A stretch of 64,000 bases of DNA from Candidatus Saccharimonadota bacterium. GTDB taxonomy: Bacteria > Patescibacteriota > Saccharimonadia > Saccharimonadales > Saccharimonadaceae. Position numbers and translations under genes: made by a program. Shown piece after piece: positions 1-64,000 of this stretch (position 1 is its first letter; each line of letters begins with the position of its first letter). Under the pieces are notes generated by a model. It was not told where the DNA came from. It saw nothing but the letters and a program-made list of their open reading frames with translations, and did not search any database. The DNA lies in the NCBI GenBank assembly GCA_030531645.1, contig JAUNNB010000001.1, forward strand, positions 1-64,000. Direction: 5' to 3'.

Positions 1-103
1 TTACCAGCGCGGTATTACTAGTGGTTCCAGTGTTGCTACTCGACGGTAGTGTATATAATCTTGAATTGGAGTTTAATTTAAAAACGTGCTTTAGAGGTGT
101 CAT
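1..103 (-). other. Left window edge; possible N-terminus of a divergent gene
   Basis: On the minus strand an ATG at 103-101 opens a frame that stays open to the window edge (34 codons, Ser/Thr/Asn-rich). There is no Shine-Dalgarno, and the nearest -10-like hexamer (TAGATT) is poor, so I cannot tell whether this is a real gene start. The plus strand has only a short open frame from position 3 to 178 without a recognisable product. Divergence from tsaE is plausible but unproven. Confidence 0.15.
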
Positions 104-169
104 TTCAAAATCTATTTTTCAGCCGAACAAATTTTCAAAAATCCAAAAACACCCTCCCGCCAAACAGAT

Positions 170-197
170 TTGACCTTTTACAAATTTATGATACAAT
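170..197 (+). promoter_or_regulatory. Promoter of tsaE-tsaB-folC operon
   Basis: A TTGACC box (170-175) and a TACAAT box (192-197) are separated by 16 bp, close to the housekeeping sigma consensus. Transcription would start near 204, giving a leader of about 20 nt before the ATG at 223. Confidence 0.6.
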
Positions 198-222
198 ATA
201 TGAAATAGACGTAGGGAATTAC

Positions 223-696
223 ATGTTCAATACCAAGCAAATTCTCACCACAGAACAGCAAATGATAGACTTCGGCACCGAGCTTGCCAAGTCTGCTTTT
301 TTGGGCCGTCGCACCAAAAATCCTATTCGCGTCATCGAACTTATTGGCGACGTTGGCACTGGCAAAACCACCATCACGAAGGGCGTTGCCAAGCATCTAA
401 AAATCGCAGACGAAATCACCAGCCCCAGCTTCACCATCTCCAAGCATTATGAAATCCCGGACGGCAAAGAACTCGTCCACTATGATTTTTATCGCCTAGG
501 CGACCCAGGCCTCATGAGTGAGGACCTTTACGAAAATCTTTCCGACCCTTCCAAGATCGTCATTCTAGAATGGGCCGATTCTGTCGCAAGCGTCCTCCCG
601 CCAAATCATGTCACTATATATATTAATATGAACGATGACGGTTCGCGCACCGTCATGGCTACTATCGAGAAAGGCAAACGATGGAATTATATTTAG
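223..696 (+). CDS. tsaE: tRNA threonylcarbamoyladenosine biosynthesis ATPase TsaE
   Basis: TsaE is the P-loop ATPase that works with TsaB and TsaD to make t6A at position 37 of ANN-decoding tRNAs in the cytoplasm. The 157-residue product has a Walker A motif GDVGTGKTT at residues 42-50, the family HYDFYRL motif at 86-92, and ILEWAD at 114-119. The frame is open upstream to 97, but ATG 223 is chosen because the promoter (170-197) lies inside that extension and the 157-residue length is normal for the family. The gene overlaps tsaB by 16 nt, so the two are probably translationally coupled. Confidence 0.93.
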   Translation: MFNTKQILTTEQQMIDFGTELAKSAFLGRRTKNPIRVIELIGDVGTGKTTITKGVAKHLKIADEITSPSFTISKHYEIPDGKELVHYDFYRLGDPGLMSEDLYENLSDPSKIVILEWADSVASVLPPNHVTIYINMNDDGSRTVMATIEKGKRWNYI

Positions 697-1013
697 ACAC
701 TTCCAACCCCATCACCATTTTGAAGCTCGATAATAAGACTTACGAGTGGGATTCCGGCCATGATCTCGCCGAAAAACTCCTCGGCTTCCTCAAAGAAAAG
801 CTTGCCGAGAACAATGCCACCTTCAAAAATATCACCGAAATCACCTTTATGTCCGGCCCCGGTTCCTTCACCGGTCTCCGCATCGGCGCCAGCGTCGTCA
901 ATACTCTCGCTTCCGAGCTCCACATCCCACTTTACGACCACGAAGGGAAGCAACGCGAAATCATTATTCCTAATTATGGCCGCCCAGCCAACGTCACCCC
1001 GCCTAAGAAATGA
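681..1013 (+). CDS. tsaB: Short TsaB-like protein (t6A synthesis), N-terminal domain only
   Basis: This 110-residue protein matches the N-terminal ASKHA-fold half of TsaB (YeaZ), the scaffold partner of TsaD in t6A synthesis. The diagnostic GPGSFTGLRIG motif is at residues 59-69, and the first strand (MELYLDTS) is typical. TsaB of model bacteria is about 220-230 residues, so the second half is absent. The stop overlaps the folC start (ATGA at 1010-1013), and nothing downstream in the other frames looks like a lost C-terminus, so this is a compact natural form rather than a fresh truncation. tsaD is not in the window. Confidence 0.85.
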   Translation: MELYLDTSNPITILKLDNKTYEWDSGHDLAEKLLGFLKEKLAENNATFKNITEITFMSGPGSFTGLRIGASVVNTLASELHIPLYDHEGKQREIIIPNYGRPANVTPPKK

Positions 1014-2317
1014 AAGAGTATAATATAGACGAGTTCCAAAAATGGCTCGAAAAATATGTCAATTTTGAACACGCGCCAGACGCCTCACTTTTTCGCCTCG
1101 AAACTACCGAGCGTCTTTGCGAAGAATTAAGTCATCCCGAACTATCCTACAAAACTTTCCATGTCACGGGTTCCAAAGGCAAAGGCTCGGTTTCTAAAAT
1201 GATCTCTTGCATTTTGGATGAGATGCAGGGTGGTAATTCTCCAGTGGGCGTCTATGCTTCGCCACATATTTACGATTTCCGCGAGCGCGTATCCACCGCA
1301 AACGGCTTTTTTGAAAATAATATATATAATAAATCAATCAAAGATTTCACGACTTACATCGACAAACTCAGTGATCACGAGGATTGCGGTAGTTGGTTTG
1401 AACTCAACGCCGCCTTTGGTATGAATACATTTCGTGAAGCCGGTTGCAATTATGCTGTCTTTGAAGTCGGAATGGGCGGACGTCTGGATGCTACTAATGT
1501 CATCAAGCCGGAAATCTGTGCCATCACCACAATCGAGCTAGAACACACCGAATTTCTCGGCGATACTTTAGAAAAAATCGCGCTCGAAAAAGCAGGCATT
1601 ATTAAAGAAAGCACGCCAGTCGTGGTCTTCCATCAAAAAACAAAATCTGTGGATGAGGTTTTTATCAAAAAAGCTAATGAAATGCATGCGCCAATATATT
1701 TTGTCGAAGACTATGCATCTGTTTCAGAAATTAGCTATGAAAACTCCAGGATGCACATTCAAATCGAAGGCGAACTTTTTGAAAAACCACTCGAAGCAAA
1801 TCTACAGATGCTCAGCCCAGTCCAAGCCAAGAACGCCTGCATGGCTGCCGTAGTGATGAAAATATATAATCCAGAAATCACAAACGAGACTATCAAAAAA
1901 GGCCTCGAGAAGGCATCTCTTCCGGGTCGTTTTGAAATACGCGGCAACCTCATTCTGGACGGTGCCCACACTCCGCTTAGCGTCAAAAACACAGTTGAAA
2001 CTTTTGAGAAACTCTACCAAAATTCGGATAAAAAATATCTCATTTTTGGCATGGCCCTGGGCAAAGATTTAGCCCACGTTGTCCCGCTTTTTAAAGACAA
2101 GTTCGATAAGATATATGTTACAAAGCCAGGCGATTTTAAGAAGTCTGACGTTTCCGAAATCACACGTGTTTTTTGCCAAAACAACATCGAAATCATTGCG
2201 GATGAAGATTACAAAACTATTATCAAACAGGCACTTGCCGGTGCCGAGCAAGACCACGCCACGGTCCTCGCCACTGGCTCCTTCTATCTCTTAAATGAAA
2301 TCAATCAGCTCATTTGA
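1010..2317 (+). CDS. folC: Folylpolyglutamate synthase / dihydrofolate synthase
   Basis: A Mur-ligase-family enzyme that adds glutamate to folates with ATP, retaining them in the cell. The 435-residue protein carries the P-loop TGSKGKGS (residues 53-60), a YASPHI segment just after it, a central GMGGRLDATN block that is the family signature, and DGAHTP (usually DGAHNP) starting the C-terminal domain. The length is normal. It is the last gene of the tsaE-tsaB-folC operon, with an ATGA overlap. No other folate genes are in the window, so action on imported folate is an inference. Confidence 0.92.
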   Translation: MKEYNIDEFQKWLEKYVNFEHAPDASLFRLETTERLCEELSHPELSYKTFHVTGSKGKGSVSKMISCILDEMQGGNSPVGVYASPHIYDFRERVSTANGFFENNIYNKSIKDFTTYIDKLSDHEDCGSWFELNAAFGMNTFREAGCNYAVFEVGMGGRLDATNVIKPEICAITTIELEHTEFLGDTLEKIALEKAGIIKESTPVVVFHQKTKSVDEVFIKKANEMHAPIYFVEDYASVSEISYENSRMHIQIEGELFEKPLEANLQMLSPVQAKNACMAAVVMKIYNPEITNETIKKGLEKASLPGRFEIRGNLILDGAHTPLSVKNTVETFEKLYQNSDKKYLIFGMALGKDLAHVVPLFKDKFDKIYVTKPGDFKKSDVSEITRVFCQNNIEIIADEDYKTIIKQALAGAEQDHATVLATGSFYLLNEINQLI

Positions 2318-2359
2318 CCTACGTCCTTACATATATATAATATATATAAAAGGAGGAAT

Positions 2360-2944
2360 ATGCCTGAAGAAACTGCAGAAACCAAGAAAACACGCATATA
2401 TATTATATTGGGAGTTATCGCCGCCATCACGACTATTTTGATTCTAATGCTTGTGATTAGTATGACTAGTGGTAAAACTCTAACTTGTACGGAAACGAAT
2501 GACGGTCTGTATTTATTTGCTGACGAAGATGGCAATGATGTCACTTTTGATAGCAAAATTACTTATACCATCAATTTCAATAATAAGGACGACATCACAT
2601 CAGCCAAAATAGAAAAGACCTATAGCTCCGAAAATAGCAAAGCTGTCGAGAATCTTTCTAATCTTTCAAAATTCACCTCCGAGAATCAATATGTTGAGAA
2701 TTTCAAAAACGAAACAAAAGGCAATGACGTTAATATTAAATATAGTATTAAAAGCGAAGCCTTCAAACTTTCTATGGAAGAATTTTATAATTCCGGTGTT
2801 TCAGACCACCTAGGCTTATATGGCTATTATGATACTGACGATGAATTCGAAACTGAATTTAGATACGAAAAACTAAGCGACTACCTCACATACAAAAATC
2901 TAAAAGCCGAATACGAAAGTTCAAGTAATATTACTTGCAGATAA
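2360..2944 (+). CDS. Single-pass membrane protein with paired-Cys external domain
   Basis: Not a recognised family. The 194-residue protein has a short charged N-terminus, one membrane helix (about 13-35) and an extracytoplasmic domain rich in Asn, Lys and Ser. Two cysteines bracket that domain, C43 just after the membrane and C193 at the penultimate residue. The order (Cys, then a KDD-I-SAK-E-Y strand, then a terminal Cys) resembles the C-terminal domain of the protein at 44740-46209. It has its own promoter (TTGACC 2314-2319, 16 bp, TATAAT 2336-2341) and a strong Shine-Dalgarno (GGAGG). Its stop abuts the lepA stop on the other strand with no terminator. Confidence 0.75.
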   Translation: MPEETAETKKTRIYIILGVIAAITTILILMLVISMTSGKTLTCTETNDGLYLFADEDGNDVTFDSKITYTINFNNKDDITSAKIEKTYSSENSKAVENLSNLSKFTSENQYVENFKNETKGNDVNIKYSIKSEAFKLSMEEFYNSGVSDHLGLYGYYDTDDEFETEFRYEKLSDYLTYKNLKAEYESSSNITCR

Positions 2945-4717
2945 TTAATCGCGTTTTAGCATTACAGTGAATGCTTCAGACGGAATATCAATTTTACCAA
3001 AACGCTTCATGCGCGCCTTACCACGCTTCTGTTTTTCGAGAAGTTTGGCTTTACGATCGCGGTCACCTGTGTGGATTTTTACAGTTACATCCTTGCGGTA
3101 AGCACCAATGGTTTCACGCGCAATGATGCGAGCGCCAATTGCAGCCTGCAAGGCAACTTCAAAGTTCTGGCGCGGGATAACTTCTTTAAGTTTTTTAGTG
3201 ATATCGCGACCAATCGCGTCGGCTTCGGAACGGTGACACATGATGGCGAGCGCATCAATTTTATTTCCGGCTACCAAGAAATCTACACGCACCAAATCAT
3301 CGGCACGATAATCGGAAATCTCATAGTTGAAGCTAGCATAGCCGGATGTTACGGATTTCAGCTGGTCGTAGAAATCGGTTAAGAGATTTGCCATTGGTGC
3401 ATCAAACGCAATCACGGCACGGTCTTCGATGTATGAAATATTGGTTTGGTGCCCGCGTTTTTCGTTAATCAAATTTAGGACTGGACCAATCATCGAGCCT
3501 GGCAAAATAATTTCGCCTTTCACCCACGGCTCGCGAATTTCAAGTACGCCCGAAACATCTGGCAAATCAGCGGCAGATTTAATTTCTAGTTCATCGCCAT
3601 TATTTAATGTGACTTCATAATTTGTGGATGGATTTGTCACGACAAGATCTAGGTCAAATTCGCGTTCCAAACGCTCGCGGATAATATCCATATGGAGCAG
3701 GCCCAAGAATCCAATGCGAAGGCCAAAGCCCAGCACTGGCGAATTCTCTGGCGTGAATTTCAATGCAGAATCCGAGAGTGCAAGTTTTTCGACAGCGTCT
3801 TTCAAATCGTTGTATTGGTCATTACTAACAGGGAAGAATCCGGCATAAACGAACGGCAAAACATTTTTATAACCAGGAAGCGGCGTGCTGGCCGGAGACT
3901 TTTGGAGCGTCACTGTATCACCAACTTTAGCCTCACTAGTGGTCTTCAAGTTTGTGACAATATAACCAATTTCGCCTTCAGTTAGCTTATCGCGTGGGGA
4001 CATTTTTGGATTCAAAATACCAACTTCCAGAGCGATGCCGTTAGTCTCGGCCGCCATCATACGGATGTTGGCATTTTTTGGAAGCTCACCGTTTACAATG
4101 CGCACATAAAGTACCACGCCACGATAATCATCAAAATATGAATCGAAAATCAGGGCTTTTAGATTATCATCCTTGGCTTCGTTTTTTGGTGCCGGTGCGC
4201 GCTCTATGATTGCATCCAAAACTTTCTCGACATTCATACCAGTCTTAGCAGAAACCGGAATAATTTCAGACGGGTCGCAGCCTAGTAAATTAACGATTTC
4301 AGCAGTCACTTTCTCTACGTCAGCTGCCGGCAAATCAACTTTATTAATAACCGGAATAATTGTAAGATTTTGCTCGATAGCAAGGTAGACATTAGCCAAA
4401 GTTTGCGCTTGAATACCCTGTGTGGCATCAACCACCAACACAGCAGATTCTACAGCTTGCAAACTACGTGAAACTTCATAAGAAAAGTCCACATGGCCTG
4501 GCGTATCAATGAGATTAAGTTCGCAATTTTTCCAATGCATTTGAACCGGCGTGAGTTTGATGGTAATTCCTTTTTCGCGTTCAAGTTCCATGGAATCCAA
4601 AAGCTGCGATTTCATATCGCGTTTTTCGACGGTTCCAGTAATTTCCATCATGCGGTCGGCAAGGGTCGACTTGCCGTGGTCAATGTGGGCAATAATACAA
4701 AAATTGCGGATTTCCAT
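2945..4717 (-). CDS. lepA: Elongation factor 4 (LepA), back-translocating GTPase
   Basis: LepA is a ribosome-associated GTPase that remodels stalled or mistranslocated ribosomes. The 590-residue protein shows the G1 motif AHIDHGKST near residues 10-18, DTPGHVDF (G3), NKVDLP (G4), and the conserved C-terminal LepA domain ending with an RMKRFGKIDIP-like segment. Length and domain order are standard. A TATAAT box (4731-4726) with TG one base upstream ends 8 nt before the ATG, so the transcript is nearly leaderless. The gene converges with 2360-2944 with no intergenic base. Confidence 0.96.
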   Translation of the reverse strand: MEIRNFCIIAHIDHGKSTLADRMMEITGTVEKRDMKSQLLDSMELEREKGITIKLTPVQMHWKNCELNLIDTPGHVDFSYEVSRSLQAVESAVLVVDATQGIQAQTLANVYLAIEQNLTIIPVINKVDLPAADVEKVTAEIVNLLGCDPSEIIPVSAKTGMNVEKVLDAIIERAPAPKNEAKDDNLKALIFDSYFDDYRGVVLYVRIVNGELPKNANIRMMAAETNGIALEVGILNPKMSPRDKLTEGEIGYIVTNLKTTSEAKVGDTVTLQKSPASTPLPGYKNVLPFVYAGFFPVSNDQYNDLKDAVEKLALSDSALKFTPENSPVLGFGLRIGFLGLLHMDIIRERLEREFDLDLVVTNPSTNYEVTLNNGDELEIKSAADLPDVSGVLEIREPWVKGEIILPGSMIGPVLNLINEKRGHQTNISYIEDRAVIAFDAPMANLLTDFYDQLKSVTSGYASFNYEISDYRADDLVRVDFLVAGNKIDALAIMCHRSEADAIGRDITKKLKEVIPRQNFEVALQAAIGARIIARETIGAYRKDVTVKIHTGDRDRKAKLLEKQKRGKARMKRFGKIDIPSEAFTVMLKRD

Positions 4718-4819
4718 TACGAATTATTATAGCATATTTATAGAGGTCGCGCAAACTATTTTGTAAAACGGCTCATGCTCTTTATATAAACCTTAGTTTG
4801 TGGTATAATATCACCTATA

Positions 4820-6607
4820 ATGCAAGAAAAAGTAATTCAGATCGCAGGATCTATCACTGTTGATGAGCTAGCACAGGCGCTCGGTCTTTCCGTGACGTCA
4901 CTTGTTGGCGAGCTTTTCAAGCAGGGAATTGTCGCTACAATCAACCAGCGTCTGGATTTTGATACCGCAAGTTTGATTATCGACGAACTCAAAGTTGAGG
5001 GCGTCCGTCTTGAGAAAAAGAATACATCTGTCCAGGTTTCCGAAGTTCATCGCGAACTTTCCGACCACGCAGTTGACCGCCCACCAGTCGTAGCTGTTAT
5101 GGGCCATGTCGACCATGGTAAAACCACTCTTCTCGATACACTTCTCAACAAAAAGACCGTTGAAGGTGAAGCCGGTGGTATTACTCAGCATATTTCCGCC
5201 TACCAGCTTGAACATGATGACCGCCTCATTACTTTCCTCGATACCCCAGGCCACGAAGCCTTTGCTGCTATTCGTCAGCATGGCGCTATGCTCACTGATA
5301 TTGTCGTGATTGTGGTTGCTGCCGATGATGGTGTGAAGCCACAGACTGTTGAGGCTATCAAGTTTGCTCAGTCTGCCAATGCTAAGATTATCGTTGCTAT
5401 CAACAAGATTGACCGTGAAGGCGCAGATATTCCACGCACCATGGCTGACCTCGCTCAGAATGGTCTCACTCCAGAAGAATGGGGCGGTGATATCACTATG
5501 GTCCCAATTTCCGCGAAGCGTGGTGATAACCTCGACAAACTTCTCGATATGATTTTGCTTACCGCTGATCTCGAAGAGCTCAAAGCTGACGTCGATATCC
5601 CATCCGAAGGTCTCGTCATTGAGTCTCATATGGAAACCGGCAAGGGCTCAGTTGTCAATCTCTTGGTCACTGGTGGTGAACTCAAAACTGGTGAATTTAT
5701 CGTTGCCGGTTCTAGCTATGCCAAGATTCGCACCATGGTTGATTTCAAAGGTCGTCCAAAGGGCAAGGCTTTGCCGTCCACTCCTGTCACTGTGACTGGC
5801 TTCAAAGAACTCCCTAACTTTGGTGATAAATTCCTCGAGGTCGCAGACGAAAAAACTGCCCGCAAGATGGCACTTCTAAATGCCAATGCATCTAGCGACG
5901 CTGCCGCTTCTGCTAACGTCACCTCTACCGACCTTCTCCGCATGATGAATGTTGCAGACAATTCCAAGACCTTCAACGTTATTATCAAAGGCGACGTGCT
6001 TGGTTCTGTTACCTCCGTTGTAGATTCTTTGAAACTCATTGATACTCACGGCGAAGTCACACTTAATATCGTTTCTACCGGCGTAGGCGATGTCACCGAA
6101 AACGATGTCTATATGGCCGCTGGCGATAACACTGTCATTTACGGTTTCAATATCAATGTTCCAACCAACATTTCCAAGATGGCTGCTCGCGATGGTGTCA
6201 GTATCCGCAATTACAAAGTGATTTACGAACTTCTAGACGACGCTAAATCTTCTATGGAGGAACTTCTCGATGCTGAAATCGTCGAAGAAGAAGTTGGCGA
6301 AATGAAGATTAAGGGTGTTTTTCGCACCGAGAAAAGTTCTATCATTGCTGGTGGCGAAGTCCTCACTGGCAAGGTTGCTGCAAAACTTGGCGATTCTGAG
6401 GCTAAGGTTATGGGCCGCGTTTATCGCAAGAAAGAACTTATTGGTGAAGTTGAAGTTGAAAGTGTTCAGAAAGAAAAAATGGCCGTTCCAGAACTCGTGG
6501 CTGGTGAAACTGGCGGTATCGCCTTCAATCTTGAAAAACGCCTTGTCATTGAAATCGATGATCGTGTGAAATTCTTCACTCGCGAACTCAAGCGCAAGAA
6601 ACTATAA
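4820..6607 (+). CDS. infB: Translation initiation factor IF-2, short form
   Basis: IF-2 is the GTPase that brings initiator tRNA to the ribosome. The 595-residue protein has one short N-terminal IF2_N-type domain, GHVDHGKTT (about 94-102), DTPGHEAF (G3), NKIDRE (G4), then the beta-barrel and C-terminal tRNA-binding domains. It lacks the long N-terminal extension of E. coli (890 aa) and is shorter than the B. subtilis protein. The TGG-TATAAT box at 4804-4809 ends 10 nt before the ATG, so the leader would be about 3-4 nt and no Shine-Dalgarno is present. Confidence 0.96.
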
Positions 6608-6628
6608 AGCTTATGCTATAATTAAACC

Positions 6629-7645
6629 ATGGAAATTGATTTCAATAATTTCTATGGTAGCCTAATTACTATCCTGATTATTATTGCTTTGGGTTTTGCT
6701 CTTGGCAAATTCAAATTAATCAGTGCTGACACCAATAAACAGCTAATCAATCTTTTGCTGGTGATTTTTATGCCAGTTACCCTCTTTAATGCGTTTCCGG
6801 CTGAATACAACGAAGAGTATTCTAATCTTTTCGTTCAAGGTTTACTAGCTGGTATTATTGTGATGGTTGCAATGATTATTCTGGCGCACGTGATTTACGG
6901 CTGGAAAAAATTTCCAGTCAAACTTCCAAAAAAGAGCTCGAAAAAATCTAGCAAAAAAGTCGCTAGTATTGCTTCGGATAAAAAATCCCATCGCATTCTC
7001 TCCGACGAAATGTATGCACAGGCCCAGTTCGCGCTCGTCTTCAATAATGCTACATTCCTAGGCTACCCAATCATCAGTACGACTTTTGGCGAGCAGGGGA
7101 TCGTTCCGTATTGTGGTTTCATTATTGCTTTCAATCTCGCTCTATTCTCATATGGCGTCTGGCTTTTTGAGCGCAAGCTCAGCGCCAAATTCTTCCTCAA
7201 GACCATCACCAACCCAAACGTTATCGCCGTTTTGCTCGGTCTCATTCTTTTCCTCCGCCACATTATTTTACCGACTCCAATCGCCAATGCTGTCAGCTTC
7301 GTTTCTAATATCACCACGCCACTTTCGCTGATTTGTATTGGCTTCATGCTTAGCACCGCGGTGCTTGGATCTATCAACAAGCGCATCAAACTTATCGTCA
7401 TTGCCGCAATTCAACTTACCGTTGCGCCACTTGCCACATTTGGCCTTACCACCCTCTTCCAATTCCCACGCGAAGTGATTGTGATTTGCACTCTCATTCA
7501 GGCTCTCCCGACCGCTACCTCGCTCGGTCTTTTCGCCGAAAAATATGGCAAAGGCCACGGCGTTTCCGATGCCTCCGGGCTTGTCATCATTAGCACGGCC
7601 CTGTCTATTATTACTCTCCCTATCATTTCTTTAATTCTCATTTAA
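6629..7645 (+). CDS. AEC-family (auxin efflux carrier type) membrane transporter
   Basis: A polytopic membrane protein of 338 residues with roughly ten hydrophobic segments in the AEC/PIN-like arrangement of two five-helix halves. An early NKQLINLLLVIFMPVTLF segment and a late ALPTATSLGLFAEKYG segment support the family. A Lys/Ser-rich cytoplasmic loop (about residues 95-120) separates the halves. The substrate cannot be told; bacterial AEC members export or import organic anions or amino acids. The TGC-TATAAT box (6617-6622) is exactly 6 nt before the ATG, so the mRNA should be leaderless. Confidence 0.8.
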   Translation: MEIDFNNFYGSLITILIIIALGFALGKFKLISADTNKQLINLLLVIFMPVTLFNAFPAEYNEEYSNLFVQGLLAGIIVMVAMIILAHVIYGWKKFPVKLPKKSSKKSSKKVASIASDKKSHRILSDEMYAQAQFALVFNNATFLGYPIISTTFGEQGIVPYCGFIIAFNLALFSYGVWLFERKLSAKFFLKTITNPNVIAVLLGLILFLRHIILPTPIANAVSFVSNITTPLSLICIGFMLSTAVLGSINKRIKLIVIAAIQLTVAPLATFGLTTLFQFPREVIVICTLIQALPTATSLGLFAEKYGKGHGVSDASGLVIISTALSIITLPIISLILI

Positions 7646-7695
7646 AAATCATCCCGCTTATGATATAATTAACTTAATTAAACGAGGTAATTTTT

Positions 7696-8787
7696 ATGGC
7701 GGATGAAAATTTCCCTACCAATAATGGTGAGGAGAATAATACTCCAGAACAGCCCGATGTAAAAAACATTTCTGAAGCATTAGCAAATGTTGCAGTAAAC
7801 GAAACTCTTAGTACAGAAGAATCGGAAGTACATCTTCCAGATCAGCCACGCGAACGTGCTTCTACTATTGCTACTTTTTCACCCGAACGTCATAGTGACG
7901 TTTTGGCTGTAGTCGGTGATAGTCTTAGTGAGGAACGTCGTGATCATATCAAACAACGCTCTGAAGAAATCGACCATCTTGTAAATCAAGAGGCTATTGA
8001 AAATCTTCCTAATGAATCCTTGGCTCCAGAAGTCCGTCGCGATTGCAATGCTTTGCTTGCAGAACGCATTAATCCAGGCACACTTACTCCAGAAGAGCTC
8101 AGAAAAGTTGCCGCTTTCGTAAATAATGAGACGGATGAAATTCGTGAACAAAAATTCTCCATGACCCAAGATTTAATCACTCATAGTGTCGGAGGACTTC
8201 GTAACTACCGTGATTACAATTTTGACCCAAAGAAACATGCTATCCTTATGGACCTCATGGATAAGGGCGAGGCTTACGACCGTGGCTTAATCGATACTTC
8301 CGCCGGTTTTGATATAGATGCCGTTCGTGCTCGTGATGCTGAAACTTATGACCGTCACACCGCTAGATATGATGCCGCTGAAGCGGATTATAACGAAGAC
8401 AACGAAGATTACATGTCTATTTCCGATCGTAAATATTTCCGTGAGTCGTTCCTTGAAAATATGGATGCCGAAGAGCTCCTTGAGGCTGGCTTGATTGATG
8501 AAAAAGACCTCTTTGTCTATGGCGGATATACCCATAGAGATCTCGAACAAATTGAGATGTTCTGCAAGGCCTCATATACAACTGGCATGAGTCCGCGTGT
8601 CAACCGCGGTGTTAATAAGCTTATTACTACAGCTAAACTTGCTCCTAACGAATCAAGTGTTTCCGATTCTGAAAGTGATTTGTTTGACGACCTAGACGAT
8701 GATGAAGGTTTAGTAGAAGAAGGCGAAAAGAAGGACTATCTTAGCACAAACATTGTGTCAGAAAAAACATTTCGTAGTATTTATTGA
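7696..8787 (+). CDS. Unknown acidic soluble protein, 5' part of a frameshifted gene
   Basis: No family recognised. The 363-residue product is strongly acidic, has no signal peptide or membrane helix, and contains low-complexity acidic stretches (a Tyr/Asp/Glu-rich run around 225-245 and an acidic run before the end). It is preceded by TGA-TATAAT (7664-7669) and a GAGGT Shine-Dalgarno, with a leader of about 20 nt. The frame ends just after a run of six A at 8762-8767. Removing one A joins it to the next frame and would give one continuous 539-residue protein ending at 9316, so the two entries are probably one gene. Confidence 0.7.
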   Translation: MADENFPTNNGEENNTPEQPDVKNISEALANVAVNETLSTEESEVHLPDQPRERASTIATFSPERHSDVLAVVGDSLSEERRDHIKQRSEEIDHLVNQEAIENLPNESLAPEVRRDCNALLAERINPGTLTPEELRKVAAFVNNETDEIREQKFSMTQDLITHSVGGLRNYRDYNFDPKKHAILMDLMDKGEAYDRGLIDTSAGFDIDAVRARDAETYDRHTARYDAAEADYNEDNEDYMSISDRKYFRESFLENMDAEELLEAGLIDEKDLFVYGGYTHRDLEQIEMFCKASYTTGMSPRVNRGVNKLITTAKLAPNESSVSDSESDLFDDLDDDEGLVEEGEKKDYLSTNIVSEKTFRSIY

Positions 8788-9316
8788 ACGCACGATTCCA
8801 GGTCATCACGATAGTGATACTGTCGACGATATGCTAAACTGCACCTTTGTTGCTAATGAAATTCTTCGTAATCGTCGTCTCGATGCTCGCGATTTGGTCT
8901 GCCTTTCAGCCGCCTATGCATCTAGGGTTATTCAAGATCATCCTGAACTTGCCAAAGCTAAAATTGCAAAGAAGAATGATGAAACTAGCCGTCTGCGTCG
9001 TCGTCTTATGTATATTAGTAAGTGTACAGCGGGGGTGTGTGGCTTTACTCCTGCCGAACTTCGCAAAAATTACAATGGATTGAAGAATCCTGTCTCGGCA
9101 GATTTCTATAGCGAAGTTATTACTCGTGCTGAAGCATGGACCGAACAGCAGAATGAAGCTATCGATATCAATCAAGCCGCCATACTACTTCGTCTTGACG
9201 AAACTATCGATGATCTCAAGGCTGACATTGCCGCATATGACTTTATTAAAGCTGCAGAAGCCCATAAGGCCGACAAAGTTCCAGTCGGAATTGGCTACGC
9301 TAATAACGCAGGATAA
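8753..9316 (+). CDS. Unknown protein, 3' part of the frameshifted gene
   Basis: This frame is open from 8717 and overlaps the previous frame by about 70 nt. The only early starts are a TTG at 8753 and an ATG at 8831, neither with a Shine-Dalgarno or a -10 box at the usual distance, so independent initiation is poorly supported. Crossing over at the A6 run gives a natural-looking junction (VSEKHFVVFIER). The protein is helical, charged and without membrane segments, with a basic Arg-rich patch in the middle. It ends 2 nt before the next gene. Family unknown. Confidence 0.55.
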   Translation: MCQKKHFVVFIERTIPGHHDSDTVDDMLNCTFVANEILRNRRLDARDLVCLSAAYASRVIQDHPELAKAKIAKKNDETSRLRRRLMYISKCTAGVCGFTPAELRKNYNGLKNPVSADFYSEVITRAEAWTEQQNEAIDINQAAILLRLDETIDDLKADIAAYDFIKAAEAHKADKVPVGIGYANNAG

Positions 9317-9318
9317 TC

Positions 9319-11763
9319 ATGGAGCACGTTGGTAATACACCTGAATCACCTATTGATGTGTCCAACGTCCCAGATTTTGATGCTGAAACCGCAGCAAATA
9401 TTATTAAAAACGAGGCACAGATTAATGAGCTTGGGAAGTCTGCTGTTCGTGCCGCTTTCGAACAGACTGAACTAGCTCCACAAGAAGCAGCTATCTGGGA
9501 TGCCTATGACAAAATGCCAAAAGGGAAAAGCATCTTTTATCGTTCGGCGGAAATTGGTCCTGAGGCTGAAGTTGATTTTTCTGCGGAAAAAGAATTTTTG
9601 TTCAGACATTTTGAGCCAGTTCGTGTCCCAAATTATTTGTCTGATTCTACGCGTCAGACCGAAAATACAATCGGTATCCAAGGAATATCTTTATGCCATG
9701 AAGGTGGCAAGCCAGGTGAGCATTACCCGCTAAATCCGGAAACTCGTAAACTCGCACTACTATCGCACGTTGAGTACATACAGAATGAATCAGTAGATCA
9801 GGATGGATTTTTTGCCCGTCTTGCTGAGGAAAATTCCAAATGGTCTGGACCTATTACAGAAGCTTTTATACGTGCTGAAGCATCTATTTTGCGCAGTGAA
9901 TATCGCCGCATGAAGGATGAGGCTATCCAAGAGGAGCGCGATAATTACGAAGCCAGTATTCCAGAAGACTATAATCCTAGTAGATATGTTCGTGAATTTG
10001 CCATTGAAAAAGGTATCATGACTCCAGAGGAAATTGAAGCTTATGATAGTTTCGCCTCATACCACGAGGAGACGGTCGAAAAAATAATCTCAATGATTCC
10101 AGAAAAATATGAGGAAATGAAAAAACATATTCCAGCAGATAACCACGATAAGGAAGCCGAGCGATGGGAACATGGAGACTTGACCGAACATGATTATGAA
10201 CAAGGTCTTGCCATGGCTGCCTATGTATTTGGCGAAACCAAAGCAGAAGCTAAGAAACATATGCAAGACTATCCTAATGAGGTAATCCGCGAAAATGTTA
10301 TTACTAGACTGAAAGAGCTATCCATTAAAGGTCGCGCCAAGGCCGAAAAAGGTGCGCATAATAAAATCGATTTTGGCCTAGCTCATCTCAGTGGCGCAAT
10401 TGCTCTTGAAGAAGCTGACCGTATCGAGCATGGAAATTCGGAATACGAAGATCTTGATTTTCGAAAAGACCTCTGTAAGAAAATGCGTCTAAAATCACAT
10501 CTTGGACACACTGCCAAAAGAACTAAAGACAGGATGATAGCTCGCGGTACCTTCTTTTATCCCGAAGGCGATAGTGAAGTGACTAAGGCCTACGAGGAAT
10601 TAGGTAATCTACTTGACCTTCGTAATAACAATGAACTTATGAAAGTAGTTTCCGAATATGAAGATCGTAGCCGCGAATATTATGGCAAACTATTTCCGAA
10701 AATGCAGGAGGCTGAAGAACGTAGCTCACTTCGAAATACATATATCGAATCGGTTATGAGCAGGCTTTCAGAAATTAACGCGGAACGCGACGCAAACATA
10801 GATAAATTAGCTGAGGAGTCTGCCGGCTTTGATTTGTTTAGCATGAAATGTGACATCGCGGAGGCTCTAGTTGGTCGTCCAATTACCATACGTGATGTAT
10901 ATATATTGCCGTCTGGTGTTATTATTCGCGACGCTTCTGATAATTGTCGCGCATTTGCTATTGAACCTATGGATGAACGTATCACGAGCTACCTAGATGA
11001 GTCCCAATCCTTCATCTGGCAGAAGGCATGGTCTTCATATAACGTCAAGAATCTTGATGGACCTAACAAGGTATTTCGCGAGAGACTGAGCCATCAAGTT
11101 GCTGTTGAGCTTGAAGATGAATTAGAAAATCCAACTGGCATAATTTCGGAAGATGAGCGCAAATTGTATGAGGCACTTAAGGAAAATAATATTATAATTT
11201 CCTCAACGCTAAATCAAGACAAGGGCACGTTAAACAAATCTCCACTTGAATACGAAGAGGTCATAAAGCCGCTAGTTAAGACCTTTGGCGCATTCATTTC
11301 CAAACTGCGCTCTGATTTTAATACTAATACCTTCCGCTCAAATTCAGATACACTAACTAGCCAGCTATTTAGTTATTTTAGTGGCGAAACTTCCAGCCCA
11401 CCAGATACTTTTGTAAACGAAAATTGTGAAGTAAAAGTTAATAATATAGCATACGCCTTGGAACAAGAGCCCGAAAAAACTAACGAAATTATTAATGACG
11501 TAGCCTTAAGTCTCGCCTCGAATTTATATACTAGTTTACCCCGTGATGATGCGCGTGATTTTATAAAACTTGTTCGCAGCCGTCTCGATATCTCCGAAAC
11601 TGCATTCTATGCACGTTATCGTCGTCGCGTCTCGGATCCAAAAACACGTCGCGTCTTGGTTTGTCGCTCGCTTTTTGCGAATTCATTTTGCGAGTATATC
11701 ACAGGCAAAGCCACACCAGAAATCTCGGCATACTTTGACGAATTGAAGGATAAAATCAATTAA
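9319..11763 (+). CDS. Large unknown acidic helical protein (814 aa)
   Basis: Not recognised. An 814-residue, Glu/Lys-rich, mostly helical protein with no signal peptide, membrane segment, Walker motif or obvious catalytic signature. The C-terminal 120 residues are richer in Arg. It follows the preceding frame by 2 nt and has AGGA 5 nt before the ATG, so it is the second gene of an operon starting near 7676. It converges with pilB, ending 0 nt from that stop codon on the other strand. Its size is costly for a reduced genome, which argues for a real structural or host-contact role, but the function is unknown. Confidence 0.75.
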   Translation: MEHVGNTPESPIDVSNVPDFDAETAANIIKNEAQINELGKSAVRAAFEQTELAPQEAAIWDAYDKMPKGKSIFYRSAEIGPEAEVDFSAEKEFLFRHFEPVRVPNYLSDSTRQTENTIGIQGISLCHEGGKPGEHYPLNPETRKLALLSHVEYIQNESVDQDGFFARLAEENSKWSGPITEAFIRAEASILRSEYRRMKDEAIQEERDNYEASIPEDYNPSRYVREFAIEKGIMTPEEIEAYDSFASYHEETVEKIISMIPEKYEEMKKHIPADNHDKEAERWEHGDLTEHDYEQGLAMAAYVFGETKAEAKKHMQDYPNEVIRENVITRLKELSIKGRAKAEKGAHNKIDFGLAHLSGAIALEEADRIEHGNSEYEDLDFRKDLCKKMRLKSHLGHTAKRTKDRMIARGTFFYPEGDSEVTKAYEELGNLLDLRNNNELMKVVSEYEDRSREYYGKLFPKMQEAEERSSLRNTYIESVMSRLSEINAERDANIDKLAEESAGFDLFSMKCDIAEALVGRPITIRDVYILPSGVIIRDASDNCRAFAIEPMDERITSYLDESQSFIWQKAWSSYNVKNLDGPNKVFRERLSHQVAVELEDELENPTGIISEDERKLYEALKENNIIISSTLNQDKGTLNKSPLEYEEVIKPLVKTFGAFISKLRSDFNTNTFRSNSDTLTSQLFSYFSGETSSPPDTFVNENCEVKVNNIAYALEQEPEKTNEIINDVALSLASNLYTSLPRDDARDFIKLVRSRLDISETAFYARYRRRVSDPKTRRVLVCRSLFANSFCEYITGKATPEISAYFDELKDKIN

Positions 11764-13400
11764 ATCACACGACTGACTTCTGCCAAAGTAGTATCGCCAC
11801 GAAGTGCTGCGAGAACTCCTTTTTGTTCAAGAGTAATCATACCACCAGCGCGGGCAACCTTTTCAATGGCGTCGGTATTTACATCTTCAACATCGCCACG
11901 AATGAATTTCTGGATGTCCTCTTCAACGGAAAGCTGCTCCATAATCACGACACGACCCTTGTAGCCGAACGGATCATCTTCGCCATGTGGAATTGGGTCA
12001 TAAAGAACGAAATCGTCTTTGTTGAAATCAAAGCCAAGCTGGTCTTTTAGGACCTCATCGGAAAGACCGTCAAGCACGCGCAAAACATATTTCTTCTCTG
12101 CTTCGGTGGCTTTGTGTTCTTTCTTTGTATCGGACAAACGGCGAACCAAACGCTGAGCAATCACCATACGAATTGAGCTGGAGAAGATTGGGTTTTGACC
12201 AATCAAGTCAATCATACGAGAGAAGGCAGCGGAGGTGGTATTTGCGTGGAAAGAGCTAAGCACAAGGTGACCGGTAATGGACGCCTGGATAGCAGTCTTG
12301 GCAGTATCAGCATCGCGAATCTCGCCAACCATCACGACATCAGGGTCGAGACGAAGGACAGAACGGAGACCATCAGCGAAGGAACCGCCTTTAGTAGTAT
12401 CGATAGGAATCTGCGAAATACCCTTAATGCCGTATTCGATAGGATCCTCAAGTGTAATAATCTTGCGGTCCGTGGTATTGAGAGCATTGATAATCGAATA
12501 GAGCGTGGTAGACTTACCAGAACCAGTAGGGCCGACCATCATAACGAGGCCGCGTGGGTGAGAAACCACTTCCTTGATATTATTAAGCTCGAAATCGGAA
12601 AGACCAAGCAAGTCAAGGTTGAGCAATGAATCGTCAAAGTTGAAGAGACGAAGCACAGCGTCTTGACCATACATAGTTGGCACTGTTTCAACACGAAGGT
12701 TCAACAAGTGGCTAGAACCATCGCGGAAAATATCTTTCTGCATGTGACCAGACTGCGGAGTAGTAGCCGCAGTAGAAACGCCGGCACGAGAGCTGAGCTC
12801 GCCCATGAAGATACGATAACGGTCACGCTCGATGTTTGCCACAGGGTGAAGCATACCATCAACACGCATACGAATGCGGATGGCGTCACGCAAGTTCTCA
12901 ATGTGAATATCGGATGCGCCAAGCTTGTCGGCTTGGTCGAGAAGGAAGTCAAAGACTTTATCAGTACCTACCTCATTAAGAGTTTTGGAAACGGCAGCAA
13001 GGGTATCGGAATCACCATCACTTGCAATTTTGATATCGTCGTAATGAATTTCGCGAGGTGGGTCATAACGAAGAATGAGGACTTGGTAAGCAGACTGAGA
13101 AATCAAGAAGAAATCAGACTTTTCACCAGCGTCAGCATACTGCTGGTGAATCTCATCAATGACACGGCGAGGTGTCTGAGAAGTAACCATGAACTGATAA
13201 TGCTCATCTTCGCCACCTTTCTGAAGTGGAAGGATGAAATCCTTGTGCATCTGAGCTTTGTCGAGGAGATTCGGAACTAGAGGAATGGTTTCCTCAAAAG
13301 CACGCGTATCAAGATATGGGAGACCTAAAAGTCTCGCACGATTAGAGGTCGCTTCCTCTTCGGCATCGCGACGTTTTTTTTGGATTTCCTCCTCATTCAT
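11760..13400 (-). CDS. pilB: Type IV pilus assembly ATPase PilB (GspE family)
   Basis: The cytoplasmic hexameric ATPase that drives pilin polymerisation. The 546-residue protein has the N-terminal GspE-type domain, a GASDIHIE segment, Walker A (VGPTGSGKSTT), an Asp box (TLEDPIEYG), Walker B (DVVMVGEIRDADTA) and a His box (GHLVLSSFHANT). The tetracysteine zinc motif of many PilB proteins is missing: the QRLVRRL segment is followed by SDTKKEHK. Start 13400 is chosen over 13409 because TATAAT (13413-13408) overlaps the upstream ATG and ends 7 nt before this one, a leaderless arrangement. The pilin (43265) and prepilin peptidase (38435) are elsewhere in the window. Confidence 0.93.
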   Translation of the reverse strand: MNEEEIQKKRRDAEEEATSNRARLLGLPYLDTRAFEETIPLVPNLLDKAQMHKDFILPLQKGGEDEHYQFMVTSQTPRRVIDEIHQQYADAGEKSDFFLISQSAYQVLILRYDPPREIHYDDIKIASDGDSDTLAAVSKTLNEVGTDKVFDFLLDQADKLGASDIHIENLRDAIRIRMRVDGMLHPVANIERDRYRIFMGELSSRAGVSTAATTPQSGHMQKDIFRDGSSHLLNLRVETVPTMYGQDAVLRLFNFDDSLLNLDLLGLSDFELNNIKEVVSHPRGLVMMVGPTGSGKSTTLYSIINALNTTDRKIITLEDPIEYGIKGISQIPIDTTKGGSFADGLRSVLRLDPDVVMVGEIRDADTAKTAIQASITGHLVLSSFHANTTSAAFSRMIDLIGQNPIFSSSIRMVIAQRLVRRLSDTKKEHKATEAEKKYVLRVLDGLSDEVLKDQLGFDFNKDDFVLYDPIPHGEDDPFGYKGRVVIMEQLSVEEDIQKFIRGDVEDVNTDAIEKVARAGGMITLEQKGVLAALRGDTTLAEVSRVI

Positions 13401-13482
13401 AAACTCCATTATATCATAAACATAAGCAATTTAAAATCCAATTTAATTAGATTTTTATAGTTTTTTATGCTACAATATGCTT

Positions 13483-14205
13483 ATGGATACAAATGGAGGT
13501 CTAATCGCAATTGGGATTATTCTTCTTGCGGCCTTGGTGCATGCATCATTGCAGATAGCGCTTGGCTCTCTTTTGGTGCTTTTTCACGCAAATCTCGCAG
13601 ACAAATCAGACAACAAAGCTCGCATCTCCACGCGTTGCCGCACACTTGCCAGCCACTACACCTGTGGTGCATATATTATTATTTCTCTATTTGTCTCATC
13701 TATTGCTTTCTTCATCTCTACGCTTTTAAATGGCGGTCTTTCCAAGAACGCACTTCTTATCATCGCTGCTCTTTTGCTTGCATTGGGTGTCATCGCTTGG
13801 CTCTTTTATTACAAGACTGGTCGCACAACGGAACTTTGGATCCCGCGCAAGCTCGCTCGCTATATTAATACCCGCGCCAAGAGAGTTACTTCATCTTTTG
13901 AGGCTTTCTCGCTCGGCCTTCTCGCTGTCTTCGCCGAAATGCCATTCGCGTTTCTCCTTATGACGGTCGCTGCCGATAGCTTACTAATCCTTCCGTTCTA
14001 CATTCAGCCAGCAGTCGTCTTCATTTATACATTTATAGCAGTTGCTCCGCTTGAATTTATGCGTTTCGCTATCAAGAACGGCCAAACTATTGTTGACATC
14101 CAAAAGTGGCGCGTTCGCAATAAACTATTCCTTAAATTCATTACCGGGCAACTCTTTATCACGCTCGCAATCGTTGTTTTAATTTGGAGGGTCATCGCAC
14201 AATGA
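13483..14205 (+). CDS. Unknown polytopic membrane protein
   Basis: A 240-residue protein with about six hydrophobic segments and Arg/Lys-rich loops. No family recognised with confidence. ATG 13483 is preferred to 13477 because the TGC-TACAAT -10 box (13471-13476) ends exactly 6 nt upstream, so 13477 would lie within the promoter spacer. It overlaps the next small gene by an ATGA and is the first gene of a four-gene run to 16866. Confidence 0.65.
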   Translation: MDTNGGLIAIGIILLAALVHASLQIALGSLLVLFHANLADKSDNKARISTRCRTLASHYTCGAYIIISLFVSSIAFFISTLLNGGLSKNALLIIAALLLALGVIAWLFYYKTGRTTELWIPRKLARYINTRAKRVTSSFEAFSLGLLAVFAEMPFAFLLMTVAADSLLILPFYIQPAVVFIYTFIAVAPLEFMRFAIKNGQTIVDIQKWRVRNKLFLKFITGQLFITLAIVVLIWRVIAQ

Positions 14206-14447
14206 GCATCGCTAAACTTTCCTATACCAAACTTCGCGACGAAATAGTTTCCGAAGCAAGCAGTATCAATATTCCGCCTGGCACCGCTGAAATTATCGCA
14301 AAAGAAGTCATTGGTACACTCAAAAAATGGACTCGCGAACGCTCAATGATTACGGACGACGATCTCTCGGACTTTCTCGTAAAAGAACTCAAAAAATACA
14401 ACAAAGACCTAGCATACTTATTTAAACAGAAGGAGAAACTAATATGA
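14202..14447 (+). CDS. Small protein resembling an ATP-cone domain
   Basis: An 81-residue soluble protein. Its layout (an Arg-rich RERSMITDDDL segment, then a helix ending KKYNKDLAYL) recalls ATP-cone domains, the nucleotide-sensing modules of NrdR and ribonucleotide reductase. It is not attached to either here, so this is a weak similarity. A GGAGGG Shine-Dalgarno lies about 10 nt upstream and favours ATG 14202 over 14184. It overlaps its neighbours on both sides by ATGA, so it is co-translated with the membrane protein and the flavoprotein. Confidence 0.6.
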   Translation: MSIAKLSYTKLRDEIVSEASSINIPPGTAEIIAKEVIGTLKKWTRERSMITDDDLSDFLVKELKKYNKDLAYLFKQKEKLI

Positions 14448-15943
14448 AAAAATTCGACTACGACCTTATAGTAATTGGTAGTGGCGTGGCCGGCAAGACC
14501 GCCGCCCTTATGGCTGCTAGCGCCGGCAAAAAAGTCGCCATTGTTGAAGCTGGTACTTGGGGTGGTTCGCAGAGTTCTTATGATGTGCCAATGGCTGCCG
14601 CCAAGCATATGTCTCATATTTATTTCAGTGCCATTGAAGGCGAGAAATTCGGTATCGCTTCTAGTAATTTGAAGTTCAACTATCCAACTGTCATCAACTG
14701 GATTGAAACGGCTCGTTCTCGTGCCGGCATTGGCGATACCAAGGAGCTTACCGAAGCGGGCATCACCTGTGTAAAGGGCTTTGCCCAATTCCTCAGCGCT
14801 AACGAAATCGCAGTCGGCGAAGAGGGAAAGATGACCTCCGCCAAGTTCCTCATCGCTACCGGTTCTACCCCAACAAATCCTAATATCACCGGTGCCAATT
14901 TTGTCCCAGGCGGTGTTACGTTGGGCTCCGATGAAGAAATCAGCAAATCTGTTATTCTCCCAACCGGCGTCTTTGAATTGAAACGCATTCCGAAGGTCGC
15001 ACTCGTGGTTGGTGCTGGCGCTACTGGCTGTGAAGTTGCAGAGTATTTGGCCGAGATGGGCTCCAAAGTCTTGCTTTCTGAAATCTCCGAGCGTGTGCTT
15101 CCAAAGGAAGATCCAGAAGCTGGCGAAGTTATCGAAAAGCGTCTCACTGAAATTGGCGTCAAAGTTCTCACCGGGACTCGCGTTCTCGCCGTTCAGGATG
15201 GTGGCGCACAGACCTTGCCAAACGGTCGTAAAGTTCGCGCTGTCAAAGCATCATTCATCCTTGGCGGTGAAGAAAAATCCGTTCGCGTAGAGACAGTTGT
15301 TCTTGCTACGGGCACATCACCAATGACCGACCTCGGCTTGAACAACGCTGGCGTGAAGTTTACCAACAAGGGCATCACTACCAATGTTAACATGCAGACT
15401 AATGTGAAGAATATTTACGCTGCTGGCGATTGTGCCGCAGTGAAAATCGAGCATAAGCCAGGCATGAAAAATGCTCCAGCCGAAGTTCCGAATATCTCAT
15501 CCCCAGAACGCGGTTCTTATGAGGCTGCTGTGGCCGCATCCAACATCCTCGGCACTGGCCGCCCATTCGTAGACTACAAGGGTTTCGTTCGTATGACTAA
15601 TACCAACCCAGCCGTTGCTTGCCTTGGCCTAACCGAAGACGAATGTATTGTTCGCGACAAAAAATGCATGCAAATTTTGATGCCTATCAATCGCATTTTC
15701 TCTGCCAATGTCTCAGACTTCCCAGATGGCTTCGTGAAGATTCTCGTCAATAAAGACCGTAACAAAATCATGGGTGCAACCATCGTCGCACCAAACGCAG
15801 ATTTAATCGCGCAGGAACTCGCGCTTGCTATCCGCAACAACATTCCGCTCATTGAACTTGCGGCTACTCCACATGTTTCCGAGTCATGGAGCGAAGCCTT
15901 GAAAGTTGCTGCAAAACGCCTCGCCAATTCTAATACTAAATAG
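14444..15943 (+). CDS. Pyridine nucleotide-disulfide oxidoreductase-like flavoprotein without redox cysteines
   Basis: The fold is that of dihydrolipoamide dehydrogenase and mercuric reductase: an N-terminal FAD Rossmann motif GSGVAGKTAA (about 12-21), a second NAD(P) motif GAGATGCEVAEY (about 190), the FAD-binding YAAGDCA (about 325), and the C-terminal dimerisation domain. The active-site segment that normally carries CxxxxC reads WGGSQSSYDVPMAAAKH, with both cysteines gone. The C-terminal His-Glu motif is also altered (TPHVSESWSE). It therefore cannot run the usual dithiol chemistry; an NAD(P)H oxidase, quinone reductase or binding role is possible. The length of 499 is slightly above the family norm. 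A GGAG Shine-Dalgarno is present. Confidence 0.85.
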   Translation: MKKFDYDLIVIGSGVAGKTAALMAASAGKKVAIVEAGTWGGSQSSYDVPMAAAKHMSHIYFSAIEGEKFGIASSNLKFNYPTVINWIETARSRAGIGDTKELTEAGITCVKGFAQFLSANEIAVGEEGKMTSAKFLIATGSTPTNPNITGANFVPGGVTLGSDEEISKSVILPTGVFELKRIPKVALVVGAGATGCEVAEYLAEMGSKVLLSEISERVLPKEDPEAGEVIEKRLTEIGVKVLTGTRVLAVQDGGAQTLPNGRKVRAVKASFILGGEEKSVRVETVVLATGTSPMTDLGLNNAGVKFTNKGITTNVNMQTNVKNIYAAGDCAAVKIEHKPGMKNAPAEVPNISSPERGSYEAAVAASNILGTGRPFVDYKGFVRMTNTNPAVACLGLTEDECIVRDKKCMQILMPINRIFSANVSDFPDGFVKILVNKDRNKIMGATIVAPNADLIAQELALAIRNNIPLIELAATPHVSESWSEALKVAAKRLANSNTK

Positions 15944-15954
15944 AAAGGAACCTC

Positions 15955-16866
15955 ATGCAAGATCCTCACACGGAAACCTATTCTCCTGAACAACTTCGTA
16001 AATCGTCTGAACGCCCCGCCGAAGAATTGGATCCTAGATGGGATACTATAGCTGAGGATGCGCCGGCTTTTGTCGGCGAAGATGGCGAAGTCACGACCGA
16101 AATTTCTGATTATTACAAGCCAAATGACCCAAGCGCTTGGGATTCACTTGAGAATTTTGATGCTACTGCTCAGCAGGAAGAACCGTATGAAAAAGTTGAA
16201 CAAGCTCCAGTCTATGGCGTGGATGCTAGTGGCGATGAGTTTAATAATCGCATGAATGAATACCTTACCAAAGGTTTCTGGACCAAGGGTGGCGAAGCTA
16301 CTCCAGAAGCCAGGGAAGATTCTCGCGATGCTCTCGAAACCGAGGGTGGTGCTGTCAAAAATCAAAATATCATTGGCGCCAACCTTTCTACAGAACAAGC
16401 TGTCAGCGTTTTTGAATTAAGCAAGCGCGCAGACTTTGGTACCGACGAACTCGCGGAAGTTTGCAAAGGCATGCCAGATTTAGAGGGAATGATTAGTGAA
16501 CTCGTTAATAATTCCAAAGAAACCGTCGCTGAAAGTGAGAATCTAGAAGAGACCATCATGCGTCTCGACGAGAAATATAATACTTCTTTGAAATCCATTG
16601 AAGATGTTCGTGAAAAGTTGGTAGGCCTGAATGTTCCGGTTGAACTTTCTGGTGCAATTTTGTCCAAACTTTCAGATCTCGAAACTCAGCTTCGCGCCGC
16701 TTCCGAAACTATTTCAAACATCAAGCCAGCAGTTGAAGAAGTTTCCGAAACCGTCACGGCCATCCCGCAGAACGAACAACTCAATCCAGAAATCGCCGAA
16801 ATCAAACAAAGCGTAGAAACCGATTCTAATAATGTAGCCGAAGTCGCAGACCAACTCGCCGCTTAA
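15955..16866 (+). CDS. Unknown acidic protein with C-terminal coiled coil
   Basis: Not recognised. The 303-residue protein has an acidic, disordered N-terminal half with no cysteine or membrane segment except a single Cys mid-protein, and a helical C-terminal third (about 190-300) with heptad-like Leu/Ile/Val spacing typical of coiled coils. An AAGGAA Shine-Dalgarno sits 5 nt before the ATG, 11 nt after the flavoprotein stop, so it is the last gene of that operon. It overlaps the truB stop region by 4 nt on the opposite strand. Confidence 0.65.
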   Translation: MQDPHTETYSPEQLRKSSERPAEELDPRWDTIAEDAPAFVGEDGEVTTEISDYYKPNDPSAWDSLENFDATAQQEEPYEKVEQAPVYGVDASGDEFNNRMNEYLTKGFWTKGGEATPEAREDSRDALETEGGAVKNQNIIGANLSTEQAVSVFELSKRADFGTDELAEVCKGMPDLEGMISELVNNSKETVAESENLEETIMRLDEKYNTSLKSIEDVREKLVGLNVPVELSGAILSKLSDLETQLRAASETISNIKPAVEEVSETVTAIPQNEQLNPEIAEIKQSVETDSNNVAEVADQLAA

Positions 16867-17513
16867 TTCATAAAGTCTTCTAATGTGGTCGCGTCTTCTA
16901 TTTTGTAGTCGCCAATTTTTAGGCGCCTAAGCTCGCTTGTGTAAGCTCTAGTTCCGAGCGCTTTTCCGATGTCTTCACTAAGCGTCCTGATGTATGTTCC
17001 AGACGATACGTGTGCACGATATTTAATTTCTGGATATTTATATTCCAGTAGCTCTATATTATATATAGCAATTGTGCGCGTTGGAGTTTCTACTTCCTGG
17101 CCTTTGCGTGCCAAATCGTAAGCGCGCCCGCCGTTAATTTTAACCGCCGAGAACGCCGGCACTTTCTGTTCACTCTCGCCAACAAACGCTTCGAGCGCAA
17201 ATTCTACCTCATCCTCCGTTGGAACATTGCCATCAAAATTGCTGATTTCGCCTTCGGTATCACCGGTGGTAGAGGTTTTGCCTAGTACCATTGTAGCTTC
17301 GTAAACTTTATCGAGTTTCAGGAAATCATTTGAACGCTTCGTTGCCTTTCCGGCTAGCAGAATCAAAAGTCCAGTTGCAAAAGGGTCGAGCGTGCCGGTA
17401 TGCCCCACCTTCACTTTCGCACCATTTCGCTCCGTCAAAATTCTGCGAACTCTGGCTACCACACCGAATGAACTCATATCTTTTGGTTTGTCGATTAAAA
17501 TTATTTCGTCCAT
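16863..17513 (-). CDS. truB: tRNA pseudouridine-55 synthase TruB
   Basis: TruB makes pseudouridine-55 in the T-loop of tRNAs. The 216-residue protein has the catalytic GHTGTLDPFATG motif (Asp in LDP), a YEATMVLGKTSTTGD segment and KINGGRAYDLAR, all family-specific. The C-terminal PUA extension of longer TruB proteins is absent. Start 17513 (MDEIILIDKP) matches the family N-terminus; an upstream frame to 17642 would invade rlmD. It begins 2 nt after the rlmD stop and is in the same operon. Confidence 0.93.
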   Translation of the reverse strand: MDEIILIDKPKDMSSFGVVARVRRILTERNGAKVKVGHTGTLDPFATGLLILLAGKATKRSNDFLKLDKVYEATMVLGKTSTTGDTEGEISNFDGNVPTEDEVEFALEAFVGESEQKVPAFSAVKINGGRAYDLARKGQEVETPTRTIAIYNIELLEYKYPEIKYRAHVSSGTYIRTLSEDIGKALGTRAYTSELRRLKIGDYKIEDATTLEDFMN

Positions 17514-17515
17514 TT

Positions 17516-18712
17516 TTACTCCAAACTCATTAGGCTTTCGACATGTGGCGTGCGAGGGAAGAAGTTGAATGCGTCGACTGTCTTTACTGCATATTTTTCC
17601 ATCAACATTTTTACATCGCGCGCCTGGGTAATCGGATTGCACGAAAGATAAATAATCTTTTTTGGATGGACTTCGAGCAAGCGCTCAATTATTTTCTCAT
17701 CACAACCAGCGCGTGGCGGATCTAGAATCACGACAGAATCTGGCGTTATGAAATCAAGTACTTCTTCCGATTTTGCAAGAACCGGTTTGGCGTTTGGAAA
17801 CTCTTTTGCGTTTTCTTCCAGCTCCGCATAGGCAGATTTGTCGACTTCCACCAATGTCAAATCCTTGCCATCTGCCACTGAAAGTCCAATGGTCCCAACG
17901 CCGGAATACAAATCTAAAATCTTCATCGCATCTGCCGGCACGAGTTCTTTGATCCGTTTCAAAGCTAGTTCATAGACTGGAATATTAATCTGGAAAAATC
18001 CATTTGGTGAATATGAAAATTCATGACCGAGCAGGGAATCTTTTAACTTTGGGAAAACCGGATGTGGCTTGCCATTTTCGTAGAGCCCGCCAGAAACTTC
18101 GCCAGCTTGATTGCAACGCAAAAGCATAGATTGATATTTGCGCGCTTCTTCGTTTCTGGCATTTAGCTCATTCACGATCTCGGTCGCTTTTTCAAAGATT
18201 TCTTTTCGCTCGATATTCGAATCGGTAATCGGCACTTTTCTGTGAGATCCGCGTTCATGCACGGCGAGTTTTATTTTTTCATCTGCCAAATCATAATAAA
18301 ACGCATACTCCATTTTGTTGCGATAATGATAATTATCCGGCGATTCCGTGAGCAGTACCTCATTATCTATGCCGAGTTCATGCTCAAAAAGTTCATCGAG
18401 CAACGCTTCCTTCGCACTTTTTTCGTAAGTCTCCACCATAATCTGCCATGGAGACGTGGAAAGAAAATGCGTATCGCGTGGCTCAATTCGATCCGCAGAT
18501 TTCTCACTAATTTCAGTGGCAATACCTTCCGCAAAATGCGCCTTGCGCTTAGTCATCAGAAACCTCGAAACGGTCTCGCCTGGCAACGCATTCCACAAAA
18601 AGACTTTCATTCCGTCTGGAAGCTCAGAAATACCCTGCCCAGTCGGAGCAAGTTTAGTTATCTTTATTGGATTTTCCAAGATAATTTCTGTCTTCTGAAA
18701 GCGTTTTCGCAT
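17516..18712 (-). CDS. 23S rRNA (uracil-5)-methyltransferase, RlmD/RumA family
   Basis: A SAM-dependent uracil-C5 methyltransferase of 398 residues: an N-terminal TRAM domain (about 10-65), a SAM motif ILDLYSGVGTIGL, LDPPRAGCD, and the catalytic-Cys motif YLSCNP near the end. The Cys ligands of the 4Fe-4S cluster found in E. coli RlmD/RlmC are replaced (HFLSTSPWQ), as in some Gram-positive homologues. Start 18712 is chosen because the TGT-TATAAT box (18724-18719) ends exactly 6 nt before it, while ATG 18718 touches the box. Whether rRNA or tRNA is the substrate cannot be read from the sequence. Confidence 0.88.
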   Translation of the reverse strand: MRKRFQKTEIILENPIKITKLAPTGQGISELPDGMKVFLWNALPGETVSRFLMTKRKAHFAEGIATEISEKSADRIEPRDTHFLSTSPWQIMVETYEKSAKEALLDELFEHELGIDNEVLLTESPDNYHYRNKMEYAFYYDLADEKIKLAVHERGSHRKVPITDSNIERKEIFEKATEIVNELNARNEEARKYQSMLLRCNQAGEVSGGLYENGKPHPVFPKLKDSLLGHEFSYSPNGFFQINIPVYELALKRIKELVPADAMKILDLYSGVGTIGLSVADGKDLTLVEVDKSAYAELEENAKEFPNAKPVLAKSEEVLDFITPDSVVILDPPRAGCDEKIIERLLEVHPKKIIYLSCNPITQARDVKMLMEKYAVKTVDAFNFFPRTPHVESLMSLE

Positions 18713-18799
18713 ACACATATTATAACATAAAATGACAGATAAAAAAGAGGCGCGTCCCCTCTTGTAAAATTCCTCTCTATGTGATATAATGATTCCAAT

Positions 18800-19066
18800 A
18801 TGATTACAAAAGAGAATAAAGCTAAGGCTATTTCTGTTACTGCTCGCAACAAGAAGGATGTGGGCTCTCCTGAAGTGCAGGTCTCTATTTTGACCGCTCG
18901 CATCAAGGAAATCACTGAGCACGTGAAAGAAAACAAGCACGATTACATGGCAAAGCGCGGTCTCATGCAGATGGTTGGTAAGCGCAAGAAACTCTTGAAG
19001 TATCTTGAAAAAACCGACTTCGAGACTTACAAGAAAACCGTCGCTAAGCTCGGCCTCAGGAAATAA
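18800..19066 (+). CDS. rpsO: 30S ribosomal protein S15
   Basis: S15 is the primary binder of the 16S rRNA central domain. The 88-residue length is standard, and the GSPEVQVSILTARI and KRGLMQMVGKRKKLLKYL segments are diagnostic. TGA-TATAAT (18785-18790) ends 9 nt before the ATG, giving an almost leaderless transcript without a Shine-Dalgarno. A strong terminator follows at 19071. In many bacteria rpsO is directly followed by pnp; here an unrelated minus-strand gene intervenes. Confidence 0.97.
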   Translation: MITKENKAKAISVTARNKKDVGSPEVQVSILTARIKEITEHVKENKHDYMAKRGLMQMVGKRKKLLKYLEKTDFETYKKTVAKLGLRK

Positions 19067-19070
19067 CAAA

Positions 19071-19099
19071 AATACCCCCGCTAGGCGGGGGATTTTTTA
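19071..19099 (+). terminator. Rho-independent terminator after rpsO
   Basis: CCCCCGC and GCGGGGG form a 7-bp GC stem with a 3-nt loop, followed by a run of six T. Confidence 0.9.
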
Positions 19100-19116
19100 T
19101 AAACTGCTAGGATCTG

Positions 19117-20076
19117 TTAAACCATGGCGGCTGCTGCGATTCGAATAATCATGTTGTAAACCGTTGCGGGCTTGTGGGTTCTGCTTGCCTCGAATACTCT
19201 CGGCAGGTCCTTCTCGGGAATTCCCAACTGCTCGGCAATCTCCATAACTTCATCATCAATATAATCCTTGCTGGTCAAGGTTTCAACGAGCTGCATTTCA
19301 AATTCATGCCTCTCTCGCGCAGACTCCTTTGCTTCACGCACCTCGCGTTTCTTCGAAGCCCTGCCGACCGACATCAAATCAGCTTTCACGAGCACTTTGT
19401 CGCGCATCGTCTTCACTTTGTCGTCCTGCTTCTGAAGGGAATCAGTCGTCGTGGTAACATATTCTCTGTACCATTTCAGACCACGGTCATCCTTCGCGAA
19501 AGCTTCCAGCGCTGCCTTGAACAAAGCAAGTAATTCAGGATAATGCTTTACACACTCTTCGCAGTATAACCTACTTGCCGCCTCGTAGCGTCTAGCCTTC
19601 TCTTCAGAGCTAACCGTCTCCGGTTTCTCGTCCTCAGACTTTTCACCACGCTTCACGGCTTCCTTCCACGCTGCCTTATACTTGGCGTTTTCCTTCTCAA
19701 TCATCTTGTTGACCTTGTCTTTCAGGCCATCGACCGGAGAATTATCCACCAAAATCTGGATACGGAAAGGATCGGTTGCTTCCTGTCTGCGATTCAGCAT
19801 TATCATGCAGTAACTAACCCTATACATCTTATTGACGCGCTCTTTGATAGCGCTAAACAGCATACCCATCGGGGCATGACTGGTTATCGGGATATTTATC
19901 CCGGAAATCTCTACCTCACTCGGCATTACGACTTCTTTTTTGCCTTTACGGCGAGGGTCATCAGCAGGGAGATTCCTAAATTCCTCCAGCGACATGTCGC
20001 TGATAATCTCAGAATAAGTCCCCTCAACAATCTCCCATCTTAGAGGCATTACCTCTTTCACTGCTAATTGATCCAT
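19117..20076 (-). CDS. Unknown soluble protein inserted between rpsO and pnp
   Basis: Not recognised. The 319-residue charged protein has no signal peptide or membrane helix. A Lys/Glu-rich helical middle (about 125-170) is followed by a CEEC pair and an Arg/Lys/Glu-rich helix. It differs from most neighbours: a canonical AAGGAGGA Shine-Dalgarno, a consensus TTGACT-17-TATAAT promoter and a roughly 143-nt leader. Its position interrupts the widespread rpsO-pnp order and its strand is opposite, so insertion by transfer or rearrangement is plausible. No transposase or repeat is visible at the edges. Confidence 0.65.
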   Translation of the reverse strand: MDQLAVKEVMPLRWEIVEGTYSEIISDMSLEEFRNLPADDPRRKGKKEVVMPSEVEISGINIPITSHAPMGMLFSAIKERVNKMYRVSYCMIMLNRRQEATDPFRIQILVDNSPVDGLKDKVNKMIEKENAKYKAAWKEAVKRGEKSEDEKPETVSSEEKARRYEAASRLYCEECVKHYPELLALFKAALEAFAKDDRGLKWYREYVTTTTDSLQKQDDKVKTMRDKVLVKADLMSVGRASKKREVREAKESARERHEFEMQLVETLTSKDYIDDEVMEIAEQLGIPEKDLPRVFEASRTHKPATVYNMIIRIAAAAMV

Positions 20077-20225
20077 GCTTGGATCCTCCTTGTGTTGTGA
20101 TGTACTAACTTACGTTCTTGGTGGCTTTTCGAGAGGTGCGTGTTTTGCTTCTATACCCCCTTTACTATTTTTTATTAAGCAAAATTCCTCTAAAAACACG
20201 TACTTCGAAAGAAACCCCATTATCT

Positions 20226-20254
20226 ATTATATCACACTCATGCTTAAAAGTCAA
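20226..20254 (-). promoter_or_regulatory. TTGACT-17-TATAAT promoter, long-leader class
   Basis: Read on the minus strand, TTGACT (20254-20249) and TATAAT (20231-20226) are 17 bp apart. The predicted start near 20219 gives a 143-nt untranslated leader. The same TTGACT-17 arrangement precedes purE and the SLH-like gene. Confidence 0.75.
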
Positions 20255-20309
20255 GATATGAAAATTTTAGTGAAAAGTGGTAAAATCTATATAGATATTA
20301 ATTTATTGG

Positions 20310-20366
20310 GAAAACGGCGGAGATTTGCGGCCGAACACGTTTCAGCAATAAATCTCTGGTGTTTTC
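20310..20366 (+). promoter_or_regulatory. Long 5'-UTR hairpin of pnp
   Basis: Bases 20310-20326 pair with 20350-20366: 16 of 17 positions match (two G-U, one G-G mismatch), leaving a 23-nt loop. The Shine-Dalgarno AAGGAAAGG follows directly. The E. coli pnp leader also contains a long stem used in PNPase autocontrol through RNase III cleavage; a similar role here is an inference. Confidence 0.6.
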
Positions 20367-20384
20367 TCAAGGAAAGGTAATTTA

Positions 20385-22583
20385 ATGGAAATTATTAACC
20401 CATTAGGTAAACCACAAGTGCGCGTATCGACAGTATTTTGTGGTCGCAAGCTCACTCTCGAAGTTGGCCGCGTTGGTTTTCGCACCACTTCTAGTGTTCT
20501 CGTGACCTACGGTGATACTACCGTGCTCGGTTCTGTGGTTGTTTCTGACAAACCGGTTGAACAGGATTTCTTCCCACTCTCAATCGATTATGAAGAAAAA
20601 TTCTATGCTGCTGGCAAAATCAGCGGCTCTAAGTTTATCAAACGCGAAGGCAAGCCTTCAGATGATGCAGTCTTGATTGGTCGTCTCATTGATCGCCCAA
20701 TTCGTCCACTCTTCCCGAAAGGCTATCGCCAGGAAGTTCAAGTCGTGGCAACCGTTCTTTCAATGGATCCAAGCTTCCGTCCTGATGTTGTTGGTATGAT
20801 TGCAGCATCTAGCGCTTTGATGAATGCTGGTGTTCCATTTGATGGTCCTGTCGCCGGTCTTCGCATCGGTCGTGTCAATGGCGAATTCAAAGCCTTCCTC
20901 ACTCCTGAGGAACGCGCCGAGTCTGACCTCGACCTCGTTGTTGCTGTCAAAGACGAAAAAGTCGTCATGGTTGAAGCTGGTGCTAACGAAGTCCCAGAAG
21001 ATGTCATTATCGAAGCTATGCGTTGGGCAGTCAAAGAAGCACAGCCTGCTCTCGAATTGCAGCGTGAACTTCGTGAGAAACTTGGCGTTGTTGAGAAAGA
21101 ATTTAGTCTCATTCTTCCAGATGAAGAAATTCAGAAAACCGTTGACGCTTGGACTGAAAAAGCCTTTGCTGATGGCGGCAAAAAAGGGGCCAAGATTCGC
21201 AACAAGAATGTCATGGATCGCTCCAAGATTGCTGATGAGCTCATGGCTGAAATGGACGCCGAGTTTGCATTGAAACTTGGTGAAGGTGAAACCGATGAAG
21301 AAAAAATCGCAGATTACGAAGCTCGCCTCAAGAAAGATTACGACCAGGCATTTGAGCTTTCTGTTCATCACGAAGTTCGCCGTTCTATTGTTGAAGACGG
21401 TATTCGCCCAGATGGTCGCAAGACTACAGAAGTTCGCCCACTTAGCTCACAGGTTGGTATTCTTCCTCGTGTTCACGGCTCATCACTCTTCACTCGTGGT
21501 CTCACCCAGGCTATGAATATTGTGACGCTTGCTCCAATGAGCTTCGCTCAGCTTGTCGACACTATGGAAAAGACCGATGAAGAACGCCGCTACATGCATC
21601 ACTACAATGCTCCTAGCTATACAGTTGGTGAGTGTGGTCGTCTTGGTTCTCCAGGTCGTCGCGAAGTTGGCCACGGCTATCTTGCCGAGCGCGCTCTTCT
21701 TCCAATGCTTCCAAGTGTTGAAGATTTCCCATATGCGATTCGTTCCGTCACTGAAATTATGTCTCAGAACGGCTCCACTTCTATGGCTGCTACCTGTTCA
21801 AGCTGTATGGCTTTGATGGATGCTGGCGTGCCTTTGAAGCGCCCAGTTTCCGGCGTCGCTATGGGTCTCATGGTTGATGTTCCAGCTGGCTATAATATCA
21901 CCGAAAAAGATATTGATAAGGCTTATGTCCTTACCGATTTGATGGACGCAGAAGATTTCGCTGGTGATATGGACTTCAAGGTTACCGGTACCACCGAAGG
22001 TATCACTGCCCTTCAGATGGATATGAAGGTTCACGGTCTCCCAGTCGACATTCTCGAAAAAGCTATCAAGCAGTCTCATGATGGTCGTATGTTCATTCTC
22101 GAGCACATGCTTTCTGTGATTCCAGCTCCTCGCGAAAAGATTTCCGACTATGCTCCACAGATTGAGAAGCTCATGGTGAAGAAAGATAAAATCGGCGCCA
22201 TCATTGGTAAAGGCGGTGAGACTATCAACAAGATTACTGAAGAAACTGGCGCTCAGATCGACATTTCCGAGGATGGTCTTGTCACTATTGCTTCATCCGA
22301 TGCCGAGAAAATCAAAAAGGCTCTCGATTGGATTAAAGGCCTCGTAGAAGAACCTGAAGTTGGCCACGTTTATGAGGGAACCGTCGTTACTATTAAGGAC
22401 TTCGGCGCTTTCGTGAACATTATGCCAGGCATTGATGGCATGCTTCACATTTCACAAATCTCCGACAAGCGTATCGCTAAAGTCGAAGATGCTTTGAAAG
22501 TTGGCGACAAGGTTAAAGTCCGCCTCGAAGCAATCGACGACAAAGGTCGCTTGAGCCTCTCAATGCGCCACATTGATAAATAA
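20385..22583 (+). CDS. pnp: Polyribonucleotide nucleotidyltransferase (PNPase)
   Basis: PNPase is the trimeric phosphorolytic 3'-5' exoribonuclease and RNA tailing enzyme. The 732-residue protein has the first RNase PH domain, an alpha-helical linker, a second RNase PH domain with the [14 protein letters not shown] segment, a KH domain ([12 protein letters not shown], about 605) and a C-terminal S1 domain (about 660-730). Length and order are normal for the family. Translation uses AAGGAAAGG upstream of the ATG after a 92-nt structured leader. Together with RNase Y just downstream it gives this region the core of an mRNA decay system. Confidence 0.97.
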
Positions 22584-22585
22584 TC

Positions 22586-22611
22586 AATAAGCCCCGCAAG
22601 GGGCTTATTTG
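22586..22611 (+). terminator. Terminator after pnp
   Basis: AATAAGCCCC and GGGGCTTATT pair around a short GCAA loop. The T-rich tail runs straight into the TGTTATAAT promoter of the next gene (22613-22618). Confidence 0.85.
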
Positions 22612-22624
22612 TTATAATGTATAT

Positions 22625-23449
22625 ATGGATTATTGGAAGAAGCTAAGCAAGCCAACAAAAGAAATTCAGGATATTTTGGAATGGGGAATCCCCGAACAAA
22701 AAACTGGATTTATTTCCGTCATTGGCGGCAACTCCCAAAGTTTCTCAACCGAAGTTCGCATTACAGAATTTTTGTCGCATCAACAAATCAAATCTACTCA
22801 GCTGATTTTACCAGACGCTTTACAGAAAAAGATTCCGCCCATTCCAGGCATTGATTTTACAAAAAGTACCGAAGCCGGATCCTTTGCTCGCAGCAAAGAA
22901 TTAAATGACTTCATCGCATCAACTGATTTTGCATTGGTTCTAGGCGATGTTTCGAAAAATTCCGAAACTAGCATTGCTCTCTCCGATGCAATTCGCGAAT
23001 CATCGCCGCTCACCAACTCAAAGTCGGACGTCATGAACGATACTCCGATTTTACTCACGCGTGATGCTGTCGATTCTACGCTCGCTTCCGCAAATGATTT
23101 CATTGAACGCAAAAACTTGTTTTATGTTGCAACTCTTTCTCAGCTTCAAAAACTTTTCCGAAGTCTAATGTATCCAAAAATGATTCTACTTAGTAATCCA
23201 CTCATGCCGGTCATCGAGGCTTTACATAAATTCACATTGAGCTACGAGGGTGTGACCATTCTAACTTTCCATGAAGGCCAAATTATTGTTGCAAATCAGG
23301 GAAATATTGTCACAATTCCGCTCGATGCCACTAGCTATTCTGCTATTTCATTATGGTCTGGTGAGCTTGCAGCTAAAATCGCCCTGCTTAATCTCTGGAA
23401 TCCTAGCAAGCCTATAGACGCTACGACCTCCGCAATTTTCTGGAACTAG
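22625..23449 (+). CDS. Unknown protein, possibly a degenerate NAD(P)H-hydrate dehydratase-like fold
   Basis: A 274-residue soluble protein. An early VIGGNSQSFS segment, a central LVLGDVSKNSETS segment and a hydrophobic late WSGELAAKIALL segment fall where ADP-dependent NAD(P)H-hydrate dehydratases (YjeF C-terminal, ribokinase-like fold) have their G-rich and GTGD motifs. The GTGD catalytic motif itself is not present, so the similarity may be structural only and the function is unproven. A TGT-TATAAT box (22613-22618) ends exactly 6 nt before the ATG (leaderless). Confidence 0.6.
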   Translation: MDYWKKLSKPTKEIQDILEWGIPEQKTGFISVIGGNSQSFSTEVRITEFLSHQQIKSTQLILPDALQKKIPPIPGIDFTKSTEAGSFARSKELNDFIASTDFALVLGDVSKNSETSIALSDAIRESSPLTNSKSDVMNDTPILLTRDAVDSTLASANDFIERKNLFYVATLSQLQKLFRSLMYPKMILLSNPLMPVIEALHKFTLSYEGVTILTFHEGQIIVANQGNIVTIPLDATSYSAISLWSGELAAKIALLNLWNPSKPIDATTSAIFWN

Positions 23450-23523
23450 GTCTTAATTTTCGACCCCTCATATGGTATAATATATATGGGGACTCTGATT
23501 TAAGTTTTAAGAAAAGAGGTTTT

Positions 23524-25041
23524 ATGGAAATACTGATTGCGGTGATCGCCGCAGTGGTTGGCCTAGGTGCCGGCGCTGGTGGTGTTTTTGCCTATAATAA
23601 GAAAAATGAAAGCGGTGGGAAAAACAAAGCAGATGATTTAGTCCGCAAAGCTAAAAATGAAGCTAGCGATATCGTTTCTAACGCTCGTAAAGAAGCTGCT
23701 GATATTGCCCAAAAAGCAAAGTCCGATGAAGATGAACGTCGTAAAGAACTTCGCAAGACTGAAAATCTTTTGAACGAACGCCAGACTACATTAGACAGTA
23801 AGCTCGACCAACTCGAAAAGAAATCCGAGAAGCTCGTCAAAGAAGAAAAAGCTATCGAAGATTTGAAGACTGAAATTCGCGATATCCGTGCGAAGCAGCA
23901 GGAAAAGCTTGAGAAAATCGCAGGCCTTAGCAAAAATGATGCCAAAGAAAAGCTCATTGCTATGACCGAAAAAGATATTCGCGCTGACCTCGTTGGCCTC
24001 GTTGCAAAAGAGCAAAAAGACATCAAGCATAATGTTGACGAAGCTGCTCAAGCTCTCCTTCTCACTGCTATGGAGCGTATGAGTTCTGAAGTTACAGCAG
24101 ATCGTACTATTACTGCTTTGAAACTTCCTGATGATGATATCAAGGGCCGCATTATCGGTAAGGAAGGCCGCAATATCCAGGCCCTTCAGCGCGCTACCGG
24201 CGTAGATATCATGGTTGATGATACTCCAGGCATGGTTGTCCTTTCTAGCTTCGATCCAATTCGTCGCCAAGTTGCTCGCTATGCTTTGGAACGCCTTATG
24301 AAAGATGGCCGCATCAACCCATCTTCTATTGAAGAAGCCGTTATGAAAGGCGAAAAGGAAATTGAAAAGGAAGTCGTTCGTGCTGGTGAAGACGCTGTCC
24401 GCGAAGTCGGTCTTGTCGGTATCCCACACGAGATCATTCACCTTCTTGGTGAGCTCAAGTTCCGCACTTCCTATGGCCAGAATGTCCTTCTCCACTCTGT
24501 CGAGATGGCCCACATGGCTGGTATGATTGCTGAAGAAATCGGTGCAGACAAAACCATTACAAAGACCGCAACTTTGATGCACGATATGGGCAAGGCTGTC
24601 ACTCACAAAATCGAGGGTAAGCACGCCGACATCGGCGCTGAGCTCGCTAAGAAATATGGTATGAGTGACGAAGTTGTTCATGCTATTGCTGCTCACCACG
24701 ACGATATTGAGCCAACCACTCCAGAAGCTGTTATTGTTAAAATTTGTGATGCAATTTCTGCTGCTCGTCCAGGTGCTCGCAACATTTCTGCAGAAAACTT
24801 TGCAGAGCGTATGCGTGATCTCGAAAACATCGCTACTTCGTTCCCCGGCATCGACAAGGCCTATGCCATTTCTGCTGGCCGTGAAGTCCGCGTAATTGTT
24901 GAGCCAAAACAAATCGATGATCTTTCTGCATTGAAACTTGCTCGCGATATCGCCGATAAAATCGAAGCAACCATGAGCTACCCAGGCGTTATCAAAGTTA
25001 ACGTCATTCGCGAAACTCGCGCTATTGAATACGCAAAGTAA
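23524..25041 (+). CDS. rny: Ribonuclease Y
   Basis: RNase Y is the membrane-anchored endoribonuclease that starts mRNA decay in bacteria lacking RNase E. The 505-residue protein has an N-terminal membrane helix (about 2-21), a long Lys/Glu coiled coil (about 35-150), a KH domain with GRIIGKEGRNIQ (about 210), and an HD domain with HDMGKAVTHK (about 355). The promoter TGG-TATAAT (23476-23481) gives a roughly 36-nt leader with an AGAGGT Shine-Dalgarno, in contrast to its leaderless neighbours. A terminator follows. Confidence 0.97.
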   Translation: MEILIAVIAAVVGLGAGAGGVFAYNKKNESGGKNKADDLVRKAKNEASDIVSNARKEAADIAQKAKSDEDERRKELRKTENLLNERQTTLDSKLDQLEKKSEKLVKEEKAIEDLKTEIRDIRAKQQEKLEKIAGLSKNDAKEKLIAMTEKDIRADLVGLVAKEQKDIKHNVDEAAQALLLTAMERMSSEVTADRTITALKLPDDDIKGRIIGKEGRNIQALQRATGVDIMVDDTPGMVVLSSFDPIRRQVARYALERLMKDGRINPSSIEEAVMKGEKEIEKEVVRAGEDAVREVGLVGIPHEIIHLLGELKFRTSYGQNVLLHSVEMAHMAGMIAEEIGADKTITKTATLMHDMGKAVTHKIEGKHADIGAELAKKYGMSDEVVHAIAAHHDDIEPTTPEAVIVKICDAISAARPGARNISAENFAERMRDLENIATSFPGIDKAYAISAGREVRVIVEPKQIDDLSALKLARDIADKIEATMSYPGVIKVNVIRETRAIEYAK

Positions 25042-25049
25042 ATCAGAAA

Positions 25050-25078
25050 AGGCGACCTACGGGTCGTCTTTTTTTATT
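25050..25078 (+). terminator. Terminator after rny
   Basis: GGCGACC and GGTCGTC form a 7-bp stem (one G-U) with a short loop, followed by seven T. Confidence 0.9.
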
Positions 25079-25089
25079 GCTCACATTGG

Positions 25090-25176
25090 TGGTGGGCGAA
25101 GTGGGAATCGAACCCACACTCCATTGCTGGAACTAGATTTTGAGTCTGGCGCGTCTACCAATTCCGCCATTCGCCC
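25090..25176 (-). tRNA. tRNA-Leu (anticodon CAA)
   Basis: The acceptor stem GGGCGAA/TTCGCCC, D-arm, a long variable arm, the T-loop GGTTCGATTCC and an encoded CCA (25092-25090) are all present. The anticodon loop CTCAAAA gives CAA, reading UUG. The anticodon stem has one apparent C-A mismatch (second pair). A TGG-TATAAT box at 25192-25187 lies 10 nt before the 5' end. Confidence 0.95.
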
Positions 25177-25277
25177 TAGTTCTTATATTATACCATATGA
25201 CCCTTTAATTTTCCACCTTTAAGGTATATAATAGTAACAAGTATTTTTATATGTCAAAAATAGGGTAGGGAGGAAAA

Positions 25278-26708
25278 ATGAGAGAAATTATTTTACCAGA
25301 AATTGAGGACGACGAGAACGATCGCTTGCGTCGCCACGAAGATCGTGACGAATATGTGAACCGCCGTCGTGAAACTAGGGAAGCAGATTTGGCACGCGAA
25401 CATACGCGCCGTCGTGCTGAACTAAGGCAGGCCGAAGAATCTAAGAAATCTAAGAAGGCTCCTAAGAAAGGCCAGAAAAAAGTTTGCAAGAAAAAAATCG
25501 CAGTCATTGTTTTAAGTATTCTTGTTCTTGCCGCTATTATTACTGCCGTTGTTCTTGCTGTCATTAAAAATCAGAAAAACGAAAACGGCGAGCCAGTTGC
25601 CGAAGGTTCAAATGAACCAGCTCCTACCATTTTCTATAGTAAACTTACTGGTCTAGAAATCGTTCGTAGTGGCGCTCAAAGCAACGGTCTGACATATACC
25701 GTAGAAGAAGCTAAGGCTATCGCCGATGCTTACAATGCCGCCCCTACTTACTGTATGCAAATTCCAAACGGCGCCGATTATAATCGTATTATGGCTGGTT
25801 TGGATAATGCGGCTGTCATGTATGAAGCTGTTGCTGAAGCTGGCATCACGCGTTTTGCTATGATTTTCCAGAATCCTACTGGTTCTGCAATTGGTCCAAT
25901 TCGCTCACTCCGCATGTATTATCTTGATTGGGATGTCCCATACGACTGTACTATTGTCCACGCTGGTGGTGAAGAAAATGCTCGTATCGAAGCTGCAAGT
26001 GGCAAATACCGCGATCTCACCGAATCACTTACCTACATGTGGCGCTCTAATTATGGTGAATATTATGCACCTAATAATCTCTTCACTGATGCTTCTCGTT
26101 TGAAGAATTTTAACGCTAATGCTGGTTACAAAACTTCCGACTACAAAGCCATCGCACGCCAGACTTATGAAACCGCTAAAAAGCAAAAAGAATTTATTGC
26201 TTCATATAGCAAAGAAGACGGTACTGAAAAAATGAAAGAAGCTGGCCTCCCTACCGATGCCGCTAAAGTTACTTCTATAGATATCGATTTCGGCACTTCT
26301 ATTACATACAACCCAATGTATGAATACGACGCTGAGAAAAATACATATCTCCGTAGCTATGAAAATGGCGACAAACATACATATCGCATTTGCAAAGAAT
26401 CTGAGCAACCCAAACTCAGTTCCTGTGGCAAAGAAATCCAGGTTGAAGCTAGCGCAGTAGCCGTCATTCAGGTCAAAGAAAAAACTTGGATGGATCGTTG
26501 GAATCACGCTCGTGAAGATATTGAAACCACCGGCTCTGGCAAGGCTTGGATTTTCCAGAACGGTGTCTATATTCCAGCTACTTGGAAACGCGCTACTCGT
26601 AACGACCAAATCGAATTCATCGATAGCGATGGCAATAAAATCGAAATCACTCCAGGCCAACTTTGGATTTCAGCTATTCCAGAAAAGGGAAGGGTGAAGT
26701 ATGAATAA
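25278..26708 (+). CDS. DUF3048 (YerB-like) membrane-anchored protein
   Basis: A 476-residue protein with a very charged Arg/Glu-rich cytoplasmic N-terminus (1-75), one membrane helix (about 78-98) and an external DUF3048 domain. The domain is recognised from the VMYEAVAEAGITRF segment and the IGPIRSLRMYYLDW segment, both characteristic. The family function is unknown; it is common in Firmicutes as a lipoprotein, whereas here the anchor is a transmembrane helix. TATAAT (25227-25232) and a GGGAGG Shine-Dalgarno give a leader of about 40 nt. It overlaps gltX by 8 nt. Confidence 0.82.
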   Translation: MREIILPEIEDDENDRLRRHEDRDEYVNRRRETREADLAREHTRRRAELRQAEESKKSKKAPKKGQKKVCKKKIAVIVLSILVLAAIITAVVLAVIKNQKNENGEPVAEGSNEPAPTIFYSKLTGLEIVRSGAQSNGLTYTVEEAKAIADAYNAAPTYCMQIPNGADYNRIMAGLDNAAVMYEAVAEAGITRFAMIFQNPTGSAIGPIRSLRMYYLDWDVPYDCTIVHAGGEENARIEAASGKYRDLTESLTYMWRSNYGEYYAPNNLFTDASRLKNFNANAGYKTSDYKAIARQTYETAKKQKEFIASYSKEDGTEKMKEAGLPTDAAKVTSIDIDFGTSITYNPMYEYDAEKNTYLRSYENGDKHTYRICKESEQPKLSSCGKEIQVEASAVAVIQVKEKTWMDRWNHAREDIETTGSGKAWIFQNGVYIPATWKRATRNDQIEFIDSDGNKIEITPGQLWISAIPEKGRVKYE

Positions 26709-28188
26709 AGCTGTCACGCGTTTTGCGCCTAGCCCTACCGGCTATATCCATATCGGCAATGTTCGTAGTGCAATTTACCCATATCTTGTTGCCAAACAAA
26801 CTGGCGGCAAGATGATTCTACGCATCGAAGATACCGATCAGGATCGCTATGTTGAAGGTGCCACCGAACTTATTATGGATACTTTGAATTGGCTCGGCCT
26901 TGAATGGGATGAGGGTGCTGGCAAAACTGGTCCAAATGGTCCATATTTCCAAAGTGAACGCAAAGAAATTTATCATCAGTGGGCTCAAAAACTCATCGAT
27001 GCAGGCCGTGCCTATGCCGATGACACTCCAGCTGAAAAAATCGATGAATACCGCAAGGCTGACCAAGAAGCTGGCATCCCATTTCTTTATCGCAACCATC
27101 GCCCGGACCACGAAGTTGAGTGGAAAGAAGGCGTTGCTCTGCGTTTCAAAACTGAACCAAAAAATTATGACTGGACCGATGAAGTTATGGGTAAAATGCA
27201 TACTGGCCCAGAAGTCTTGGATGATATCATTCTAATCAAACGCGACGGTCTTCCGACGTATAATTTTGGTCATATTGTCGATGATGCAGAAATGGGCGTA
27301 ACCCACATTATGCGTGGTGTTGAGTATCTTTCTAGTATGCCAAACTACCTCGCAATTTACGAAGCTCTTGGCATTGAGCACCCAAAATTTGTCTCGCTCC
27401 CACACATTCTCGCACCTACCGGCAATAAAAAACTTGGCAAACGCGATGGTGCTAAATCGGTTACAGAATATCGTGAAGATGGCGTGCTTCCAGAAGCTAT
27501 GTTAAATTACTTAGCTTGCCTCGGTTGGAATGACGGCACCGAGCAGGAAGTCTACACGAAGAATGAGCTTATTGAAAAATTCAGCATCGACCGTGTCCAA
27601 AACTCCGGCGCTCGTTTCGATGAAGTTAAAATTGGCTGGATGAATGGCCAATGGATTCGTCGTATTTTCGACGAGCAAGGCGTGGATGCATTATATGCTC
27701 GCACACTAGAATCCGCAGATGAAAAATACATTACATTCAAGCCTCTTAATTTCTGGCCAGAAAACGCTGCAAATGAACCGGATGAATATAAGAAGCAAGT
27801 TCTCGCGATTATTTACGATCGTCTCAAGACTCTTTCTGATCTTAGAACTATGACTACATATTTCTTCGCGGACCCAGAAATCGACCTTGCTATGATTACA
27901 GAAAATAAGTTCTTAAAGAAACTTTCCGAAAAAGAACTTGCCGACCTCCTTACTATGACTATCGAAAAACTAAGCTCCGTAGAATGGACCGAAGAATCTC
28001 TCCAAAATGCACTGAATGAACTTCTCGAAAAATCCGGCAAAAAACCAGCTGAATATTTCAGTCTCGTTCGTATTTCTGTTAGCTTCGCGCCATTCAGCCC
28101 AGCACTTCATCTGACGCTTAATGTGCTCGGCAAAGACAAAACTATTGCTCGTTTGAATCAAGTTCGCACCGCCCTCGTTAATGGCTAA
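26701..28188 (+). CDS. gltX: Glutamate-tRNA ligase
   Basis: Class I aminoacyl-tRNA synthetase charging tRNA-Glu. The 495-residue protein has APSPTGYIHIGNVRSA (HIGH motif HIGN, about 8-23), the KLGKRDGA signature (KMSKS equivalent, about 245-252) and a C-terminal anticodon-binding helical domain. Length is normal. It starts inside the previous gene (ATG 26701, stop 26708) behind a GGAAGGGTG Shine-Dalgarno, so it is coupled to the DUF3048 gene. Confidence 0.95.
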   Translation: MNKAVTRFAPSPTGYIHIGNVRSAIYPYLVAKQTGGKMILRIEDTDQDRYVEGATELIMDTLNWLGLEWDEGAGKTGPNGPYFQSERKEIYHQWAQKLIDAGRAYADDTPAEKIDEYRKADQEAGIPFLYRNHRPDHEVEWKEGVALRFKTEPKNYDWTDEVMGKMHTGPEVLDDIILIKRDGLPTYNFGHIVDDAEMGVTHIMRGVEYLSSMPNYLAIYEALGIEHPKFVSLPHILAPTGNKKLGKRDGAKSVTEYREDGVLPEAMLNYLACLGWNDGTEQEVYTKNELIEKFSIDRVQNSGARFDEVKIGWMNGQWIRRIFDEQGVDALYARTLESADEKYITFKPLNFWPENAANEPDEYKKQVLAIIYDRLKTLSDLRTMTTYFFADPEIDLAMITENKFLKKLSEKELADLLTMTIEKLSSVEWTEESLQNALNELLEKSGKKPAEYFSLVRISVSFAPFSPALHLTLNVLGKDKTIARLNQVRTALVNG

Positions 28189-28197
28189 AGGAGGCCT

Positions 28198-29244
28198 ATG
28201 TATACAGAAACAGTCCGTCAGGATACTAAGCGACTTTGGAATTTGCTTTCGCCAGATTTTCCTGATTGGCTAAATGAATACATAGACACTCCGGCTATGC
28301 TTCGTTTGCATGGCATTAGTATGGTTAGTGGCGACAATTACACGCATCTTTTTGATAATGTCATACATTATCCGCAGGACAGTCTCGATCATTCGATTGG
28401 CGTAGCATTAATCGTTTGGCATTTTACGCGCAATAAAAAACAAACGCTAGCCGGCCTTTTTCATGATATTTCAACTGGCACTTTCAAACATACGTTGGAT
28501 TTCCTAAACGGTGATTATATGACCCAGGAATCTACCGAAGAGCTTACCACAGAAATCATTAATAATTCCGACGAACTTATGGCCTTGCTTGCGCGCGACA
28601 ATATCGATGTTGGCGAAGTTGATGATTATCATATGTATAGCATTGCGGACAACGACACGCCTCAGCTTTCTGCGGATCGTTTGGAATATTCGCTTGATAA
28701 TATGACACGTCGTTATCATTTCGCTGACTTCAAAACTATTCAAAAATTCTACAATGATTTGTCGATTCAGACCGACGAAAATGGTAACGACGAAATTGGT
28801 TTTTCGGATATTAAACTTGCTCGCGAATTTGTCCGTCTTACTACGCTTTGTTCGTTAGACTATCGCAGTAACGAAACGATTTTTTCTATGCAGGTTTTGT
28901 CGGATATTCTAAATAAAGCATTAAAAAATGGCGATGTAAAACAAGAAGATTTTTATACTCTCACTGAAAAAGATATCATCAAAAAGCTTGAGCATTCAAG
29001 CGTTTCAGAAAGCGTCAAAAAGTGGCGTCAGCTTGAAAAGATTGAACGTTCAAAAGAACATCCACCAATAAATACTTACTATGTTCACCATTCAGCTAAA
29101 TTGCGCTGGATAGATCCACTCGTTAACAATAAACGAGTAAGCAAGATTGACTCAAAATCGAAAGCGTTTATCGACAAGAATTTCAATACGGATTTCGATT
29201 TCTATGTTTATGCTGATGGTATTTTGGAATCCGATTTGATATAA
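28198..29244 (+). CDS. HD-domain phosphohydrolase (dGTPase/SAMHD1-like layout)
   Basis: A 348-residue soluble protein with metal-binding His/Asp of the HD superfamily: H65 (SLDHSIG), H89-D90 (LFHDIS), and a downstream ADRLEYSLD segment that corresponds to the conserved Asp-Arg-Leu-x-Tyr of the dGTPase/SAMHD1-like branch. Substrate (dNTP or other nucleotide) is an inference. It follows gltX by 9 nt with an AAAGGAGG Shine-Dalgarno, so it belongs to the DUF3048-gltX operon. Confidence 0.78.
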   Translation: MYTETVRQDTKRLWNLLSPDFPDWLNEYIDTPAMLRLHGISMVSGDNYTHLFDNVIHYPQDSLDHSIGVALIVWHFTRNKKQTLAGLFHDISTGTFKHTLDFLNGDYMTQESTEELTTEIINNSDELMALLARDNIDVGEVDDYHMYSIADNDTPQLSADRLEYSLDNMTRRYHFADFKTIQKFYNDLSIQTDENGNDEIGFSDIKLAREFVRLTTLCSLDYRSNETIFSMQVLSDILNKALKNGDVKQEDFYTLTEKDIIKKLEHSSVSESVKKWRQLEKIERSKEHPPINTYYVHHSAKLRWIDPLVNNKRVSKIDSKSKAFIDKNFNTDFDFYVYADGILESDLI

Positions 29245-29251
29245 TGAAAGC

Positions 29252-29491
29252 ATGAACGAACATCCTGAAGTTGTCGATACGGACGAAGATTCTTGGGATT
29301 CTGGTGACAATCAACCAGATTTTCCAGACACCCACAAATATGATGGTGAGGTGAGTGATAAAATCGTTCCTGATGAAGGCGACGAAGACAACTTGGGCAA
29401 TAAAGAAGCTGACGAAATAGTTGGTTTGACGGACAAATTTGAACCTCTTGATGATGAAGAAATCGATGATCGTGGTTTTGACTGCGACTAA
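29252..29491 (+). CDS. Small, extremely acidic protein
   Basis: A 79-residue protein made of nearly 40 percent Asp and Glu, with no hydrophobic core visible; it is probably disordered. TGA-TATAAT (29240-29245) overlaps the end of the HD gene and ends exactly 6 nt before the ATG, a leaderless arrangement that supports a real gene. It lies 46 nt before the giant membrane protein, whose N-terminus is also acidic. Function unknown. Confidence 0.65.
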   Translation: MNEHPEVVDTDEDSWDSGDNQPDFPDTHKYDGEVSDKIVPDEGDEDNLGNKEADEIVGLTDKFEPLDDEEIDDRGFDCD

Positions 29492-29537
29492 ATAAAAACG
29501 CAAGCTTTTTCCTGCTTTTTGTAGTATAATATATTGT

Positions 29538-32507
29538 ATGGATGATCCCGCTAATGGTTATGACGGAGATTCGGGTTTAGACGACCAGTGGTCGTCTGAA
29601 GGTGCTGGGAAACCAGACATCGGTCCTGCTGGTCCCGCTGGCGAGGATACTAAAGGTATGAAAGATGCCCGCCGTGTTGCTGCGGCCGGGTTGGCTAAGA
29701 AAGGTGAAGCTGCCGCTGCCGGGAAACCCGGTGAGAAAAAGGGTGGTCTAGATGCTGCAAAGGCAGCTGAGGGTGCTGGTGGTCCAGCAGGTTTTGCTAA
29801 TAATGTTACAGGGAAAGACGGCAAAGGAAAAAGCAAACTCGAGCAAAAGGCAGATAAGGCAGTCCCTGGTTCTGCTATGCTCAAAAAACAACTCAAAAAG
29901 TTTGGTCCGTTTGGCGCCATCCTTGGTATGATTATTACGCTGGTGTGTTTATTTTCAATGTCGCAGACTGCTGCCCCATTTGGTCTCGTTGCTAATGGTC
30001 TTGACCAGTTCAACTCGGTGAAGACTATTCTAGCGCAGTCTACGAAACATTATGGACCTATGTTTGGTTTTAGTACAAAAACCGATAACACCAATAGGCA
30101 TATGACTGGACACGTAGCCGGTTGGTTTGATAAGCTTTCATCCAATCTGCACAAGTTCCGCATTCATTTTAATCGTAATAAATACAAGAATCTAGACGAA
30201 ACAGATACTGACGCAGATGTTGTTAGTGCTGCCAAAGGAGGGGACAGCATGGAGGAGGGCCTTGGTAAAAACCACGGCGAAGCGGATGACAATGATCTGA
30301 CGCCAGCGACAGAGCTGGAAGGTGAAGATGTTGTAGATAATGGCGATGGCACAACTAGTACAAAGAAAAATGGTATATGGGAAAAAGTCGATGGAGATAA
30401 CAGTGGATACGATGGGCGGACGGAGTCTGATCGTATAGGACATTTGGATATTGATCCGGAAGCGGACATTGATGCAGATACTACAAATAAGATTGCAGAC
30501 AATTTCCGCACTCGAGCCAATGCGGTACTTTCTACGGTTAACGAAGATATTGGAGTACTCTGTGGCGTAGTGAAAGTTGTTCAAGCTATTAACGCAGTCA
30601 TCACGGCTATGCATGTCGCTAGCGTTTTGAATTATGTGGTTAGCTTCTTGAACGCCATCCAACAGGCGCAAGCTGGCGATGGAGGTGTTGCGCTGCACTA
30701 CTTCTTTAATCAGCTGTCTCAAAAAGGAAATACATATGGCATAGATCATGAAGAAGGGCCGATAAAAGAAGGTACTAATGCACTTGAAAGTGATGCTTGG
30801 AACCAGTTCTTTAGCGATGGCTCGGTGATAGTCGGAGCTGACGATCCAATAGCACAGAAATTCAACAAGGATTACGCTGGACAAAACTCCGTCATTAGTG
30901 CGGTTATTTCTGCTACAAAATCTGAGGTAGACTCTACTCATCAGGATCAACCTCAGGCAAAAGCAAAATCCTTCTGGTCTTGGGTCGCTGGATTATTTAA
31001 TATGAGCAAAGATGATCGTGTTTCATACACGGCTAAGCAGTTCGTTGAAAAATTCACAGACGGCGAATCAATTAACAAAATGTACCATACTTGCGTAACG
31101 TCTCAGGCGCTCTTACAAAGTTCGTTGGCGGCTGTTGATGCAGTTACCAGTGTCATTGCTATATTTACTGGAGGTATTTCAGAATTTGCTAAAAAGGCTG
31201 TAGAAGAAGCTGGAGAAAAAATCCTAGATGTAACGAGAGGCATCGTTGTGTCTGCACTTATTTCTGCAATGATCCCAATTATTGTTCCTAAAGTAGCTCG
31301 TTGGCTTGCGATGGATTTGATTGAGAATATGTTAGGTGAGGACGCCGCATATGCTATCAATTCAGGTTTCAATATGTATCTAGGCAAGCAGATGCAGCAA
31401 AGTTCTGGTCTCCCAGGTAATCTTGACCAAGTTTTGGCTCAGTATCAAGAAACTCAAATTGCCATAGCTGAAGAAGCCGAGTATCAGCGCAGTATTCGTA
31501 GTCCGTTTGACGCCACAAGCAAATATACATTCCTAGGTAGTATCGTAAATTCTGTTACCCCAATTGCGACGGCTATGTCCGGTCCTCTTACGACTATTTC
31601 AAAAACCGTCAGCTTAGTCGGTTCGTCTATCGGTAAACTCTTGCCGACAGCATCGGCGACAACGTTGGACGAATTCGAAACATCTCTCAACTACAACTGT
31701 CCTGGTCTTGAAGAGTATGATTTGGTCGGCGACGCATTTTGTAACCCATACTATGTCTCAGAGTATAAGACATTGAAGAATGATGATCCATTTCAGTCCA
31801 TGGATGAGCTCGACGATAGCAACTTTGTTGAAGGAGAGACCACTCCTACAAACTTAAGCGGTCGTGAGAATAAGGTTATCAAGGATGGTTCAGAACTTGG
31901 CAACTGGGCTATCTCCTGTACTCGTCGTGACGCACAATTCGGTCTTGTTGATCCACAGACCATGACAGATTTGACTAATATTACGACTGGTAACGATAGT
32001 GTCGATGCTATCCTTGATGGCGCACTTAGCTTAGTGCCAGTCGTAGGATCAGCATTAGATGCTGCCCAAGCAGTTGAGGCTGAAGTAATCTTGCCATGGG
32101 CAGACGGTTCCAAGTGTCTCGATGAACAAGCTCTCAAGTTCTCTCGCTATTCAGAGGACCAGCGTTGGCTCGAGGCTGCCGGTGATATCGATGAATCTGC
32201 CGTTGCGGTGTATCTCGATAGCTACTACGAAAGATTCCCACCAGACACTTCCACGGAAGGAACTATAGCTCGCTATGCTGGTATGACTAAATCTGCGGTC
32301 GAAGACACTCTCGCTATTATAGAATATGGCAACTGGCTCGCAACTTATAGTCCAGACGAAACCTATGGCCCAACTCAATTTGAGACCACTCCACATGAAG
32401 ACTATCAGTACGAGGGCGACAGTATCATTGCAGATGCACCAGATGATGTCATTGCAGATGTAAAATTCGTTTTCGTAAACGCTCGCAACGAAGTTGAAAT
32501 CGGCTAA
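29538..32507 (+). CDS. Giant multi-pass membrane protein (989 aa), possible secretion-channel type
   Basis: Not recognised with certainty. Residues 1-125 are Gly/Ala/Lys-rich and disordered. Hydrophobic segments follow at about 128-150, in a broad Val/Ala-rich region near 345-385, and in the 525-600 region. Acidic, Asp/Ser/Thr-rich blocks lie between them, with an Asp-rich stretch near 220-320 and a long polar C-terminus. Large proteins with a central helix bundle resemble VirB6/TrbL inner-membrane channel proteins, but no defining motif was seen and no other type IV secretion gene is in the window. TATAAT (29525-29530) ends 7 nt before the ATG (leaderless). Confidence 0.7.
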   Translation: MDDPANGYDGDSGLDDQWSSEGAGKPDIGPAGPAGEDTKGMKDARRVAAAGLAKKGEAAAAGKPGEKKGGLDAAKAAEGAGGPAGFANNVTGKDGKGKSKLEQKADKAVPGSAMLKKQLKKFGPFGAILGMIITLVCLFSMSQTAAPFGLVANGLDQFNSVKTILAQSTKHYGPMFGFSTKTDNTNRHMTGHVAGWFDKLSSNLHKFRIHFNRNKYKNLDETDTDADVVSAAKGGDSMEEGLGKNHGEADDNDLTPATELEGEDVVDNGDGTTSTKKNGIWEKVDGDNSGYDGRTESDRIGHLDIDPEADIDADTTNKIADNFRTRANAVLSTVNEDIGVLCGVVKVVQAINAVITAMHVASVLNYVVSFLNAIQQAQAGDGGVALHYFFNQLSQKGNTYGIDHEEGPIKEGTNALESDAWNQFFSDGSVIVGADDPIAQKFNKDYAGQNSVISAVISATKSEVDSTHQDQPQAKAKSFWSWVAGLFNMSKDDRVSYTAKQFVEKFTDGESINKMYHTCVTSQALLQSSLAAVDAVTSVIAIFTGGISEFAKKAVEEAGEKILDVTRGIVVSALISAMIPIIVPKVARWLAMDLIENMLGEDAAYAINSGFNMYLGKQMQQSSGLPGNLDQVLAQYQETQIAIAEEAEYQRSIRSPFDATSKYTFLGSIVNSVTPIATAMSGPLTTISKTVSLVGSSIGKLLPTASATTLDEFETSLNYNCPGLEEYDLVGDAFCNPYYVSEYKTLKNDDPFQSMDELDDSNFVEGETTPTNLSGRENKVIKDGSELGNWAISCTRRDAQFGLVDPQTMTDLTNITTGNDSVDAILDGALSLVPVVGSALDAAQAVEAEVILPWADGSKCLDEQALKFSRYSEDQRWLEAAGDIDESAVAVYLDSYYERFPPDTSTEGTIARYAGMTKSAVEDTLAIIEYGNWLATYSPDETYGPTQFETTPHEDYQYEGDSIIADAPDDVIADVKFVFVNARNEVEIG

Positions 32508-32580
32508 AACTGCAGGAAAATACTTGCTTTTTCATACCGGTATCGGTTATAATAAACATAAGAAAAGTGTGAGGTTATAA

Positions 32581-33864
32581 ATGTCAAAAAATGAATGGAA
32601 TATTTCCAGTGGTTCGACACATCGGTCTGTCCAGAGATCTACTACTTTGAACCGAAAATACGTAAAACGTCCTACTCCTAAGCGCATCATTATCAACGCA
32701 GAGGAAGATCAACCAAAACCAAAGATTGAAGAGTTCCACACAGACCTCGAAGACGCTATTGTCGACGCTCGCGAAATCTCACACGAAGTTACAGATGGTG
32801 AAATTATGGAGGATGCTTATCCCGCCAAAGATCTTGACGAAACTATTGATTTAGAGCGTAGAGCATCCGTTTCTTTTGATAACGAAAACTATTTCCGCCT
32901 TGGCAATAGAACTGCCGGTAGTAAGAAGATTTCAGTTTCCGATAATAAGAAAGTTGCTAAGAAAGCTAAACTAGAAGAGCCTGGCCCAGATCCATTAGAA
33001 ATGGCACGCAAGGCTACTAAGAGGGCAATCGAAGAAAGCAAGAAAGCAGCAGAAGCTAAAAAAGCTGCTGAAGCTGCCAGACTAGCAGCCGAGAAAAAGG
33101 CAGCCGCCGCTGCCAGAGCACAGGCCAAGAAAGCAGTAAAGACTGTGAAGCCAACTACCAAAAAACCAGCCGCGAAGAAGACTGTTGCTGCTCCAAAGCC
33201 AGTTACTAATGCTAAAATTACTCGTTTTCACACAGCTGAAGAAGCTCCTAAGAAACCAGCAGTAAAGAAATCTGTCGCAAAGGCCCCATCTAAGAAAGCC
33301 GTGCGTCCAGAAAGCGCCAGGGCGCTACGCAATGCAGAGCGTAAATATGTTGCACCAAAGAAAGAAACCGTACACGCAGAACGCCATATCAAGAAGAGGG
33401 GCAGCAAAAAGCGTGTCGTCCTCGCTCTTATGGCATCGGCCGCTTGTGTCGCCGTTCTTGGTGGTCTAGTCTATCTAAATATCCCAGATGTCTCCGTAAA
33501 GGTCACTGCTATGCAAAGTGGTATTGAGGCAGCTTATCCATCCTATGTACCGCGTGACTACTCACTCAGTAGTGTTTATGTGAATGGCGAAGACGCTGTT
33601 GTGATGGACTTCTCTGGTCCAGATAATAATATGTTCAGCATCACTGAGTCCAGTAGTTCTTGGGATTCCAACGCTCTCCTAAACAATTACGTCAAAAAGA
33701 CTTGGGGTAGCGATGAATACACAGCTATGCGTGAGAGTGGAATTACTATTTACATTCATAATTCCTGCGCCGTTTGGGTTAATGGCGGTATGATGTATAA
33801 GATCACTGCAGAAAACGGCATCCTCACTAAGAAGCAGATCAAAAATATCGCAACATCTATTTAA
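32581..33864 (+). CDS. Membrane protein with histone-H1-like cytoplasmic tail and DUF4367-like external domain
   Basis: A 427-residue protein. Residues 1-130 are charged and disordered. Residues 140-265 are an Ala/Lys/Pro-rich H1-like stretch containing repeats such as KKPAAKK, preceded by an Ala/Lys/Glu helix. One membrane helix lies at about 278-299. The C-terminal 125 residues form a small domain (SYVPRDYSLSSVYV) that resembles DUF4367, a domain of anti-sigma-like proteins. The topology puts the basic tail in the cytoplasm, where it could bind nucleic acid. TGG-less TATAAT lies about 34 nt upstream with a GAGGT Shine-Dalgarno. A terminator follows. Confidence 0.72.
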   Translation: MSKNEWNISSGSTHRSVQRSTTLNRKYVKRPTPKRIIINAEEDQPKPKIEEFHTDLEDAIVDAREISHEVTDGEIMEDAYPAKDLDETIDLERRASVSFDNENYFRLGNRTAGSKKISVSDNKKVAKKAKLEEPGPDPLEMARKATKRAIEESKKAAEAKKAAEAARLAAEKKAAAAARAQAKKAVKTVKPTTKKPAAKKTVAAPKPVTNAKITRFHTAEEAPKKPAVKKSVAKAPSKKAVRPESARALRNAERKYVAPKKETVHAERHIKKRGSKKRVVLALMASAACVAVLGGLVYLNIPDVSVKVTAMQSGIEAAYPSYVPRDYSLSSVYVNGEDAVVMDFSGPDNNMFSITESSSSWDSNALLNNYVKKTWGSDEYTAMRESGITIYIHNSCAVWVNGGMMYKITAENGILTKKQIKNIATSI

Positions 33865-33892
33865 AAAAGCCCCCGTTAGGGGGACTTTTTTA
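33864..33892. terminator. Bidirectional terminator between 32581 gene and tyrS
   Basis: AAGCCCCC and GGGGGACTT pair around GTTA, with T runs on both strands. It separates two convergent genes. Confidence 0.88.
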
Positions 33893-35179
33893 TTTCACTA
33901 ATGCAAACTTGTTCTTTCCGCGTTTCAGAATCGAAAGGGAAGTAATTACATAGTTTTCATCTGTCACCTTCTCGCCGTTTATCGAGATAGCATTTCCAGA
34001 AATCATTTTCTTTGCTTCGTTTTTCGATGCGACTAGTCCAGATTCTACTAATGCATCTACTACATTAATACCGTCCTCATTTTGCACTACAGGAAGTAAC
34101 AGTGCGACACTTTCGATTTCGGTAGGGGTGAGAGTTGAGGCTTCTTTACCGCCAAATAATAATTCGGTCAAAGTCTCGGCAGCCTTAGCACTTGATTTAC
34201 CATGTACAACTTCCGTTGCACCACGAGCAAGAGCTTTCTGTGCAACGCGTTTTTCTGGAGCCTTAGCATGTTCTGCCAAGATACCTTCGATGGTCTCCTT
34301 GTCATATACAGTATAAATCTTCAATAGGTATTCAACTGATTCGTCTGGCTGGTTGACCCAGAACTGATAGAAATCAAACACTGGAGTGAAGTTGCCAGAA
34401 CCATTGTCTGAACTTGCAAGCCAAATTGCATTGCCCTCAGACTTTCCGAATTTACGACCAGTCACAGGGTCTATCACAAGTGGAGTACTCCAAACATCAG
34501 CCTCTGCGTTTTCCAAACGGCGGATTAGGTGAATACCACTTGAACAGTTGCCGTATTGATCAGCGCCACAAAGCTGCAAATCAATGCCATATTCACGATA
34601 AAGGTGTAAGAAATCATAGCCCTGAATCAAAGTATAGCTAAATTCAGCATAAGAAATACCAGAACCACCTTCACCAATACGATTCTGAATAAACTTGCGG
34701 TCTAGGAGCTGTGTCATCGAGAAGGCCTTACCAACTTCGCGTAGGAATGAAAGATAGGAAATATCCTTGAACCAATCGTAATTATCAACCATCCTTAGTT
34801 CGTAATTGTCATTGTCAGTTCTGCCATCATCCTTTGTATCAGCTGCCCCATCGGCAGAGATAATCTTTGCCATTTGCTTGGCGATGCAAGCTTTATTATG
34901 TTCGACTTCTTCAATTGTCTTTAGATCACGTTCACCATTTTCCTTTGGGTCGCCAATCTGTCCAGTTGCACCACCAGCAAGTAAAGTAGGTTCATAGCCG
35001 TGACGTACGAAACATGCACACATCATAAGTGCAGCTAAGTTACCAATTGTCAGGGAATCAGCAGACGGATCTGCACCAAAATAGAACTTTTTTGATTCTC
35101 GTTCATCAAGTTGTTTAAAGTCTTTGATTGTTGTTTCGGCATTAAAACCACGCCAAACTAATTCTTCTGATAATTTCAT
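33890..35179 (-). CDS. tyrS: Tyrosine-tRNA ligase
   Basis: Class I synthetase charging tRNA-Tyr. The 429-residue protein shows YFGADPSADSLTIGNL (HIGH equivalent), a QGYDFLHL segment of the tyrosine pocket, KFGKSEGNAIWL (KMSKS equivalent) and a C-terminal S4 RNA-binding domain (NAISINGEKV). Length and order are standard. The TGG-TAAAAT box (35191-35186) ends exactly 6 nt before the ATG, so the mRNA is predicted leaderless. Confidence 0.96.
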   Translation of the reverse strand: MKLSEELVWRGFNAETTIKDFKQLDERESKKFYFGADPSADSLTIGNLAALMMCACFVRHGYEPTLLAGGATGQIGDPKENGERDLKTIEEVEHNKACIAKQMAKIISADGAADTKDDGRTDNDNYELRMVDNYDWFKDISYLSFLREVGKAFSMTQLLDRKFIQNRIGEGGSGISYAEFSYTLIQGYDFLHLYREYGIDLQLCGADQYGNCSSGIHLIRRLENAEADVWSTPLVIDPVTGRKFGKSEGNAIWLASSDNGSGNFTPVFDFYQFWVNQPDESVEYLLKIYTVYDKETIEGILAEHAKAPEKRVAQKALARGATEVVHGKSSAKAAETLTELLFGGKEASTLTPTEIESVALLLPVVQNEDGINVVDALVESGLVASKNEAKKMISGNAISINGEKVTDENYVITSLSILKRGKNKFALVK

Positions 35180-35214
35180 AAAATTATTTTACCATATTTT
35201 TACACCTATGCCAA

Positions 35215-35242
35215 GAAAAACGCCCCTGGGAGGGGCGTTTAT
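35215..35242 (-). terminator. Terminator of the 35242-35832 gene
   Basis: ACGCCCCT and AGGGGCGT form an 8-bp stem with a 3-nt loop; on the minus strand a T run follows. Confidence 0.88.
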
Positions 35243-35832
35243 TATTTGTCTACACAATATAGCGATTTTTGGGTTGTGTAATCACCTTTGCCCCACGGTG
35301 CTTTTGGATAGAATACGATGAATGAATTATTCGTATCGCATTCCAGACGTTCTGTCGAGAATACTGCACGATCTTTTTTGTCGTTGTAGAAATTAATCAA
35401 CTGCCTCAAGCGAACCTGAGTCAAACCACGTTCAGAGAATGCATTAAGCGCAGTCTCGGCTGAAACATTTGAGTTTACTTCGGTGGCTGCAGGGTAAAGC
35501 ACCTCAGCATAGTATTTCTTAGCTAACTCATCAAATTTTCTCTCAGCGATTTTTTGATCGGTAAGCTCGATGCTTGCCCAAATTGCGGCAACGACACAAG
35601 CTGTCAATACGACAATAAATCCAACTAATACCCACCAACCACTATTCTTCTGGCCGTTTGTAGACATCTTGCCAGAATGGTTGACAGTCTTTTTTACTCG
35701 ATATGGACTCTTTTTGCGAGCTTTTGCAACCGAAGAACTGCGATTAGACAATGCAGCACGGTTTCTAGACACTGAGTTCACAGATACGCCACGTGAACGA
35801 CGCAAAGAATCACCCTTTTTTGATGCAATCAT
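35242..35832 (-). CDS. Unknown single-pass membrane protein
   Basis: A 196-residue protein: a basic Arg/Ser/Lys-rich cytoplasmic N-terminus (1-65), one membrane helix (about 70-90), and an external domain with two cysteines. No family recognised. Start 35832 is chosen over 35850 because TGG-TATAAT (35844-35839) ends exactly 6 nt upstream of it. The gene is divergent from the ZIP transporter. Confidence 0.7.
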   Translation of the reverse strand: MIASKKGDSLRRSRGVSVNSVSRNRAALSNRSSSVAKARKKSPYRVKKTVNHSGKMSTNGQKNSGWWVLVGFIVVLTACVVAAIWASIELTDQKIAERKFDELAKKYYAEVLYPAATEVNSNVSAETALNAFSERGLTQVRLRQLINFYNDKKDRAVFSTERLECDTNNSFIVFYPKAPWGKGDYTTQKSLYCVDK

Positions 35833-35905
35833 AAGCACATTATACCACATATGCTTAAAAATGTAATATATTTTATATTTTTATTCCACAATGTATAATA
35901 ACTAC

Positions 35906-36607
35906 ATGGTTTTGGTTATATTTGCCACATTGATAACTTGTTTGCTCGGCCTTTCTGGTGGCATGCTTTTCTTAACCAATATTAAACCTATCAAGAAAAT
36001 TCAAGAATTCGGCCCACTGATTGCTTTTATTGTTATTCTTGCCACTGTCGTTTTTGAGCTATTACCAGAGGCTTTTGAAAATGATACTTTGCAATCAATA
36101 TCTATTTTTAACTTCGAAATTCCATTGCAAGTTTTGCTGATTATTGCCGGATTTATAGGCTGTGCGATTTTTGGGTACGTCCTAGGTCATTTTCATCACC
36201 ATGCCGATATGCGTCAAAAAAAGCGCAACGAAGCGACGGCCAAATCCATGTTTGTTGTCGATACTATTCATAATGCGGCAGACGGCATCGTCTTGGGCGT
36301 GAGTTTTTTGGCTGGCGTCGGCACCGGCCTCTCGACTTGTCTTGCTACATTGGCGCACGAAATTCCGCAAGAGATCGGCGACTTCGCCATTATGAAACGC
36401 GCAAAGTTCAAAAATAAAACCATCATCGTTCTCCAGACTCTAAGTGCGCTGGTTACAGTGATTACCTCCTCGCTTATCTACGCTTTTGCCACTGAAAACG
36501 AATCCTTTGAGGGGTTTCTAGGCATATCACTTTCTCTTGTGGCAGGGTTTCTCATTTATATTGCATTGAGCGAATTAATAGAAGTTATCCACGAGATAAA
36601 AAAGTAA
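35906..36607 (+). CDS. ZIP-family divalent metal transporter
   Basis: A 233-residue polytopic protein with about eight hydrophobic segments. The ZIP metal-site helices are visible as HNAADGIVLG and ATLAHEIPQEIGD, and a His-rich loop HFHHHADMR lies between helices, as is typical for the family. Zinc, iron or manganese uptake is likely; the metal cannot be told. Start 35906 is preferred to 35891 because TATAAT (35894-35899) would lie inside the longer version and ends exactly 6 nt before this ATG. Confidence 0.9.
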   Translation: MVLVIFATLITCLLGLSGGMLFLTNIKPIKKIQEFGPLIAFIVILATVVFELLPEAFENDTLQSISIFNFEIPLQVLLIIAGFIGCAIFGYVLGHFHHHADMRQKKRNEATAKSMFVVDTIHNAADGIVLGVSFLAGVGTGLSTCLATLAHEIPQEIGDFAIMKRAKFKNKTIIVLQTLSALVTVITSSLIYAFATENESFEGFLGISLSLVAGFLIYIALSELIEVIHEIKK

Positions 36608-36676
36608 TTCGTTTATTGCGAAAAGCATTTTGGTATGCTATACTGAAGATAATATAAAAGGGTGAAACAGTTTTTT

Positions 36677-37750
36677 ATGGAAACTAACAATAATTCTACA
36701 ACCATTGGCGGCGTCACTTTTGGTGAAGCTCCATCTGCTGGTCCTGCTCCAGCTAATACTAATCCAACTCAACCAACTTTTGGTGGTAATGCAGAAACTC
36801 CAGCCGAGCCAGCTCCAGAAGCTCCAGCTCCTGAGACTCCAGCCCCTGCTGCTCCTACAGATGCAGTTACACAGACTTTTACTGCTCTCGAAAATTCCGA
36901 TATCGAGCAGATTTTGAATTCACCAGCAAATAATAATGGCCAGCCTGCGGAGCCTATTACTCCAACCCAGACTGCATTGAATGTCCCTTTCGTTTCACCA
37001 ACTAGCTTCGATAATGCCAATACTGTTCAACCTGTAATTAAGGATCCATCACTCAGTAATCTGCCTGTGAACCCGCAAGTCCCAAATTCAAAGAAAAAGG
37101 TAAAGAGTCCTGAGACTATGGAATCTTCATTGAAGAAATTCACTACTATGACCATCGTCTTTGGTGTCCTCGCTGTGATTTTCCTCATCTTTGGTGTTGT
37201 TAGCTTAATGCTTTATCTCACTCAGACTGATAATCTCAATACTACCCAGGCGGATCTTGCAAAGTCTGAACGTATCGTTGCTCAGCTCGAAGAAACCACT
37301 GGCATGGTAATCGAGACTTATGAAGACGTCCCAGTCTATAAGGCTACTAAAGGCTATATCTACATTACTGAGTGGGATATCAAGATTAAGATTCCTGAGA
37401 ATCTCGAATCCGTCAGTTACATTCTCGATCAGAAGTTCCGTCCAAAGATTTGCTTCAACGCAGTTGAAAAGGGCGTTCAATACTTCCCAGATTTCGCTGA
37501 TATCGCCAAGAACAAAGGCCATATGGGCTGTCTCATGCGCGTAAGCGTCAACGAAGGCAATTACGACCCAGCCAATCAGGGTCTCAGTTTCGGTACCCCA
37601 GTCTTCACCTATAAGGACTACACGTACTTCTATACTGAAGGTACCACATACTCAGATCCAGTAAATAACGCTGCAGATCTTGGCCTCGAACGCACCGCTA
37701 TGCAGATTATTAAGAATATGCTCCGCGATAACATCGAAGCTTACGAATAG
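36677..37750 (+). CDS. Membrane protein with Pro/Ala-rich cytoplasmic tail
   Basis: A 357-residue protein: a disordered N-terminus rich in Pro, Ala, Thr and Asn (1-135), a Lys patch, one membrane helix (about 156-181), a short coiled coil (about 182-210) and an external domain of about 145 residues with two cysteines. It shares the architecture, but no clear sequence, with 44740-46209 and 32581-33864. The frame is also open from a GTG at 36662, but the ATG at 36677 is the likelier start. Function unknown. Confidence 0.68.
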   Translation: METNNNSTTIGGVTFGEAPSAGPAPANTNPTQPTFGGNAETPAEPAPEAPAPETPAPAAPTDAVTQTFTALENSDIEQILNSPANNNGQPAEPITPTQTALNVPFVSPTSFDNANTVQPVIKDPSLSNLPVNPQVPNSKKKVKSPETMESSLKKFTTMTIVFGVLAVIFLIFGVVSLMLYLTQTDNLNTTQADLAKSERIVAQLEETTGMVIETYEDVPVYKATKGYIYITEWDIKIKIPENLESVSYILDQKFRPKICFNAVEKGVQYFPDFADIAKNKGHMGCLMRVSVNEGNYDPANQGLSFGTPVFTYKDYTYFYTEGTTYSDPVNNAADLGLERTAMQIIKNMLRDNIEAYE

Positions 37751-37755
37751 AACAT

Positions 37756-37788
37756 AAAAATAAACCCCCGCGGGGGTTTATTTTTTTA
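37756..37788. terminator. Bidirectional terminator between 36677 gene and ung
   Basis: AAATAAACCCCC and GGGGGTTTATTT form a near-perfect stem around CG, with T runs on both strands. Confidence 0.92.
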
Positions 37789-38427
37789 CCAAATGATTTC
37801 TTCTAGTCCATTTTTCTTCAAAAATGCGTTAGCTTTTGAAAATGGTTTAGATCCAAAGAACCCAGCATATGCTGATAATGGTGATGGATGTGGTGCTTCT
37901 AGCACTAAGTGTTTTGAAGTATCAATCAAAGACTTTTTGTTTCTAGCGTCACGCCCCCACAATATAAACACTAGATGTGGTCTATTCGTATTTAAGTATT
38001 TAATGGTTTCCGTAGTAAAAGTTTCCCAACCTTTTCCGCGATGCGAACCAGCCTTATGTGCTTCTACTGTAAGTACATTGTTTAGGAGCAAAACGCCCTG
38101 TTTCTGCCATGGTGTTAAATCCCCAGACGGGTTAGCATGTTTTCCAATATCATCATCAATTTCTTTATAAATATTTACGAGGCTAGGGGGAATTACTTTG
38201 CGATTCGAGAAAGCTAGTCCATCTGCAATTCCTGGCGTGTGGTATGGGTCCTGCCCTAGAATCACTACCTTTACTTCATTCAAATCGGTAGTAAAAGCAC
38301 GAAACACCAAACTTTTCTTTGGCAAAATTTGCGATGTCTCGTAAGCCTCGTGCAAGAATGCCGAGAGTTCCTTAAAATAAGGTTTTTCGAATTCAGATTT
38401 TAGAAAGCCTTTCCAAGATTCGTGCAT
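37786..38427 (-). CDS. ung: Uracil-DNA glycosylase (family 1)
   Basis: Ung removes uracil from DNA in base excision repair. The 213-residue protein has the catalytic water-activating loop VILGQDPYHTPG, the VLLLNNVLTVE segment, and the HPSPLSAY motif that reads the minor groove, all of family 1. Length is normal. It begins 7 nt after the prepilin peptidase stop, so tmk, the peptidase and ung form one operon. Confidence 0.96.
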   Translation of the reverse strand: MHESWKGFLKSEFEKPYFKELSAFLHEAYETSQILPKKSLVFRAFTTDLNEVKVVILGQDPYHTPGIADGLAFSNRKVIPPSLVNIYKEIDDDIGKHANPSGDLTPWQKQGVLLLNNVLTVEAHKAGSHRGKGWETFTTETIKYLNTNRPHLVFILWGRDARNKKSLIDTSKHLVLEAPHPSPLSAYAGFFGSKPFSKANAFLKKNGLEEIIW

Positions 38428-38434
38428 AGTACCC

Positions 38435-39283
38435 CTAAAACTTTAGAAAACGCGATGTGAAAGTATATAGAAAAGCGATAACTATAACGAACGCTATAAT
38501 TAGAAATGGTGCAAATGGAATTTGTTTTTGCTTCTTAGTAATAACGCCCGGCAAAGCACAAATTAACGCTAGTAGATTTGCGAAGAATAATTCAGCAATC
38601 GCTAGTGCCCAGCCGCCGAGTGCGATGCTGATTGCCGAACAAACAATCCAGTCTCCGCTCCCGACCCACTTTTCTTTCGAGAATACATATAATAAATAAT
38701 ATGTGCCGGCTAGGATTGCGAAGCCCAAGAATGTTTCAAATAATGCACCCTGCCACACCACATCAAACGCGAACGTCCCAGCATCTAGACAAGCTACGAT
38801 ATTATGTGCGATAAAATATAGCACTGCAACTACATTTGCCGCGACGAGTAATTTAGTAGGCATTTCACTCCACTTAGCGTCGTAAATCATCAAGATCCAA
38901 AAGACTACAGTCAGCACCAGAAGCAAGACTAGCGGGACTAGGCTTACTATGAATTCTACATTCTGATATTGAAAAGGGAAGCTATGAGTGAAAAACAGAA
39001 ATCCAAAAATTACGAATGTTGCTGCGAGTGATGTCTCAGATAAAATTTCTGCTACGCCGATAGGCTTCTTACAAAAACGACATTTGCCACGCAGAACTAA
39101 CCAAGAAAACACAGGAATATTGTCATACCACTTCAATTGTTTTTTGCAGTGTAGACAAATTGAACGGCTACCAAGTTTTCCTTCATGAATGCGCCAAGCC
39201 TGGCAACAGGCAAACGATCCAAAAACAGCGCCTAGAGCTCCTAAGAAAATTAACGAAATGATTTCAATATAGCCCACGCCCAC
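38435..39283 (-). CDS. pilD: Prepilin peptidase (leader peptidase/N-methyltransferase)
   Basis: An aspartic membrane protease that cleaves and methylates type IV pilins. The 282-residue polytopic protein has the N-terminal GAVFGSF segment, two CxxC pairs (CLHC and CRFC) forming the zinc-binding loop, and the two catalytic Asp motifs IYDAKW and GSGDWI. All family features are present. It serves the pilin at 43265 and PilB at 11760. It starts 2 nt after the tmk stop. Confidence 0.94.
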   Translation of the reverse strand: MGVGYIEIISLIFLGALGAVFGSFACCQAWRIHEGKLGSRSICLHCKKQLKWYDNIPVFSWLVLRGKCRFCKKPIGVAEILSETSLAATFVIFGFLFFTHSFPFQYQNVEFIVSLVPLVLLLVLTVVFWILMIYDAKWSEMPTKLLVAANVVAVLYFIAHNIVACLDAGTFAFDVVWQGALFETFLGFAILAGTYYLLYVFSKEKWVGSGDWIVCSAISIALGGWALAIAELFFANLLALICALPGVITKKQKQIPFAPFLIIAFVIVIAFLYTFTSRFLKF

Positions 39284-39285
39284 TC

Positions 39286-39909
39286 CTACAACTTAAATAA
39301 CTTTTTCAATTTTTCGTGAACTTCTTCTACGGTTCCAGCCGTATCGAGTGTAGGAATATTTTCATCTTTTGCAACTTTGAGATATGCAGAGTTTAATTTA
39401 TGCTGGAAAGAATCACCTTTTGATTTAAATACTTCACCCACACGCCCAGTTTTTGAAGCCTGGTCAGCCAGACGTTTAGCACGGTCCTCATCAGAAAGTG
39501 TTAAGATTACAATCTTATCGGGGCTAAAATACCTTTCTGGCATCACTTCCTTATGGATGTGTCGAATCAAATTCCTGGATACTCCGCCCGCATAGCCTTC
39601 GTAAATTAAGGTGGAATACCAGTTTCTCGTAGTGATAACTGTGTCGCCATTTTTTAGGGTTGGCTCTGCTAGCTTTCGCCACTGTTCATAGCGGTTAATA
39701 AGATAAAGTAAAACTCTGGTACGATGGTCGATATCTTGCTTTGTACCGTAATTTAATTTAGCAATTTTTTGGACAAACGGATCTTCGCTGGCCGTTCCGG
39801 ATTCGGAATAATGTACTACATTCTGGCCTTTTGAACGAAGATAGTCAGCTAAAAGCTGTGCCTGTGTGTCTTTGCCTGTCGCGTCCTGACCTTCAATTAC
39901 TATATGCAT
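39286..39909 (-). CDS. tmk: Thymidylate kinase
   Basis: Tmk phosphorylates dTMP to dTDP. The 207-residue protein has a P-loop variant EGQDATGKDTQ (usually EGxDGxGKST), an Arg-rich dTMP-binding region (TRNWYSTLIYEG) and a LID-like segment near 150. Its TGC-TATAAT box (39921-39916) ends exactly 6 nt before the ATG (leaderless), and the ATG is the first gene of the tmk-pilD-ung operon. Confidence 0.92.
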   Translation of the reverse strand: MHIVIEGQDATGKDTQAQLLADYLRSKGQNVVHYSESGTASEDPFVQKIAKLNYGTKQDIDHRTRVLLYLINRYEQWRKLAEPTLKNGDTVITTRNWYSTLIYEGYAGGVSRNLIRHIHKEVMPERYFSPDKIVILTLSDEDRAKRLADQASKTGRVGEVFKSKGDSFQHKLNSAYLKVAKDENIPTLDTAGTVEEVHEKLKKLFKL

Positions 39910-39967
39910 GCAATAATTATAGCACGATTTGCATTTTTAGATGAAGCCATGTTATAATCGCAAGGTA

Positions 39968-41011
39968 ATGAAACTGCGACGTAGTAATTACAAGCTTTTC
40001 TACATGCTTTCTGTTGCCTTGATTTTATCGAGCGGTGTTTTTGCACTCACTATGAATGCCGGCCGCACTTATGCTGAAGATGATGAGGTGAACTATTCCG
40101 AAATCACCGGCTATCATTATGTAACGATTCACGATTCCGGTGCCAAGGTAACTATCAAGACTGAAGCCGCAACCGTTGGTGAAGTCTTGAATCGTATGAA
40201 TATCGAAATCGACGGAACTGATATCGTGGATCCAGGACTCACTACTGAAATTAATTCTGATAACTATCATATTAATATATATCGTGCACGCCCAGTCCTA
40301 GTCACGGATGGCATAATCAAAAAATATCTTTCAACTGCAAGTTTCGATTCTAAGCTAGTTGCCGAAGAAGCAGGCTTTTCTGTTTATGATGGCGACGATA
40401 TCGAAATCACCAGCTCAACTGAAGATTTTCTAGAAACCGGCATTGCTAGCCGTTATACCATTCATCACAATGGCGGCACTACTATCACGGTTGACGAAGA
40501 TATTGAATATAAAGAAGTTACACGTCGTGACCCATCCCTCAGTGCCGGTAAGGAAGAACTGGTTCAGCCAGGTGAGCTTGGCCGCAGAACTATTACCTAC
40601 GAAGTCGAATTCAAAGACGGCGTCGAAATCTCGCGCAAAAAAGTTTCCGAAGTTGTCACTAAGGAACCGGTTAATCGTATAGTTGCAGTTGGTATGAAAC
40701 AGAGTTCAATCCCAGCAAACTGGGAGACATGTGCCGGTTGGGCAAGGGAAGCAGGCGTTTCCGAAGACGATTTGTTTGTTGCGCTTACCATTATGTATAA
40801 GGAATCTGGTTGCCGTGTCGATGCACGCAATGCATCGTCTGGCGCCTATGGTATTCCGCAAGCTTTGCCTGGAGACAAGATGTCTTCCATCGCTCCAGAC
40901 TGGGAAACTAATCCAGTTACTCAGATTCGTTGGATGATTGGTTATGTCAACGGCCGTTACGGCGGGTGGAACGGCGCTTGGGATTGGTGGCAAGCCCACC
41001 ATTGGTATTAA
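39968..41011 (+). CDS. Rpf-like cell-wall hydrolase: DUF348, G5 and transglycosylase-like domains
   Basis: A 347-residue secreted or anchored protein. A signal or anchor helix (about 10-30) is followed by DUF348 ubiquitin-like repeats (about 55-165), a G5 domain (about 195-240) and a C-terminal lysozyme-like domain with a KESGCRVDARN segment (catalytic Glu), SGAYGIPQ and a Trp/Gly-rich end. This order matches actinobacterial resuscitation-promoting factor RpfB and Bacillus YabE/YocH-like proteins. Likely peptidoglycan remodelling of self or host; the choice is an inference. Start 39968: TGT-TATAAT (39953-39958) ends 9 nt upstream. Its last 65 nt overlap the acyltransferase on the other strand. 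Confidence 0.85.
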   Translation: MKLRRSNYKLFYMLSVALILSSGVFALTMNAGRTYAEDDEVNYSEITGYHYVTIHDSGAKVTIKTEAATVGEVLNRMNIEIDGTDIVDPGLTTEINSDNYHINIYRARPVLVTDGIIKKYLSTASFDSKLVAEEAGFSVYDGDDIEITSSTEDFLETGIASRYTIHHNGGTTITVDEDIEYKEVTRRDPSLSAGKEELVQPGELGRRTITYEVEFKDGVEISRKKVSEVVTKEPVNRIVAVGMKQSSIPANWETCAGWAREAGVSEDDLFVALTIMYKESGCRVDARNASSGAYGIPQALPGDKMSSIAPDWETNPVTQIRWMIGYVNGRYGGWNGAWDWWQAHHWY

Positions 41012-42149
41012 AGAATCGCTTCAACCAATTTATAAATTTTTCCTGTAGATGTTTTACGCCAAGTGGGGCGAATAGTCCTACTAAAAATAGTATTGCAGAA
41101 AAGAACAACGCACCATGATGCGGATAATAAAATACATCGCCGAGGCCTTGATATATAGCACTCGGCGCATAATCATCTGCCAGACCAATAGCCTTCAAAA
41201 TTCCAAACATCACAAGCTGAGTGATTGTAATAAAGAAAAGATGATGCATCATAATATCTTTCGTGTTGTTGGAAATCATATTCACAATTTTAGATTTACT
41301 AATTGCTGGTGCTATCAGCCTACTAATGCGAAGCCAGAATAATATGCCAGTCGTGCTCGTAATTATTGGGTAGAAAACTGGCGCCATAAATTTATTGAGG
41401 ATAAACAAATTAGGGAATTCAATCGTTTCAAAGAATATCATTAGGAAAGCATTTGTCAGCGGACATACAATAAATATTACAGCAGAGGGAATCTTGGTCT
41501 CCCATTTTTCCAAATATCTATTATAGATTGCGCCCATATAGTAAAACGCCATAAAGAATCCGATTTTACCTAGCACGAGTAATGCGCCAGAAAAACCAAC
41601 ATGTTTTGCGAACCACACTACGCCCATATTTATAACGGCAAATATTATTGCTAAAATTACGGCTGAGGGAACGCATTTTTCTCCCACCAACTTCACTTCG
41701 ATTTTGCGAACAAACCAGTATGCTATTTCGACTGTAAACAATGTAGGGATAAACCAACTTGGAATGTTTATTCCAAATTGCCCACCGTCTACAAACGGCT
41801 CGATGAAAAGCGTATAAAAGTTAATCGGAAGATCTGGACCACCCACTGCTGCTCTGCGGATAGACATAATAATCCCATAGATTAGGTTCCAAATAAAATA
41901 ATATAGCATCAGCTTCAAGAATTTTTTCTTAAAGAATTTCCAAAAACTATCCAAATATTCATCCTTGAAAAAGTAGCCAGAAATAAATATGAACATTGGC
42001 ATAAAGAATGAATTAAATGTAAAGAAATTGCCAAAGATATTTAGTACCGGTGTGGTGAAAATATGCCCGGAAATTACCATACAAATACCAATAAAAGATA
42101 GCACCATAAAGGTTTTGTTGGTTTTTTCTCCGGAGACCTTCCTTTTCAT
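40947..42149 (-). CDS. Acyltransferase family 3 (OafA-like) membrane protein
   Basis: A 400-residue protein with about ten membrane helices. The N-terminal SFIGICMVISGH segment, a later MFIFISGYFF and WFIPTLF follow the acyltransferase-3 pattern (O-acylation of surface glycans or peptidoglycan). The His of the usual RxxH motif would be the one in ISGH. The acceptor is unknown. Start 42149 is favoured by TGA-TAAAAT (42162-42157), 7 nt upstream. The last 21 codons, a basic tail, run antisense through the catalytic end of the Rpf-like gene. Confidence 0.8.
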   Translation of the reverse strand: MKRKVSGEKTNKTFMVLSFIGICMVISGHIFTTPVLNIFGNFFTFNSFFMPMFIFISGYFFKDEYLDSFWKFFKKKFLKLMLYYFIWNLIYGIIMSIRRAAVGGPDLPINFYTLFIEPFVDGGQFGINIPSWFIPTLFTVEIAYWFVRKIEVKLVGEKCVPSAVILAIIFAVINMGVVWFAKHVGFSGALLVLGKIGFFMAFYYMGAIYNRYLEKWETKIPSAVIFIVCPLTNAFLMIFFETIEFPNLFILNKFMAPVFYPIITSTTGILFWLRISRLIAPAISKSKIVNMISNNTKDIMMHHLFFITITQLVMFGILKAIGLADDYAPSAIYQGLGDVFYYPHHGALFFSAILFLVGLFAPLGVKHLQEKFINWLKRFFNTNGGLATNPKRRSTRRNGR

Positions 42150-42218
42150 TATCTTTATTTTATCATATACCAAAATCCGTGTCGCAAAATATTAAAACAC
42201 TTGTGGTAAAATATATGT

Positions 42219-43172
42219 ATGACGACAACAGTTTCAGATTTAATTCCAGATTTCCTAGAAAGTTTAGAAATCGAAAAAGGACGCAGTCAGCGCACCATCG
42301 AAAATTATCGTCTTTATCTCGAGCGATTCCTAGAGATCACAGCGGAAGATTTGCCCGAAGAGATTCCGGAGCTTCGTCCAAAGGATATTACACCAGAAGT
42401 TCTTAGAAAATATCGCTTGAAATTAAATCGTTTTGATAATAACCCCAAAAATGAAAAACTCTCTGCCCTGACTCAGTCCTATCACTTGATTGCTCTGCGT
42501 GGTTTCTTAACGTATCTTTCCAAACGAGGCATCGAGAGTCTAGACCCAGCCCTCGTTGAACTTCCTCGCGCCAGTAAGAAACAGGTGACTTTTCTGCATT
42601 TTGACGAAATCGAGCGTTTGCTCAACGAAATCCCGCTTGAAACCGAAACTGGTCTTCGTGATAGGGCTATCATTGAACTGCTATTTTCTGGCGGACTCCG
42701 TGTTTCTGAGCTCTGCAATTTAAATCGTGATTCCATCAATTTGGAGCGTAGGGAGTTTGTAGTTCGAGGTAAAGGCCGTAAAGACCGACCAATCTTCATC
42801 GACAAATCGGCGGCCGAAGCTGTCCAAGATTATCTCGACGCCCGCCATGATGATTTGCCAGCGTTATTTCTCAATAATTCGCAAAATTTGCAAACTGCAG
42901 GCACCTCTGGAGACTACCGCCGACTCACCCCACGTTCCATTCAGCGCATTGTCCAATATTATTCACGCGCTGCCGGCATTACAAAACATGTTACCCCGCA
43001 CACTTTGCGCCACTCTTTTGCTACGGATCTCCTTATGAATGGCGCCGATATCCGTTCCGTTCAGTCTATGTTGGGGCATGCCAATATTAGTACAACTCAG
43101 ATTTATACTCACGTTACGGACCCACATCTAAGGGATGTCCACGAAAAATTTCACAGTGAAACTTCCAAATAA
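42219..43172 (+). CDS. xerC: Tyrosine recombinase XerC/XerD-like
   Basis: A 317-residue site-specific recombinase with the SAM-like N-terminal core-binding domain and the catalytic domain. The active-site residues are visible: Arg in SGGLRVSEL, HTLRHSF (His, Arg), LGHANISTT (His) and the nucleophile Tyr in QIYTHV. Chromosome-dimer resolution at dif is the likely job, although no partner or dif site is seen near it. It has no phage or integron context. TGG-TAAAAT (42207-42212) ends exactly 6 nt before the ATG. Confidence 0.9.
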   Translation: MTTTVSDLIPDFLESLEIEKGRSQRTIENYRLYLERFLEITAEDLPEEIPELRPKDITPEVLRKYRLKLNRFDNNPKNEKLSALTQSYHLIALRGFLTYLSKRGIESLDPALVELPRASKKQVTFLHFDEIERLLNEIPLETETGLRDRAIIELLFSGGLRVSELCNLNRDSINLERREFVVRGKGRKDRPIFIDKSAAEAVQDYLDARHDDLPALFLNNSQNLQTAGTSGDYRRLTPRSIQRIVQYYSRAAGITKHVTPHTLRHSFATDLLMNGADIRSVQSMLGHANISTTQIYTHVTDPHLRDVHEKFHSETSK

Positions 43173-43264
43173 AAAACTATTGTGTTTTATTTCAAAATAG
43201 TGTATGATAAGCTTAAGCAATATCCAAAATTAGTTAACTAAGCGAAAGGTTAAGGATAAATAAG

Positions 43265-43918
43265 ATGAAAAAAATAAATACTAACTCTAAGAAAGGCTTC
43301 ACGATCATCGAAGTCGTGCTCGTGCTTGCAATCGCGGGTCTCATCTTCATGATGGTCTTCACAGCCCTTCCAGCGCTTCAGCGTTCACAGCGTGATACTC
43401 AGCGTAATAACGATATCGCTCGTTTCCAAGCTGCTGTCACTCAGTATCAGTCAAACAACCGTGGTAAGCTTCCTACTTCAACTGCCGGTACTGGCGTTAT
43501 GGGTGCAGATACCTCCACAGATCTTACCGACCTCGATGGTAATAACTGTGCTACAAAGAACGGCACTTGGTGCTACTTCTATGCTAGTTACCTCCTAGTC
43601 GGTTCTGCTGGTGCTACTGATACCTTCACCGACCCAGATGGTGAACCTTACAGTCTTCTCATTTCTGCCTGTAACCCAGACAGCAAAACTGGTGCTAAGG
43701 AAAACACTATTTGTAAAGATGGTCAGCGCTCAGACGTTACCTTCGATAACCAGTCTCTTGGCGTAGACCTCGGTTCCCCTAAGCAAGTTTCTCACGCAAT
43801 CTCAATCGTGACCAACGCAACCTGCGATGGTGAGAATGCTTACTACTCATCTGGTTCTCGTAAAATCGCTATCCTTTACAAACGTGAAGGTGGTGGTGTC
43901 ATCTGCTTGAATAACTAA
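43265..43918 (+). CDS. Type IV pilin-like protein
   Basis: A 217-residue prepilin with a class III-type leader ending KKG before FTIIEVVLVLAIAGL, with Glu at +5, then the hydrophobic assembly helix (about 12-35). The C-terminal globular domain has several cysteines that could form disulfide loops. PilB and the prepilin peptidase encoded elsewhere in the window should act on it. TATGAT (about 43203) and an AAGGA Shine-Dalgarno give a leader of about 50 nt, unlike the leaderless neighbours. A terminator follows. Confidence 0.9.
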   Translation: MKKINTNSKKGFTIIEVVLVLAIAGLIFMMVFTALPALQRSQRDTQRNNDIARFQAAVTQYQSNNRGKLPTSTAGTGVMGADTSTDLTDLDGNNCATKNGTWCYFYASYLLVGSAGATDTFTDPDGEPYSLLISACNPDSKTGAKENTICKDGQRSDVTFDNQSLGVDLGSPKQVSHAISIVTNATCDGENAYYSSGSRKIAILYKREGGGVICLNN

Positions 43919-43922
43919 TTTG

Positions 43923-43954
43923 GATAAAAAAGACCTCTTCGGAGGTCTTTTTCT
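43923..43954 (+). terminator. Terminator after the pilin gene
   Basis: AAAGACCTC and GGAGGTCTTT pair around a 3-nt loop with a T run. The rsmA -10 box starts 2-3 nt after it (TATAAT 43957-43962). Confidence 0.92.
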
Positions 43955-43969
43955 TGTATAATATATTAT

Positions 43970-44722
43970 ATGAAAAATAACAAATCTCTTGGTCAACATT
44001 GGCTTAAAGATCGATTCATATTAGATGAAATTGCCGCCTCTGCAGCTTGCGACGGCGTATCTAAGTGTCTTGAGATTGGCCCTGGCCTCGGCACCCTGAC
44101 AAGCTCATTACTTAGAGTTTTTGATAAGGTCACCGCAGTTGAATTTGATGAGAGATTGGCAAATAACCTGCCGAAGTCGTTCCCAGGCAAGAACCTAGAA
44201 GTTATCAACGAAGATATCTTGCAGTTCGATTTGAAGAAACTTGGGACCGATTATGTTGCTGCTGGTAACATCCCATATTACATTACTAGCCCTATTATTT
44301 CTAAACTTCTCGATGCAGAAAACAAACCAAAGAAAATCGTACTCCTAATCCAAAAAGAAGTTGCGGATAGAATCCTGGCGAACGTAGGGAAACACACCGT
44401 TCTAAGCCTCTCAGTTCAGGCAAAAGCTAATGTTTCACCAGGTGTCCTCGTGACCAAAGAATATTTTACTCCGCCACCTAAAGTTGATTCCGCTACGATT
44501 ATTTTGGAGCCGTATGAAAAACCTCTAGTCTCTGATGAAGTGCTTGACTTTATTAAAATAGGTTTCTCATCTCCTCGCAAGAAGCTAGCTCATAATCTAC
44601 CGGTAGATAAGACGGAGCTAATAAGTATTCTCGAATCATTGGGCATTTCTCCAGATGCTCGCCCAGCTGATTTAAGTCTGGAAGATTGGGATAAACTTGT
44701 TGCAAAAATTAAGCACAAGTAG
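43970..44722 (+). CDS. rsmA: 16S rRNA dimethyladenosine transferase
   Basis: RsmA (KsgA) dimethylates A1518 and A1519 in 16S rRNA. The 250-residue protein has the N-terminal LGQHWLKD motif (usually GQNFL), the SAM-binding GPGLGTLTSSL, the catalytic GNIPYYITSPI (NIPY motif) and a C-terminal helical domain. Length is near normal. TATAAT (43957-43962) ends 7 nt before the ATG. Confidence 0.95.
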   Translation: MKNNKSLGQHWLKDRFILDEIAASAACDGVSKCLEIGPGLGTLTSSLLRVFDKVTAVEFDERLANNLPKSFPGKNLEVINEDILQFDLKKLGTDYVAAGNIPYYITSPIISKLLDAENKPKKIVLLIQKEVADRILANVGKHTVLSLSVQAKANVSPGVLVTKEYFTPPPKVDSATIILEPYEKPLVSDEVLDFIKIGFSSPRKKLAHNLPVDKTELISILESLGISPDARPADLSLEDWDKLVAKIKHK

Positions 44723-44739
44723 TATTATAATAGTATATT

Positions 44740-46209
44740 ATGGATCCAAACGAAAACAATTCTGGTGCGGGTGACCCAGTTGCGGACTTAGGAAACCTTG
44801 CAAATGAACTAAACAGTTACGACCCAACGGCCGAATTGCAGGCTATGGCTGCCGAAAATTCCGCTGCTGCAGCGACGGCTGCTGCATCAGTTGCTCCAAT
44901 TACCGAAGCCGTTGCTAAAGATCCTACTTTGAACCCTGCTGCACTTGCTGCTCCAACCATCGGCGAACCAACCCCGGCTCCTGCCGAAGGCGCCCCTAGC
45001 TTACAACCTAGCCCAGGCTTCGCTGTTCCAGAAGGTCCTGCTGTATCAGGTCCAGCTCCTGTTGAAGGCGCTCCAACTCTCACTCCATCCGCTGATTTTG
45101 GTACTGAAGGTATCGGTGTGGCCGGTGTCGCTCCTCAGCCTGCTGCCGCTTCATCTCCTCTTGATGAAGTCGGTTCAATTGCTCCGTCTCCAGATGGCGG
45201 TAATCTTGGTGAAGCTCAACCTATGGGTGGTCCTATCACTCCACAAGTTACCGAGCAGCCTGCAGGTCCAGCTGAAGCCCCTGTTGATCCAACTACCGAA
45301 GCTCCAGAGGGTGCCGAAGGTGAAGCTCCTGCTGAAAACGGAGTTCTAAGTGATGAAGAGCGCAAGCAGAAAGTAAAAGCTGCTCCTCCTCTTCCAGGTT
45401 CGATTGGTTCCGCTAAATCCTATGCTGACATTCAGAAAGCCGAGCAAGAACGTCAAGCCAAAGCCGCCGCAGCTGCTGCAGCCAAGAAAAATGGCAAGGG
45501 CGGCATTAACCTAGGCGGCCTCAAGAGCCTCAGCTCCACGACTATTATTCTTATTGCTACAATCGCAATCGTTGCCATTATCGGTATTATCGTTCTCATT
45601 GTTTCTATGACTAGCTCAAATGGTCAATCTAAACCAGCCACAGGTGGTAGTTCCAGCAATACTGGCAACCAGACCGAAGAAGTCGAGACCGAAACTATGA
45701 TTTGTAAGAGCGATATGCCACCAAACGATTATCTCGGTATGCGTGGCGTGATTGGCGCTCAACGCTTTAATACCTTCGTGTTCAAAGACGGCAATCTCAG
45801 CTCTATCAAGGTTGAGCAAGTCTACCAAACCGATTCTGTCGCATCTGCACTTGCCAACAAGGAGGGTTACGATGCTGGCCACCCAGAGGCTAACCTTGGC
45901 GAAGCCATGGATGAGCCAGAAGACGACGAAGAATTTGGCAGTGAAAGCATCCAAATCGAAGGTACTCGTTACGAGCTTGAACAGGTCTATACCCACGCTC
46001 ACGAATCCACCTATACTTATATGCGCATGGTCACCAAAGACCACATCGATGATTGGGTAAAGAGTGAATGGTACGATCCTTCAGAATTCGGTATCCGCGT
46101 TCCGGCTGGCGCAGATAAGACTGACTACCTCACGCTCGAAGATTTCAAAGCCGGGCACAATAAGTTGAAATTTGCCTGCTCAGTCACAAACGAAGACGTT
46201 GGCGATTAA
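44740..46209 (+). CDS. Membrane protein with Pro/Ala-rich cytoplasmic tail and paired-Cys external domain
   Basis: A 489-residue protein. Residues 1-205 are disordered and rich in Ala, Pro, Glu and Gly, followed by a basic helix (205-250), one membrane helix (about 268-290), a Ser/Thr/Asn linker and an external domain bracketed by C322 and a Cys about nine residues from the end. The external domain (FKDGNLSSIKVEQVY) resembles the one in the 2360-2944 protein. Function unknown. TATAAT (44726-44731) ends 8 nt before the ATG; a terminator follows. Confidence 0.7.
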   Translation: MDPNENNSGAGDPVADLGNLANELNSYDPTAELQAMAAENSAAAATAAASVAPITEAVAKDPTLNPAALAAPTIGEPTPAPAEGAPSLQPSPGFAVPEGPAVSGPAPVEGAPTLTPSADFGTEGIGVAGVAPQPAAASSPLDEVGSIAPSPDGGNLGEAQPMGGPITPQVTEQPAGPAEAPVDPTTEAPEGAEGEAPAENGVLSDEERKQKVKAAPPLPGSIGSAKSYADIQKAEQERQAKAAAAAAAKKNGKGGINLGGLKSLSSTTIILIATIAIVAIIGIIVLIVSMTSSNGQSKPATGGSSSNTGNQTEEVETETMICKSDMPPNDYLGMRGVIGAQRFNTFVFKDGNLSSIKVEQVYQTDSVASALANKEGYDAGHPEANLGEAMDEPEDDEEFGSESIQIEGTRYELEQVYTHAHESTYTYMRMVTKDHIDDWVKSEWYDPSEFGIRVPAGADKTDYLTLEDFKAGHNKLKFACSVTNEDVGD

Positions 46210-46236
46210 CAAACTCCCCCCTCGGGGGAGTTTTTG
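46210..46236 (+). terminator. Terminator after 44740 gene
   Basis: AAACTCCCCC and GGGGGAGTTT pair around a 2-4 nt loop, with a T run. Confidence 0.92.
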
Positions 46237-46268
46237 AATAACCATACTTTTATGGTATAATTATAGTG

Positions 46269-47687
46269 ATGAAAAACGTTTATATTACAACCGCCATTCC
46301 TTATGTTAATGGCAACCCTCATATTGGTCACGTCGAGGATTATCTTCTCGCCGATATTTCTGCGCGCTACGCTAAATTAAATGGCGCCAGCGTTCGTTTC
46401 CAAGTCGGCACCGACGAGCATGGCAATAAGATTGAGCAGAAAGCTAAATCTCTGAACCGTGATGTCCAGGAGTATGTCGACGAAAACGCCGAAAACTTTA
46501 AAACATTCATTTCTAAGCTCGGCGTCGAATACACAGATTTTATCCGCACTACAGATGCTGATCATATGAAGCGCGTCCAGGAAATCTGGAAGAATCTAAA
46601 AGACCATATTTATCTCAACAAATATGAAGGTTGGTATTGTACCGGTTGTGAACGTTTTATTACTGATAAAGAATGTGAAGAAAACGGTGGTGTTTGTCCA
46701 GACCACCAGGCTAATTACGACCGTCTCGAAGAGTCTAATTATTATCTCCGTATTGCTGATTTTAAAGACGAAATCCGCGCCAAGATTGAAAGCGACGAGA
46801 TGAAGATTCTCCCAGAATCTCGCAAGAAACAGGTTTTGAAGCTCCTAGAAGATACTCCAGATGTGTCTATCTCTCGTCCAAAGACCCACCTTACCTGGGG
46901 TGTCCCAGTTCCTGGTGACGATTCTCAGGTAATGTATGTGTGGATGGACGCCCTCTCTAACTACATTACGGTTTTAGGCTATCCTGACGCTAAAGATTTT
47001 GACGATTTCTGGCCAGCCAGCGTCCAGATTGTTGGCAAAGACATTCTCCGCTTCCATGCGATTATCTGGCCATCTATTCTTCTTGGCCTCGGCTTGCCAC
47101 TTCCGAAGGTTTTGCTTTCTCACGGCTTCATTCTTGCTAATGGCCAAAAGATGAGTAAATCTATTGGCAATGTTGTCGATCCTATCGAAGTCTTGGAGCG
47201 CCACGGTCTCGATGCCACACGCTATTATTTCTCACGTCATATCGATACCTTTGATGACTCAGATTTCACCTGGGAGAAATTTGATAACGCTTATAACAAC
47301 GAGCTCGCTAATGATTTTGGAAACCTCGTCCAGCGTCTTGCGGCTATGAGCAAGAAGAACGAAGTTAAGGGCCAGGAAGCCTTTGAACCAATCTATGATG
47401 GCGAATATAAGAACTTCATGGATAACTACGAATATACTAAGGCTATGGATTATGTCTGGAGCAAAGTCCAGGATGTCAATAAGCATATCGAAGAGACTAA
47501 GCCATGGATGGTAGCTAAAGAAGATCCTGCTACGGCCAAGAAGCTCCTCGAAGATCTCGATAGGGAATTGCTCCAGGTCAACTACCTATTGAAACCATTC
47601 CTCCCAGATGCCACCAGTAAAGTTGAAGACATCTTCGTAACGAGTGATATAATCGAGCCTGGTACGCCGCTATTTCCAAAGAATTAA
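46269..47687 (+). CDS. metG: Methionine-tRNA ligase
   Basis: Class I synthetase for tRNA-Met. The 472-residue protein has the PYVNGNPHIGH motif (HIGH), a zinc-knuckle region with CTGC and CEENGGVC, the KMSKSIGN motif and the anticodon-binding helix bundle. The C-terminal tRNA-binding domain of dimeric MetRS is absent. Start 46269 is preferred to a GTG at 46266 because the TGG-TATAAT box (46256-46261) ends 7 nt before it. A structured RNA element follows the stop. Confidence 0.96.
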   Translation: MKNVYITTAIPYVNGNPHIGHVEDYLLADISARYAKLNGASVRFQVGTDEHGNKIEQKAKSLNRDVQEYVDENAENFKTFISKLGVEYTDFIRTTDADHMKRVQEIWKNLKDHIYLNKYEGWYCTGCERFITDKECEENGGVCPDHQANYDRLEESNYYLRIADFKDEIRAKIESDEMKILPESRKKQVLKLLEDTPDVSISRPKTHLTWGVPVPGDDSQVMYVWMDALSNYITVLGYPDAKDFDDFWPASVQIVGKDILRFHAIIWPSILLGLGLPLPKVLLSHGFILANGQKMSKSIGNVVDPIEVLERHGLDATRYYFSRHIDTFDDSDFTWEKFDNAYNNELANDFGNLVQRLAAMSKKNEVKGQEAFEPIYDGEYKNFMDNYEYTKAMDYVWSKVQDVNKHIEETKPWMVAKEDPATAKKLLEDLDRELLQVNYLLKPFLPDATSKVEDIFVTSDIIEPGTPLFPKN

Positions 47688-47689
47688 AA

Positions 47690-47794
47690 ACAAAAGTAAA
47701 CCCTTCCATAAGCGAGTGTAGACTCGCGCACATACCAAGTAGTTTAGGTTACAGGATGCTTGGTACTCGCATTGGAAGGGTTTGTTTTGTTTTT
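47690..47794. ncRNA. Three-way-junction RNA element with two alternative folds
   Basis: About 100 nt between two convergent genes. The outer stem pairs CCCTTCCA (47701-47708) with TGGAAGGG (47773-47780), extended by flanking A-rich and T-rich runs. Inside are two hairpins: GCGAGT (47712-47717) with ACTCGC (47722-47727), and TACCAAG (47733-47739) with CTTGGTA (47759-47765). A second ACTCGC (47765-47770) can also pair with 47712-47717 and would extend the outer stem instead, so two folds exclude each other. The T-rich right end makes it a terminator for metG; the A-rich left end does the same for the minus strand. It is far more complex than the other terminators here. No known RNA family is recognised. 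Confidence 0.6.
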
Positions 47795-48545
47795 AATCTA
47801 GCTCAATAGAGTTGTGTAATAGATATTCGATAGGAGTATCGCCAGTGTAATCTTTTACTTCGATCTGACCATCTTCAGTCTTCTCAAATGGCACGCTTTC
47901 AACTGGTTCCATTGCGGAGAGCGCACTTGATGTGGTAGCGGTGAAGAGAATTGTATCGGTATAGATACCTGCTGGAATGGCAGTATTAGCTTTAGCACCG
48001 AAGTAAACGGTAGTTTCAGACTTAGCCACAGCTTCGTTCTCCTTGCGCTTAAGGTCGGTAGCTTCGGTCAAGATAGAAGTTGTAGTCGGAACTGCCTGAT
48101 AGGTCTTAGCATCGGTCGAATAACCCCAGTGATTTACAGGGAACTCAGCTGGAGTGGTCTGACCAGTGAGAGAAGAGAATACCTTTGACAATAATACGGT
48201 ATCCTGTGGAGCAGTCTGCTCAGTATCTTCTGCGAAGTAGAGCTTATAGCCATCAGCATTAGTATATACGCGGAGCTTCAATCTAGAAGAGCTAAATGTG
48301 CCCTCTGGAGTTGGAGTGATCTCAAACTGCATTTCATCAGCTTCGATTGCGACTGATAGACTTTGTTCGATATTCACGCTAAAGTTGCTTTTGGTGGAAG
48401 TTTCAGCGTGGGAAGCTCCCGGAGCGAGGAAGGAATTATATGCGAATAAGCCGCCCATGAATGCCAAGGCAAAAATGGACACACTTACATATGCGAGCGC
48501 GAAAGGGCTCTTTTTCCTAACCTGCTTGATAGAAAATTTTTTCAT
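47793..48545 (-). CDS. Secreted or anchored surface protein of unknown function
   Basis: A 250-residue protein with a basic N-terminus, a hydrophobic signal/anchor segment (about 15-40) ending near a possible AxA site (SHAET), and a Thr/Ser/Ala-rich beta-type mature domain without cysteines. No family recognised. The promoter is TTGCGT (48618-48613), 17 bp, TATACT (48595-48590), giving a leader of about 39 nt that holds two direct AGGTCATA repeats 17 bp apart. No convincing Shine-Dalgarno at the normal spacing. Confidence 0.65.
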   Translation of the reverse strand: MKKFSIKQVRKKSPFALAYVSVSIFALAFMGGLFAYNSFLAPGASHAETSTKSNFSVNIEQSLSVAIEADEMQFEITPTPEGTFSSSRLKLRVYTNADGYKLYFAEDTEQTAPQDTVLLSKVFSSLTGQTTPAEFPVNHWGYSTDAKTYQAVPTTTSILTEATDLKRKENEAVAKSETTVYFGAKANTAIPAGIYTDTILFTATTSSALSAMEPVESVPFEKTEDGQIEVKDYTGDTPIEYLLHNSIELD

Positions 48546-48600
48546 TATAATATGACCTTTTTATGTTTATGACCTATAAACCTACCCCTAGTATAAGTCA

Positions 48601-48625
48601 TTTTTTTAAAAAACGCAAGCGTTTT
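48601..48625 (-). terminator. Terminator of the 48657-48881 gene, overlapping the next promoter
   Basis: AAAACGC and GCGTTTT pair around AA; on the minus strand a T-rich tail follows. The TTGCGT -35 box of the next gene (48618-48613) sits inside the hairpin. Confidence 0.75.
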
Positions 48626-48656
48626 AATATATTTTGAGGAGAAAGATATCCACAGG

Positions 48657-48881
48657 TTAAATTGTGAATATAATAACTAGTGAAATCAAGGCTAGAACGA
48701 TTAAAACGATCCAAACCCAACCAAATTTGCTTGTTTTCACGGTGTCCTTTCCATAATCTATATCACGTGCAAAATCAGGGTCTTCCATAGAGCTTTCCTG
48801 AACTTTTTTTCTTAAATCTGCAGTGATGCGGTTATTAAGATCTGAGTTTTTTTCTTGTTCTTTATTTACAATTACACCCAT
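48657..48881 (-). CDS. Small C-terminally anchored membrane protein
   Basis: A 74-residue protein: a charged, helical cytoplasmic N-terminus (1-50) and one membrane helix at the C-terminal end (about 53-73). No family recognised. A full AAGGAGGAAG Shine-Dalgarno precedes the ATG, which supports translation. It is divergent from the aquaporin gene. Confidence 0.7.
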   Translation of the reverse strand: MGVIVNKEQEKNSDLNNRITADLRKKVQESSMEDPDFARDIDYGKDTVKTSKFGWVWIVLIVLALISLVIIFTI

Positions 48882-48961
48882 CTTCCTCCTTTCAATGTTC
48901 TTTTACAATTCTATCACATTTGTGCTATAATTGGGATATTATTACTTAATGGAGAGGAAAA

Positions 48962-49894
48962 ATGGCAAACACTAAGTCAAAGAAGACTTCCTCAAAGAAG
49001 CCTTCGACTAAGCCAAAAGCTGCAGAGAAGTCCGCAAAGACAGTGAAGACAGAAGCAGCCGCTACTAAAAAAGTAGCAACTACAGCAAAGGTCGCACCAG
49101 CTGTTGTAACAACCAAAAAACAGAATCCGTTTAAAGGCTTTTTCGCTCGCAAATGTGATCCAAATGAAAATATCTTGACTATTTTCAAGGGTCATCGTAT
49201 CTGGGGCGCAATCCTCGGTGAGCTCATCGGAACAATGCTTCTTTCAATTGTTCTTTTGACTCTTGGCGCATATCAGCCACTTTATATTATGTTCGCAATG
49301 GTCGGCATCACTATGGCCGTCTATGCAATTTCAGGTGCACACGTCAACCCAGCCGTTACCGTTGGTATGATGGCTAGCCGCCGTGTTTCTGCAATTCGCG
49401 GTATCCTTTACATCGTTGCCCAGGTTATCGGTGCTTGGCTCGGTCTCATGATTGTCAACGCTTTTCGTGTTGCTGGTGGTGAGGCTTATGACATCCCAGA
49501 GATGACTGCTATCGATGTCGAGAAGCTCGCTCCAATCATCTTTGTTGAGCTCATCGGCGCTGCTATCATCGGCTTCTTCTTTGCCCGTGCTCAGCACTAT
49601 CGTTCACCAAAAGGTGCATTTACTTACGCAGCTATGATTGCTGGCGGTGTTACCATTGCATTCATCTTTGCAATCGTTATCACCTCTAACTACCTCAGCA
49701 TGTCTAACGTCTTCATGATGAACCCAGCTATTGCTATCATGTATCAGATTTTCCCATCAGCTGCCGATAACTTCGGTGCTCTAATGGGCGACATTGCATT
49801 GGCTGTCCTTACCTACATCATCATCCCGATGATTGGTAGCGTAATCGGCTTCTTCCTCGCAGACGCTTCTAGCGCTCTCGCAGACGAAGCTTAA
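48962..49894 (+). CDS. Aquaporin / glycerol-facilitator (MIP) protein with cationic N-terminal tail
   Basis: A 310-residue MIP channel: about six membrane helices and the two NPA motifs GAHVNPAVT (first half) and MMNPAIAI (second half). The Arg that normally follows the second NPA and lines the selectivity filter (NPAR) is replaced by Ile. An N-terminal extension of about 55 residues is Lys/Ala/Thr/Ser-rich, like histone H1, and must lie in the cytoplasm. TGC-TATAAT about 28 nt upstream plus GGAGAGG give an SD-led mRNA. Substrate (water, glycerol or another small solute) cannot be told. A terminator follows. Confidence 0.85.
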   Translation: MANTKSKKTSSKKPSTKPKAAEKSAKTVKTEAAATKKVATTAKVAPAVVTTKKQNPFKGFFARKCDPNENILTIFKGHRIWGAILGELIGTMLLSIVLLTLGAYQPLYIMFAMVGITMAVYAISGAHVNPAVTVGMMASRRVSAIRGILYIVAQVIGAWLGLMIVNAFRVAGGEAYDIPEMTAIDVEKLAPIIFVELIGAAIIGFFFARAQHYRSPKGAFTYAAMIAGGVTIAFIFAIVITSNYLSMSNVFMMNPAIAIMYQIFPSAADNFGALMGDIALAVLTYIIIPMIGSVIGFFLADASSALADEA

Positions 49895-49908
49895 TTTGAA
49901 AGAACTTA

Positions 49909-49936
49909 GACTCCCCCGTTTCGGGGGAGTTTTTGT
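49909..49936 (+). terminator. Terminator after the aquaporin gene
   Basis: ACTCCCCC and GGGGGAGT pair around a short GTTTC loop, followed by a T run. The exoA -10 box (49939-49944) begins 3 nt after the T run. Confidence 0.93.
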
Positions 49937-49950
49937 GCTATAATTTTTAT

Positions 49951-50736
49951 ATGAAGTTATACTCATGGAACGTCAATGGTTTGCGCGCCGTGCTTAGGAA
50001 AGGCGCTCTCCAGGAATTCATGGAAGATGAACAACCAGATATCTTGTGCGTCCAAGAAACTAAGGCTAAAAGAGATCAGGTAGAAGTGGACTTACCAGAT
50101 TATGTTGAATATTGGAATTCAGCCGAACGCGCTGGCTACTCTGGTACGGCTATCTTTGTGAAGAACGGGCTAGAGGTGCTGAATGTCGCCAACGATTTGC
50201 CAGAGAGAATCGCCAAGAAATATAATTTAGATGAAAAAGATGCCTATGGCGCTCCAAATAGCGAAGGCCGCGTGATAACACTCGAGTTCAAAGATTTCTA
50301 TCTGGTAAATGTCTATACTCCTAATTCTAAACGCGAGCTAACCCGCCTAGAGCTCCGCGAAAAAAGTTGGGACCCAGCTTTCAAAGAATATGTCGATAGT
50401 CTAGACAAGCCAGTGATTATCTGTGGCGATTTCAATGCTGCCCATACAGAGATTGATTTGGCCCGTCCGAAAGACAATGAGAAGAATGCCGGTTATACTA
50501 TTCAGGAACGCCAGGGAATGACTAATCTCCAGCAAAACCTGGTCGACACATTCCGCCAACTTCACCCAGAAGATAGGAGATACACCTGGTGGTCTCATAT
50601 CGGTCACTCCAGAGAGAGAAACATAGGTTGGCGCATCGATTATTTCTTAGTCTCTCCTGAGATAAAATTTAGCGATGCCGAGATTCTAGAAGAATATATG
50701 GGCTCGGATCACTGCCCAATTATGATTGAGGTGTAA
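49951..50736 (+). CDS. exoA: Exodeoxyribonuclease III / AP endonuclease
   Basis: An ExoA/XthA-family Mg-dependent endonuclease that cuts abasic sites in base excision repair, downstream of Ung. The 261-residue protein has SWNVNGLRA at the start, QETKA (metal Glu), GDFNAAHTEIDLA and the C-terminal GSDHCPI (catalytic Asp-His). Start 49951 is chosen because TGC-TATAAT ends exactly 6 nt before it; a frame extending to 49933 would include the -10 box. Confidence 0.95.
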   Translation: MKLYSWNVNGLRAVLRKGALQEFMEDEQPDILCVQETKAKRDQVEVDLPDYVEYWNSAERAGYSGTAIFVKNGLEVLNVANDLPERIAKKYNLDEKDAYGAPNSEGRVITLEFKDFYLVNVYTPNSKRELTRLELREKSWDPAFKEYVDSLDKPVIICGDFNAAHTEIDLARPKDNEKNAGYTIQERQGMTNLQQNLVDTFRQLHPEDRRYTWWSHIGHSRERNIGWRIDYFLVSPEIKFSDAEILEEYMGSDHCPIMIEV

Positions 50737-50738
50737 AT

Positions 50739-50894
50739 ATGGACACAGTCAAAGAAATCGCAGATATTTTGAGACGAGACGGCTATAATATTCGCAACGT
50801 TCGCGAGGTTGAAGTTGGTCTAGAGGAAGATCTGCATTATTCGTACGAAGACGCGGTTCGCATCGCTCCAATGGTCGTAAAAATCGCGTCATAA
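50739..50894 (+). CDS. Small unknown protein (51 aa) downstream of exoA
   Basis: ATG 50739 is 2 nt after the exoA stop and opens a 51-codon frame ending TAA at 50892-50894. The product (start MDTVKEIADILRRDGYN, later YSYEDAVRIAP) is a balanced, soluble, helix-strand-helix-like sequence. No Shine-Dalgarno is visible in the 2-nt gap, so it would depend on coupling to exoA. Function unknown. Confidence 0.5.
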   Translation: MDTVKEIADILRRDGYNIRNVREVEVGLEEDLHYSYEDAVRIAPMVVKIAS

Positions 50895-50961
50895 CACCCC
50901 TTGCTAAAACCCAAATAATAGAGTATAATATATCTCAAAGTTAATAAATAAAGGTATTTTT

Positions 50962-51660
50962 ATGTCAGAAAATAAATTGAAGCTCGAAGCTCGTACTGCG
51001 ACCGGCAAGAAGGCCGCTGCTCTTCGTGCTAATGGACTTATCACCTCTGTTATCTACGGTGGTGAAGGCGACCCAATCCTCGCTCAGTCCGAATACAATC
51101 CGACGGAAAAAGTTCTCCGCTCGGCTGGTTACCACTCGACAATCGACCTTGATATTGCTGGCAAGGCTCAGCTCGCTATCGTGAAAGATGTCAATTTGGA
51201 TCCAGTTTCTCGCAAAATCATCAACGTTGAATTCCAGGCTGTCTCAGCTGATGAAGAAATTGAAGCTACTGCCCCTATCGTCCTCGAAGGCTTCGAAACT
51301 TCACAGGCTAATGTCCTTCACTACGTCATTCTCCAGGTTATGGAAGAAATCGATGTTAAGGCAAAGCCAGCCGATCTTCCTGAGAAGCTCATTATCGATG
51401 TTTCCAAGATGGCTGACCTTGACGATAAAATTACTGTCGCCGACATCGTCCTTCCTAAGGGTGTAGTCCTCGCTGACAAGGAACTCGCTTCTGACCAGAT
51501 TATCGCTAACCTTTACGACCCAGCTGCTGAAGCTGCTGCTCGTGAAGCCGAAGAGAAAGCTGCCGCAGAAACTTCCGTTGACGCAGCTGATGTTCCTTCT
51601 GACAACGGCTCTAAGCCTGAAGAAGCTTCTGAAGAATCTAAAGAAGAAAAAGCTGAATAA
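50962..51660 (+). CDS. rplY: 50S ribosomal protein L25 (CTC form)
   Basis: L25 binds 5S rRNA. The 232-residue protein is the long Ctc/TL5 form: an N-terminal L25 domain with EARTATGKKAAALRANG and a second beta domain, followed by a 45-residue acidic Glu/Ala tail. TATAAT near 50934 plus AAAGG give an SD-led mRNA with a leader of about 22 nt. A strong terminator follows. Confidence 0.94.
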   Translation: MSENKLKLEARTATGKKAAALRANGLITSVIYGGEGDPILAQSEYNPTEKVLRSAGYHSTIDLDIAGKAQLAIVKDVNLDPVSRKIINVEFQAVSADEEIEATAPIVLEGFETSQANVLHYVILQVMEEIDVKAKPADLPEKLIIDVSKMADLDDKITVADIVLPKGVVLADKELASDQIIANLYDPAAEAAAREAEEKAAAETSVDAADVPSDNGSKPEEASEESKEEKAE

Positions 51661-51664
51661 AAAA

Positions 51665-51694
51665 CAAGGCGCCCCTATACAGGGCGCCTTTTTG
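51665..51694 (+). terminator. Terminator after rplY
   Basis: AGGCGCCC and GGGCGCCT form an 8-bp stem around a 6-nt loop, with a T run; the dus -10 box (51699-51704) is 5 nt away. Confidence 0.93.
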
Positions 51695-51710
51695 ATGTTA
51701 TAATATGATT

Positions 51711-52736
51711 ATGATTTGGGATAAGTTACCGCATCACTTCACTTGTCTCGCGCCGATGGAAGGCGTGACAGATGTGGTTTTTCGTGCCGCTATCGCCAAG
51801 GCGGGCCGTCCCGATTTATTCTTCACTGAGTTCACTAATGTCTCGAGCTTCGCATCCGAAAAGGGCCGCCACGATGCTCTTGAACGCCTTTCTAAAAACG
51901 ATACCGATTCGCCAATCATCGCCCAGATTTGGGGGAAGAACCCAGATCATTTCGCCGAGCTGGCCGGCGCCTTGGAGAGGCTCGGCTTTGAAGGTCTAGA
52001 TATCAATATGGGCTGCCCAGACAAGCATGTTGTGAAGGCTGGCGGCGGCTCCAATATGATTCGCACTCCGGACCTCGCCGTTGAGTGTATCAAACGCGCC
52101 AAAGAAAATACTAATCTTCCGGTATCCGTTAAGACCCGCCTCGGCTTCACTTATGTCGATGAATATAAAGAGTGGATTCCGCTTCTCTTGAAACAAAACA
52201 TCGCCAACCTCACTGTGCATCTTCGCACTCGCAAAGAAATGTCCAAGGTGAAGGCTCATTTTGAACTCATTCCAGAAATCATCAAAATGCGCGATGAAAT
52301 TGCGCCCCAGGCCAAACTCACTTTTAATGGCGACATTCTGGCCAAGACTCGCCCGGCCGATGACACGGACGAGGCTCATGTTTATGCTGACGAACTTTTT
52401 GCAAAATATCCTGACATAGATGGCGTAATGATTGGCCGTGGTGTCTTTTCTAATCCATATTGTTTCGCCGACAAGATCGCAAACAGGGAAGACTTGCTCG
52501 AACTTTTTCGCTATCACTTGGATCTTTTCGATGCGCACCAGGCCGACCTTGCCGAAAGAAATGCCAATGAGTCAAACGAAAAGCTCCACCTGCATTATCC
52601 ATACGAACCTTTGAAACGTATGTTCAAAGTTTACCTTCATTCTTTCCCGGGCGCCTCTGATTTGCGCGCCGAATTAATGGACTGCAAAACCACGGACGAG
52701 CTCCGTTCTACCCTTGACAAATTCACACTAAAATGA
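51711..52736 (+). CDS. dus: tRNA-dihydrouridine synthase
   Basis: An FMN enzyme that reduces uridines in tRNA D-loops. The 341-residue protein has the TIM-barrel start LAPMEGVTDVVFR, the catalytic Cys in NMGCPDKHV, VKTRLG, and GVMIGRGVFSNPY (phosphate-binding). Start 51711 is chosen because TGT-TATAAT (51699-51704) ends exactly 6 nt before it; ATG 51705 would touch the box. The stop overlaps the consensus promoter of the next small gene. Confidence 0.93.
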   Translation: MIWDKLPHHFTCLAPMEGVTDVVFRAAIAKAGRPDLFFTEFTNVSSFASEKGRHDALERLSKNDTDSPIIAQIWGKNPDHFAELAGALERLGFEGLDINMGCPDKHVVKAGGGSNMIRTPDLAVECIKRAKENTNLPVSVKTRLGFTYVDEYKEWIPLLLKQNIANLTVHLRTRKEMSKVKAHFELIPEIIKMRDEIAPQAKLTFNGDILAKTRPADDTDEAHVYADELFAKYPDIDGVMIGRGVFSNPYCFADKIANREDLLELFRYHLDLFDAHQADLAERNANESNEKLHLHYPYEPLKRMFKVYLHSFPGASDLRAELMDCKTTDELRSTLDKFTLK

Positions 52737-52742
52737 TAAAAT
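52714..52742 (+). promoter_or_regulatory. Consensus promoter TTGACA-17-TAAAAT inside the end of dus
   Basis: TTGACA (52714-52719) and TAAAAT (52737-52742) are 17 bp apart, the best -35 match in the window. It drives the small gene at 52806, giving a leader of about 57 nt. Confidence 0.75.
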
Positions 52743-52805
52743 AACCCAGCGACACATAATTGTCGTAGTTTTTCAAAATTTCATCTGGGGAGGAGGTGAA
52801 TATGG

Positions 52806-53009
52806 ATGTCTCTCATCGGTACCGATAAAGTTTATGGTCGGTCGTATCGGACAGGTTCAAAGGAAGAAACTTGTGCATTCGCGCAGGCACTGGAGGCTAA
52901 CCCCACACATTTTTCCGACATGTCCGAGGCAGACAAGCAGAGAGTTCTGAATGAGGCGCATAGTCTTGGTTATCACGGCGACAGCCTTCAGCACTCATCT
53001 TGGTTCTGA
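52806..53009 (+). CDS. Small protein (67 aa) with strong promoter and full Shine-Dalgarno
   Basis: Not recognised. A soluble 67-residue protein with an alpha-helical look and a HSSWF end. Expression signals are unusually strong: TTGACA-17-TAAAAT, a GGAGGAGGTGA Shine-Dalgarno (a near-complete anti-SD match) and its own terminator (53041-53071). An out-of-frame ATG at 52802 is only 4 nt upstream and leads to a nine-codon frame, so ATG 52806 is chosen because it opens the long frame. High expression is an inference. Confidence 0.68.
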   Translation: MSLIGTDKVYGRSYRTGSKEETCAFAQALEANPTHFSDMSEADKQRVLNEAHSLGYHGDSLQHSSWF

Positions 53010-53040
53010 CCACAAACAACAACAGACGTCTTGTACCTTA

Positions 53041-53071
53041 TGGGTAGCTCTCACGGGCTACCCATTATTTT
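53041..53071 (+). terminator. Terminator of the 52806 gene
   Basis: GGGTAGC and GCTACCC pair around an 8-nt loop, then a T-rich run. The right half of the hairpin overlaps the last codons of the glycosyltransferase on the other strand. Confidence 0.8.
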
Positions 53072-54359
53072 TTAGCTGAATCGCCTCGTTATAAATTTCT
53101 TCAAAGCGCGCGAGCGTCTTTTTTAGATCATGGCGTTCGGCAATTTCCATCGAGCCTTTTGAATATTTCTCGCGAATTTCTGGTTTGGTCAGAATCTTCA
53201 CCAAGGCCTTGGCTATTCCGTCAATATCGCCAGGCTGGCATAACTCACCATTCTTATGATGCTGACAAAGTTCCTTTACGGCTCCTGCATCTACGGCTAC
53301 TAGTGGCAAACCAGTCGCAGCTGCCTCAATCAAAACAATACCCTGAGTTTCCGTTTCTGAAGCCGTCGCAAACACATTTGCTGAACGATACAATTCAAGC
53401 AATTCCGGCATCATAATCTTGCCGAGGAATTTCACATTCGGAATCTCGTTCTTCGCTACAATATTTTTCAAATTCGATACATCAATGCCATCGCCCACAA
53501 TCACGAGCTCGGCTTCTGGAATCTTATTCAAAACCTGTTGAAATGCATACACTACATTCGAAATACTTTTTTCCGGATCCACACGTCCCACATAAAGCAC
53601 GCGCGGCACGCCATTTTGTGCACGCGAAGCAACATTTGGCAAGGCTGGTTTCAAATCATGCTTCCTCATAATTTCTGCACTTGGTCTGCCTGGCTTAAAC
53701 GCTGTCAAATCCACGCCATTTGAAAGCGCTTCGACTGTCACTTGGAAATGTTTGCGATTCTTCGGTACCAAATCACCAATCGCCATCTCGGTTGGCATGG
53801 TGGCATACTCCGCATGTTTCAAGAAGCTCGCCATATACCAACGCACCGCCGCATTGGCTGGCTTGCGCAACATCGTTGGTTTAAAAATCTTGAACTGACT
53901 TGTCACATTATCTGGATACGCGTGCCCAGTCGAAACTAGTGGCACATCATTTTTCTTCACATAACGCATAATCGCGAGCGCGATTGTCTCTGCGGTCTGC
54001 AAGTGAATCACATCTGGCTGGAATTCATCGAGCGCCCTATTCACTTCTTTGAATGGATTATAGCTCCACCAAATTCCGTTTTTGTAAGCAAGCCTTGGCA
54101 TCGCATGCCCGAGCACTTCTTTTTTGGCTGGCACCTTGTTAATCTGGTCAGGATAAAACGGAAAACGAGCCGACGAAAGATGCACGGTTTTTACGCCGGT
54201 CTCCTTGTCGGTCGTGACATGCCTCTTACCATTAAAACTAGGTGCTATCACGAGCACCTCATGTCCTGCTTGCGCGAGTCCGTTTGCAAGATTATGTGCA
54301 AAAACGGCCACGCCATTCGTCATTGGCCAATATATATCTGATGCGATGGCAATTTTCAT
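53058..54359 (-). CDS. GT4-family glycosyltransferase
   Basis: A 433-residue GT-B glycosyltransferase: an N-terminal GVAVFAHNLANGL segment, a central VLYVGRVDPEKS (start of the C-terminal Rossmann domain), VIVGDG, and an E-x7-E motif ending EAAATGLPLVAVDAG. The sequence resembles the 1,2-diacylglycerol glucosyltransferase/mannosyltransferase branch, so membrane glycolipid synthesis is likely, but the sugar is unproven. TGG-TATAAT (54374-54369) ends 9 nt before the ATG and overlaps the smpB promoter on the other strand. Confidence 0.87.
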   Translation of the reverse strand: MKIAIASDIYWPMTNGVAVFAHNLANGLAQAGHEVLVIAPSFNGKRHVTTDKETGVKTVHLSSARFPFYPDQINKVPAKKEVLGHAMPRLAYKNGIWWSYNPFKEVNRALDEFQPDVIHLQTAETIALAIMRYVKKNDVPLVSTGHAYPDNVTSQFKIFKPTMLRKPANAAVRWYMASFLKHAEYATMPTEMAIGDLVPKNRKHFQVTVEALSNGVDLTAFKPGRPSAEIMRKHDLKPALPNVASRAQNGVPRVLYVGRVDPEKSISNVVYAFQQVLNKIPEAELVIVGDGIDVSNLKNIVAKNEIPNVKFLGKIMMPELLELYRSANVFATASETETQGIVLIEAAATGLPLVAVDAGAVKELCQHHKNGELCQPGDIDGIAKALVKILTKPEIREKYSKGSMEIAERHDLKKTLARFEEIYNEAIQLKNNG

Positions 54360-54376
54360 GCTATAATTATTATACC
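54360..54376. promoter_or_regulatory. Interlocked divergent leaderless promoters (17 bp)
   Basis: The two divergent genes start 17 bp apart. The plus box TATAAT (54362-54367) and the minus box TATAAT (54374-54369) lie back to back, each ending 9 nt before its own ATG; the sequence CATGCTATAATTATTATACC is close to palindromic. Each box has TG one base upstream, and that TG falls within the other gene's start codon. Any -35 contact would fall in the opposite gene's coding sequence. Confidence 0.75.
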
Positions 54377-54802
54377 ATGAGTAGCCAAAAAAAGAAGAAA
54401 CAGCCCTCGACCGTCACGGTTAACCGCCGTGCTAGTTTTGACTACCATTTGGGCGAAGAACTCACTTGCGGTATGGCCTTGAATGGCCCCGAGGTTCGCC
54501 TCATTCGCGACCATCATGTCCAGCTCAAAGGTTCTTTTGTCACGATTCGCGGTAGCGAGCTATGGCTAAATAATCTCACGCTCGGCGCCGAAACCGCGCG
54601 CAATATCAAGCTTCTCGCCACACACAAACAAATCGAGGCCTTGGAACGCGCCAAAGTTCAGGGAAACACCATCGTTCCGGTCAGGCTCCTAGCTGGCGGT
54701 CGCCACATTAAACTCGTCATCGCTACTGCCACTGGTAAGAAAAAATATGATAAACGTCAAAGTATTAAGAAAAAAGATTTAGATCGGGAGGCTCGCAGAT
54801 GA
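54377..54802 (+). CDS. smpB: SsrA-binding protein SmpB
   Basis: SmpB binds tmRNA and loads it on stalled ribosomes. The 141-residue protein has RRASFDYHLGE near the start, MALNGPEVRLIR, the LNNLTLG segment and a basic C-terminal tail (KKYDKRQSIKKKDLDREARR-like) that enters the mRNA channel. tmRNA itself is not in the window. Start 54377 fits the TGC-TATAAT box (54362-54367) 9 nt upstream; an upstream frame to 54242 has no support. It overlaps the next gene by ATGA. Confidence 0.95.
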   Translation: MSSQKKKKQPSTVTVNRRASFDYHLGEELTCGMALNGPEVRLIRDHHVQLKGSFVTIRGSELWLNNLTLGAETARNIKLLATHKQIEALERAKVQGNTIVPVRLLAGGRHIKLVIATATGKKKYDKRQSIKKKDLDREARR

Positions 54803-55518
54803 AAATTAAACTTATGGGCACCGCTGCCATTTATTCTCCATACAACAGCGCCAGCACTTTTGTGAATAACGATTTGGTAGTGGATTTACCAAACGGCATT
54901 CTCAAACAATTTCTAAAAGATGGCGACGACATCAGTCATGTCGATACAATTTTACTTACTCATATGCACGGCGACCATACCGCCGACACTCCGTTCTTCG
55001 CGCTTTATCGTATGTTGCGCCAACAGGCCGAATCTATCACGGTGGTTGGCCCAGTCGGCATTCGCCAGAAAATTCTCGATATGTACAACGCCTACGATTT
55101 TTTCGATGCTCGCGATTACGTCGAAGATGGTCGCGCCAATATGAATTTTATCGAAATGTCGGAAGGCAGCCGTATTGAAGTAAACGGCTATACCATCGAG
55201 GCACACGAGGTTCATCATGGCAACGAAGCCCCGGCTCTCGGTTATGTTATTAATGATAAACTCGGATTCACCGGCGATGCTAGCCTTTGTGAGGGCGTTG
55301 AAAAGATTTTCGCTCAGGCCGAAGCTATCGTTAGCGACAGCTCCCATATGGAAGGGAATGATGATCATATGGGTGTCGATAATTTGAAATATCTGTCTGA
55401 GAAATACGGCAAGAAAATTATTTGTACCCATATGCGCGACAATACTCGCGAAGAACTAAAAAAATCGACCCCAGAAAATTTCATTGTTGGTGAAGATTTT
55501 CTAGAGCTCGAAATCTAA
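54799..55518 (+). CDS. Metallo-beta-lactamase-fold hydrolase, RNase Z-like
   Basis: A 239-residue MBL-fold hydrolase. The metal motif is THMHGDHTAD (HxHxDH), followed by GFTGDAS (metal Asp) and later HMRDN-type residues. The ordering fits the RNase Z/ElaC and YhfI-like branch; a role in tRNA 3' processing is uncertain because all three tRNAs here encode CCA and the exosite arm typical of RNase Z is not evident. Coupled to smpB by an ATGA overlap. A hairpin region follows. Confidence 0.78.
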   Translation: MKIKLMGTAAIYSPYNSASTFVNNDLVVDLPNGILKQFLKDGDDISHVDTILLTHMHGDHTADTPFFALYRMLRQQAESITVVGPVGIRQKILDMYNAYDFFDARDYVEDGRANMNFIEMSEGSRIEVNGYTIEAHEVHHGNEAPALGYVINDKLGFTGDASLCEGVEKIFAQAEAIVSDSSHMEGNDDHMGVDNLKYLSEKYGKKIICTHMRDNTREELKKSTPENFIVGEDFLELEI

Positions 55519-55599
55519 TGTGGTGAGTGCTCGCTGCGCTCGCCTCACCTTCACTCATCTGCAACTAAAAATGCAAGCATTTTTGCTTGCAGATTCGTT
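55519..55599. terminator. Hairpin terminator region between MBL gene and tRNA-Lys
   Basis: A GGTGAG/CTCACC hairpin (55522-55549) is followed by a strong one: CTGCAA (55559-55564) through AAAAATGC pairs with GCATTTTT through TTGCAG (55587-55592), nearly perfect over 16 bp. Its A and T tracts let it terminate either the plus MBL gene or the minus tRNA. Confidence 0.65.
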
Positions 55600-55676
55600 T
55601 GGTGAGTCGGGAGGGGCTCGAACCCTCGACACCGGGCTTAAAAGGCCCGTGCTCTAACCAGCTGAGCTACCGACCC
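55600..55676 (-). tRNA. tRNA-Lys (anticodon UUU)
   Basis: The acceptor stem GGGTCGG/CCGACTC (one G-U), the D-arm TAGCTCAGCTGGTTAGAGC, the anticodon loop CTTTTAA (UUU), the T-loop GGTTCGAGCC and an encoded CCA (55602-55600) are present. The promoter on the minus strand is TTGCTT (55719-55714), 17 bp, TATAAT (55696-55691). Confidence 0.96.
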
Positions 55677-55742
55677 ACATGGTCCCTACGATTATATATC
55701 ATTTTACGAAAAAAAGCAAGTGTGGTATAATTATGAATACTT

Positions 55743-55827
55743 GCCCGAGTGGTGAAATTGGTATACACGTGTGCCTTAGGAGCATATGCCGCAAGGTGTG
55801 CAGGTTCAAGTCCTGTCTCGGGCACCA
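55743..55827 (+). tRNA. tRNA-Leu (anticodon UAG)
   Basis: The acceptor stem GCCCGAG/CTCGGGC, anticodon loop CTTAGGA (UAG, reading CUN codons), a long variable arm (class II tRNA), a GGTTCAAGTCC T-arm and an encoded CCA (55825-55827) are present. Its promoter TGG-TATAAT (55726-55731) lies 11 nt upstream, so this tRNA is divergent from tRNA-Lys. Confidence 0.96.
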
Positions 55828-55845
55828 AGAAAATGCAAGGAAAAA

Positions 55846-55872
55846 TCCCCGAAAGTTCCGGGGATGTTGTTT
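55846..55872. terminator. Terminator between tRNA-Leu and purE
   Basis: ATCCCCG and CGGGGAT form a 7-bp stem around AAAGTTC. A T-rich run (TGTTGTTTTT) follows on the plus strand; on the minus strand the A-rich plus-strand sequence gives a weak T run as well. Confidence 0.78.
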
Positions 55873-55882
55873 TTCCGTAAAA

Positions 55883-56386
55883 CTATTTTGCAAAATCTTT
55901 CCAGCCGACTTCCTGTAGAGTCGCATTTTTGTTGAGACACTTATTAGTCTGGTTTGTCCGATAATCCGCATACGCCTTAGCTTTATTCGCATTCGAAAGT
56001 GCCAAAATCTGCACTGCAAACAGCGCGGCATTTACTGCGCCATTGATCGCCATTGTCGCAACCGGCATTCCGGGCGGCATCTGCACCTCAGTATACAGAC
56101 TATCCTGTCCGCCTAACGCCTGGCCCAATAACGGCACACCGACAATCGGCAAATGTGTATGCGATGCGCACGCCCCCGGCAAAGCCGCCGACATTCCAGC
56201 GCCGGCAATAATCACCTGGCAACCTTTGTCCTTCAAAGAACTCACATACGCTTTTAGCTCATCCGGGCATCTGTGCGCAGAGAGAATTTGCACCTCAAAA
56301 TCCACACCAAAATCTTCCAATGTCTCCAGCGCCTTCCGCATAACCGGCATATCACTGTCACTACCCATAATTACTGCAACCTGCAT
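55883..56386 (-). CDS. purE: PurE-like N5-carboxyaminoimidazole ribonucleotide mutase (orphan)
   Basis: Class I PurE interconverts N5-CAIR and CAIR in purine synthesis. The 167-residue protein has MGSDSDMPVM, LSAHRCPDEL (usually SAHRTPE), AGAGMSAALPGACAS and GGQDSLYTEVQMPPGMPVATMAI, all at family positions. No other purine gene lies nearby, so it is an orphan here; its pathway role in a reduced genome is unclear. It is SD-led (CGGAGGT) after a roughly 94-nt structured leader with a TTGACT-17-TGTAAT promoter. Confidence 0.9.
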   Translation of the reverse strand: MQVAVIMGSDSDMPVMRKALETLEDFGVDFEVQILSAHRCPDELKAYVSSLKDKGCQVIIAGAGMSAALPGACASHTHLPIVGVPLLGQALGGQDSLYTEVQMPPGMPVATMAINGAVNAALFAVQILALSNANKAKAYADYRTNQTNKCLNKNATLQEVGWKDFAK

Positions 56387-56480
56387 AAAACCTCCGTTTC
56401 CGTCATAAGACTAAATCATGAGGGCCACCCCTCGGTTTACGAGTAACATGGGGATTTTGCTAAATTAAAGAGCAATCCCC
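56387..56480 (-). promoter_or_regulatory. Structured leader of purE with possible SD-sequestering alternative fold
   Basis: Read on the minus strand, the leader starts GGGGATTGC.. and pairs with ..GCAAAATCCCC. A GAGGG-GTGG-CCCTC hairpin follows; the same CCTC can pair instead with the GAGG of the CGGAGG Shine-Dalgarno. These two folds exclude each other. It does not match the known purine, ZTP or THF riboswitch consensus that I can recall. Ligand-controlled translation is an inference. Confidence 0.45.
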
Positions 56481-56486
56481 AATACA

Positions 56487-56515
56487 ATTACACCACAAAA
56501 CACTAAAAAAGTCAA
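56487..56515 (-). promoter_or_regulatory. Promoter of purE (TTGACT-17-TGTAAT)
   Basis: TTGACT (56515-56510) and TGTAAT (56492-56487) are 17 bp apart with TG one base upstream of the -10 box. It follows the hairpin at 56523-56546. Confidence 0.72.
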
Positions 56516-56522
56516 TGAAGAA

Positions 56523-56546
56523 GGGCCGTAGCATATGCCACGGCCC
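56523..56546 (-). terminator. Possible terminator hairpin after the SLH-like gene
   Basis: GGGCCGT and ACGGCCC pair around a 10-nt loop. On the minus strand the tail is only TTCTTCATTGAC, with no clean T run, so termination may be weak; it could also protect an mRNA end. Confidence 0.5.
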
Positions 56547-56563
56547 CAGGGGGTAGTAAATCT

Positions 56564-57073
56564 TTAACGAGGTTTCGTCATCAATAAGTAATAATACCAA
56601 TATGATGCTTCACCTCTAGTTAAATTGCCTTTTGCCTTGTTATTCTTCCAGTTTAATTGCCCGCCAGAGAGTTTTGTGATTACGCCGTTTGCCCATTTTT
56701 TTGTGGCCGCCTGTGTTGTGAACCATTCCTGATTCAGATCAAGTGAAGGGTTGTTATACCCGTAAAGCTCCAACGCAATCATAGTAAACTCATAGCGTTT
56801 AATCGTTCTGCTCGGCCTTAAATTGCCATTCTCATCCATCAGATGATTCAAGCCGCCTTCGAGCGCAACGCGTTCTGTGTACTGGTACCATTTATCATCT
56901 TTAAGATCGTTTGGCACATTGCCGCCGTTATTTACAACTCCAATGGGAATTGCCGGCACTACATATGTCTTAGACTTCTTTGATGCAGCTTGCACCTCCA
57001 TCGGTGTCGTAGCCGCCAAGATCATAGACATTACCAGTAAACTTACAACAACTTTCGATAACTTAGACTTCAT
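56564..57073 (-). CDS. Secreted SLH-domain-like surface protein
   Basis: A 169-residue protein with a clear signal peptide (basic start, hydrophobic core about 8-22, cleavage near VQAAS at 28-31). The mature part contains two SLH-like units: one around VALEGGLNHLMDENGNLRPSRTIKRYEF (pattern: helix, Gly-rich turn, FRP-like, R-x-EF) and a second, more degenerate unit in the C-terminal half. SLH domains bind cell-wall polymers, so a wall-associated role is likely. It has the longest leader in the window (about 187 nt) and an AGAGAGG Shine-Dalgarno. Confidence 0.75.
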   Translation of the reverse strand: MKSKLSKVVVSLLVMSMILAATTPMEVQAASKKSKTYVVPAIPIGVVNNGGNVPNDLKDDKWYQYTERVALEGGLNHLMDENGNLRPSRTIKRYEFTMIALELYGYNNPSLDLNQEWFTTQAATKKWANGVITKLSGGQLNWKNNKAKGNLTRGEASYWYYYLLMTKPR

Positions 57074-57260
57074 CCCGTCCTCTCTTTCCGACCTCGAAAT
57101 ATCAAGGTCTATGCTAATTTATGCTCCCTACTAGAGGCGTGATTAGACTGAAGATTAGAAATACCATTCTTAGTAGTGGCAGGCTCGCGATTTTCTCGAG
57201 GCTACCACTACCAAGAATAGCGGGATAAGATTTACATTAATGAACAGGGGATGACCCGAT
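57074..57260 (-). promoter_or_regulatory. 187-nt structured leader of the SLH-like gene
   Basis: On the minus strand a strong hairpin pairs ATTCTTGGTAGTGG with CCACTACTAAGAAT (14 bp with one G-U) with a smaller inner CTCG/CGAG helix, spanning about 57163-57215. A second hairpin GACCTTGA/TCGAGGTC (8 bp, one G-U) lies just before the AGAGAGG Shine-Dalgarno, and a CCTCT in between could pair with it. No known riboswitch class is recognised. Confidence 0.5.
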
Positions 57261-57266
57261 ACTTCT

Positions 57267-57295
57267 ATTATAGCACAAAATGCCAAAAAAGTCAA
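57267..57295 (-). promoter_or_regulatory. TTGACT-17-TATAAT promoter of the SLH-like gene
   Basis: TTGACT (57295-57290) and TATAAT (57272-57267) are 17 bp apart, with TG one base upstream of the -10. It shares its form with the promoters of purE and the gene at 19117. Confidence 0.8.
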
Positions 57296-57338
57296 GGGAT
57301 TTTAAGCATTTTCCGTCATTTTATGGTATAATATATGT

Positions 57339-58013
57339 ATGATTAAATTCACAATTATCACTCTGTTTCAGGAGGCGCTCGAACCATATTTGAACACCTC
57401 TATGATGTGGAAGGCCAAAGAAAAAGGTTTGGCCGAGTTTGAGTTTGTGAATTTACGCGATTATGGCCTCGGACCACACAAATCTGTCGACGACACGCCG
57501 TATGGTGGTGGCGACGGCATGTTGCTCCGTTGTGAGCCAGTTTATACGGCCATTGAAGAAATCAAAGCCAAAGATCCAGACGCTATCGTTATTCTTCCAA
57601 CTCCAGCCGGCGCCCTTTGGACTCAAAAGAAAGCTACAGAATTTTCCGCTCGCGAGAACGCTCATTATGTTATTTTATGCCCACATTACGAAGGCTACGA
57701 TGAGCGCATTCTCGACCTTATCGATTATCAAATCTGCCTTGGCCCATATGTTCTCACCGGCGGTGAACTCCCAGCCCTCATTATGATTGATTCCATCACA
57801 AGGCTTATTCCGGGCGTGCTTGGTGGCGAAACTTCCGCCGAAATCGAAAGTTTTTCAGATGGTCTCAATATCGAATATCCGCAATATACCAAGCCATATG
57901 ATTTTCGTGGCAAAACCGTTCCGGACATTCTTCTTTCCGGCAATCACGGCGAAGTAGACAAGTGGCGCGCAGAGCACACGAAGACTCCAGAATGGGAGAT
58001 TAAAAATGCTTAG
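57339..58013 (+). CDS. trmD: tRNA (guanine-37-N1) methyltransferase TrmD
   Basis: TrmD makes m1G37 in tRNAs that read CNN codons, guarding the frame. The 224-residue protein has the SPOUT knot motifs VDDTPYGGGDGMLL, CPHYEGYDERI and LTGGELPALIMIDSITRLIPGVL. Length is normal. The TGG-TATAAT box (57327-57332) ends exactly 6 nt before the ATG. It overlaps the next gene by 8 nt and heads a five-gene operon. Confidence 0.96.
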   Translation: MIKFTIITLFQEALEPYLNTSMMWKAKEKGLAEFEFVNLRDYGLGPHKSVDDTPYGGGDGMLLRCEPVYTAIEEIKAKDPDAIVILPTPAGALWTQKKATEFSARENAHYVILCPHYEGYDERILDLIDYQICLGPYVLTGGELPALIMIDSITRLIPGVLGGETSAEIESFSDGLNIEYPQYTKPYDFRGKTVPDILLSGNHGEVDKWRAEHTKTPEWEIKNA

Positions 58014-59070
58014 TTTCATCAAAAAATACGGTTCCAAAACTTTCAAAATGAAGCCGTTTGGCGAGGTTGATAATGTCATTCTTTCAACCCTCGCTTATCT
58101 CGATTTTTCTGGAATTATTCCAAAGGACAAACATTTTGTTACACTTGGTGTAGCCGTTGAAACCTACTTAAAGACTCACAACAAAAAGCAAGTTTCTAAC
58201 CTCGGCATTGCTATGAAAAATGCCTGGACCATCGCAGAGGCCATCAAGGATCAGCGCCGCTACAAAAATCTTTACATCAGTAATTACGAATACATCATCG
58301 ATTCTGACACGCAATTTTCTGCCATGACTGTCCATCTCGGCCCGCACACCAAATTCATCGTTTTTGAAGGCACCGATGAAATGATTTCTGGTTGGAAAGA
58401 GGATTTCTTTATGCCGTTCAAGTTTCCAGTCGATGCCCATACTTACGCCATTGAATACTTAAATCATGTCGTCACCGTCCTCGACCGCACCATATTTATT
58501 GGCGGTCATTCCAAAGGCGGCAACCTCGCTCTCGTTTCTGCTATGTATGCTCGCCCGCACATCAAACCTCGCATTCGCACCATCTATTCCAACGACGGCC
58601 CAGGACTTCGCCAGCAGGAATTCAAAACTTTCCGTTTCAAAAACGCCCAGAAAAAACTCGTTCACATCGTTCCAGATCATAGCATCGTCGGGATGTTTTT
58701 AAGCAGTGGCGAACACACTTGTGTGAAGTCCAACCGCCGTGGCCCATTTGCCCACTCGACCTTGAGCTGGGTGGTTGAGGACGACCATTTCAAGCGTTGC
58801 GAACTCAGCGAAAGCTCCAAGACCCTTGAAAAAAATCTTCTAGAATGTCTAAGCAGTGTGCCTACCGAAAATCAGGAAAAAGCCATCGACCTCGTCTTTA
58901 AATCCGTTGAAAAATCCGGTGCCAAATCCACCAGAGACCTTTTGAGTCTCCGTCGCCTAGGTGCCATCATTTCCAACCTTCGCGGAATCGATGCAGAGAC
59001 TCGCAAAATGATGACTGAGACTTTCAAGATTATGTACAAAGCCGCCATGAATAAAGGCGACAAAAAATGA
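58006..59070 (+). CDS. Mbeg1-like alpha/beta hydrolase (DUF2974)
   Basis: A 354-residue soluble protein. The nucleophile elbow GGHSKGGNLALV (GxSxG) and an earlier KFIVFEGTD segment match DUF2974/Mbeg1-like lipase-fold proteins; the likely acid and His follow in the YSNDGPG and HIVPDHSIVGM segments. Substrate unknown. It overlaps trmD and recG (ATGA at 59067), so it is translated within the operon. Confidence 0.82.
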   Translation: MLSFIKKYGSKTFKMKPFGEVDNVILSTLAYLDFSGIIPKDKHFVTLGVAVETYLKTHNKKQVSNLGIAMKNAWTIAEAIKDQRRYKNLYISNYEYIIDSDTQFSAMTVHLGPHTKFIVFEGTDEMISGWKEDFFMPFKFPVDAHTYAIEYLNHVVTVLDRTIFIGGHSKGGNLALVSAMYARPHIKPRIRTIYSNDGPGLRQQEFKTFRFKNAQKKLVHIVPDHSIVGMFLSSGEHTCVKSNRRGPFAHSTLSWVVEDDHFKRCELSESSKTLEKNLLECLSSVPTENQEKAIDLVFKSVEKSGAKSTRDLLSLRRLGAIISNLRGIDAETRKMMTETFKIMYKAAMNKGDKK

Positions 59071-61082
59071 ATTTCTTTGACACGCTAGACAGCTTGGATG
59101 GTGTCGGTCCAAAAACCGCGGAAAGCCTGAAAAAGTGCGGTATTTTCACTATCAAAGACTTGCTCTACTATTTTCCGCGCTCTTATGAAGACTATAAAGC
59201 CAACGTTCCTTTGAGAGATATTGAGCCGGGCAAGTTGATGGTCAAGGCAAAAATCAAAAATCTCAAAACTCGCTATGTCCGCCGCAATTTCAATATCACG
59301 GAAGGCGAAATTTACGACGACACTGGCGCCTGCAAAGTCGTCTGGTTCAACCAGCCGTATCGCGCCAAAAGTTTCAATGAAAACAAGGAATATTATTTTA
59401 CCGGCAATTTTGATTTTAAATATGGGCGTTATCAACTGACCTCTCCCACCACCATCGCCACAGAAGATATTGCAAATGTAGAAAGTAACGGCTTCCAGCC
59501 AATCTACCGTGCATTCGGTTCGCACGATTCCAAGTGGTTTAAAAAACTTTTCGAAAAAGCTCGCAATGTCGCAGCACTCGCACCCGATATGCTGCCAGAC
59601 ATCCCTTCCGGCACCCGCGCCGACGCGCTCTACAACATTCATTTTCCAAACGACCGTAAGGATGTAGATTCGGCCCGCGACTATCTTGCCTATGAAGAAA
59701 TTTTTGAGCTGGTTCTCGCCGCTAAATTAAACAAAAACGAGAATCTAAAACTCAAGTCTGATTCGCTCAAATTCAATTTAGACAGCACGAATAAATTCCT
59801 AAAATCTCTGCCTTTCGAATTGACTCAGGCCCAGAAAAAGGCCGCTTGGAGCATTATGAAAGATCTCGAAAAAACGAGCCCAATGAACCGCTTACTCCAG
59901 GGCGATGTTGGCTCCGGCAAAACTGTCGTTGCGGCAGCCTCCGCTTTTCAGGCTATCGAAAACGGCGCCCAGGTCGCTCTGCTTGCTCCAACTGCCATTC
60001 TCGCCACTCAACATTACGAAGGCCTGAAAAAACTTCTCGAACCACTTGGCGTGAAAGTTGCACTTCTGATTTCCGCCACAAAAAACAAAACCGAACTCAA
60101 AAAACAAATTGAGCAGGGCAAAATCGATTTTGTCATCGGCACTCACGCCATCCTCACGGATGACACTATTTTCCAGAATCTCGGCCTCGCCATCATCGAT
60201 GAGCAGCATCGCTTTGGCGTTATGCAACGCCAAAAACTCTTGGCCAAAACTCTGCCTAAATCTCCGCACCTACTTTCTATGACTGCCACTCCGATTCCGC
60301 GTTCGCTCCAGCTCACCGTCTTTGGCGATCTCGATGTTTCGATTATCAACGAGTTTCCAAAAGGTCGCCAAAAAATCGAGACCCACATCATGAAAGAAAT
60401 TAATATGAAAGAGAATCTCTATCCGGAAATCTCGGCTCATATTAAAGATAAGGAGCAAATTTACTGGATTTGCTCACTCATCGAGGAGACTGGTCGCAGC
60501 GAGGCTACGGATGTCAAAAAGCAAACCGAAAAATTGAAGAAGATTTTCCCTAAAGCCACCATCGATTTTCTCCATGGCCGTATGAAGCCGGATGAAAAAG
60601 ATGCCGTGATGGAAAAGTTCGCAAAAGGCAAAACTGATATTCTAGTTTCTACCACGGTAGTTGAAGTTGGCGTGGATGTTCCAAATGCCACTCAAATGGT
60701 TATTATGGACGCCGAGAATTTTGGTTTGGCCCAGCTTCACCAGCTCCGTGGCCGCGTTGGGCGTGGCGATAAAAAATCTAGTTGTTATCTAGTTGTGAAA
60801 GGCGACACCGAGCCGTCCAGGCGCCTCGAGGAACTCGAAAAATCTTCCGATGGTTTCCATCTCGCTGAGGTTGACCTTCAGCTCCGTGGCCCAGGTGAAA
60901 TCTACGGCCATATGCAGCATGGCGAACTCAATCTGAAAATCGCCAGCCTCGCCGACACGCGCCTCATCGCCAAGGCCCAGAAGCACGCCGAAACTATTGC
61001 AAAAAACCCACAGATATTAGATAATTATACGGAATTAAAAAACGATATTGCTAAATACCAACAGTTAACAACTCTAAATTAA
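59067..61082 (+). CDS. recG: ATP-dependent DNA helicase RecG
   Basis: RecG remodels stalled forks and recombination intermediates. The 671-residue protein has the N-terminal wedge (OB) domain, Walker A GDVGSGKTVVA, the DEQHRFG box (DEAD-like), a SMTATPIPRSL segment, helicase motifs IV-VI with STTVVEVGVDVPNA and QLRGRVGRG, and the C-terminal domain. Length and order are standard. Confidence 0.95.
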   Translation: MNFFDTLDSLDGVGPKTAESLKKCGIFTIKDLLYYFPRSYEDYKANVPLRDIEPGKLMVKAKIKNLKTRYVRRNFNITEGEIYDDTGACKVVWFNQPYRAKSFNENKEYYFTGNFDFKYGRYQLTSPTTIATEDIANVESNGFQPIYRAFGSHDSKWFKKLFEKARNVAALAPDMLPDIPSGTRADALYNIHFPNDRKDVDSARDYLAYEEIFELVLAAKLNKNENLKLKSDSLKFNLDSTNKFLKSLPFELTQAQKKAAWSIMKDLEKTSPMNRLLQGDVGSGKTVVAAASAFQAIENGAQVALLAPTAILATQHYEGLKKLLEPLGVKVALLISATKNKTELKKQIEQGKIDFVIGTHAILTDDTIFQNLGLAIIDEQHRFGVMQRQKLLAKTLPKSPHLLSMTATPIPRSLQLTVFGDLDVSIINEFPKGRQKIETHIMKEINMKENLYPEISAHIKDKEQIYWICSLIEETGRSEATDVKKQTEKLKKIFPKATIDFLHGRMKPDEKDAVMEKFAKGKTDILVSTTVVEVGVDVPNATQMVIMDAENFGLAQLHQLRGRVGRGDKKSSCYLVVKGDTEPSRRLEELEKSSDGFHLAEVDLQLRGPGEIYGHMQHGELNLKIASLADTRLIAKAQKHAETIAKNPQILDNYTELKNDIAKYQQLTTLN

Positions 61083-61083
61083 T

Positions 61084-61887
61084 ATGTATTCTACACTCAC
61101 TATTTCTAAGCACTCCAAGGCCTCCGGCAAAATCGCTGGCACCCACCAGCGTTTTGACCGCATTGCGCGCCGTAGCCTCAAAAAAGCGAACCCTATCGGC
61201 TCGGTTAATTTTCCAACTTATCGTGAGATTTTGCATTTCGAGGGGACCAACGGCCCAGACGCCCTCAAGACCAAGAGTCCAGGCGTTGACGAGCCAATGC
61301 ATTTCATTATTCCAGGTGCAGACGACGGCAAGCTCATCCAAATGATTCGCGATCATCAGTATAATCTAAAAGAAGCGCTAAAAAACAACAACGAAACTCG
61401 CGCAGCCTTTGAGGCATCCTGGCTAGCTCACGCCATCACCGATGGTCTCACCCCGGCTCATCACTTCCCGCTCGAAGAAGCTCACAAGCAACTTATGACC
61501 GAAGACGAATATTTTGAGCTCTTTGGTGTTCCATTCAAAGGTGTCATCAAAGGCGAAACTCTGAAGAAAACTCTGAAAGCCAACTGGCAGTATCTCGGCA
61601 CCAATGGCTATATGACCAAGCACCTAGCTTTCGAAATCGGCATCATCCTCACGCTCACATCTATCCCGGCAGATCGCCCATTCACTCCAGAAATCACCGC
61701 AGAAGACCTGGCCGAAAAAGATATCGACAAAATCTTCTACACCGCCTTTGAAAAGGTCGTTGCACTCGATATGTACAACGAATTTTGCGAACACGGCTGG
61801 ACGGTGAAACTTCTCAACCAATCTCGCGAAATTCTCATTCCAGAAATTATCAAAACAATAACTTTAGCATGGAATTCAGTCCTATGA
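61084..61887 (+). CDS. Metal-dependent hydrolase, phospholipase C / P1 nuclease-like fold
   Basis: A 267-residue soluble protein. The AFEASWLAHAITDGLTPAHHFP segment matches the His/Asp-containing helix of zinc-dependent phospholipase C and S1/P1 nucleases, and a downstream His-containing helix follows. The pattern supports a metal-dependent hydrolase of this fold, but the substrate is unknown. It starts 1 nt after the recG stop and shares an ATGA with rsmD. Confidence 0.55.
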   Translation: MYSTLTISKHSKASGKIAGTHQRFDRIARRSLKKANPIGSVNFPTYREILHFEGTNGPDALKTKSPGVDEPMHFIIPGADDGKLIQMIRDHQYNLKEALKNNNETRAAFEASWLAHAITDGLTPAHHFPLEEAHKQLMTEDEYFELFGVPFKGVIKGETLKKTLKANWQYLGTNGYMTKHLAFEIGIILTLTSIPADRPFTPEITAEDLAEKDIDKIFYTAFEKVVALDMYNEFCEHGWTVKLLNQSREILIPEIIKTITLAWNSVL

Positions 61888-62396
61888 ACATCACATCAGG
61901 AATCTTCAGAGGTAGAAAATTAAACTCACCAAAAGACGAGCGTACTCATCCTATGGGCTCGCGCGAGCGCTTGGCTCTATTCAATTCACTTGGTAGCTTA
62001 GAAGGTTTAACTGTCCTCGACGCCTATGCTGGCTCCGGTGCTGTGGGTCTTGAAGCTCTTTCACGCGGTGCTACTCACGTTACTTTCATCGAAAAATCCC
62101 GAAAAGTTGCAGAGGTTCTGAAAGAAAATATCAAGACCCTAGGTGTGGAATCCCAGACAGATATCATCATTGGCGATGTCGCTCAAAATCTCACCACAAA
62201 TTATGACATCATTATCGCCGATCCGCCATACGACAAGCCTCTCGACGCTAACCTCTTAAACGAGCTCGCCAGCCATGCCGGAGTCTTCGTTCTTTCCCAC
62301 CCAGAATCCTTCAATCCTGCAGAGATTAACAGGGAATTAAGCAGCTCCAAGGCCTATGCTAATGCCAGAATCTCGATTTATAGGCAAAATTATTAA
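61884..62396 (+). CDS. rsmD: 16S rRNA m2G966 methyltransferase RsmD
   Basis: RsmD methylates G966 of 16S rRNA. The 170-residue protein has SGIFRGRKL at the start, VLDAYAGSGAVGLEALSRGA (SAM motif I) and the catalytic IIADPPYD (DPPY). Length is slightly below the family norm. Start 61884 gives the family N-terminus; ATG 61869 would add five residues. It overlaps the previous stop by ATGA and ends the trmD operon. Confidence 0.93.
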   Translation: MNITSGIFRGRKLNSPKDERTHPMGSRERLALFNSLGSLEGLTVLDAYAGSGAVGLEALSRGATHVTFIEKSRKVAEVLKENIKTLGVESQTDIIIGDVAQNLTTNYDIIIADPPYDKPLDANLLNELASHAGVFVLSHPESFNPAEINRELSSSKAYANARISIYRQNY

Positions 62397-62483
62397 AATA
62401 TAGTTGCAAAAAAATACAACTTATGATATAATGAACTTAAGAAGTTTATATTTTAATGGTGGGAGAGTGGGAGAAGGATTGAA

Positions 62484-62918
62484 ATGGAAGAATATCAAGC
62501 TTCTGATGATGTTATGATGAACACATCAGACGAAAATCGCAAGAAGAAGACTATCATTGTCGCTTCTATCGCAGGCTTAGTTGTCCTTGTCGCTGCTATC
62601 TGGGGTATCATCTCCATCGTAAACAGCATCAACGGCAAGAAGATTACCGTTACTGAAAACGAAGTAAAGATTGAAAACGAGACCGCTCAGGTCGAAGATA
62701 CCAACCCTCACGGTACTATCTCTCCAGCTGATGAATATACCGCTGACGACAAAGAAGATGTCAAGACCGACTCTCCTATCGTCGCTGACACTCAGGAAAC
62801 TGTTGCTCCAGTTAAGGAAACCCCTACTACTGGTCCTGCTGACATGGTCGCAACTGCTATCCTCGCAGGTATCGCAGTCGCCCTCGTTGCTCGCAACGCT
62901 CAGATCTCAAAGCGCTAA
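62484..62918 (+). CDS. Small surface protein with a sortase-like C-terminal signal
   Basis: A 144-residue protein. After an acidic/basic N-terminus, a membrane helix spans about 24-46, followed by an acidic Asp/Glu/Thr-rich external stretch. The C-terminus has TPTTGPAD, a hydrophobic segment of about 18 residues and a basic end (SKR), i.e. an LPxTG-like sorting signal with Thr for Leu. Two membrane anchors in one small protein are unusual. It is SD-led (AAGGA) with a leader of about 50 nt, and a terminator follows. Confidence 0.65.
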   Translation: MEEYQASDDVMMNTSDENRKKKTIIVASIAGLVVLVAAIWGIISIVNSINGKKITVTENEVKIENETAQVEDTNPHGTISPADEYTADDKEDVKTDSPIVADTQETVAPVKETPTTGPADMVATAILAGIAVALVARNAQISKR

Positions 62919-62924
62919 GCCTAA

Positions 62925-62950
62925 AATCCCCCTCACCGAGGGGGATTTTT
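62925..62950 (+). terminator. Terminator after the 62484 gene
   Basis: AATCCCCCTC and GAGGGGGATT pair around a short ACC loop, followed by a T run. Confidence 0.92.
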
Positions 62951-62986
62951 GTTGTCAAATTATACTGCTCGTGCTAAAATTAGCTT

Positions 62987-63763
62987 ATGGCTACAAAAAC
63001 TCAAATCCAACCCGGATTCTTCGATTTCGATATTGTTAAAAAACTTACTACGTCAGAGGGTTACGGTAGCGTTCCGCCAACTTTCGGTGATATCGTCATC
63101 GCCAACATCGGCCTTATTTCTGTCCTAGTTTTCTTCAGTATTATCACTCAAGTCGGCATTTACCTCATCTGGGTGAAGATCTTCGGCAAGAAAAAAGCCT
63201 GGCAGGCCTTCATTCCAGTTTTTAATTTATTCAAGTTATTCCAGGCAGTCAACGCCAATCCGTATCTCTCATTCGCTAGCTTTGTTCCGGTCCTCGGTCT
63301 CTTCCCACTTTTCGTATTTAATTTGAATCTCCCTAAGGCCTTTGGTATCAAGAGCCCGGCCTACGTCGTCCTTTCGATTCTCTTCCCATGGCTCGTGATG
63401 TTCATTGTTGGTCTCGACAAGAAATACGAATACGAATATATCAAGGGCAAAAACACCCCATTTGCAGATTCCTTCCGCGTCCCTATTCCAGGTGAAGCTG
63501 GCTACGACAACGCCATCACTCCGAACGAAGTTGGCGCCGTGGGTTCTCAGGTCTCACAGGCTGCCGCACTCAATGCAGAGAACAACCGCAAACTCCAGGC
63601 TGAGTTTGAAGAACGTAAGCGTGCCGAAGAAGAACGCGCCGCTGCTGAGCTCGCCAAGAAACATGCCAAGATTCACGCCGAGAACGCTCCAAAAGAAGTC
63701 AATTACGACATCTTTGATAACGGCATTACTGACTCTGGCCAAGACATTCCGCACCAAGGGTGA
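62987..63763 (+). CDS. DUF5684-like multi-pass membrane protein
   Basis: A 258-residue protein with about four to five hydrophobic segments (residues ~40-150). The KIFGKKKAWQAFIPVFNLFKLF segment fits the DUF5684 family, in which a short KxGxxxW-type sequence before IPxYN recurs. The C-terminal 80 residues are a charged helical cytoplasmic tail rich in Glu/Arg/Ala. TTGTCA-17-TAAAAT (62952-62980) with TGC before the -10; the box ends exactly 6 nt before the ATG. Function unknown. Confidence 0.75.
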   Translation: MATKTQIQPGFFDFDIVKKLTTSEGYGSVPPTFGDIVIANIGLISVLVFFSIITQVGIYLIWVKIFGKKKAWQAFIPVFNLFKLFQAVNANPYLSFASFVPVLGLFPLFVFNLNLPKAFGIKSPAYVVLSILFPWLVMFIVGLDKKYEYEYIKGKNTPFADSFRVPIPGEAGYDNAITPNEVGAVGSQVSQAAALNAENNRKLQAEFEERKRAEEERAAAELAKKHAKIHAENAPKEVNYDIFDNGITDSGQDIPHQG

Positions 63764-63775
63764 TATAATATAAGC

Positions 63776-64000
63776 ATGAAAGAGTTAGAAAAGAGAGTTA
63801 AAAGCTATTTTATGATGGCTTCCGCCATGACCATCGCCATGGTAATTTTTGGTATTATATTTATTATTGCACCAGGCCAGGTTCTCAATATTATTCATTG
63901 GATCATCGCCTGCTTGCTTCTCGCTGCCGGCGCATATTTATTATGTTTCCGTGGCGTCTTTGGTAGTATTATCTTGATTTTGCTCGGCCTCATCGTGGCT
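63776..64000 (+). CDS. HdeD/DUF308-like membrane protein, truncated by the window end
   Basis: ATG 63776 opens a frame of 75 codons to the window end (no stop). The visible part has a basic N-terminus and three hydrophobic segments with Gly/Ala/Leu (LLLAAGAYL, IILILLGLIVA), similar to the DUF308/HdeD group. TGA-TATAAT (63764-63769) ends exactly 6 nt before the ATG, which supports the gene. The 3' end is beyond the window. Confidence 0.6.
   Translation, partial: MKELEKRVKSYFMMASAMTIAMVIFGIIFIIAPGQVLNIIHWIIACLLLAAGAYLLCFRGVFGSIILILLGLIVA

Follow-up and report, generated by a model that had tools for sequence, protein, structure and literature searches.

A lineage-specific, strongly structured insert in a probable bidirectional terminator between metG and a convergent gene of a Saccharibacteria genome

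The 105-nt gap between metG and the convergent gene for a 250-aa protein holds an element which is strongly structured and lineage-specific and which, judging from its sequence, probably serves (probability about 0.7) as a bidirectional intrinsic terminator common to metG (+ strand) and its neighbour (- strand). Folding models give a single dominant fold, and the element is not a switch. Taken alone it is a curiosity, probably an ordinary two-way terminator whose loop is enlarged. Its sequence, folds and position, its missing homologues and a promoter-like motif that is rare at such sites were observed directly; termination itself at the element we infer.

The window, i.e. the whole 64,000-nt stretch analysed, corresponds to C6:1-64000 of a 771-kb (0.77-Mb) genome, whose metG has named public relatives in Candidatus Saccharibacteria of ruminant guts and in oral taxon 351. 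The features are collected in Table 1. The 3' end of metG, for which ATG 46269 is an alternative start, overlaps the left arm of the element, and the stop codon of the 250-aa gene falls within the right arm. A Pfam search with the 250-aa protein gave no family match. The arms form a 26-nt inverted repeat (a stem of approximately 25 bp) enclosing a 64-nt insert with two hairpins, and a T-rich run ends the element on either strand. The initial annotation had located the inner hairpin at 47712-47727 and the ACTCGC copies at 47722-47727 and 47765-47770 correctly, and the convergent flanking genes and terminal T-rich runs which it described are both borne out. It also placed the outer stem (47701-47708/47773-47780) rightly, but the 8 bp allotted to this stem are too few, the pairing being between 47683-47708 and 47773-47797.

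Table 1. Features of the metG locus and copies of the palindromic family (plain positions refer to the window)
Feature	Position	Strand	Basis or remark
metG (methionyl-tRNA synthetase, 473 aa)	46266..47687	+	ORF; Pfam tRNA-synt_1g E 5.7e-102
Convergent 250-aa protein	47793..48545	-	ORF; hydrophobic N-terminal segment
Extended -10, promoter-like TGATATAAT	47645..47653	+	TATAAT at 47648-47653
Weak -35-like AAGACA	47626-47631	+	4/6 match
Outer inverted repeat, left arm (A-rich, 3' end ACCCTTCCA)	47683..47708	both	Putative terminator stem
Structured insert in putative terminator loop, 64 nt	47709..47772	both
Inner hairpin 1, GCGAGT-GTAG-ACTCGC	47712..47727	both	Folding
Inner hairpin 2, TACCAAGTA / TGCTTGGTA, 9 bp, 15-nt loop	47733..47765	both	Folding
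Second ACTCGC, proposed fold-B partner of 47712-47717	47765..47770	+	Mostly unpaired in favoured fold
Outer inverted repeat, right arm and T-rich tract (TGGAAGGGTTTGTTTTGTTTTTAAT)	47773..47797	both
Intergenic family copies	C2:65784-65862, C6:135140-135218, C7:52141-52219, C7:19024-19102	-, +, +, +
Second-subfamily in-frame copies	C8:13823-13902, C8:26770-26849, C5:7048-7127, C4:9027-9106	+, +, -, -
Relatives listed with the palindromic family	L126-L154

Several lines of evidence point to termination. The element lies between convergent gene ends, and on both strands a stable stem is followed by a T-rich run, as in a bidirectional terminator. The short loop which is typical, though not strictly defining, of terminators is replaced by a structured loop of 64 nt, and owing to this loop size a simple terminator scan does not call the element. 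In the approximately 45 metG orthologues that were read, many possess a plain hairpin (A-tract, G+C stem, T-tract) right after the stop codon, for example TAAAAAATAACCCCTTGCGGGGTTATTTTTT. These terminators face a convergent gene, often one for an aquaporin, and the arms of the element match them in place and composition. At the convergent junctions of the present genome simple bidirectional terminators are the rule, with branched, A/T-flanked stems at two further junctions (C6:211706-211862 and C2:65734-65906). These figures are approximate, since genes were called as a greedy set of longest ORFs rather than by a trained gene finder, and only A/T-flanked branched cases were counted, since many junctions scored as branched are simply long stretches that contain tRNAs or genes missed by the calls. 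The structure at C6:211706-211862 is a single-copy bidirectional branched terminator between convergent genes, with two inner hairpins.

The strength of folding was assessed against shuffled sequences. The whole element reaches -42.1 kcal/mol (z -6.1) on one strand and -38.2 kcal/mol (z -7.1) on the other, and none of 200 shuffles folds as well, which confirms on both strands the three-way-junction fold described previously. The 64-nt insert alone has a z of -3.3 on each strand and was equalled by 1 and 3 of 1000 shuffles, respectively, so that the suggestion of something more than a plain terminator hairpin is upheld. With UUCG in place of the insert the arms still form a terminator hairpin (-27.9 kcal/mol). 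With an unstructured insert the arms reach -26.1 kcal/mol, versus -48.9 kcal/mol when the insert hairpins are present; these hairpins contribute approximately 21 kcal/mol and span the gap between the arms.

On this basis the long arms would act as the terminator stem, closed on each strand by the T-rich run, the 64-nt two-hairpin insert having taken the place of the original loop in this lineage. The insert would have entered as one unit, and may have been one of the small palindromic elements which abound in the genus. During transcription its hairpins would form first and bring the arms close together, so that the stem could close over the 64-nt gap. The promoter-like site 30 nt upstream may additionally yield a discrete RNA of about 136 nt.

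The initial annotation proposed instead a bistable RNA switch or a regulated terminator, as one GCGAGT is able to pair with either of two copies of ACTCGC. Both copies are present; real competition between them is contradicted by the folding energies and the shuffles. Under constrained folding, fold A has an energy of -42.1 kcal/mol (ensemble -43.8) and fold B one of -38.2 kcal/mol (ensemble -40.3), so that a forced pairing of 47712-47717 with 47765-47770 is less favourable by 3.4 (ensemble) to 3.9 (MFE) kcal/mol. The probability of hairpin 1 is approximately 0.98 and that of the fold B pairs approximately 0.016 on the + strand, i.e. about 1.6% of the ensemble, and 0.003 on the - strand. In folds of the growing transcript hairpin 1 appears once nucleotide 47730 has been transcribed, and never opens thereafter. 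A competing triple of k-mers of this kind was found in 293 of 5000 dinucleotide shuffles (6%) and in 338 of the 4260 105-mers of the window (8%); a fixed hairpin arm has a second copy less often (22/5000 shuffles). Folds A and B contain the identical outer stem and T-run, the whole terminator stem being kept in each, and an exchange between them would thus leave termination unaltered. The element also has neither an Rfam riboswitch match nor homologues in the 174 genus genomes searched. On fold energies, the order of co-transcriptional folding and the chance frequency of the triple we reject a bistable switch, and we regard a switch or regulated terminator as very improbable.

Relatives of the element were sought in several ways. 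The covariance search suggested in the initial annotation covered 174 genomes of the genus and returned no homologue at E <= 0.01, which is one half of the outcome named there as refuting the proposal. No second copy of the 64-nt insert was found in the genome itself. Rfam release 15 gave nothing at the gathering score, only sub-threshold chance matches. A lax search of 40 relatives produced one weak match (E 0.015 per genome), a long hairpin of unrelated sequence, which was rejected. In two relatives the metG terminators (L091:7410-7528 and L109:7424-7542) carry G+C-rich structured inserts which are related to each other and to L121:290-395, and which belong to a family different from the window insert.

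Alongside the element, surveys of convergent junctions and intergenic repeats revealed a structured repeat present in four copies in this genome, each within a different A/T-rich inverted repeat; the copy at C2:65784 sits between convergent genes. Four copies of a second subfamily occur in frame in ORFs of this genome, giving four in-frame and four intergenic copies of the family. The in-frame copies encode the peptide SEETLRRTASNVSEEP... or a variant of it, and their arms are locus-specific and still paired. With its arms the palindromic family is approximately 120 nt long and has a three-way-junction core with hairpin loops GACGG and AACG. Core and arms covary: in a MAFFT alignment of 32 sequences both partners vary in 29 of 44 pairs, and the covariation score is 0.399 as against 0.145 for shuffled and at most 0.174 for slid controls. 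The family is absent from Rfam. Within the genus, a covariance model of its core found matches in 148 of 174 genomes, with up to at least 27 copies per genome among the limited set of candidates scored. With a broader model 109 of 295 genomes were matched, in 14 of the 61 sampled genera of the taxonomic family, and in a class-wide sample all matches among those listed fell within this same taxonomic family.

In relatives the palindromic family is inserted in frame, in either orientation and in several reading frames, into genes whose orthologues in the present genome are without the segment. From their translations we take these host genes to be argS, valS and further class I synthetase genes, mnmA, miaA, tsaD, obg, an iscS-like gene, rarA, a tatD-like gene and others. 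The mnmA genes of L128 and L147 carry the family at the same site in opposite orientations, which could reflect either inversion through the arms or a tolerated site that was hit twice independently. A more distant relative possesses two inserts (L118:11445-11582 and L118:12074-12195), 92% identical and flanked by inverted repeats with unlike arms, which represent yet another family of this general type. Our literature search found nothing joining Saccharibacteria with miniature inverted-repeat elements, and nothing on palindromic coding inserts in Saccharibacteria. In its tiny genomes the genus carries structured palindromic inserts in large numbers and without annotation, located in terminators and in frame in essential genes, and the importance of the window element is as a pointer to this population. 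Because inserts occupy both kinds of site, an organism with a 0.77-Mb genome allows the joint study of selfish DNA, gene ends and protein insertions, and possibly of new small RNAs.

The abundance of such inserts bears on the origin of the element itself. Its stem is longer, and its loop far larger, than termination needs, and palindromic mobile elements likewise look like arms with an insert. Insert and arms together may be a copy of a mobile palindromic element, either a singleton or a worn family, that has settled at, or turned into, the metG terminator in the manner of the pneumococcal SPRITE elements. In keeping with this, 1.25 Mb of sequence from the genus holds 62 locus-specific inverted repeats around structured inserts, versus 13 for a Markov control; one family has four copies here within A/T-rich inverted repeats in intergenic positions, with convergent genes on either side of one copy; and in L091 and L109 the metG terminator itself contains an insert from a different family. 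The element also has the architecture of the palindromic family, a three-way junction within locus-specific inverted-repeat arms. It is nevertheless present as a single copy, with no relative elsewhere, and unfiltered searches of the window with the family models R2 and R3 scored only 2.1 and 0.4 bits. On these scores, its single copy and its different loops, it is not classed as a member of the palindromic family, and a mobile origin is a real possibility that we nonetheless consider the less probable outcome.

Compatible with the terminator reading is the production of a discrete small RNA, a suggestion of the initial annotation made plausible by the promoter-like TGATATAAT within the 3' end of metG. 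Starting near 47660 and stopping at approximately 47795 at its own terminator, the predicted transcript (about 136 nt) would comprise the element and little else. The motif lies 40 nt ahead of the metG stop codon and is directed into the element, and downstream of it there is no gene on the same strand which it could serve. TGnTATAAT is the genuine promoter motif of this genome, occurring 320 times, with 182 occurrences no more than 60 nt upstream of gene starts, and with 56 sense copies inside genes compared with 7-14 in codon shuffles. Among the 206 gene ends that face a convergent gene only two possess it, metG being one of the two. It takes up the single ATA among the 30 isoleucine codons of metG, and the insert is, as noted, more structured than its shuffles. 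On the other hand, the motif was spotted post hoc, its -35 is poor, and relatives have neither the promoter motif nor the RNA. The 56 sense copies inside genes also amount to approximately one per 12 kb of coding sequence. A discrete small RNA from this site is a plausible but tentative proposal, less likely than not. Elsewhere in the window, the TGnTATAAT sites at 46256-46261 (metG) and 4804-4809 (a gene near 4820) lie so close to the start codons that these transcripts may be leaderless.

Combining these proposals, the element could encode a noncoding RNA of about 136 nt, specific to this lineage, with its promoter within metG and a structured body derived from a palindromic mobile element which landed in the metG terminator. 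We consider this combination decidedly unlikely; if true, the metG element would stand midway between selfish palindromes, terminators and emerging small RNAs, in a minimal Saccharibacteria genome with relatives that have many palindromic inserts in frame.

Among known systems, the preferred reading places the element with bidirectional intrinsic terminators, with which it shares a G+C-bearing stem, A-tract and T-tract flanks on both strands and a convergent gap of 105 nt; the usual loop of these terminators is 3-8 nt, whereas the element has a 64-nt two-hairpin loop and 26-nt arms. Type I 3'-UTR-derived small RNAs are transcribed from a promoter located in the 3' end of a protein-coding gene and share its terminator. 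The likeness of the element to these consists in a promoter-like extended -10 within the final 45 nt of metG, a structured body and a putative terminator of its own; the comparison is made here at the level of sequence, and the element is not conserved in relatives. The SPRITE repeats of Streptococcus pneumoniae (PMC3049150) resemble it in having, between convergent genes, a long A/T-ended stem that looks like a Rho-independent terminator of excessive size. They form a family with 30 copies reported, whereas the window element occurs once and has a branched interior. The Rickettsia palindromic elements (RPE, Ogata 2000) are described in PMC2229807 and PMC10969869 as palindromes of 100-150 nt found in frame in conserved genes and also in intergenic positions, and reports from Wolbachia and Methanocaldococcus are cited in PMC2229807. 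Unlike RPE, the window element is intergenic and single-copy; the Saccharibacteria family shares with RPE both the in-frame inserts in conserved genes and the intergenic copies.
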